Of a stretch of 34,769 bases of DNA, positions 1 through 34,769 are shown piece by piece. Each line of letters starts with the position of its first letter. The first letter of the stretch is position 1. Made by a program: the position numbers and the translations under genes. This stretch comes from Anaerolineae bacterium (GTDB lineage: Bacteria; Chloroflexota; Anaerolineae; Anaerolineales; Villigracilaceae). Under the pieces are notes generated by a model. The model had not been told where the DNA came from. It was given only the letters and a program-made list of their open reading frames with translations, and made no database searches. Location of the stretch: contig JABGQV010000068.1 of NCBI GenBank assembly GCA_018648655.1, positions 1 through 34,769 of the forward strand, in the 5' to 3' direction.

Positions 1-63
1 TGAGGTATTCTTCGGATATCAACCTGTTGCACTTACGACTTGAATCCAAGAACTCCCTTAGGT

Positions 64-1362
64 CTATTTCTCAGGTTTACCTGTAGTGCTATCCATAAGT
101 ATCCAATCCAGAGGAAGGGATAAATTCTCGCTCCATGGAATATTTGCTCTTGAGCGTGGGCTTCCTATATCATAAATATCAAAGGGGCAAATACCTTCGG
201 CTGTATCTTTCAAATTAACTCTCTTTCGCCCCAACTGGTTTATTCGTACACTAAGGCTATATCGTCCGGGCGTCAGAATGGGAGGTACTTTCACTAAATA
301 TGTATGCAATCCAGGAGAGCGGCTTAAAAGTTGTTTTTCATCCTTTTCAAAATCATAACTTGTACTTATAGGGTTTAGTTTCTTGTCCAAGATAGATAAA
401 CTAACGCTAAAACGATAAAGATTCTTTCGGATTGCTATTTTGATTTTTATTCTTAGCGATTGGTCATGTGGAAAACGATTTGAACGCCTAGTTTCGTTGT
501 CAAATTCAACAGCCATTATTTGGATTTTTCGATTTGAATTAGCGTTTGCTACAAAACTTATTTGATTTTGAGTGTCGCCGTTATGTAAATATTCTTCAAT
601 GGCTTTTTCCATTTCACCTAGGTATTTTATTTCTCCATTTTCTATAAAAATCCCTTTTGTGCATAATGACCTAACAACAGCCATATTATGACTAACAAAT
701 AGAACTGTTCGCCCATCCTGAACCACATTTTCCATTTTATTTAAACTTTTCTTTTGAAAAGCTGTATCTCCTACAGACAGGATTTCATCAATAAGCAAAA
801 TTTCAGGATCAAGATAGGCTGCAACAGAGAATGCAAGGCGCATTTTCATCCCGCTGGAAAAAAACTTAACCGGAGTATCTAAAAATTCTTCTATTTCTGA
901 AAAAGCCACAATTTCGTCAAATTTCCGATCAATTTCTGTTCGGCGCATCCCAAGAATAGATCCGTTAAGATAGACGTTTTCACGTCCAGTCAGATCTGGA
1001 TGAAAACCAGTCCCTACCTCAAGCAGGGACCCAACTCTCCCCCGCAAATAAGCTTTTCCTTCACTGGGCGCTGTGATACGTGAAAGGATTTTCAGCAGTG
1101 TGCTTTTCCCAGCGCCATTGCTACCTATAATTCCTACAGATTCTCCAGACTTAATTTCAAAAGAGATATTTCGCAACGCCCAAAAAGTAGATTGCGGCAT
1201 TTTCGGCATGCTACTTTCTTGAGACTTGGCTTTCATGCGCATTAAATTTACGCCTGATTTAAGTGAATCCTCCAAGGCTTGTCTTAGCATAACGCGCCTT
1301 TTCCCACTATGATACCTATATTCTTTGCCTATATTTTGTGCACGTATTATATGATTTCCCAT
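64..1362 (-). CDS. wzt: Polysaccharide ABC exporter ATP-binding protein (Wzt type)
   Basis: ATPase of a Wzm/Wzt-type exporter that moves a lipid-linked polysaccharide across the membrane. The N-terminal 250 or so residues hold a full ABC ATPase: Walker A GSNGAGKST, signature FSSGMKMRLAF, Walker B ILLIDE and switch histidine in FVSHN. The last 130 or so residues form a beta-rich domain of the Wzt C-terminal type, which in studied members binds the glycan; here it is assigned by position and general resemblance. The open frame extends to 1551, but that stretch lies over the end of the permease gene. I chose the ATG at 1362 (MGNHIIRAQN), two bases after the permease stop, giving 432 residues. 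The pair looks translationally coupled. The glycan substrate cannot be read from the sequence, although the upstream sulfotransferase fusion hints at a sulfated one. Confidence 0.9.
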   Translation of the reverse strand: MGNHIIRAQNIGKEYRYHSGKRRVMLRQALEDSLKSGVNLMRMKAKSQESSMPKMPQSTFWALRNISFEIKSGESVGIIGSNGAGKSTLLKILSRITAPSEGKAYLRGRVGSLLEVGTGFHPDLTGRENVYLNGSILGMRRTEIDRKFDEIVAFSEIEEFLDTPVKFFSSGMKMRLAFSVAAYLDPEILLIDEILSVGDTAFQKKSLNKMENVVQDGRTVLFVSHNMAVVRSLCTKGIFIENGEIKYLGEMEKAIEEYLHNGDTQNQISFVANANSNRKIQIMAVEFDNETRRSNRFPHDQSLRIKIKIAIRKNLYRFSVSLSILDKKLNPISTSYDFEKDEKQLLSRSPGLHTYLVKVPPILTPGRYSLSVRINQLGRKRVNLKDTAEGICPFDIYDIGSPRSRANIPWSENLSLPLDWILMDSTTGKPEK

Positions 1363-1364
1363 AT

Positions 1365-2216
1365 CTATATCAGGTCCGCAAATGTTTGTTCCATACGTTG
1401 AAAATAAAATAGTCCGCTTATAAAAAACATCAGTACTACACTTGTTGAAATAATTGCTAATGAACTTAGTTCTATAGATTGCCCAAGGATAGCCCACCGA
1501 AACCCATTTACGATACCAACCATCGGATTTAACCCATATACTAATTCCCATTCTTTAGGGATTAATGAGCTAGTATAAGCAATAGGCGTTGCATAGAGCC
1601 AAACTCGCAATAAAAAGGGCGTTACATATTTAATATCCCTGTATCTAACATTCAAGGCTGATAACCATAAGCCTGCTGCTAATGCACTAATTACAGCAAG
1701 CAGTAAAAAGGCAGGCAGAAAAAGAATACGCCACGTTATGGCAATTTCATAATAGACCATCATCCCTAATAAGACGAGAAAGGCAATAAAAAAATCAACT
1801 AAACTGCTTAAGATAGATGATATAGGGAGAAAAATACGCGGAAAATAAATTTTAGAAATCATATGTTTGTTTGAAATCAAGCTAGCTGAGGCATCGCTCA
1901 AAGACCGAGAAAATAGCTGCCAAGGAAGTAAAGCCGTATAAGTAAAAATAGGGTATGGAAATCCCTCAGATGGTAATTTGGCAAGTTTCCCGAAAACAAT
2001 ACTGAAAATAACCATCGTGATAATGGGTTGAATAATTGCCCATGCTGCACCCAAAAACGTTTGTTTATAACGAACCTTGATGTCACGCCAAGTCAGAAAA
2101 TATAATAATTCTCGAAATTCCCAGAGTTCCTTCATTCGCAAATTGAGCCAGCCTCTCGGTGGCTCAAGCAAAATTTCTTTTTGTTCTATTCTTTCACTGC
2201 ATTCTTTTTTTTTCAT
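1365..2216 (-). CDS. wzm: Polysaccharide ABC exporter permease (Wzm type, ABC-2 family)
   Basis: Integral membrane half of the exporter encoded with the ATPase directly downstream. The protein has 283 residues, the usual size for ABC-2 polysaccharide permeases. A cytoplasmic N-terminus of about 35 residues precedes LLYFLTWRDIKVRYKQTFLGAAWAI, a stretch typical of the family, and about six hydrophobic segments follow. The conserved NP in YGLNPMVGIVNGFRW near the C-terminal end also fits. The start at 2216 has GGAG about ten bases upstream. The TAG stop at 1365-1367 is followed by two bases and then the ATPase ATG. It should form a homodimeric channel with two Wzt subunits. Family assignment is firm; the exported glycan is unknown. 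Confidence 0.9.
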   Translation of the reverse strand: MKKKECSERIEQKEILLEPPRGWLNLRMKELWEFRELLYFLTWRDIKVRYKQTFLGAAWAIIQPIITMVIFSIVFGKLAKLPSEGFPYPIFTYTALLPWQLFSRSLSDASASLISNKHMISKIYFPRIFLPISSILSSLVDFFIAFLVLLGMMVYYEIAITWRILFLPAFLLLAVISALAAGLWLSALNVRYRDIKYVTPFLLRVWLYATPIAYTSSLIPKEWELVYGLNPMVGIVNGFRWAILGQSIELSSLAIISTSVVLMFFISGLFYFQRMEQTFADLI

Positions 2217-2286
2217 TTCCTAATCACTCCACACTGAGCCGAATTTCTTGAAAAATTCATTTTCATGTATAAGCCATATCCAAGCC

Positions 2287-4671
2287 TCAATGTTTTTTCT
2301 TAACCAAATATCCATAATGTTCAAGGCATATCTCAGCGCTTGGCGTTTTCAGGAGTTCATCAATTCTTCCCACAAACTCAGGCTGTTGCCAGCGTCCAAT
2401 CCAATAGCTATCTTGAATTATCGTTGCCCCAACAGGATAATTCAAAAATGGTGTTTTGTCTTCTTCGCCGATGAACTCACAAATCATGTTGATAGTGTCC
2501 TCATAATTCTGGATTGAATCTTCATAGCGAAGCGTTAGTACCTGAGGATGATTCTCAAATTTTATCCCTGCTTTTATATCATATACCCATTGCTCAGCTG
2601 TAGTTAAATACCTTGCCATTATTTTTTTATCTTCTTCTGTCACGACATCCCTTCCATCACGAACTATGTTTATTATCTGAATCCCTTTTCCATAGTAGGT
2701 CAGTAAGCGTTCATATGCCAGAACACTGAGGGAGCTTAGACCACACCAACGCTTAGAAGAAAAAGGGATTGGCTCTCTATACAATTTTATTCTTAATTCT
2801 TGGAGATTGATTGGCACTTTTTTATTAGTGTTTATTCTATGGGATTTCACGGTTCTAATTGGTAAGAGAGGGTGTCGAGTAGGATAATTCAACTTCACAT
2901 CTCCTGAAACTGTATGGATATTGGGGTGGCAAGAAAGAATAGATAATATTAATTCGGCACCTGATCCTTGACTTCCTCCAATGACTATCGGTGGGGATGA
3001 AAAAGTTAGAGTTTTCATAGCCGAAATAATATGTCTTCTTTTTATTTTTCTTATTCTTTTCAACTTGATACTTCGATTATGTCCTCCCTCTTTCTCAGAT
3101 ATCAGTAGCCTTGCATTTTTATGCGGCATTTTTGTATATGAGGAAGCTTTACCCAAGAAATTAGATATTTTTTCCAAAGCTTTCTTATCGCTAACATCAA
3201 TTATAAGTAAATCTTCAGATCTATCCTTAAAGTATTCAATAACATCACGATTATAACGTTCATACCGAGCTACAATTTCTTTTTCATGACCAATTGGATT
3301 ACCGTATCCATAAACAAACTCATTCGATGAAACAGATTGGTCACGAAAGTAATTTAAAAAACTTAACCACCAAGAACTACTGTCACGAATCGTTAAAATA
3401 AATTTGCTGCCAGGGTACCACTTGTCAAACTCCTCATAAAAAAGAAACCAGGGCGTATCCTGAAAAGCATCAAAAAGCTCTGATATTCGTCTTAATTCTG
3501 AGAATTTTCCTCTATTAAGGCTCATATGAAACTCATGGTCTAGTGCCTTGTAGTGTTTTGAGGTCTGATACCCCATATCTTGCAGTACTGATTCAACCGA
3601 TGTAGTCCCTGTTTTTTGTAAACCAAGGCAAAAAACCCTTGTGGACGCACTTGGCAAGATATTGAAGTACCCTACTAACTTAGAAGAAATAGGCAATAAA
3701 TCAGCATATTTTGCTGCTTTATTTAGTCGAACAAAAGTAGCTTCTCCTCTTATAGTACTTCTTAAATACTCATTGCTTTCTTCATGACCAAGCAATTGAA
3801 CCACGCTTCTAGAAGGATATTCAAGAATTTTTTTCCCCTTTTTTTCATAGTATGGTTTGACCATAACGTGCCTAGCGAGTACAAGAATCAGCTCTGAGCT
3901 TACATGCTTTATCAACTCTTCTTGTGTACTTTTTTCATCCACCGTTGGTGGTATATCTTCCGATAATAAGGAATAATTAAAAATATTTCCAGTTCCACAA
4001 AAAGAATATTGCATATAATACGGAGCAATCCTATTCCCTGTCATTTTGTATCCATGCGCCATAATCCAACCATTCTTTCCTGGATGAGAATTCGCATAAG
4101 CAGAAATGTCATTCCCCACATAATCATCAGCGTCAAATGCCATAACATACTCAGGGGTATATTTTTTTGCGGCGATAACACCAATTAATTGCTTGGTACC
4201 TCTATTTATTGCATAATTGGCCATCAATTTGAATTCATTTTTTGAAATGAGCTTACGCGTAACTCTTCTCATCTTTCGCAACTTAGCATATATATTGCTA
4301 GGCCCCTTATAAAGCAGTATTTCCATTATTCTTATGATTTTTTGATTGTTTGATTTAGGTTTTCTTTTTAATCTTGAGTGCTCCCACACTCTTGAAGCTT
4401 CCACTGGAACAGAAAAATTTCCCAAACTATTAAACCTATGGATCACTTCATCTCCATGCCTCGGAAAATCAACTTCAACAAACTCCGTGAATCTATTAAT
4501 CAATTCAGCGTGATGGTATAGAGGAAGTTTTTTATCACAAACAACGACCACTCTAAAATCTTTATCTTTCTGACTACAAACTGAAAATAAGGTGTTGTTT
4601 AGCATCTGCCAAACCTTTTCATAAGATTGGCTATTATCTGGATGTTTTACGGCTGTTATGAATACCAACAT
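2287..4671 (-). CDS. Glycosyltransferase fused to two sulfotransferase-like domains
   Basis: A 794-residue protein with three apparent catalytic regions. Residues 1 to about 320 look like a GT-A glycosyltransferase: an opening beta strand (MLVFITAVKHP), a second strand RVVVVCDK, and a DXD-type motif in AFDADDY (180-183). Residues about 345-515 look like a sulfotransferase, with a 5'-phosphosulfate loop GLQKTGTTS (350-358) and a 3'-phosphate region LTIRDSSSWW. Residues about 560-794 look like a second, different sulfotransferase with loop GGSQGSG and NIVRDGRDVV. Substrates would be a nucleotide sugar and PAPS, by family knowledge. The frame is open to 4710, but the ATG at 4671 has AGGA eight bases upstream and begins at the family-like strand. 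It lies 70 bases before the wzm start, so a role in the exported glycan is inferred. No signal peptide or membrane segment is seen. Confidence 0.8.
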   Translation of the reverse strand: MLVFITAVKHPDNSQSYEKVWQMLNNTLFSVCSQKDKDFRVVVVCDKKLPLYHHAELINRFTEFVEVDFPRHGDEVIHRFNSLGNFSVPVEASRVWEHSRLKRKPKSNNQKIIRIMEILLYKGPSNIYAKLRKMRRVTRKLISKNEFKLMANYAINRGTKQLIGVIAAKKYTPEYVMAFDADDYVGNDISAYANSHPGKNGWIMAHGYKMTGNRIAPYYMQYSFCGTGNIFNYSLLSEDIPPTVDEKSTQEELIKHVSSELILVLARHVMVKPYYEKKGKKILEYPSRSVVQLLGHEESNEYLRSTIRGEATFVRLNKAAKYADLLPISSKLVGYFNILPSASTRVFCLGLQKTGTTSVESVLQDMGYQTSKHYKALDHEFHMSLNRGKFSELRRISELFDAFQDTPWFLFYEEFDKWYPGSKFILTIRDSSSWWLSFLNYFRDQSVSSNEFVYGYGNPIGHEKEIVARYERYNRDVIEYFKDRSEDLLIIDVSDKKALEKISNFLGKASSYTKMPHKNARLLISEKEGGHNRSIKLKRIRKIKRRHIISAMKTLTFSSPPIVIGGSQGSGAELILSILSCHPNIHTVSGDVKLNYPTRHPLLPIRTVKSHRINTNKKVPINLQELRIKLYREPIPFSSKRWCGLSSLSVLAYERLLTYYGKGIQIINIVRDGRDVVTEEDKKIMARYLTTAEQWVYDIKAGIKFENHPQVLTLRYEDSIQNYEDTINMICEFIGEEDKTPFLNYPVGATIIQDSYWIGRWQQPEFVGRIDELLKTPSAEICLEHYGYLVKKKH

Positions 4672-4806
4672 CAGTTCTGTCCTATAGATTGTTCTCCTAA
4701 CTGATTTCATTAGGATGTTTTTTTATGAAGTCATTCTTATTAGAAATTTTGATTGCAATAATTAAACATGAATTATGCTACTAACTAGAAATTTTTTCAT
4801 TTAATT

Positions 4807-7347
4807 TTAGTCACTGCTATTACATGCTGTTTTGGACAAAGGGTCACGAAAATAAATTTGCCTAGATAATGTCATTATCAAAAGAACATCTACATCAACA
4901 TATTTTTCTTCACCATCTTCTCGCAGGCAACCAATAATAATTACTTCATCCAAATTTTCTATCTCTGATACATCTTGGCTCTCCATCACAGCTTTATATG
5001 TTCCATTCGGGCCAATTAGCATAAAAGCTGTTCGAGAATAATCCAAAGTCTTGTAAGGGAAGTAAAAAGAAAATTCTCCCTCGTCTGCTAGATAATAACG
5101 CGGATACATAACTTGGCCCATTATAACTTCAGCTTTGTCATCTGCAAGAAACTCTTTATAATACGAGTGATTACCCTGTAAATCATAATTTAAAAGGATT
5201 TCTTGTATTTGATTCTCATTCACTTCATTAAATTTCTTGGGGAAAAGATAATCAGGCATTATGAGTATTACTACCACTGCAAAAAGAATGAGTAAGGATA
5301 GAAAGATGCCACGTGAATTTATATCTTTTTCTATACTCTGGTCAAGCAATATCGCTTCTTTATAAGAAAAATCTTTTTTTTCTTGAAGCAAGGAAAAGAA
5401 AAACAAACTAAATTGAAATAAACCAATAAGAAAATATAAAAGAAGTATCCAGTCCACGGGCACAATATATCGCCCCCCCGATGTGCGCCCTAAGGCATTT
5501 GCTAAGTTATAGCCTAAAAAAAAGACCAAGGGGAGGGCACCAAGTATGAGGTCACGTTTTATCGAAAAAGCAATACCCAAGGCAATTAACAAAAAGTTTA
5601 TAGATAATAAAAAAAGCTGCTCAAAACGAAAACGTTTATCCCAAGAAGACCTCCAAAATGAGTTTTCGGCCTTTATGGTATTTCGTAGATTCTCAAAAAG
5701 AAAGGTATTAGGGAGCACTAAAACTGAGGTGATAATATTCCGAGCAAAGTGATTTCCGACAATTGCTAAGTCGCTTTGGGAAGAGTTGGCACCCGTATTT
5801 TCTTTTCTTTCTGTTGAACTTAATTGTGGTGGAGAATCGCCCTCTGTCTTTTCATCTTGGAGAATATCACCCGTTTGAGCATAATGTGAATCAGCGATCG
5901 AAACGATTTTCCTAAGCACCGCAGGATACGTATAATTAGGATTATTTGCTGAAATATTGAGTTCATAAGGAATTATTATCGCAACAACTCCTAATAAGAA
6001 CATGCCCAATATTAATGCTCGTGCTTTTTTATTAAAATCTTTAAATAAAAAAGGCAATAATAAAATAGCAGGAAGAAAGCCTAGAATTGTTTGGCGCAAA
6101 TATAAAGATAAGGCAAATACCCCTCCAATGAGTATTGGCAAATATAATTTTTGAGGCTTTTTAAACCAAATAAGGCATAAGAATAGAATAAGGCTAATAG
6201 CAATCGCTGTGGGAAAATCCGTGAGCATCTGTTTTTGATTGGCAAGGTTTATCATATTCGTTGCTGCAATCCCGTTTACACCTCGCATTACGATAAGAGC
6301 AGCAAAAGCTATACCCGCCCCTCGGCTTGAAAGCAGTTTTGCAATCAGAAAGACCAAGGCCGGAAAAATACCATAAAGAGCAGCTTGTAATTGCATATTT
6401 CTTGCATAATCTTGTCCAGAAAGAGCATGGAGAAAAACAAGAAAAGTAGGATAAAGGGGGCGATTATAAGATTTGCCATTATTCAGCCCCTGGCCAATTA
6501 AAGCGTATTGGCTCATTAAATCAAATTTGGCAGCATCAGCAAATGGGTATGTTTCATAAGTTGGTGGGTAGGGACCTGGATTAAGGTATCCATTCGGGAC
6601 AGGGGTTTGAGCCCATATTCCCCCCGCTACAACCCAAATCACGACAAAAACCAAGACAGTAAAGCCTGTAGAAGATAACCCTTTCTTCTGCCATTTTTTT
6701 TCAATACCAAGAAATAGCATACCAATAAACAGTGCTATAAGAACTTGCCACCCTAAAACTGGAACTCCCGCTTCGTTCCAGTCTTCCCCTCGTGCAGAAA
6801 AACCAAAACGACTAACCATTAGAAAGCTCCACCCTATTATAAAAACAACAAAAAATATAGCGCTAATTTGAAGAGCTCGCTTATTCTCAAACCATTCTTT
6901 CGGCGTAACCCCCTTTTTATTCTTATTTATAAAAAACCAATAGATTAATATTTGAAATGAAAGAAGCGTACCCAATGCTAATAATAATTTTGCTTCTTCT
7001 ATATAGTTTTTGAAATATCCAAATAGCTCAAGTGGCGTAAAAAGAATAATCCAGCCCAATGCGCCTGCAAAGAAAAGGATATATTGTACATTCGTTATTT
7101 TAAGCAATATATATATATCTACCTTGAGAGATTTCCCCCTCATTAGTCGAAAAGCAGCGCTCCATAAAATAAAAGATATCAAACTCAAAAAGAGAATAAA
7201 AAACAACTTCCCCATTGAATATCCCCACAAAAATGCTCTGTCAGCTTCTGAACGACTAAATAAATAAAATACTGCGATTGCGAAGAACTCTAATCCAGTT
7301 AATAATAGAAATAAAACTTCTCTGCGTTTCTCAGGGGCATATCTCAT
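4807..7347 (-). CDS. Large multi-spanning membrane protein, probable GT-C glycosyltransferase
   Basis: An 846-residue protein with many hydrophobic segments, at least a dozen by eye, and a hydrophilic C-terminal tail of about 120 residues. A loop around residues 265-305 contains TYETYPFADAAKFD and, further on, NRPLYPTF, matching the general GT-C pattern in which acidic residues in an early extracytoplasmic loop are followed by a basic/proline-rich segment before a membrane helix. Such enzymes take sugar from polyprenyl-phosphate carriers. A polar loop near residues 480-530 lies between membrane blocks. Position next to the glycosyltransferase/sulfotransferase fusion and the Wzm/Wzt pair supports a glycan role. 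The start has GAGAGGA about nine bases upstream. It could instead be a polymerase or ligase-type membrane protein; only the GT-C-like architecture is claimed. Confidence 0.6.
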   Translation of the reverse strand: MRYAPEKRREVLFLLLTGLEFFAIAVFYLFSRSEADRAFLWGYSMGKLFFILFLSLISFILWSAAFRLMRGKSLKVDIYILLKITNVQYILFFAGALGWIILFTPLELFGYFKNYIEEAKLLLALGTLLSFQILIYWFFINKNKKGVTPKEWFENKRALQISAIFFVVFIIGWSFLMVSRFGFSARGEDWNEAGVPVLGWQVLIALFIGMLFLGIEKKWQKKGLSSTGFTVLVFVVIWVVAGGIWAQTPVPNGYLNPGPYPPTYETYPFADAAKFDLMSQYALIGQGLNNGKSYNRPLYPTFLVFLHALSGQDYARNMQLQAALYGIFPALVFLIAKLLSSRGAGIAFAALIVMRGVNGIAATNMINLANQKQMLTDFPTAIAISLILFLCLIWFKKPQKLYLPILIGGVFALSLYLRQTILGFLPAILLLPFLFKDFNKKARALILGMFLLGVVAIIIPYELNISANNPNYTYPAVLRKIVSIADSHYAQTGDILQDEKTEGDSPPQLSSTERKENTGANSSQSDLAIVGNHFARNIITSVLVLPNTFLFENLRNTIKAENSFWRSSWDKRFRFEQLFLLSINFLLIALGIAFSIKRDLILGALPLVFFLGYNLANALGRTSGGRYIVPVDWILLLYFLIGLFQFSLFFFSLLQEKKDFSYKEAILLDQSIEKDINSRGIFLSLLILFAVVVILIMPDYLFPKKFNEVNENQIQEILLNYDLQGNHSYYKEFLADDKAEVIMGQVMYPRYYLADEGEFSFYFPYKTLDYSRTAFMLIGPNGTYKAVMESQDVSEIENLDEVIIIGCLREDGEEKYVDVDVLLIMTLSRQIYFRDPLSKTACNSSD

Positions 7348-7586
7348 TATTCTACGTCCTCTCCCATTTTAGACACAGGGGGCTGACGCCTGCGCTGATT
7401 GATTATACCCCTGCTCCTCGCAGGTACTTCTGGCGACCTCAACTATAGCATCTTCTTTGACACTATTTTCTTTCTTGATATTCTCCTTCTCTCTCTAGAA
7501 TAAAGTTTAGACAATCTCGTAATTCATCAAGGCCACATATATAATTAAAACTGGGATATTGCAACTTTGACGGAATTCTGCCACAC
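7348..7586. other. Intergenic stretch without recognisable gene
   Basis: This 239-base stretch between the GT-C-like gene and the comM remnant shows no open frame with coding character on either strand. It continues the decay zone downstream of the comM fragment: in the remnant's frame the resemblance to ComM stops near 7587. The Shine-Dalgarno site of the membrane-protein gene (GAGAGGA) lies at its low-coordinate end. A promoter for the polysaccharide genes would be expected here, but I cannot point to convincing boxes. Confidence 0.4.
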
Positions 7587-7826
7587 ACACATATCGGCGT
7601 TGGTCATGCCCTCATTGTTGAGACCTGCGAATCTCGCACGTTGCCTTTGTCTTGCTTACTCCACCTAAGCGCGAATTTCACCTGAAGCTTCTCCCCTTCG
7701 TTTATTAGAGAGTTTCTCAGAATCCACACGTGGGACTTCAATATGAATATCAATTCTGTCAAGCATAGGGCCTGAAATGCGTTTTGGGTAGCCTGTCACG
7801 GTGAAGTGTGAACAGTTGATATTTCT
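7587..7826 (-). pseudogene. comM: Decayed fragment of a ComM/YifB (Mg-chelatase-like AAA) gene
   Basis: Translating the minus strand from about 7817 gives PKRISGPMLDRIDIHIEVPR, very close to the conserved ISGPLLDRIDIHVEVPRV segment of ComM/YifB. The same frame continues through EIRA, a TAG stop (7665-7667), VE, a TAA stop (7656-7658), then ARQRQRARFAGLN and TNADM, which match the next conserved ComM segments (RQRERF, TNADM). So about 80 codons of a roughly 500-codon gene remain in one register, with two in-frame stops and neither end. The intact protein is a hexameric helicase-like AAA protein involved in DNA uptake and branch migration; this copy cannot make it. It abuts the stop of the pentapeptide-repeat gene, so the upstream part was probably replaced or deleted. 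Confidence 0.85.
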
Positions 7827-8801
7827 CTACCCTGCCACGCTTTTCAGAAAGTCACTTGCTAATCGTATTTTGGGCACTTGTGTCTTGACTAATTGAAGCT
7901 GATTATGCTTTTCAAGGGCTGGATTGATAATCGCATCTTCTAAAACAGCAAGTAACTGCTCTCTAGTTTCATATTCTAGCGTATCTAATACCCAATCATA
8001 TTTTGATTGAAGGTTCGCCATCATTGAAAAAGGTTTCTCCCCTTTCTGGATGATAGGGGCGAAAGGAATCTGATAATCAGGCACAGTTGCTTGCAACTCA
8101 AGCGGGGCAGATTTTGGATTGGTAATGTCAACGATGACAAATAAAGAAAGCCCGGCAAGTATTTGGATCGTTTCCGTAAAATCTCGGTTTTTAGAGCCTT
8201 GAAAATCAAAAATAATGGGTAAGAAGCCGAAATCTCGGAGGCTATCGGCAATCGAATCGAGAACTTCTTTTCTTTCAGGAGGATAGAATCTGCCTAAAAT
8301 AAGAACAGCCTTTTCCCCGACAGTGTTAATCACATCACGAATTTTTTCGTTCTTAATTAGAAGGTAGATGAACTGCGCCACATCAAGATGGTCCACCGTC
8401 AGTATAGGTTCATTCTTCCTGCTAATAATCAGGTTCTTCTGTTCCGCCCCCATGAGCTTGGTATTCCAGGCAGAAATCCCATAGACCAAGCAATCTGTAA
8501 TTATGGCCCGTTGGAAATTTGTGTCAACTAGAATGGCAGATGTGAAATCGGCATTACGGATGGTGGCATCCGACAGCTTTGCTCTGCGAAGGTCAGCTCT
8601 GCGAAAACTCGCCCCCGACAAATTCGTCTCTCTTAAGTCTGCCCTGCGTAAGTTCGTGTCATTGAAGTTGGCCTTTTGCAAATCCCTTCCAAAAAGCCTA
8701 GCTTTACGAAGATTTGGTTCATTGCCTGGGTGTTTTTGTCTCCACGCATTCCACGCATCAACTCCTTCTTCTAAGATTTCCAAATGCTCTGGGTTTGCCA
8801 T
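7827..8801 (-). CDS. Pentapeptide-repeat protein with uncharacterised Rossmann-like C-terminal domain
   Basis: A 324-residue soluble protein. A short N-terminal helix region (MANPEHLEILEEGVDAWNAW) leads into pentapeptide repeats at about residues 30-110 with the A(D/N)LxX rhythm (ADLRETNLSGASFRRADLRR), expected to form a right-handed quadrilateral beta helix. From about residue 130 a second domain begins: VLILGRF, an alpha helix, PIIFDFQ, then ILAGLSLFVIVDIT, a beta-alpha-beta pattern like TIR- or SLOG-type nucleotide-binding folds, though no catalytic residues are assigned. From memory, the same two-part layout occurs in uncharacterised cyanobacterial proteins. The start has a very strong Shine-Dalgarno site (AAGGAGGAG). 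It appears monocistronic; the neighbours are a decayed gene and the end of the nar cluster. Function unknown. Confidence 0.8.
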   Translation of the reverse strand: MANPEHLEILEEGVDAWNAWRQKHPGNEPNLRKARLFGRDLQKANFNDTNLRRADLRETNLSGASFRRADLRRAKLSDATIRNADFTSAILVDTNFQRAIITDCLVYGISAWNTKLMGAEQKNLIISRKNEPILTVDHLDVAQFIYLLIKNEKIRDVINTVGEKAVLILGRFYPPERKEVLDSIADSLRDFGFLPIIFDFQGSKNRDFTETIQILAGLSLFVIVDITNPKSAPLELQATVPDYQIPFAPIIQKGEKPFSMMANLQSKYDWVLDTLEYETREQLLAVLEDAIINPALEKHNQLQLVKTQVPKIRLASDFLKSVAG

Positions 8802-8868
8802 TTGCTCCTCCTTTCTAAACTCATCGACATCAATTTAGCCTATTCAGTGACGCGCGGGTAGGCCAGGT

Positions 8869-9093
8869 TCAGGTTTTCGACGGCAAAAATCCTAAGCCGA
8901 CGGGAATCCCATCAACGGTAAGGGTACGAGTCAAACTATTATACAGTTGAGGGGCATAAATCTTCTCATAAGAAAAAGGTAAGTTACTATGATTATACGT
9001 GAAATTCTTGTAGGTCGCAGAAATATCCCCCGTAACTGATGGTGTGATGGTGCAGCTGAGTTCAAGGAGTCTCAGAAAACCTTCTCCAGTCTT
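8869..9093 (-). pseudogene. Open-frame remnant without a start, possible surface-protein fragment
   Basis: A 73-codon open frame on the minus strand is bounded by a TAA at 9094-9096 and a TGA at 8869-8871, with no ATG at its head. Its later part (ITPSVTGDISATYKN onward, with FTYNHSNLPFSYEK) has the Ser/Thr/Tyr/Asn-rich make-up of bacterial extracellular repeat domains. I do not recognise a family. It lies in the 510-base gap between the nar cluster and the pentapeptide-repeat gene. It may be the tail of a deleted gene or chance; confidence is low. Confidence 0.25.
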
Positions 9094-9187
9094 TTATATT
9101 GACGATATATCTCAAGAAATAACAACATATTGTGAGAGCAAGACTGTCTATACCTGTATATAGGCGAAAAAGCCAGTGGCTTATACA

Positions 9188-9223
9188 AAATGGCGAGGGA
9201 TCCCAATGGATTATTCGCCATTT
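9188..9223 (-). terminator. Hairpin beyond the nar gene cluster, candidate terminator
   Basis: A nine-base perfect stem (AAATGGCGA at 9188-9196 pairing with TCGCCATTT at 9215-9223) encloses an 18-base loop containing the small palindrome GGGATCCC. It sits 88 bases beyond the fmdE-like stop, where the long nar transcript would be expected to end. On the minus strand the T tract is short (TTTTG); on the plus strand it is longer (TTTTTT), so it could act in both directions. Confidence 0.45.
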
Positions 9224-9311
9224 TTTCATCTAAGAAGCATATCCGGCCAACCTTTCTTTTTTGTTTTTGGCTTGCCCAAATATTCGGGACTATGAGCCCC
9301 TGTGAATAGGG

Positions 9312-9935
9312 CTATAAAGAGATGGGGCAAACATCTTCATGAAGTGCTAGAGCACCAGATGAAACTGCCTGGTAATAGCCTCCATGAGCGCAAGTGAGGC
9401 AAAGTACTAAATTATCTTGCTGAATTTCGCGCTCATTGATAATCTCTTCACCGCAATCATCGCAATTGACTCGCACCCCCGCACGGCTAATAATCGATTC
9501 GACTGGCTCTATTAGCACAACTTTCTCAACTGTAAGCAATTCTTCTGTTGGCATCTCTTGATAGCCTTTCAACATTGCGTAATAGCGTCGTTTTTCGTCG
9601 GGGGCGTAATCTCGGGCGCGTTGGCGTACATCCAGCCGAGGTGCTACGCGCACCGCCCCTCCAGTTTTGATATTGATGAAGGTGGCGGCTATTTTCCCAT
9701 AATCTTCTACACGGAGTGTTCGATGATTAACGCCGCAGCCAGTAACAGTTTCAATACCAGAGATAAAGCAACCATCGGTTTCTACGATTACGAGCAACCG
9801 CTTGTCGTCTCGGGGCACTTCCATGTTGACTGCCGCCGCACCAGCTAACGCCACGCGCGATCCCAGCACTTGTCGAGGACATAAAGAATTATGCCGAGAG
9901 GCTGATTCCGCAAGAATTTCTTCAAGAATATTCAT
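9312..9935 (-). CDS. FmdE-like protein with C-terminal zinc finger
   Basis: A 207-residue protein of the FmdE family, named for a subunit of tungsten/molybdenum formylmethanofuran dehydrogenase. The N-terminal region has the family pattern: SLCPRQVLGSRVA, then DGCFISGIETVTGCGVNH with conserved cysteines, then KIAATFIN. The C-terminus carries a CxxC/CxxC zinc finger (CDDCGEE and CLTCAHGGYY) like those of DksA/TraR-type ends. FmdE-like proteins are often found beside molybdoenzyme genes, and a role in molybdenum cofactor or metal handling for the nitrate reductase is inferred from that, not shown. Its ATG directly follows the narK TAA with no gap and it lacks its own Shine-Dalgarno site, so it looks translationally coupled as the last gene of the cluster. 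Confidence 0.8.
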   Translation of the reverse strand: MNILEEILAESASRHNSLCPRQVLGSRVALAGAAAVNMEVPRDDKRLLVIVETDGCFISGIETVTGCGVNHRTLRVEDYGKIAATFINIKTGGAVRVAPRLDVRQRARDYAPDEKRRYYAMLKGYQEMPTEELLTVEKVVLIEPVESIISRAGVRVNCDDCGEEIINEREIQQDNLVLCLTCAHGGYYQAVSSGALALHEDVCPISL

Positions 9936-11462
9936 TTAACACTCGATTTCCGCGCCTTTGCGGGCATAGTAGTACCAGTTGAGAATTAGGCAGGTGAAAT
10001 AATAGATCGCAAATCCATAAAGAGCGAATTCTGGCGTTCCGGCATTCACTTGTTGGCCAAAAACTCTGGGGATGATAAACGCGCCGTAGGCTGCGACCGC
10101 TGCTGTCCAGCCCAAAACAGGGCCTGCTTCTGAGGGTTTGAAGATAATCGGCACCATCCTGAAGGTAGAGCCATTGCCGATCCCGGTGGTGATGAAGAGG
10201 ATCAAGAAAAGGATCAGGAAGGGAGTAAAGAAAAGCTCTGGCTGGTTAGATGCGCTGGCTTGCTTGACGTAATAAGCAACGCCCAATGTAGAAAAGATCA
10301 TCACAACCGTATCCCATTGGGTGATTTTTGCGCCGCCGACTTTATCAGAAATCCAGCCGCCGATTGGGCGAGCAAGAGAGCCAACCAAAGGCCCAAGCCA
10401 AGCATAGGCAAAGGGATTAGGCGCATTGGGGTTAATGCTGCCGTCGGGCAATTCACCGAAGACCACGCGAATAAGCAAAGGGAAAGCAGCAGAGTACCCG
10501 ATGAAGGAGCCAAAGGTCATTGTGTATAGATAAGTCATAATCCAGTTATGCTTATTTTTGAAAATCGCAAATTGAACGTCAAGATTTGATTTGACTTCGC
10601 CAGGCACTGCCTTCATCATAAAAACTGTAGCAATAATTGTCACGGGCAAAACAAGCCACATATTAAGTTTTAAGCCGAGCAATAGATAGAGACCAATCGC
10701 AGCACCTACGCCCCCGACACCAATTAAACCCAAGATTTTCAGCAAAGACGATGAAGTAGAACCAAGATTTGGCGTAGCGGTTGAGAGACTATTCATCCCA
10801 AACCAGGCAGCCAAAGCAAGCACAAGTAAAATAGGAACCCATACAAAACCAGCGTTTTGTATATAGAATGTCTCGCCATTCACAGATAACCCTTCACCGC
10901 CCAATGCGCCGAAAAGACCGAAGGTTACAACAAAGGGGATCAAAACTTGCATCACGCTCACGCCAATATTGCCAAGCCCAGCGTTCAAGCCCAGAGACAT
11001 TCCCTGCATCCGTTTCGGGAAGAAGAAATTGATATTAGACATTGACGAAGAAAAATTCCCGCCGCCCAAGCCAGAAAAAGCAGCCAAAATAGCAAAGGTT
11101 GTAAAGGAAGTATTGATGTCTTGCAAAGCAAATCCCAAACCCAAAGCAGGCGCAATCAATAAGGCAGTTGTTAGCGCAATCACATTTTTTCCGCCTGCTA
11201 TTGCAATCAAAAAGGAGTTGGGAATTCGCAATGTAGCCCCCGCCAAGCCAGCAATTGCGGATAAGGTGAACAACTGCACCGTGTCAAAAGGAAAGCCCAT
11301 ATTTTTCATCTGGACGGTCACAACGCTCCAGCATAGCCAAACGGCAAACCCCATTAATAAACTGGGGATGGAAATCCAGAGATTACGAGTGGCGATTTTC
11401 TTTCCCGTTGATGCCCAGAATGCTTCGTCTTCAACATCCCATTTCTCAATATAACTTGACAT
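9936..11462 (-). CDS. narK: Nitrate/nitrite transporter, NarK (type II, antiporter-like)
   Basis: A 508-residue major-facilitator protein closely resembling E. coli NarK. The N-terminal region contains TGKKIATRNLWISIPSLLM and the nitrate signature region FSGLGGGNFSSSMSNINFFF, followed by LNAGLGNIGVSVMQ; these glycine-rich helices and the substrate arginine in GATLRIP line the nitrate/nitrite pore in NarK. About 12 membrane segments are visible. This type usually exchanges cytoplasmic nitrite for external nitrate, matching a nitrate reductase with its active site in the cytoplasm. It has an AGGAG site six bases before the ATG, lies 148 bases after the other transporter gene and touches the fmdE-like gene. 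Transport mode is inferred from family type. Confidence 0.93.
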   Translation of the reverse strand: MSSYIEKWDVEDEAFWASTGKKIATRNLWISIPSLLMGFAVWLCWSVVTVQMKNMGFPFDTVQLFTLSAIAGLAGATLRIPNSFLIAIAGGKNVIALTTALLIAPALGLGFALQDINTSFTTFAILAAFSGLGGGNFSSSMSNINFFFPKRMQGMSLGLNAGLGNIGVSVMQVLIPFVVTFGLFGALGGEGLSVNGETFYIQNAGFVWVPILLVLALAAWFGMNSLSTATPNLGSTSSSLLKILGLIGVGGVGAAIGLYLLLGLKLNMWLVLPVTIIATVFMMKAVPGEVKSNLDVQFAIFKNKHNWIMTYLYTMTFGSFIGYSAAFPLLIRVVFGELPDGSINPNAPNPFAYAWLGPLVGSLARPIGGWISDKVGGAKITQWDTVVMIFSTLGVAYYVKQASASNQPELFFTPFLILFLILFITTGIGNGSTFRMVPIIFKPSEAGPVLGWTAAVAAYGAFIIPRVFGQQVNAGTPEFALYGFAIYYFTCLILNWYYYARKGAEIEC

Positions 11463-11610
11463 TTTTTCTCCTTCTTACAAGGCTTGTGATGATTTTCTGT
11501 TTGATTTCTTTTATTAGATGGATAACCGCGCTTCACACGTGGCTTTTGGCTTGCTTCCGTTTAATAGGTAATTATTCAGAAAGCAAACTTGTTTCGTTAA
11601 AACAGATAAA

Positions 11611-13071
11611 TCAGGCTTCAACCTGTTTCTTCTTCGCATTTTTCCGTACAGAAAGCCCCATCCAAATCAGGCAGAGCATGGTGACGAAGAAGAAGAATAT
11701 CCACGTTGTTGTCCACAACCCGATGGATTTTAGTAAGCTCCCAAAGATGATCGGGGAAACAAATCCGCCCAAGCCACCGACTACGCCGACAATACCACCG
11801 ACAACACCAACTTCTGTTGGGAAGTATTCAGGGATAAATTTATAAACGCCCGCTTTGCCAATTCCCATCGCGATGCCGATGATGAAGACAAAGAAGGTGA
11901 AGACCCACACATTCGCCTGGAAGTAGATATGCGTCACACCGCTGGCTAATAATTCTTTCTTGGCAACTTGGTCACCCACTTCTACATTGGCGTCTTGCCA
12001 CGTATTAATTCTGGGGAACAAGATAACTTCATCAGCATCATATTCAGCCTCCACTTTCGGGATCAAGCTGTAGGTTGCATCATCCACCTGAATTTTACTA
12101 GCAGTAACAGAGGTAACTGTGCCAGATCGACGAGCCATCACGCCGCTGCCAGGCGATTCAATGCTCATTTTGGGGAAGAAAAGGAGGAAGCTACAAACAG
12201 CAATAAATCCGAAGACCCAGTACATCACCGTTCGTGCACCAAACTTATCTGATAAAACGCCCCCCAAAGCGCGGATAACGCCAGAAGGCAATGAGAATAT
12301 CGAAGTCAGTAAGCCAGCGGTTACGATGGTCATTGCATAGACGTTGACGTAATATGGAACCAACCACTGTGCCAAGGCTACAAATCCACCAAAGACGAGG
12401 AAGTAGTACATCCCAAAACGCCAGACGCGCATTTGCTTAAGCGGAGCCAACATCTGGATAATGGAACGCTGTCCATTTTCTGGTTTGCGGTTGGTGGTGA
12501 AGAAGTAAAAGACGATTGCCATCACAACTAGAGCAACAGCATAATAAGCGGGGAGTTTGCGCCAACCTTCAAGATTTTCACCATTGTCGGTCAACCAGCG
12601 AAGTAGACTTGGTGCGCCCATAGTCGTTAATGCTGCACCAGCGTTGCCTGCGCCAAAAATACCTAAAGCTGTTCCCTGTTTTTCTTTTGAAAACCAGACT
12701 GAGCTAAAGGCGATACCGACGGCAAAGGATGTACCTGTCATGCCAAAGCCTAAGCTATAAATTAGATATTCGTTATAGGAATTGGCTTGCCCCAACATGA
12801 ACATGGGGATGGCGCTAAAGAGCATTAGCAGGGTGTAAACTGGGCGTCCGCCAAACTTATCGGTTAGTACACCTAAGGGTAAGCGCATGAGAGCCCCTGT
12901 CAGTACGGGGATACCGATTAGCATGCCCATCTGGGCGGCATTCCAATCAAAGATGCGATTGTCTACCAGGAATGTGACCAAGACGCCGTTCAACATCCAC
13001 GCTGCGAAGCAGACGGTAAATGCGATTGTGTTAAGAGCTAGAACTCTGTAAGCTGTACGTTTTTCTGGCAT
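11611..13071 (-). CDS. NarK-type nitrate transporter (type I-like) with a soluble insert
   Basis: A 486-residue major-facilitator protein of the nitrate/nitrite porter family. MFS loop motifs GVLTDKFGGR (68-77) and GVLSDKFGAR (271-280) mark the loops after helices 2 and 8, and GIFGAGNAGAALTT is the first nitrate signature. It resembles proton-coupled NarK1. After helix 9 (about 283-300) comes an unusual hydrophilic insert of about 85 residues (301-386) before helix 10; MFS topology puts this loop outside the cytoplasm. The insert has short beta strands and VEVGDQVAKKELLASG, which recalls a barrel-sandwich (biotinyl/lipoyl-like) hairpin. GVGKAGVYKF-like GIGKAGVYKF and PTEVGVVGGIVGVVGGLGGF after the insert are the second nitrate signature. 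A strong GAGGAG site precedes the ATG. Transport of nitrate is well supported by type and context; the insert's role is unknown. Confidence 0.88.
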   Translation of the reverse strand: MPEKRTAYRVLALNTIAFTVCFAAWMLNGVLVTFLVDNRIFDWNAAQMGMLIGIPVLTGALMRLPLGVLTDKFGGRPVYTLLMLFSAIPMFMLGQANSYNEYLIYSLGFGMTGTSFAVGIAFSSVWFSKEKQGTALGIFGAGNAGAALTTMGAPSLLRWLTDNGENLEGWRKLPAYYAVALVVMAIVFYFFTTNRKPENGQRSIIQMLAPLKQMRVWRFGMYYFLVFGGFVALAQWLVPYYVNVYAMTIVTAGLLTSIFSLPSGVIRALGGVLSDKFGARTVMYWVFGFIAVCSFLLFFPKMSIESPGSGVMARRSGTVTSVTASKIQVDDATYSLIPKVEAEYDADEVILFPRINTWQDANVEVGDQVAKKELLASGVTHIYFQANVWVFTFFVFIIGIAMGIGKAGVYKFIPEYFPTEVGVVGGIVGVVGGLGGFVSPIIFGSLLKSIGLWTTTWIFFFFVTMLCLIWMGLSVRKNAKKKQVEA

Positions 13072-13131
13072 GATTCTCCTCGGTAAAATATGATGTAAGA
13101 AATTATTTGCTCAAATTTCTGCTATCAGTCT

Positions 13132-13229
13132 CTGAGCGGAGCGGACAACAGGAAGCGCAGACGAAGAGCGGTTCTTTTGGTCATCCCGTCCTTCGTCTAC
13201 AGGCTCAAGTGCAGTCGCCTTCCGCTCAG
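13132..13229. repeat. Imperfect inverted repeat between narI and narK
   Basis: CTGAGCGGA at 13132-13140 is the reverse complement of TCCGCTCAG at 13221-13229, and inside it AGACGAAG (13159-13166 region) pairs with CTTCGTCT (13191-13198). The whole 98-base element would fold into a long, interrupted GC-rich hairpin. Its make-up is unlike the neighbouring genes and it resembles dispersed REP/MITE-like intergenic elements. It occupies most of the 244-base gap after narI and could affect transcript stability or termination. Copy number in the genome cannot be seen from here. Confidence 0.55.
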
Positions 13230-13315
13230 GAACTGGGCGCTCTGCTTATCGACGAATTATCTGCCCATTACACGATAGCAAGCCCAAATTTGGGTGCGCT
13301 GCGCTTTATCCGGTT

Positions 13316-13999
13316 TTATTTTGTGGCTTTGCGGTCTCGCACCCCAACTACAAGTTGCCACGGGCGGATCAAGTAATCCAAGGGCCAAGAAAGGATATGA
13401 ACCAGCCGAGAGAAGGGGAATATTGCGAGCAGGGCAAAGTTGTTGATAAGGTGTAATTGGATGATCCAAGGGAGCGAGATGACTAGTTCGGGGCGTGGCT
13501 GAAACAAAAATACTGACCATAGATAAGGTGTGAATACGCCCGTAAACCAGGTAGAGCCGAAGCGATAGAGGGATGCTGTGAGTACACCTGTAATCATTGA
13601 GACAAGTGTTAGGATGAGCACTACGATGTCCATTCGGGTTGTGACAGCTTGGATATAGGGGACTGTTATGCGTCTCCAGAGTAAGACGACAACGCCTACT
13701 AATGCCCATAGCCCGAGAGCAAAACCGCTAATTTCTAATAGGTATAAGCGTAAGGGAACTGCATTCCATAACAGGAGTGCTTTTGGAAAGACTAATGCGA
13801 GCAGGTGGAGAAGCAGTATCCAGACAACTCCGTGATGGAAGGGGATTGATCCCCAATATAATTGTCTGCGCTCAAGTAATTGTGACGAAAGGCTTGATTG
13901 AGTGAATGGTCTATAAATGAGACGATACGTGGTTACCACTACAAAGAGGGTAAGTGAGATATAGGGAAAAACAACAAAGAAAAACAGGTTCCAGTCCAT
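13316..13999 (-). CDS. narI: Respiratory nitrate reductase gamma subunit (cytochrome b)
   Basis: Membrane cytochrome b subunit that takes electrons from quinol and passes them through two b haems to NarH. The 227-residue protein begins MDWNLFFFVVFPYISL, as NarI proteins typically do, and has five hydrophobic segments. Candidate haem ligands are the histidines in PFHHGVVW (55/56) and LLLHLLAL (65), paired with those in QLHLINNF and RLVHILSW near the C-terminus, matching the four-histidine pattern of NarI. The frame is open to 14053, but the ATG at 13999 has GGAG eight bases upstream and gives the family N-terminus. It follows narJ after 123 bases and is followed by the inverted repeat. Confidence 0.93.
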   Translation of the reverse strand: MDWNLFFFVVFPYISLTLFVVVTTYRLIYRPFTQSSLSSQLLERRQLYWGSIPFHHGVVWILLLHLLALVFPKALLLWNAVPLRLYLLEISGFALGLWALVGVVVLLWRRITVPYIQAVTTRMDIVVLILTLVSMITGVLTASLYRFGSTWFTGVFTPYLWSVFLFQPRPELVISLPWIIQLHLINNFALLAIFPFSRLVHILSWPLDYLIRPWQLVVGVRDRKATK

Positions 14000-14122
14000 A
14001 ATTTGTTCTCCGAAAGTTCTTGGTTTATTCGAGGCTACCCAGCAGCTTGTCACTGCGGGCCGATGCTTTTCAATGTGGCAGTCTTCTCAATGGCAAAGTA
14101 GAGCTTAGTAGCAGTTTTTGTT

Positions 14123-14626
14123 TTACGCATCAACCTGCAAAGACTTGGATTCTGCCGCGATTGCATCAAAGAGAAGCAGATAGGGGTTGTCTTTTTCAGA
14201 CTTTTTCAGTGAGTTGTGCATTGATTTTATTGATTTTTCGAGTACTTCAAGTAATTCAGGTAATGGTTCAGATGAAACACTCAGATATTGCAAAATTGGA
14301 CGCAAGTGGTCGGGGAGTTCACCTTCTAAATCAATCTCGTGAGCTTTCAGTTCGTGATTAAGTGCTGCCATAAATTCACCGCGCTTATAGCTCTCGCCCC
14401 ACATTTGGTAGCCAACATAGGGGGCGGCTAAAGGGCTAAGGTCTAAAGTACGTGTGAATAGTTCTTCGCTTTCGCTGAGTGAAAGCTCTTCAATTTTGGC
14501 TAAAAAATCAGCAAAGTATTTATTTCCAAGCTGGCCATTCAGCCTAGAAACTTTTGTATACAGTGCGTCAATCTGGCCAGGATGCGGGTAGCGCAAGGCT
14601 TCTGCCATTAGTAAAAGAGTATCCAT
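14123..14626 (-). CDS. narJ: Nitrate reductase assembly chaperone (delta subunit)
   Basis: TorD/NarJ-family chaperone that binds apo-NarG and is needed for molybdenum cofactor and iron-sulfur insertion; it is not part of the final enzyme. The 167-residue helical protein has family-like features: an N-terminal LLMAEALRYPHPGQ and a middle section ELFTRTLDLSPLAAPYVGYQMWGESYKR, corresponding to the conserved region around YVG. The ATG overlaps the narH TAA by one base (TAATG), indicating translational coupling, and an AGAGGTGAG site lies just upstream inside narH. Slightly shorter than the E. coli protein but complete. Gene order narG-narH-narJ-narI is the canonical one. Confidence 0.92.
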   Translation of the reverse strand: MDTLLLMAEALRYPHPGQIDALYTKVSRLNGQLGNKYFADFLAKIEELSLSESEELFTRTLDLSPLAAPYVGYQMWGESYKRGEFMAALNHELKAHEIDLEGELPDHLRPILQYLSVSSEPLPELLEVLEKSIKSMHNSLKKSEKDNPYLLLFDAIAAESKSLQVDA

Positions 14627-16134
14627 TACTCACCTCTCTTCGGTTGCTGGATATAACCTAGGCCCACTTCGCCTTTATGGGTTAGGGGATCCAACATCGC
14701 TTCGATGCTCATCTCACGGTGATAATTCGGGAAGACAAAACGTTCTTCCATTTTGGGCAGGGTTGTCATTTTGTACATATCAATTGCTTGCTCTTCAGTG
14801 AGGCCTGCTTCTGCCAGCGTTTTACGAGAGATGCTATCCACTTTGCCGTGAACGGTTTTTCGGCGCATATAAATGCGGACTGCTAAAAGTTTGCGTAGCA
14901 CTGTCCGAATAGTGCCTTCATCGCCTGCAGAAAATAAATTCGCCAGATATTTGATTGGCAGACGAGCGGCATCAAGACGATCAAATAGTTCAAAATCGTA
15001 ATCTTCTTGCATCAGATCAAGGCGGAAGAGACTCCTTTCGGTCACACTGACAACAGGTGATAAGGGTGGGATATAGTACATCATGACCATTGTGCGGAAC
15101 TCTGGGTGCAGCGGTAACGCAATTTCCCATTCTTTAACGAATTTATAGGCGGGGGAATTTTGAGCGGATTCGATCCAGTCATCACCGATGCCGTTTTCTT
15201 TGGCGGCGGCAATTACTTTGGGATCAAAGGGGTCAAGAATCATCTCTCGATGAGCGGCAATAAGTTCATCATCAGGAACATTAGCGGCATGTGGAATTTG
15301 GTCTGCGTCGTAGAGCAATACGCCCATATAACGGATGCGTCCAACACAGGAGTGAGCACAGGCTGGAGCTTGTCCTGTTTCCATGCGTGGGAAGCAGAGA
15401 ATACATTTTTCTGATTTGCCCGTATTCCAGTTGTAATACACTTTTTTGTAGGGGCAGGCAGCTACACACATGCGCCAAGCTCTACAATCATTTTCGTTTA
15501 CCAAAACAACACCATCTTCATCACGTTTATAAATTGCACCAGACGGGCAAGCCGCTACACAAGCGGGATTAAGGCAGTGATTACAAATACGCGGTAGATA
15601 ATTGAAAACCAATCGCTCCAGTTCGTTCATTTGTTCGCGTACTTCTTGGGGAAGACCTTCCAAGTTAGGATCATTTTTAGCGTAGATATTCGACCCACCA
15701 AGATCATCATCCCAGTTAGGACCAGTTTCAATATCAATCGGGTCTCCCGTAATCATAGAAATAGGCTCAGCAATAGGCTGAACATCTTTTTTAGGAGAGT
15801 TGAACAGGTTTTTATAATCAAAAGTGAAGGGTTCATAATAATCTCTCAGACCAGGCAAGCTAGGGTTGTAAAATAATTTAAATAGCCCTTCAAGGCGAGT
15901 ATGTAGCTTCAAATTGAGTTTGCCCTTCTTCATCTCCCAGCCCCCACGGAAGTGTTCTTGATTCTCCCATTGTGTGGGATACCCAGTCCCCGGGCGGGTT
16001 TCTACGTTATTCCACCACATATATTCGGCACCCTTGCGGTCAGTCCATATATTTTTGCAGGCTACCGAACAGGTGTGACAGCCAATACATTTATCAAGAT
16101 GAAAAACCATACTCATATGAGTTCGCACATCCAT
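14626..16134 (-). CDS. narH: Respiratory nitrate reductase beta subunit (iron-sulfur)
   Basis: Electron-transfer subunit bridging NarI and NarG at the cytoplasmic face of the membrane, with three [4Fe-4S] clusters and one [3Fe-4S] cluster. Cysteine motifs in order: CIGCHTCSVACK (from residue 16), CNHCLNPACVAACP, CRAWRMCVAACPYKK and KCILCFPR, followed by CAHSCVGR. The tryptophan in CRAWRMC replaces a cysteine exactly as in known NarH, where it creates the [3Fe-4S] site. The open frame extends to 16272, but that start has no Shine-Dalgarno site, while the ATG at 16134 has AAGGAG six bases upstream and gives a 502-residue protein of normal length. It overlaps narJ by one base and is separated from narG by 372 bases, an unusually wide gap for these genes. 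Confidence 0.95.
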   Translation of the reverse strand: MDVRTHMSMVFHLDKCIGCHTCSVACKNIWTDRKGAEYMWWNNVETRPGTGYPTQWENQEHFRGGWEMKKGKLNLKLHTRLEGLFKLFYNPSLPGLRDYYEPFTFDYKNLFNSPKKDVQPIAEPISMITGDPIDIETGPNWDDDLGGSNIYAKNDPNLEGLPQEVREQMNELERLVFNYLPRICNHCLNPACVAACPSGAIYKRDEDGVVLVNENDCRAWRMCVAACPYKKVYYNWNTGKSEKCILCFPRMETGQAPACAHSCVGRIRYMGVLLYDADQIPHAANVPDDELIAAHREMILDPFDPKVIAAAKENGIGDDWIESAQNSPAYKFVKEWEIALPLHPEFRTMVMMYYIPPLSPVVSVTERSLFRLDLMQEDYDFELFDRLDAARLPIKYLANLFSAGDEGTIRTVLRKLLAVRIYMRRKTVHGKVDSISRKTLAEAGLTEEQAIDMYKMTTLPKMEERFVFPNYHREMSIEAMLDPLTHKGEVGLGYIQQPKRGE

Positions 16135-16140
16135 AAGTGA

Positions 16141-16146
16141 CTCCTT
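16141..16146 (-). promoter_or_regulatory. Shine-Dalgarno site fixing the narH start
   Basis: AAGGAG on the minus strand lies six bases upstream of the ATG at 16134. It decides the narH start in favour of this ATG over the longer frame beginning at 16272, which has no such site. Confidence 0.85.
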
Positions 16147-16306
16147 TATTCTTGCTGGAAGTATCTTCTCCATATTAAGGAGATAGTCTTCTGAAGTTTG
16201 CCGTGCTTCTTTATTAGCAATTTGACGATTAACCGCGACGTCCCTGTTTTGAGCTTGAGTGCTGATTTCCAAGCTGGGTGCTTGGCGTGAGCAGCAATAT
16301 GTTTAC

Positions 16307-16330
16307 GCTGAAAGAATGTTCTTTTTCAGC
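16307..16330 (-). other. Stem-loop in the narG-narH gap
   Basis: GCTGAAA at 16307-16313 pairs with TTTCAGC at 16324-16330 around a ten-base loop. No T tract follows on the minus strand, so it does not look like an intrinsic terminator. Together with the GC-rich element at 16404-16487 it makes the 372-base narG-narH gap rich in secondary structure; a role in transcript processing or stability is possible but unproven. Nothing coding is seen in the gap. Confidence 0.4.
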
Positions 16331-16403
16331 ACGCAAGTTTGGTTCGTGTGCGTCGTGATGCACTTTATCCAAAAAAAGATTACTCAAAATCTGACTGGCA
16401 ACT

Positions 16404-16487
16404 AGCCCCCATCCTAGCCTTCCCCCAAAAGGGGAAAGGGACTGTTTCTCCCCCTTCGGGGGAGATGTCCGTAGGACAGAGGGGGCT
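16404..16487. repeat. GC-rich REP-like element between narG and narH
   Basis: The 84-base element is framed by AGCCCCC (16404-16410) and its reverse complement GGGGGCT (16481-16487). Inside are two tight hairpins: CCCC-AAAA-GGGG near 16423-16434 and CTCCCCC-TTC-GGGGGAG at 16448-16464. Structure and composition match dispersed intergenic palindromic elements rather than coding DNA. It begins 20 bases after the narG stop. No T tract follows on the minus strand, so it probably does not stop transcription fully but could alter the ratio of narG to narHJI message. Confidence 0.6.
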
Positions 16488-16506
16488 GGAGCAAGTGCTA
16501 TATCTC

Positions 16507-19500
16507 CTAGAACTCAGGCTTATCGATTCTTCGCACAAAGACGAATGTATCTCGATTTACGCCAGTGGGCCCCCAATAATTGAACGCATAGGAGAACTGG
16601 GCATAACCACCAGACATCAGCACAGGTTTGAGACGAGTACGAGTCATAGAGTTATTCATGCCGGCTCGTTTATTTCCGCGCAATTCCGATTTTGGAATAC
16701 CTATCGTGCGCTCAGTGGCGTGATAGACAAAAACCGTGCCACTGGGGATACGAGCAGAAACAATAGCTCTTTGTACAAAAACGCCATTATCGTTGAAGAG
16801 TTCGACCCAGTCGTTATCTTTGATGCCCATCTCGTCAGCGTCTTTATGATTTAACCAGACAGGGTAATTGCCACGTGAGAGAGTCATCATACGATGGTTA
16901 TCAGAATAGGTTGAGTGGATGCTCCACTTACCATGCGGGGTTATATAGTTGAGCATTTTGCCTTGCGCTTCTGCCATACTGCGTTCAGTTTCTTCAAGCA
17001 TGGTGTGATCTGGGCGCGGTTTATAGACAGGTAAATGTTCACCCCAATCCAGATAGCCTTCATGGTCAAGATAGAAATGCTGTCGCCCTGTTAGCGTGCG
17101 CCAAGGAACCATTCTCTCAACATTAAGGGTGAATGGCGAATAGGCACGCCCTTTATTGATTAATCCAGACCAAGTGGGAGTCGTTAACACCCGGCGCGGT
17201 TGAGCAATGATGTCAGAAAATGAAATGCGGGTTGAGCGCGTACCTTCTGCCAAATCGGTGAGAGAAAGTCCTGTTTTCTTTTCTTCTGCTTCGAAAGCAC
17301 GATAAGCTAGCTCTCCATTAGAGGCTGGGTCTAAGCGCAAGATGGTCTCACAAACTTGTCGTCCATATTCCAAAGAGGGGAAAGTATCACCTTTTTCTGC
17401 TTTATTTTTATCAAAGGTACGGGGTTGTTGGCGTTGAAGATATTTATATTCGTCTTCCACAGAGATACGAATGCCGTGTGCGGCAATACCGTTCTTCTCT
17501 ACACCTTTGCCCAAACTAACAAAACGCTCACCTATCTTTGTATAATCCCGCTCAATAACCTTGAAGTGTGGCATAGTCTTGCCAGGGATAGGCTCAACTT
17601 CACCTTTTTTCCAATCCACCACTTGGGGTTGTGAAATTTCGTCAGGTGTGTCATGTTTTAATGGCGACATGACCACATCTTTAAATGGATCTGGCATGTG
17701 TTTTTCAGACATCTCACTCACTTTTCGAGCCAAAGTCTTGAAAATATCCCAGTCACTTTTAGATTCCCATGCAGGTTTTACAGCAGCTTGCATGGGGTTA
17801 ATGAAAGTGTGCATATCGGTTGTGTTTAGGTCATCTTTCTCATACCAAGAAGCAGCCGGCAAAACAATATCAGAGTAGAGAGCCGAAGTATCCATTCGGA
17901 AATTAAGATCTACTACCAAATCCATTTTGCCTTCAGGAGCGTCTTTATAGTAAACCTCGTTGGTATGCCCTAAAGCTTGTTCTTTGGCAATAGCGGTACT
18001 ATGCGTTCCCAGATAGTGCTTCATAAAATACTCATGGCCTTTGGCGCTAGTTCCTATAGCGTTACCACGCCAGATCACCCAGACACGGGGCCAACTCTCT
18101 GGGGCATCGGGATCCTCTACCGCTAAGCGGATTTTCTTTTCCTTGAATTGGTCTACAACATAATCTACAATTTCAGAATCATTTTTAGCACCCCCATCAA
18201 GGGCATCTTGAGCAACATCAACAGAATTACGTTTAAACTGCGGGAAGAAAGGTAACCATCCTCGCCGTACCGCGCGAATCTGGTGATCTATGGTGTGATC
18301 CTTTGCAGGTTTATTGGGTAATTCGTCATAGGCAGTATAGCCACGTTCATAACGCCACTGATCGGAATGTACATAATGGAAGGAAGGTGTGTTTTGGTGA
18401 CGAGGAGCCATTCCCCAATCAGTTGCAAAAGCAATCGATGCCCAAGAACCAACATTGACAAGCTTTTCTTGCCCAACATAGTGAGCCAAACCACCGCCAT
18501 TCACGCCAACGCTCCCCGTCAACATCAATGCAACAATGGATGAGCGATAAAGCAGGTTGTTGTGATACCAATGATTTGCACCAGCTCCGATAATGACCAT
18601 ATTCTTACCATTGGTCATTTCACCATTCGTTGCCCATTCACGTGCATAACGGATGCAAGTATCTTGGTGAATTCCTGTATATTTTTCTTGCCAAGCTGGG
18701 GTATAAACGCCTTCGGCATCATCGTAGCTTTCTGGGTAATCGCCGCTGAAGCCACGATCCACGCCAAATTGTGCCATCACAAGATCAAATACGGTCGTTA
18801 CAGCAACGCGTCCATCTTCAGTTTCGATATAACGTACGGGAACACCACGCGCGTTTGTTGTACCAGATGAGAAATCGTCAAATTCAAGTTCGACAACTTC
18901 ATCGTGTGTATCAGCAAAACTTAATTCAGGGGCGATTTCTTCATCCGTTAAGCCATCAAATGGCTCGAGATTCCATTTTCCCGTTTCTTTTTCTCCCCAG
19001 CGGAAACCGATCGTGCCTTTGGGCATGCGTGCGCGCCCGCTCTTTTCATCCCAGATGAGCAGCTTCCAGTCACCATTTTCAACATTTTTATATTCATCAA
19101 CGCGATTTGCTCGTATATATTTACCTGGTCGCTTCTCATTGACCTCAATCAAGAAAGGCATATCCGTATATTGTTTGAGATATTTAACAAAATAAGGAAC
19201 TTGCTTCTGAACATAGAATTCGGTCAAAATTACATGATTAACTGCCATCCAGAAAGCAGTATCTTGTCCCGCATGAACGGGAATCCAATAATCAGCATAT
19301 TTCGCAACTTGAGAGAAATCGGGGGCAAAAACTGTTAATTTTCCGCCAGCATGACGCACTTCTGAGATAAAGTGTGTATCAGGGGTGCGGGTCATATTAA
19401 GGTTTGAGCCAACTACAGCTACAAAACGTGAATTGAACCAGTCTGCGGATTCGTGTACATCAGTCTGCTCACCCCAAATCTCAGGGCTAGCAGGGGGAAG

Positions 19501-20121
19501 GTCGCAATACCAATCGTAGAAGCTCATAATCACGCCGCCCATCAAGCTCATAAAGCGGCTCCCGGCAGCATAACTAATCTGCGACATAGCCGGGATCGGA
19601 GAAAACCCGGCTATTCGGTCAGGGCCATATTTTTTTGTAGTATAAATCATAGATGCGGCAATAATTTCCTGAGACTCTTCCCAAGAAATGCGTCTAAAAC
19701 CACCTTTGCCGCGTGCTTGTTGATAGCTTTTACGAGCCTCTTCATCTTCCATAATAGCAGCCCAAGCCTTAACAGGGTCTCCATAAATGGATTTTGCTTT
19801 GCGCCAAAGGTCTACTAACACGCCGCGAGCATAAGGATATTTGACACGAATAGGACTATAAAGGTACCAGGAATAGCTGATGCCTCGCTGACAGCCACGC
19901 GGTTCATAAGGAGGCAAGCCCTCTTCTAGTTGTGGATAATCAGTAGCCTGCATTTCCCAAGTGACAATGCCATCTTTAACAAATACCTCCCATGAACAAC
20001 TGCCTGTACAATTTACACCATGCGTCGTACGTACCCGCTTATCATGTTGGTGGCGGTTTCTGTAAAACTCTTCCCATTTACGTTCAGTCGGTGAAATTTT
20101 CTTTTTAGACCAGTTTTTCAT
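16507..20121 (-). CDS. narG: Respiratory nitrate reductase alpha (molybdenum catalytic) subunit
   Basis: Catalytic subunit that reduces nitrate to nitrite at a bis-MGD molybdenum centre. The 1204-residue length is close to the E. coli subunit. [12 protein letters not shown] supplies His34, Cys38 and Cys42, which with Cys77 in EPRGCQRG form the histidine-coordinated FS0 cluster site. [15 protein letters not shown] holds Asp203, aligned with the Mo-ligating Asp222 of E. coli Nar[18 protein letters not shown] follows as in NarG. No twin-arginine or Sec signal is visible, fitting a cytoplasm-facing enzyme rather than the exported archaeal type. The ATG at 20121 has AAGGAG six bases upstream and overlaps the cytochrome gene stop by four bases (ATGA). 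The assignment is secure. Confidence 0.97.
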
Positions 20122-20999
20122 GAGTGTCTCCTTGAAGTAATTCCTGCATCTTTTCTTAAGCGATCAGATAGGGTTTCTTTTTGTTGTGACCAGAAAAACG
20201 ACATAAAACCGAAGAGTAAGGCAGCACCCATCAATCCGACACCCCAAAACAAAGCTGATGCACTATCCGCAACACCTTCTTCTTCGCCTCTTGCGCTATT
20301 GATAGTGAGAAAAACCAGCAAATCTGAAACTTCCTGATTTGTCAAAGACTTCTCTTCGTAAACACCTCGCATCGTAGGAAAAGCGATATTTTGAAGCGAA
20401 CTAGTCAAACCAATTTTCCCAAAGCGGCTATATACTTTTGTTAAATCAGGTCCTAGATTACCACCACCAAACGCGCCAACAGTTCCCACGGTGTGGCAAG
20501 CTATACAAGGCGTCCCCCCCATTTCAAGAGCCTGAGTTCCTGTAAAAATAGCTTCTCCGCGCGCCACATGCCCTTGTGGCAAAGTTATGTCAACAGCTTC
20601 CACACTCTCTCCACTTTCAAAGAAAATTAAGAGAGATTCAACTTCTGTCTCAGTGAGAGCCAAGTTTGGCATTTCAATGTCATTATATTCAGCCAATAAC
20701 TCTAGAACTATTGGGTCTCCTGAGAGAATAAGCTGATCAGGAATGCTTATAAACTCTGCTACCCAAGCTCGATCTCGCCTATCAAGCACTCCCTGCAAAT
20801 CAGGTCCGACGATAATGCCATCTCCGATCGAATGACAAGAAGCACAACTTTCATCAAAAATATCTTTCCCTGCGCTAGAAGACTGCAAATCCGATTCCGC
20901 AGATGTCTGGCAACCTCCTAACAAAAAAAACACACTTAGCAATAGAATCACAAAAGACCTTCTACCAAATGAGTTCCAGACCTTATGCCTAATTTTCAT
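20118..20999 (-). CDS. Dihaem cytochrome c lipoprotein of the nar operon (NarC-like)
   Basis: A 293-residue membrane-anchored cytochrome with two c-haem domains. The N-terminus has basic residues, a hydrophobic stretch and a lipobox LLGGC (Cys30). Haem motifs are CASCH (52-56) and CIACH (165-169); Met110 in MPNL is a likely sixth ligand for the first haem. A C-terminal membrane helix (about 258-279) and a short basic tail follow. In Thermus thermophilus the nar operon also starts with a dihaem cytochrome gene (narC) needed for nitrate reductase assembly and electron flow; the role here is inferred by that parallel, although the architecture is not shown to be the same. Start 20999 is preferred over 21014 because GGAGG lies eight bases upstream. 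It overlaps narG by four bases. Confidence 0.85.
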
Positions 21000-21396
21000 A
21001 GGATACGCCTCCATTATTAGTTGTTTTTCCCTTTAGAGCTTTTTCATCAGCAGCCATTTTTCGTTCGGGCAAATCCATAATCGCAGTGAGCAAATCAGAT
21101 ACACGAGCCTCAATGGAGTGATTTGTAATAACTTGCATTTGGTTGGCACTAAGATCAGCATGAATAATTGCGAGATCAGGGTTGGCAATCAAAATAGGTG
21201 CAAAATTTTCCACAACACTTTCGTCCACCACAGCCATAATCACAGCATCAAGAGAATATTCCTGCAATATAGGTAGTGCATCTTCAAGGGTAGGAGCTGT
21301 GCCAACCACAGCCACATCTTCACTATCCCCCAGTGACTGAATCAAAGTCTCAGCAAATAACGAATCACCAACGACAAAAACATTACGTAGCTCCAT
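20989..21396 (-). CDS. Receiver-like protein lacking the phospho-acceptor aspartate
   Basis: A 135-residue protein whose first 110 or so residues resemble a response-regulator receiver: LRNVFVVGDSLFAETLIQSL (strand 1 and helix 1), VAVVGTAPTLEDALPIL (strand 2 and helix 2), then LDAVIMAVVDESVV, where a receiver would have its phosphorylated Asp in a VIMDI-type strand but this one has Ala. The acidic pair after strand 1 is also reduced to one Asp, and no output domain follows. So it is probably a pseudo-receiver working by protein contact; this is inference. It opens the narC-like/narGHJI run and overlaps the cytochrome gene by 11 bases. The ATG has no Shine-Dalgarno site; see the terminator just upstream. 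Partner and role unknown. Confidence 0.65.
   Translation of the reverse strand: MELRNVFVVGDSLFAETLIQSLGDSEDVAVVGTAPTLEDALPILQEYSLDAVIMAVVDESVVENFAPILIANPDLAIIHADLSANQMQVITNHSIEARVSDLLTAIMDLPERKMAADEKALKGKTTNNGGVSYEN
21008..21012 (-). promoter_or_regulatory. Shine-Dalgarno site fixing the cytochrome c start
   Basis: GGAGG on the minus strand ends eight bases before the ATG at 20999. The alternative ATG at 21014 overlaps this site and has none of its own, so the shorter start is chosen. Confidence 0.75.
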
Positions 21397-21454
21397 CTGA
21401 AAAGCATAACGAACTAGAAGAAGAACGTCTATCCATCGTCAGCAGAAAGAAGAA

Positions 21455-21485
21455 CTAAAAAAGAGTGATGTTTATAATCACTCTT
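21455..21485 (-). terminator. Intrinsic terminator between narXL and the nar structural genes
   Basis: AAGAGTGAT (21477-21485 on the minus strand) pairs perfectly with ATCACTCTT (21461-21469) around a seven-base loop, and six T residues follow on the minus strand. This is a good rho-independent terminator for the regulator transcript, lying 200 bases beyond the narL stop. Only about 60 bases separate it from the next start, so either a promoter is squeezed into that space or the hairpin acts as an attenuator for the structural genes. Confidence 0.75.
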
Positions 21486-21684
21486 CAGAAAGGAACTAGT
21501 TCGTTACTTTTTTGTGGATAAACACTTCTCGGCAACGCACTTATTTTGAACTTGCCCCCCTTTAACGAGCCATTTCTTGGCAATAAACAAATTCCGTTAA
21601 AAACTCCCCCATATCGTAGGTAGAGAAAATTACATAGCTAAAATTATCACGTTGCGAACATGACTTATATTCTCAAAAACCATC

Positions 21685-22347
21685 TCAATCATCCAGCAGC
21701 CCATGCCGAGATGCGAGCCGAGCAGCTTCTCGCCGATTGGCAGCATGAAGTTTCCCCAAGATATTGCGCACATGGCTTTTTACCGTATAAATACTAATTG
21801 ATAATTTCTCTGCTATTTCTTTATCTGTAGCCCCCGTTGCAATATATTGCAAGACATCAAGCTCCCGCAGGGTAAGATCGGGAGCTTCTTCACTTGATAC
21901 GATAGCAACGGACTGTTTCATCATCTTAGAAAATTCATCTAGCACACGCGTTGCTATTTTAGATGATAGTGCAGCCTCACCAGCTAAAGCCTTTCGTATC
22001 CCATCCAGAAATTTTCTTTTATTGGTGCTTTTGAGCATATATCCTACAGCCCCTGCTTTGATGGCTGCAAATAACTTCTCATCTTCATCATGAACAGTGA
22101 GTGCAACAATCCGTGAACCTGGTAATTCAGTGCAAATCAAGCGGGTTGCTTCCAAGCCATCGCAAATCGGCATATTAATATCCATCACGATTAAATCTGG
22201 CTTTAGATCACGCGCAAATTTAAGGGCTTCTAGGCCATCCCCTGCCTCTGCTATCACTTCAAGGTCTGGTTGTGCGTTGATAAGCCCTGCTAAACCATCA
22301 CGAAATAATTCATGATCATCAGCCAGCAAAATACGAGAAATTGTCAC
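21685..22347 (-). CDS. LuxR-family response regulator (NarL-like)
   Basis: A 220-residue two-component regulator. Residues 1-120 are a receiver with the acidic pair ADDHELF after strand 1 and the phospho-acceptor Asp in LIVMDINMP; LTVHDEDEKLF and YMLKS give the conserved Thr and Lys positions. Residues about 155-215 are a LuxR-type helix-turn-helix (LTLRELDVLQYIATGATDKEIAEKL, then YTVKSHVRNIL). The GTG start overlaps the kinase stop as GTGA and has AGGAG eight bases upstream. With the adjoining NarX-like kinase it very likely controls the nar genes in response to nitrate or nitrite; the target is inferred from gene position. The exact NarL/NreC subtype cannot be settled by eye. Confidence 0.9.
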   Translation of the reverse strand: MTISRILLADDHELFRDGLAGLINAQPDLEVIAEAGDGLEALKFARDLKPDLIVMDINMPICDGLEATRLICTELPGSRIVALTVHDEDEKLFAAIKAGAVGYMLKSTNKRKFLDGIRKALAGEAALSSKIATRVLDEFSKMMKQSVAIVSSEEAPDLTLRELDVLQYIATGATDKEIAEKLSISIYTVKSHVRNILGKLHAANRREAARLASRHGLLDD

Positions 22348-24248
22348 GGGCTTTCTCCTGTGTTTTTGGTTTCCATCTCATGAGTTATCTCTAAAGGGAA
22401 TATAGCTGAAACTTGGGTTCTTTTTCCAAGTTGTGATGAAAGTGAAAATTCGCCTCCAGACCTTTCGGCGCGTGTTCGCATAATACGTAACCCAAAATGA
22501 TCACCTCCCATTGAGACCTGAGGATCGAATCCCACACCATTATCTTCAATACTAAAACGAGCATGCCCATTCACGCGGTCTGCACGCACCCAAACTTGCT
22601 CGGCTTGTGAATGTCGTTGAACGTTAGAGAGGGCTTCTCGCACGATATGAATCACTTGTCGCTGTGTTGCTGGGGGAAGTATTAGGACAGAATCGTCGCT
22701 TATTGCCAGTTTGACGGAAAAATGATAGGTTTCAGAAAAACCATCCACAACGGAAGCAAGTTTCTTTGCAAGGTCGTCGCGCTCTGGTTTTGGTTTAAGG
22801 AGGCCTGTTAGTGCATCCCGCACTTGTTGGTAAGCAGTTTCGGTCGCTTTCTCTATCTGAATTAACGTGGTGCGCTCTTCGGCATTGTGATCGTCAGCGA
22901 GAATTTCATCCAATCTTTCTAATTTGATTCGAGTAAAGCTTAATATTTGAGCCAAGTTATCGTGCAGATCAGCGGCGAGTTGCTCTCTTTCGGCAAAGGC
23001 AGCAGCCTGTTTTGCTTTCTGACGCTCTGCTTTTGCCAGGTTGGCATTAGAGATGGCGATTGCGGCAGAGTTTGCCAAGAGATTGAGTGCGCGCTGATTA
23101 TCGACATCAAATGAGGGAGTTTCTTGATTCGATTGCACTACACATATTGCGCCAAGTGTATGATTACCTGCTCGAAGGGAGGTTGCTACGCAATGCCCAG
23201 CATCGTTTGCAAGAAGAAATTTGCAGTTTGTACAATGCGTTTCGCTGACGACGGTTTCATTTGCATTTATAACTTGTTGCGAAAATCCTTTTCGAATTGA
23301 CTTCTTAGCACCTAGCTCTATATCCACGTCTCCGCTATATGAGGCTAATTCTAGCATTTTTTCATTTGGAGATATTACACAAAGAGCCGCCGACTCTGCT
23401 TGCATTAACAAGCGAGTGCGTTCTACAACTGAATTTAGTAGTTCGTCCAAATCTCGCTGAGCTACAATTTCTTGGCTAAACTCAAATGCAGTAGAAAGCT
23501 CGCGTGTTCTCTGAAGAACTTGGCTTTCTAATACTTTTCGAGCCTCAGCCAATTCCGACCGCATGATGCCAAAGGTCTGAGCCAGTTCTCCCAGCTCTTT
23601 ATTTTCTATTGTCGGGATAGGAGAATCAAGATTCCCCGCGCCCATTTTTTGCACAGCACTGCCTAACTCGGATAATGGGTTGATAATAATACGGCGAGTA
23701 TCAATAAAGCCCCAAATAAGTAATCCGATTGCCGCCATCCAAAATACCACTTGTATTAATATCAGACGAAGGTCTTTGGCTTCTGCACGAACTTCAAAGG
23801 CAGTCACAACAGCATCTAATTGGTCGAGGATAATAGGGGATTCGAGAAGAATTTCTTCGGCATCGTTGGACGTTAAATATCCCCGAAAGTGAGTCCATGT
23901 TTGTGAGATTTCATCCAGTTGCTCAAGTAATGCGGCATCTGGAGCAGGCGGAAGGATTACAAGCTCGCCAGATGAATCAACCGTTTCTCCCCCCATACGA
24001 AGCGCATGAAGGGTTTGATCGAAAAGTTCAATAGAAGCAGAGAGTTCTGGGTTTTCAGGTTGAGCCAACGCCAGCCAAGTCATTTTTTGGGTGAGCATTC
24101 TCTGGCGGCCAGATAAATTAATAATAAGCGCGTCTTTCTTTTGCGTGGTGATTCCCCAATAAGTCGCGGCTCCAGAAAAACTGACTAATAATACGAACGC
24201 CAGAAAAAGTAACCCTAGTCTTCCCCTGATGCTTTTCTTATTTATCAT
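22344..24248 (-). CDS. Sensor histidine kinase with PilJ/NarX-type sensing domain
   Basis: A 634-residue membrane kinase. Helix 1 (about 9-30), an extracytoplasmic helical domain with a NarX/PilJ-like P-box NLSGRQRMLTQKM (44-56), helix 2 (about 162-182), HAMP (to about 245), GAF (about 265-400), then HisKA_3 with phosphorylated His429 in AADLHDNLAQ and a C-terminal ATPase domain (REALSNVQRHS, EDNGVGFD, GLRIMRTRAE). In NarX the P-box arginine binds nitrate; the same is inferred here. The GAF domain holds CTNC (339-342), Cys353 and Cys369, a possible redox or metal site. It overlaps the regulator gene by four bases. No Shine-Dalgarno site precedes the ATG, and an extended -10 box sits right upstream. 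Probably signals nitrate availability for the nar genes. Confidence 0.9.
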   Translation of the reverse strand: MINKKSIRGRLGLLFLAFVLLVSFSGAATYWGITTQKKDALIINLSGRQRMLTQKMTWLALAQPENPELSASIELFDQTLHALRMGGETVDSSGELVILPPAPDAALLEQLDEISQTWTHFRGYLTSNDAEEILLESPIILDQLDAVVTAFEVRAEAKDLRLILIQVVFWMAAIGLLIWGFIDTRRIIINPLSELGSAVQKMGAGNLDSPIPTIENKELGELAQTFGIMRSELAEARKVLESQVLQRTRELSTAFEFSQEIVAQRDLDELLNSVVERTRLLMQAESAALCVISPNEKMLELASYSGDVDIELGAKKSIRKGFSQQVINANETVVSETHCTNCKFLLANDAGHCVATSLRAGNHTLGAICVVQSNQETPSFDVDNQRALNLLANSAAIAISNANLAKAERQKAKQAAAFAEREQLAADLHDNLAQILSFTRIKLERLDEILADDHNAEERTTLIQIEKATETAYQQVRDALTGLLKPKPERDDLAKKLASVVDGFSETYHFSVKLAISDDSVLILPPATQRQVIHIVREALSNVQRHSQAEQVWVRADRVNGHARFSIEDNGVGFDPQVSMGGDHFGLRIMRTRAERSGGEFSLSSQLGKRTQVSAIFPLEITHEMETKNTGESP

Positions 24249-24256
24249 AGTGAAAA

Positions 24257-24265
24257 ATTATAACA
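24257..24265 (-). promoter_or_regulatory. Extended -10 box directly upstream of the kinase gene
   Basis: TGTTATAAT on the minus strand is a perfect -10 hexamer with the extended TGN. It ends eight bases before the ATG at 24248, so transcription would begin zero to three bases before the start codon, giving a leaderless or nearly leaderless message. The lack of a Shine-Dalgarno site agrees. No convincing -35 box is visible, and no clear FNR palindrome. Confidence 0.45.
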
Positions 24266-24359
24266 TCAAGAGAATATAATGCTTCTGCCTTTTATTTGCC
24301 GTAGCACTCAAATTATACGGAATCCTAAATTTTGCCTCCTCAGTCCCCCATATTATGAT

Positions 24360-24388
24360 AAAAAGCTAAGCTATTACCATTAGCTTAG
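24360..24388 (-). terminator. Intrinsic terminator after galK
   Basis: On the minus strand CTAAGCTA (24388-24381) pairs with TAGCTTAG (24373-24366) around a seven-base loop, followed by C and five T residues (24364-24360). It lies 90 bases beyond the galK stop and separates the galactose genes from the nitrate-sensing genes. A smaller perfect inverted repeat, GTATAT-ttgat-ATATAC at 24405-24421, lies between galK and this terminator; no function is assigned to it. Confidence 0.8.
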
Positions 24389-24477
24389 GCCTAAATTTAT
24401 ACCCGTATATTTGATATATACAGCACTGGGCAGACTGTGATGGTGTAAGCAAGGGAGAGTATTAATTTTGATGCCAA

Positions 24478-25605
24478 TTATAAAACCTCAACCCCATTAG
24501 AAGCCTCGCAAATGTAGATATTAGGCTTCAGCCCCGTGCTTTTCTCATACCTAGAGCGGATATTTTCTACAAAGGCAACAGCGGCTTCGTCTTTTACTAA
24601 CGCTATAGCACAGCCACCAAATCCGCCCCCAGTCATGCGCGCGCCGAAACAGCCGGACAGGGATTGTGCCAATGCGACCATGATATTCAATTCTTCGTTG
24701 GTGATCTCGAATTCGTCGCGCATACTGACGTGGCTGGTGTTCATCAGTTCCCCCATCTCGGTGGCGTTTCCGGCAGACATCGCTATTCCGGCTTCCAGTA
24801 CACGTTTATTTTCCGAAATAACGTGACGGGCACGTCGGCGCGGCAACCCAGCTAACTCGTCAGCACCCAAGTTGAATTCCTGGAGCGTTACGTCGCGTAG
24901 ATGTGAAACGCCAAAGTGCTCTGCGGCAGTCTCGCATTGTTCTCGCCGCTCGTTATATCCCGAATCCGTATGAGAGTGGCGAGTAGTTGTATCCATGATG
25001 ATTAGAGCGGTTCCAGCGGGTAATGGAATTTGCTGTGTGTCGAGATTGCGACAATCGATCAAAAGGGCGTGGTCAACTTGACCGGCGGCGATGATCATCT
25101 GATCCATGATGCCGGTGTTGGCACCAACCCACTCGTTTTCGGCTTGCTGACCGATTAATGCCATTTTTTGCGACTCGAGCACCCAATTGCCCGCAATAGA
25201 AAACGCTTTGGCTACAGCCATCTCGAGAGCTGCCGAAGAAGATAGCCCAGCGCCGATGGGAATGTTGCTGAGCATTACCCCTTCCCAGCCTTCCAGTTGA
25301 TAGCCTGCTTTTTCCAACGCCCAGGCAACCCCGCGGACATACTCGCCCCAACCCTTTTGATGTTGAATATCGTTCAGGGAAAATTCGACGGGGTCGGTGA
25401 AGTCTACTGAGTGGAATTTTATCTGGCGATCATCTCGCAGACGGATTGCCATCCAGATGGCGCGGTCGATTGCCATCGGGAGGACGAAGCCATCGTTGTA
25501 GTCGGTGTGTTCGCCGATCAGATTGACGCGCCCGGGCGAGCGGACAATATGTGCTGGGGCTTCGCCAAAGCGGGAGATGAATTCTTGGGTGACTAAGGGA
25601 TTCAT
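24478..25605 (-). CDS. galK: Galactokinase
   Basis: Phosphorylates alpha-D-galactose with ATP to galactose 1-phosphate, the first Leloir step, in the cytoplasm. The 375-residue protein has the galactokinase signature SPGRVNLIGEHTDYNDGFVLP at about 23-43, the GHMP-kinase ATP loop PIGAGLSSSAALE, and the third GHMP motif MTGGGFGGCAIALV near the C-terminus. Catalytic Asp is expected in NTGIMDQMI. Length is normal. The start at 25605 has no good Shine-Dalgarno site, but the next ATG would cut the signature region. It is last in a run beginning with the GT-B-like gene and followed by an intrinsic terminator. Assignment is secure. Confidence 0.97.
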   Translation of the reverse strand: MNPLVTQEFISRFGEAPAHIVRSPGRVNLIGEHTDYNDGFVLPMAIDRAIWMAIRLRDDRQIKFHSVDFTDPVEFSLNDIQHQKGWGEYVRGVAWALEKAGYQLEGWEGVMLSNIPIGAGLSSSAALEMAVAKAFSIAGNWVLESQKMALIGQQAENEWVGANTGIMDQMIIAAGQVDHALLIDCRNLDTQQIPLPAGTALIIMDTTTRHSHTDSGYNERREQCETAAEHFGVSHLRDVTLQEFNLGADELAGLPRRRARHVISENKRVLEAGIAMSAGNATEMGELMNTSHVSMRDEFEITNEELNIMVALAQSLSGCFGARMTGGGFGGCAIALVKDEAAVAFVENIRSRYEKSTGLKPNIYICEASNGVEVL

Positions 25606-25745
25606 AAGGTTGGTTTAATAAGATAGCGGTAATTGAGCGAAAAAAAGATCCCGATAAACTATTTTGACGTTTTATAAAAGAATCTTTCTGGAAATCGGCA
25701 TCATCATCGGATTTGAATCAGTCGTCATTGTGCTATTAAGAGTTG

Positions 25746-26162
25746 CTACAGTGCTTCTTTGGAACTCGAAATCAAAAAACAGGCTATGAGCAAGAAGAAG
25801 GAGATTGGTCCGAAGAGCAGTTTTTCTCCCATACTTAGTGAAGTTATGACACCAAGAAAGTTGAGCGCAGAATATGCAGTGATAACCCACGCCAATATCT
25901 TGACAAATGTCGGAACGACCACCCCATCAATGAGTTTTGCTCGACGACGAATAACATAAGCAAAAAACACCAGGATAGCTATAGCAACCAGACTCAAAAC
26001 TCTCAAACCAGGGGTAAGAACAGACTGCCTACCGCCCCAAGCCATCGTGACAGGCAATATACCCGCTGCAAGCAATAGTTGGAGAAAGGCTGTTAGACCA
26101 TATAAGACAGTAGCAGCTTTTGCTGCAGGATGAATTACCGAACGATTAGATAAGATTGACAC
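25746..26162 (-). CDS. Small four-helix membrane protein of unknown function
   Basis: A 138-residue protein with four predicted membrane segments: roughly 17-40, 52-70, 83-103 and 113-133. A short basic loop (RRRAKL) between helices 2 and 3 suggests a cytoplasmic position for that loop. I recognise no family or catalytic motif. The start is GTG at 26162, with AAGGA seven bases upstream. It is placed between an alpha/beta hydrolase and galK in a same-strand run, but the 140-base gap to galK is wide, so a functional link to galactose use is not claimed. Confidence 0.7.
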   Translation of the reverse strand: MSILSNRSVIHPAAKAATVLYGLTAFLQLLLAAGILPVTMAWGGRQSVLTPGLRVLSLVAIAILVFFAYVIRRRAKLIDGVVVPTFVKILAWVITAYSALNFLGVITSLSMGEKLLFGPISFFLLIACFLISSSKEAL

Positions 26163-26202
26163 TATATTTTCCTTTATTTATGAGATGATGCGACAGCAGG
26201 GA

Positions 26203-27186
26203 TTATTTACCGAGACCTTCCAGCCAATCTTTGAAAACAGGTTGAACATCAGGGCTGACAACCACACCCATGTGGGATAAGCCTGGCAAAAGTTCTACCT
26301 GAACACTTGTATATTCTGAGACCACAGGCTCAAATTGATCGGCAACGAAGGCTTCGTCCGCAGTGCCAGCGAGAAGCAAAAAGGGTTGCGTGATGGCTTT
26401 GAGATCTTTTTTATAGTTGCGAGGGGCGTAGCCGGTATTGAGCCGATGAGAGTAGGACAGGGTTTCGGTCCCATCACGAGCTTCTTCTGGCATACTGAAT
26501 TCAATAGCGGTCAGATGATCAAACCAGTGAATCCCCATCGCATTCAGGATGGACAATCCAGCAATTCGCCCTGTATTGGCGTATGCCCAGCCACCCGAGT
26601 TGGGACGTATTGTGGGGGCGTTATATTTAAGGTAGGGTGAAAGCAGCACGTAAGCGTCAGCTTGCTGACCATATTGACTCCCTGTAAAACGAACGACCAA
26701 TCCACCCCCAGACGAATGTCCACCCACGATCAGGGCTGCACCTGGATTATCCTTTCGGACATGGGCGATCAAATCTGCGAGATCATCTTCCAGTTGGTTG
26801 ATGTAATCCACATCGCCACGCCTTGCAGGTGAAGTACCGTGCCCGCGCAAATCTGGCGTGTATACCTGCGCCAACCCCTCAGTGCTGATATATTCCGCCA
26901 AAGGCAGCAAATACTGACTATGATAACCAGAGCCGTGCACCAGGACGAGTGTCTTATCTGATTGAGCTGGGTAGTGTCTATAGGCTAATCTTTCCCCATC
27001 TCTGGCAGTGAAAGGCTGCAATTGAGGCAGGTTTGTGTAGTCGAGGAACAATTGAGAGAAATTTAAACCCTCTTCGTTTGAAGCAGGTTTCTTGCCTTTA
27101 CTAAAGAGAATAAGTGCTGCTGCAATAGTAAGTTGGATCACAAGAGAGATGAGTATAAAGTTAATGACCCTTAAAAGTATTTCCAT
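26203..27186 (-). CDS. Membrane-anchored alpha/beta hydrolase (lysophospholipase-like)
   Basis: A serine hydrolase of the alpha/beta fold, of the monoacylglycerol lipase/lysophospholipase type. An N-terminal helix (about 5-30) anchors it, so the catalytic domain may face outside. Core motifs: oxyanion region LVLVHGSGYHSQYLL, DLRGHGTS, nucleophile elbow GGHSSGGG, then acid Asp in LLAGTADEAFV and His in GLSHMGVV. The frame is open to 27222, but the ATG at 27186 has AAGGA seven bases upstream, giving 327 residues; the longer form would add 12 mostly charged residues. It begins 47 bases after galT. The substrate is unknown; its presence among galactose genes could mean deacylation of acylated sugars, which is speculation. 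Confidence 0.8.
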   Translation of the reverse strand: MEILLRVINFILISLVIQLTIAAALILFSKGKKPASNEEGLNFSQLFLDYTNLPQLQPFTARDGERLAYRHYPAQSDKTLVLVHGSGYHSQYLLPLAEYISTEGLAQVYTPDLRGHGTSPARRGDVDYINQLEDDLADLIAHVRKDNPGAALIVGGHSSGGGLVVRFTGSQYGQQADAYVLLSPYLKYNAPTIRPNSGGWAYANTGRIAGLSILNAMGIHWFDHLTAIEFSMPEEARDGTETLSYSHRLNTGYAPRNYKKDLKAITQPFLLLAGTADEAFVADQFEPVVSEYTSVQVELLPGLSHMGVVVSPDVQPVFKDWLEGLGK

Positions 27187-27233
27187 TTGTTTTTCCTTCA
27201 ATGATTGTTTTTTTTCCAGCATAAGTGTGATAA

Positions 27234-29664
<2,431 letters not shown>

Positions 29665-29668
<4 letters not shown>

Positions 29669-31209
29669 CCGATTTGTATCCCTTCTGAAGTTCTAGTAAA
29701 TTTTCTGCCAGTTGCCAACTCAACGCATTTATAAGCCCCATCGTAAAGACCGATGCTCTTATTCTTGACGATCATCTTGCAATACATACGCAGCAAATCA
29801 TCTTCATGCGTCATCAAATCAATTGCCTGCAAAGTCTGCGGGATAGTGCGGGTCTCGACCGTGCTGTCACCAATCTCTGCCCCACGAATCGCTCCCCACA
29901 TTTCGTGCCCGCCAACGCGAGCGTTGAAGATTTTCGGAATTGGATAAAAAGCCAATTCGGAAGGCTTCGTGATCATAATATCCATCACGCGCATCAAATA
30001 ATTCGACGCATAAACAGCGTGGAAAGTATTGTCATAGAGAAAAACATGCAGCCCATGTGCAGAATTCTCTCGAATGCTATCAGCGTAATCTCGAGTCTCT
30101 TCCCAGGTGAAATGGGTCTTGAGCAAATCCTGATAAGGAGCTAACTCACCTTCCAACCAATCCCAGTTGTCTTTGTGGTCACCAAGATTAATAAAAAGGG
30201 CGATTTTATCTTGTTGGATGAGCGGAATAGCGTGCTCAATGATCGCCTTAAAGAGTTCTCGTTGTGCACCTGCGCCACCCATTGTGACGATAAACCGACG
30301 TGGCTCTATAGCATCTATACGTTGGATGCGTGATTTGCAATCCACTTCGATATTCTCTACCAACTCATGGTCAACGTGCTGCCCCGTAAAGAAGAGAGAA
30401 TCGCTGGGCGTAGGCTTCATGATTGAGCCTTTATCATCAAATCCACGCATCACACGGAAACCATAATATCCCGACGGCGACTGCACAGCGTGTTTCGCTC
30501 CTTCAGTGAGTTGAAAAGCCATGGGCCAATTATCGAACATCATATCCACAACATTCGTCATGCCGCCCGCCACTGCGCCCATCGCATTCCACATATGGGA
30601 CGTGAGAATGGGTTGTTCTGAAGGCAATGCGCCGTAGAGATTTTCGAATAACTCACTCATCTTATAATCTTTGACTTGGGTTTTCGTAAAACGCCAGGGC
30701 CAGGTCACGATCCAATTGTTGAAGAGCCAATTCAAACCGGGCAAAGAAGGCTCGCCAGTCGTCAAACTTTCCCAGACATATTTATCAAACCACGGGAATT
30801 TTTGAGAAATACGTGAGTATTTGCTGTAATTGGTATTGCACCAATTAATCACATCGGTGGTGATCCCAGGGACGGAGAGCAGATCAAGCCAATAGGGGGT
30901 GAAGCCCATTGCCTTTGCGGCAGAAACGCCCGCCATCGCGATGCGATAATGCCCAAAACCCATCCGGATCGTGCTAACGACAACGCCGTTTTCGATCTCC
31001 AGCGGCGTTCCGTCGCCTTCACGAACAATTTCTTTCAACCCAAAAATATCGCCCCCAAAAGGGTGATCTTGAACGCTCAGGTCGAATTTCTCGTTCGGAT
31101 CATAGCTAAATTTCTTTGCTAACATAGCTTTCCATCTATCCGCTGCACGTGTTTGTGCTGGTGTAATTGGGTTGCCATAGAGCTCGTAGCGGCCATTCAC
31201 TTTTTTCAT
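29665..31209 (-). CDS. Uncharacterised GT-B-like protein (GT28/MGDG-synthase-like pattern)
   Basis: A 514-residue soluble protein that I do not place in a named family. Its layout suggests a GT-B glycosyltransferase: near residue 85, VVVSTIRMGFGHYRIAMAGV resembles the N-terminal G-G-H-type loop of MurG and MGDG synthases; near residue 310, RFIVTMGGAGAQRELFKAI looks like the start of the C-terminal Rossmann domain; and DIMITKPSELAFYP near residue 430 parallels the nucleotide-sugar site (TKPGG...E) of those enzymes. An aromatic-rich insert (WLFNNWIVTWPWRF) could bind lipid or membrane. The ATG has AGGAG about nine bases upstream. The gene overlaps the GH4 gene by four bases, so the pair is made together. 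Possible galactosyl-acceptor enzyme; this is inference only. Confidence 0.6.
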
Positions 31210-31278
31210 AAAAAAAATCTCCTTCAGAGATGTATAAGTGCAATAAAACTTGATAATTTTATCTTTAAAAAGTCTATC

Positions 31279-32055
31279 CTACTCGCTATTTTTCTCTATA
31301 AATTGCATACTCATTTCTGCCACTCTTTCATACTCTTTATCTAAAAGAATAGAATGGCTGGAATTTTCCATCCAGTGATGCTCTTTGATCTCCGAAGAAA
31401 CACCATCCATAATGATCTTGCCCGCGTCAGGCGTAACAGTCAGGTCAAGTCTCCCCTGAAAAATGAGCACCGGCTGACGAATTTCAGAAAGCCTTTTTAA
31501 TGTGGCAGACTGGAATCGCAGAAATTGGATAATACCCTTAATTGGCAACCCGGGATACCCTTGCCAAAGTTCTGAACCATCAAGAGAATCTCGCTCTATT
31601 TCTTTCACAAAAGGTGCAGCGAGATAAAGCTGTAGCAGATCCACTTTTCTCATCATCGTGCGGATTGCGGGAACATAGAGCAAAAGGCCAGAAATTTGCG
31701 GATATTTGCTGGCTAGATGCAGTGCCAGTAATCCGCCCATCGATGCGCCCGCCACCCAAACTTGCTCGCAGCTCCCGAACAATTTCTGTAGAGATTCTTC
31801 GCCGCTTTCTACCCATTCCCGCCATTTGGTTTGATTCAAATCTTCAGGCTTGGTTCCGTGCCCGGGCAAAAGTGGAGCGGCAACCGTATAACCCTGCGCA
31901 TGAAATTTCTCAGCCAACAAACGAATTTCAGCGGTTGTCGCCGTAAATCCATGCGAAAGTAAGATGCCCGTTGAGCCTGCCTCCCAAAAGAAAGCATCCC
32001 CATCTAAATGTGGATTGTGTAAATGTGGGTTTCCTGTGGTCTTTTCACTTTTCAT
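31279..32055 (-). CDS. Alpha/beta hydrolase, carboxylesterase/monoacylglycerol lipase type
   Basis: A 258-residue cytoplasmic serine hydrolase resembling Est30-type carboxylesterases. Motifs: oxyanion loop LLSHGFTATTAEIR, LLPGHGTKPEDL, nucleophile elbow AGASMGG, acid Asp in FQGRLDLTV and His in NSSHSILLD, so the catalytic triad is complete. The open frame reaches 32127, but that part lies over the end of the beta-galactosidase gene; the ATG at 32055, four bases after that gene's stop, is preferred although it has no clear Shine-Dalgarno site and may depend on coupling. Probably cleaves short acyl esters; a link to acetylated galactosides is possible but not shown. The 69-base space to the GT-B-like gene shows no hairpin. 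Confidence 0.82.
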   Translation of the reverse strand: MKSEKTTGNPHLHNPHLDGDAFFWEAGSTGILLSHGFTATTAEIRLLAEKFHAQGYTVAAPLLPGHGTKPEDLNQTKWREWVESGEESLQKLFGSCEQVWVAGASMGGLLALHLASKYPQISGLLLYVPAIRTMMRKVDLLQLYLAAPFVKEIERDSLDGSELWQGYPGLPIKGIIQFLRFQSATLKRLSEIRQPVLIFQGRLDLTVTPDAGKIIMDGVSSEIKEHHWMENSSHSILLDKEYERVAEMSMQFIEKNSE

Positions 32056-32059
32056 AATA

Positions 32060-34045
32060 CTATTCTGTGATAATGCTGAAATCCCGTGCGGCAACGCTAT
32101 ATTCGCCCGACTTTGTAGAAAAAGCAATTGGCTCTTCCGTAAAATTCATCGCAAGCAATTTCTCACCACGGCGAAATACTGTTAAACCAGCAGGAATATC
32201 AAGAATAGAGATGGTTTCCAACTTCGCCAGATGGCACATGAGAGCTACAGCCTGCGCAAAGCGAGGGTAAATCCCACAATAAATGACCTTTCCATTGCCA
32301 TGTGATTTTTCTGTAATAGCGGCTAAGCCATCAAAAGGAGCTGCCGAATAATTTGCTAACATTTTTGTTCCATCAGCAGGCTCTAATGCCTCTGCCCAGA
32401 ATGTCACATCTGGATCAAGGTCGGCTAGTTCACTTTGAATTGGGTAGGATATTTTTGGAGGGAGAGCGTGCCATTTAGCAACTCTTGCTCCAGCTAAATT
32501 CCGCAAAACACCGGGCAAAGGCTCTTCGGTGACCACATTATGAATATCCTTAAAGCCAGAGCGAACACCTAGCAAAAGAGTACCGCCCTGAGTAGTGAAG
32601 CCGTCTAATTTTTGCGCTAGTGTTTCATCAGCAAGAAAAGTGTTGGGGGCAAGTAAAATTTTATAGCGGCTTAAATCAGCCTGTGGTGAGATAATATCTG
32701 CTTCCAAGCCAAGAGCTTTGCAAGCACGATAAAAGACAAATAAATGTTTCAGACAGGAAAAATCTTTGCGATGCGGCTGCATCTCCATTGCCCAGAGGGT
32801 GCTGTAATCAAGTAAAATGCCAATATCCGTTTGCAAAGGCTGTGCTACGAAATCATCAAGTTGTTGGCGTTCGGCTTTGATCGTTAGCAGGTCAGCGTAG
32901 CCGGTATCTGCCGAGCCATCGTGATTACGCAATCCTGCATGATGTTGTTCCAAGCCAAAGCGGGATGCTTTCCAGCGGAAAAAGACTGTTGCTTCTGCGC
33001 CGGATGCAGCAGCTTGCCATGCCCACAGGCGCAGAGCGCCTGGACGCACGCCAGTGTTGTATAAACTCCAGTTGATGGCACCTGTTTGCTGCTCCATGAT
33101 CCAATAAGGGGATTGTTTCAGCCCATGAGTTAGCGAATGGAAAAAGCCGGTAAGTAATGGATCGCCGGTATCGTGTGCATAAGCGGGAATTTGCTCATCT
33201 GGGGCATAAAGATCATGGCTTCCCATTTCGGCATAGCCGGTCGGATATGAATCCCAAGCTACAAAATCCAAGTCACGCGCAAGGTCGTGATAATCGATTG
33301 TGGTTTGGCTGGCAATGATATTGTGCGTAACAAATTGGGTGGTGGGGATGCTCTCTCGCAGGGCATCAATTTGTATCTGTTGATACGCTATCCATGAATC
33401 AGACGCGAAACGATAATAATCGAGTACGTGGCTGGGGTTCGGTTCTGCAACTGTTAAATTATGTGGTTCGATTTGTGCCCATTTATCATAAGTTTGGCTC
33501 CAAAATATTGTTCCCCAGCGTTCGTTAAGTTCATCAAGGCTAGCATATTTGCTTTGCAACCAATTTTGGAATTCTGTTGTACAGGTTTCGCAATAGCAGC
33601 GAGCAAAATAGCAGCCAAACTCGTTATCGATTTGCCAGCCAATTACGGCGGGATGATCGCCATAGCGTTCTGCCATTGCCTGAGTGATACGCTTACTGTA
33701 CTCGTGGTAGGTTTTGTTATTGGGGCAATAATGTCGCCTTGAACCGAAGCGCCTGCGTCGCCCCTCTTCATCTACGGGCAAAATGTCGGGATGGGTGTTG
33801 ATGATCCAGGCAGGAGGGGCAGCGGTAGGTGTACACAGGAGAATCTGATGACCAGCGGAAGCAAGTGTCTCTACAGAGCGATCCAACCAATCCCAGTTGT
33901 ATTTTCCCTCTTCTGGCTCTATCTTTGCCCAAGCAAATTCGGCGATGCGCACAATCGAAATTCCCGCAGTGTGCATTTCTTTTGCGTCAGTTTCCCAGTG
34001 TTTTTGAGACCAATGTTCAGGGTAATAGCAAACGCCAAGTTTCAT
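32060..34045 (-). CDS. GH42 family beta-galactosidase
   Basis: Hydrolyses terminal beta-D-galactosides. The 661-residue protein opens with MKLGVCYYPEHW, as GH42 enzymes do, and has a TIM barrel through about residue 390. The acid/base Glu lies in GWQIDNEFGC and the nucleophile Glu in YWIMEQQTGAINW. CYFARCYCETC after the acid/base holds the cysteines that bind structural zinc in several GH42 members. A trimerisation domain (Rossmann-like, about 390-600) and a small C-terminal beta domain follow. No signal peptide is seen, so it should act in the cytoplasm on imported oligosaccharides, in line with the sugar ABC permease upstream. A GAGG site lies five bases before the ATG. The GH42 assignment is secure; preference for lactose or plant galactans is not known. 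Confidence 0.95.
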   Translation of the reverse strand: MKLGVCYYPEHWSQKHWETDAKEMHTAGISIVRIAEFAWAKIEPEEGKYNWDWLDRSVETLASAGHQILLCTPTAAPPAWIINTHPDILPVDEEGRRRRFGSRRHYCPNNKTYHEYSKRITQAMAERYGDHPAVIGWQIDNEFGCYFARCYCETCTTEFQNWLQSKYASLDELNERWGTIFWSQTYDKWAQIEPHNLTVAEPNPSHVLDYYRFASDSWIAYQQIQIDALRESIPTTQFVTHNIIASQTTIDYHDLARDLDFVAWDSYPTGYAEMGSHDLYAPDEQIPAYAHDTGDPLLTGFFHSLTHGLKQSPYWIMEQQTGAINWSLYNTGVRPGALRLWAWQAAASGAEATVFFRWKASRFGLEQHHAGLRNHDGSADTGYADLLTIKAERQQLDDFVAQPLQTDIGILLDYSTLWAMEMQPHRKDFSCLKHLFVFYRACKALGLEADIISPQADLSRYKILLAPNTFLADETLAQKLDGFTTQGGTLLLGVRSGFKDIHNVVTEEPLPGVLRNLAGARVAKWHALPPKISYPIQSELADLDPDVTFWAEALEPADGTKMLANYSAAPFDGLAAITEKSHGNGKVIYCGIYPRFAQAVALMCHLAKLETISILDIPAGLTVFRRGEKLLAMNFTEEPIAFSTKSGEYSVAARDFSIITE

Positions 34046-34064
34046 GATGACCTCATCTTATTTA

Positions 34065-34104
34065 CAAAGGTACCCAAGACGGAGGAATATCTTGGGTACC
34101 TTTG
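34065..34104 (-). other. Long perfect stem-loop between the ABC permease and beta-galactosidase genes
   Basis: CAAAGGTACCCAAGA (34065-34079) and its exact complement (34090-34104) form a 15-base-pair stem with a ten-base loop. It fills the short gap between the permease stop (34118) and the beta-galactosidase ATG (34045). On the minus strand only three T residues close the stem before G, so it is at best a partial terminator; it may lower downstream expression or protect the 3' end of the transporter message. Confidence 0.65.
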
Positions 34105-34117
34105 TTCTTTTGCGAGT

Positions 34118-34769
34118 TTATTTTGAAGAACCCAAAGTGAGTCCTTCAATGAAAAAGCGCTGTAAAAATAGAAATACCAATAATGTGGGCAGTGTACCGA
34201 TCAATGCTCCGGCAACAATTACCGGCCAGTCAGTAATAAATTGTCCTTGTAATGTTGCCAACCCAGCAGTGACGGGTTTTAGCGCATCATTGCTTGTGAG
34301 AACGATAGCCCAAAGATAGTCATTGAATATCCAAGTGAATTCCAGAGTGGCAATAGCTGCGATAGCAGGCAAGGTCAGTGGAAGCATGATTTTCGCCCAA
34401 ATGCCTATTTCACTACATCCATCAATGCGTGCAGCCTCGATGATTTCTCCAGGTACAGTTCGCATATAGTTGCGCAACATGAAGGTGCAGAAACCAAGCT
34501 GGAAAGCTGTGTGGAAAAAAATCAAACCCCAGTATGTGTCATAAAGACCTAAGAAGTCTGTTAGCTTGAAAACAGGCAGCAAGAGAACCTGAAAGGGGAG
34601 CATCATGCCACCCACAAAGGTAAAGAAAATCACTCGATTAGCAGGGAATTTGAAACGCGCCAGAGCGTAGGCCGCTAGCGAAGAAAGGAACATTGTGAGC
34701 ACAATGGATGGCAATGTAATGATGAAGCTGTTGGGCAAATATCGGCTTATGCCACCTCTCTCCCAAGCT
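34118..34769 (-). CDS. Carbohydrate ABC transporter permease, MalG type (5' end outside window)
   Basis: Inner-membrane permease of a CUT1-type sugar importer. The visible 217 residues include at least five membrane segments and the coupling-helix motif EIIEAARIDGCSEIGIWAKIMLPL (EAA loop), ending in the short charged tail EGLTLGSSK typical of MalG-like proteins. The frame stays open to the window edge and the edge residues (WERGGISRYLPNSF) match the usual family sequence before helix 2, so about 60 N-terminal residues are missing here; TTG at 34738 is not the true start. With the GH42, GH4 and gal genes downstream, import of galactosides is inferred. The partner permease and binding protein would lie beyond the window. 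Confidence 0.9.
   Translation of the reverse strand, partial: AWERGGISRYLPNSFIITLPSIVLTMFLSSLAAYALARFKFPANRVIFFTFVGGMMLPFQVLLLPVFKLTDFLGLYDTYWGLIFFHTAFQLGFCTFMLRNYMRTVPGEIIEAARIDGCSEIGIWAKIMLPLTLPAIAAIATLEFTWIFNDYLWAIVLTSNDALKPVTAGLATLQGQFITDWPVIVAGALIGTLPTLLVFLFLQRFFIEGLTLGSSK

Follow-up and report, generated by a model that had tools for sequence, protein, structure and literature searches.

An RpoB-like barrel-sandwich-hybrid domain predicted in the TM9-TM10 loop of a clade of NarK1-type nitrate importers

We found that the narK1-type gene in the window, the whole stretch of 34,769 nucleotides analysed here, encodes a transporter with an insert between helices TM9 and TM10 which, as judged from sequence profiles and structure models, is almost certainly a self-contained barrel-sandwich-hybrid (BSH) domain. 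On the same kinds of evidence, its nearest relative among the BSH families is likely to be a segment of the RNA polymerase beta subunit, RpoB. The insert is shared by a clade of related transporters, and it is under purifying selection. We lean slightly towards an explanation that takes these points together, namely that an RpoB-like BSH domain was gained once in the TM9-TM10 loop, has been kept by purifying selection, and serves there as a rigid accessory module.

The transporter and its TM9-TM10 insert

The gene and the parts of its product that matter here are as follows.
11611 to 13071, minus strand: coding sequence of the narK1-type nitrate transporter with the putative BSH insert inside it, 486 aa, an intact open reading frame
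12184 to 12237, minus strand: TM9 helix, residues 279-296 (AF2 model)
12172 to 12174, minus strand: Pro300, at the end of TM9 and unchanged across 41 sequences
11905 to 12171, minus strand: insert, residues 301-389, a predicted folded extracytoplasmic beta domain replacing a short loop (alignment, isolated AF2 model)
11935 to 12150, minus strand: BSH core, residues 308-379, aligned to RpoB (VIA-align, hhalign)
11938 to 11985, minus strand: VEVGDQVAKKELLASG, residues 363-378, a BSH-type motif by sequence, which aligns with a VGD.V.KG..LADG-like RpoB stretch
11824 to 11910, minus strand: TM10 helix, residues 388-416 (AF2 model), with the conserved FQANVW (384-389) just before it

Taking sequence and model together, the product of 11611-13071 is a NarK1-type putative nitrate importer of the NarK/NNP family of MFS. 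It matched the Pfam model MFS_1 (E 4.7e-42) and the NarK family model TIGR00886 (E 1.7e-54), the latter with 185.3 bits against a curated cut-off of 311.7; this shortfall was not taken as exclusion from the NarK family, because the NarK2 of the same operon falls under that cut-off as well (286.2 bits). The best TIGR00886 stretch ends at residue 304, and across the insert-bearing clade this NarK model breaks off at the insert. When the family profile was compared with PDB sequences at E <= 1e-5, it gave three distinct matches, all nitrate/nitrite transporters of the NarK/NarU kind, and their best stretch stops short of the insert, at profile position 301. The full-length AF2 model (41 sequences) has a mean pLDDT of 84.2 and, by our count of its helices, 12 transmembrane segments, and NarK/NarU structures (4u4t, 4u4v, 4u4w, 4jre, 4iu8) lead its Foldseek matches; the 50 matches listed are all MFS transporters and are uninformative on the insert. 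Additionally, the protein has both Arg63 and Arg267, found in 16 and 17 of 17 aligned proteins, respectively, which we take to be the substrate-site arginines of TM2 and TM8 that correspond to R89 and R305 of E. coli NarK, a protein outside this alignment.

Structure prediction of the whole protein placed a beta domain between TM9 and TM10, in line with the original prediction of a soluble, beta-rich insert of about 85 residues at this point. The stretch that it had singled out, 11914-12171, corresponds to residues 301-386 (86 residues), and the full-length AF2 model has six strands between the two helices (302-312, 317-322, 326-329, 332-335, 354-361 and 374-384). When the insert was modelled alone (AF2, 39 sequences), we obtained the same strands as in the whole protein with a mean pLDDT of 92.2, which rules out a disordered loop; a membrane segment is likewise ruled out, as both AF2 models show beta strands and no membrane helix. 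In the full-length model the strands of the insert are better modelled than its junctions, where the mean pLDDT is 57 (residues 301-310) and 65 (residues 381-390), and residues 347-349 fall under 50.

Motif A is cytoplasmic in MFS proteins. Motif-A-like sequences precede TM3 (TDKFGGR, 70-76) and TM9 (SDKFGAR, 274-280), so that the TM9-TM10 loop with its insert would lie on the extracytoplasmic side, which agrees with the side first proposed. The insert presumably stands before the second nitrate signature. By position, Pro300 would be the counterpart of P302 of P. denitrificans NarK1, a protein outside our alignment. That proline, at the periplasmic end of TM9, is essential for NarK1 activity according to the accessible part of PMC5217062.

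The suspicion that such a loop is unusual for a NarK protein held when loop lengths were compared. Over the alignment span P300-W389 the window NarK1 has 90 residues, against 23-29 in four named NarK1-like proteins (24 in T. thermophilus NAR1, 23 in P. aeruginosa, 23 in Thioclava and 29 in Deinococcus), 16 in the NarK2 of the same operon and 5 in the locus L039. The T. thermophilus and P. aeruginosa proteins, 44% and 46% identical to the window NarK1, share the Arg63, Arg267 and Pro300 positions and come from loci in which a NarK1 gene is likewise followed by a NarK2 gene; they differ from it in having no BSH domain in the loop. Upon searching plasmids with the transporter, we observed that 39 of the best 40 matches, from 231 records, end at query residue 300-311, the single longer one being the Deinococcus protein.

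Fold and likeness to RpoB

The barrel-sandwich resemblance proposed at the outset was borne out by profile, profile-profile and fold comparison, with the difference that the nearest relative found is a segment of RpoB and not a lipoyl or biotinyl domain. The NCBIfam RpoB model PRK00405 was matched by 30 of 39 insert members (best 3.9e-5), and when the insert profile was compared with PDB sequences, RpoB was the top match (E 0.0063) and made up 36 of the 40 matches listed. With hhalign, the insert aligned to the RpoB of 15 genomes, that of the window included, with a probability of 96.0 (E 3.9e-9), whereas other segments of the same RpoB alignment, none of them overlapping this one, reached at most 1.6; 71 insert rows against 35 RpoB rows gave 97.3 (E 2.2e-11). 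The hhalign family comparison covered RpoB, BCCP and E2 lipoyl domains; the corresponding probabilities were 79.7 over 63 columns for BCCP, represented by 3 sequences only, and 43.1 for E2, represented by 4 sequences only.

Fold comparison with the insert model pointed to the same family. RNA polymerase chains made up all 50 matches listed by Foldseek (E 0.022-0.13, TM-scores 0.47-0.58) and all 50 listed by VIA-align (Z 7.7-9.2); most of these Z values are below 8, which per the tool is perhaps merely a common arrangement, and the top rows have an rmsd of 4.5-6.4. The rows with 61-63 aligned residues cover residues 8-79 or 9-79 of the insert model, with Z 7.7-8.5, rmsd 3.0-3.5 and 25-35% identity. 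RpoB chains are over-represented in the PDB and can fill a list of 50, and because of this and of the weak Foldseek E values and VIA-align Z and rmsd values, we give more weight to scans of whole genomes.

Upon scanning 301 Chloroflexota genomes with the insert profile, we obtained at least four matches, two in NarK and two in RpoB. A second sample, of 395 genomes of the phylum of locus L014 (Bacteroidota by label), gave at least 63. NarK accounts for 33 of them, with a frame length of 201 aa in one case and 487-556 aa in the other 32; another 29 fall in frames resembling RpoB, 1266-1348 aa long except for one of 780, and the last lies in a 33-aa fragment. In this second sample BLAST confirmed 32 of the 33 NarK matches and 20 of the 29 RpoB matches, which is all those fetched. 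Across both scans every match checked, 56 of 67, was NarK or RpoB, and outside the checked set there were one NarK-like match, nine of RpoB size and the 33-aa fragment. The number of first-look candidates that the scans scored was capped, in one example at 13 out of 29, and other hosts of the domain may therefore be missed. Biotinyl or lipoyl proteins are present in 20 of 20 relatives, and the 301 and 395 genomes scanned should therefore contain them too; no match of the insert profile was identified as one. RnfC, used as a further control, was found in 10 of 20 relatives, mostly as half-domain matches.

An origin from some other BSH protein, with the resemblance to RpoB having arisen by convergence, is improbable. 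It would fit with the BCCP alignment and with the weak matches of insert members to several Pfam BSH families, namely RnfC_N (21 of 39), Peptidase_M23 (6 of 39) and Biotin_lipoyl (6 of 39); for RnfC_N the best match to a single member (1.7e-4) is nearly as good as that of RpoB. Against it, all 22 checked non-NarK proteins identified at E <= 0.001 in the genome scans are RpoB, and RpoB is the best of the three families compared by hhalign, where BCCP and E2 are represented by 3 and 4 sequences only. The relation between insert and RpoB is one of profile similarity over about 70 columns, for which descent from RpoB is a candidate explanation.

The matching RpoB segment (E. coli 713-786, the start of Pfam RNA_pol_Rpb2_6) has a fold and a motif similar to those of the insert, and it sits in a cytosolic enzyme whereas the insert sits in the loop of a membrane transporter. 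In the transporter, such an RpoB-like module would stand apart from RNA polymerase and across the membrane from it. By its position the segment appears to precede the flap SBHM of RNA polymerase, which is described in the accessible text of PMC8131849. Two other functions of such a domain were rejected. A lipoyl or biotinyl carrier is ruled out, with EAMK in 0 of 71 rows and no carrier-lysine motif; an ETDK-like pattern occurs in 2 of the 71 insert rows, both times within VGQEIEKKELL, outside any hairpin. A metal or heme site is ruled out too, as no Cys or His is invariant in the insert over the 71 rows.

Distribution, conservation and selection

Upon aligning the protein with other NarK1 proteins, we found the insert in 38 of 42 related loci, a proportion that is biased upward because the query patterns favour close relatives; one of the six patterns lies inside the insert. 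When the insert columns were left out of the tree, all 38 rows that carry the insert grouped together (SH-aLRT 87; a quick method, with long branches flagged), so we regard the insert as a clade-wide trait and not a peculiarity of the window protein, and its distribution fits a single gain. The related loci are labelled Chloroflexota, Bacteroidota, Ignavibacteriota, Chlorobiota, Fidelibacterota, Planctomycetota and Thermodesulfobacteriota, with one record each for Pseudomonadota and Thermoplasmatota; nearly all of the records are MAGs, and the single-record phyla may therefore be binning errors. An insert-bearing NarK occurs in a record labelled Thalassarchaeaceae archaeon (L026), where MAG contamination is possible.

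The 395-genome sample has the insert in 30 genomes, three of them with two copies, and three of these 33 copies repeat loci already among the 42. With the insert present in 38 of 42 related loci and in those 33 copies, an assembly artefact or chimeric contig is ruled out. In the sample of the window's own family, 3 of 61 genomes carry the insert and 6 of 61 have a strong NarK match (E < 1e-40). The insert sets apart a clade of predicted nitrate importers, whose members come from Bacteroidota, Ignavibacteriota and Chloroflexota, among others. Among the open-licence papers listed by our searches (in one case the best 15 of 1,195), judged by titles and abstract starts, no NarK with a BSH or other extra domain was recognised; the NarK family and the BSH fold are each already known, and it is their combination that was not recognised in the literature searched.

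Further arrangements of NarK genes were seen. In L024 (6721-8529) and L027 (1911-3557) a third, long NarK-like ORF (549-603 aa frame) without the insert lies beside the insert-bearing narK. One genome of the window's family has two NarK matches in a single 923-aa frame (G045, contig C24, 558-2942), like the fused NarK1-NarK2 of Paracoccus; the insert profile had no match in that genome.

Next, we examined conservation in 71 insert rows, 68 of them distinct. Eight positions are identical in all 71 (G308, G310, G317, P353, W358, G378, F384 and A386), and eight more insert positions in at least 90%. Eleven of these 16 lie within residues 302-312 or 374-389, that is, in the end strands and the step into TM10, and the far loop of the insert, 340-350, is variable. 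In six pairs of close relatives the dN/dS of the insert was 0.09-0.17 vs 0.03-0.05 for the rest of the protein, about two to three and a half times as high; the pairs share sequences, several have dS > 1, and saturation left two other pairs without a value. The insert is under purifying selection.

Operon context and possible role

The transporter gene belongs to a nitrate reductase operon, with the following neighbours.
9936 to 11462, minus strand: NarK2-type nitrate/nitrite transporter without the insert (NarU model 1.3e-101, below its cut-off)
13316 to 14053, minus strand: narI, directly upstream of narK1 (reading and gene order)
14123 to 14626, minus strand: narJ (reading and gene order)
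14626 to 16272, minus strand: narH, best identity to Thermus NarH 68.8% over 93%
16507 to 20121, minus strand: narG (ORF list)
20118 to 21014, minus strand: NarC-like diheme cytochrome c (Cytochrom_C 8.3e-12)

In the order of transcription, the genes are a NarX-like kinase, a NarL-like regulator (named from reading), a small ORF, the NarC-like gene, narG, narH, narJ, narI, narK1, the NarK2-type gene and an FmdE-family gene; narI homologues precede the insert-bearing narK in many other loci. By reading, no Tat-type twin arginine was seen at the NarG N-terminus, and NarG is therefore probably cytoplasmic. The NarC-like protein has, again by reading, a lipoprotein-like N-terminus and a C-terminal hydrophobic stretch, and it is 39% identical to T. 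thermophilus NAR1 NarC over 194 columns (E 2.8e-25), with two CxxCH in each. The Thermus narCGHJIKT operon has the same cytochrome c-G-H-J-I-K1-K2 order as the window and differs in that its NarK1 lacks the insert. In Thermus, NarC is an additional nitrate reductase subunit that interacts with NarI, as described in the accessible text of PMC7694296. The same text describes NarC as absent from the nar operons of mesophiles; here a NarC-like gene adjoins narG in many MAGs across several phyla, which would be a contrast if mesophiles are among them.

The original prediction named the cytochrome lipoprotein as a possible partner of the insert, and we searched 31 relatives' genomes (28 insert-bearing and 3 insert-less) for NarC. 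In 23 of the 28 insert-bearing genomes a NarC-like match extends over 223 or more of the 298 residues, in three cases with a stop codon. The insert-bearing L024 and L031 had no NarC-like match and instead have a NarI with a cytochrome c domain. In L034, L035 and L038 the insert is present, the cytochrome matches are limited to single domains, and narGHI was not recognised in the stretch examined. The insert locus of L034, from the isolate Flavobacterium jejuense, lies beside molybdenum-cofactor genes and another molybdopterin oxidoreductase, and that of L038 near a NirB-like nitrite reductase. Two of the three insert-less genomes had no NarC-like match, and the third, L040, a weaker one (E 6.2e-19, 240 residues). 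Of 22 insert-bearing loci that include part of narG, 21 have the NarC-like gene adjoining it. In all 19 loci computed, the match is no more than about 120 bases away from where narG should start, a point estimated from the length of the window narG, with placement on the same contig judged from coordinates; in L013 and L017 the genes were seen side by side by direct reading. The 22nd locus, L024, has no match and its narG start is off the contig; L009 and L025 are outside this count. Separately, we observe that in the two Phycisphaerae loci, L024 (3050-4894) and L031 (2-1555), the cytochrome c domain is C-terminal in NarI and perhaps replaces a separate NarC.

What stands of the proposed partnership is the frequent adjacency; as a universal rule it is ruled out by counter-examples in both directions, with NarC and no insert in Thermus NAR1 and the insert without a NarC-like match in L034, L035 and L038. 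Because Thermus NAR1 and these three relatives break it, the association between insert and NarC, though real, is neither necessary nor sufficient, and the co-occurrence may reflect shared operon history only.

As to function, our tentative choice, held at somewhat less than even, is an accessory module over an essential gate, by analogy with other MFS transporters. The BSH insert would be a rigid module rooted on TM9 and TM10 and would probably act near the membrane face of the transporter's C-terminal half, because the end strands and the FQANVW step hold most of the conserved positions and the far loop is variable. It could stiffen or steer the TM9/TM10 pair and present a face to an adjacent protein of the envelope, for which NarI/NarC or NarK2 would be the likeliest candidates in the respiratory operons; in this way it may tune or organise nitrate delivery and yet be dispensable for basic transport. 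A rigid domain on TM9/TM10 could also shield the outer mouth. The extracellular domain of mammalian PepT1 and PepT2 is likewise a folded beta domain inserted in an MFS importer, in the TM9-TM10 loop. It comprises two immunoglobulin-like domains, binds trypsin and can be removed without appreciable loss of transport, according to the part of PMC4597091 that was accessible. In Rv1410/MHAS2168 a beta element occupies the same periplasmic MFS loop, though as a small hairpin only, and its loss left lipid transport unaffected, as stated in the accessible text of PMC10576003. An accessory module is favoured because both elements are dispensable.

It is possible, though unlikely, that the insert instead docks NarC, or NarI together with it, and so holds the importer beside NarGHI for nitrate to enter there. 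The frequent NarC-like matches (23 of 28 insert-bearing genomes), their place beside narG (21 of 22 loci), the cytochrome c domain of NarI in L024 and L031 and the interaction of NarC with NarI described for Thermus (accessible text of PMC7694296) would all be expected of such a dock. The T. thermophilus NAR1 narC-G-H-J-I-K-T operon has an insert-less NarK1, however, L034, L035 and L038 carry the insert without a NarC-like match or recognised narGHI in the stretch examined, L024 has no NarC-like match, the insert-less L040 has a weaker one, a stop codon occurs in three of the 23 matches, and shared operon history could explain the co-occurrence. We consider it rather more doubtful still that a piece derived from RNA polymerase beta was recruited as a docking domain that couples NarK1 to a NarC-type reductase in a transporter-reductase complex. 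The insert is a concrete deletable part for asking whether nitrate import and reduction are physically coupled.

A gating lid, moving with the C-terminal half and limiting or coupling the opening of the outer gate, seems to us rather unlikely. The insert starts right after Pro300, counterpart by position of the essential P302 (accessible text of PMC5217062), and runs into TM10, which the accessible part of PMC6394727 counts among the pore helices, and most of its conserved positions fall in its end strands. Yet there are NarK1 proteins, 44-46% identical to this one, that lack the insert, the junctions that would fix its position over the pore are weakly modelled, and the PepT2 domain and the Rv1410/MHAS2168 hairpin are removable without loss of transport, as far as the accessible texts of PMC4597091 and PMC10576003 go. 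It is improbable that the insert is a neutral passenger, folding stably and simply tolerated where the loop permits additions: extra elements are tolerated and dispensable in those two other MFS transporters (accessible parts of the same two papers), the insert has a dN/dS above that of the rest and 4 of 42 relatives lack it, but the tree has no loss within the insert-bearing clade, its dN/dS remains at 0.09-0.17, and eight positions are identical in 71 of 71 rows, with eight more in at least 90%.

Finally, we note several genes around the operon. The FmdE-family protein (9312-9935, minus strand; a weak zinc-finger match) lies directly downstream of the narK pair; on a Deinococcus plasmid (L125), too, an FmdE-family gene has an MFS gene of the NarK1-like type close by. 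The small ORF at 20989-21396 (minus strand, 135 aa) overlaps the start of the cytochrome gene and has weak matches to MptE-like and Response_reg only. Further along, the gene at 7827-8801 (minus strand) has pentapeptide-like repeats followed by a domain that gives the impression of a TIR- or nucleotide-binding-type fold.
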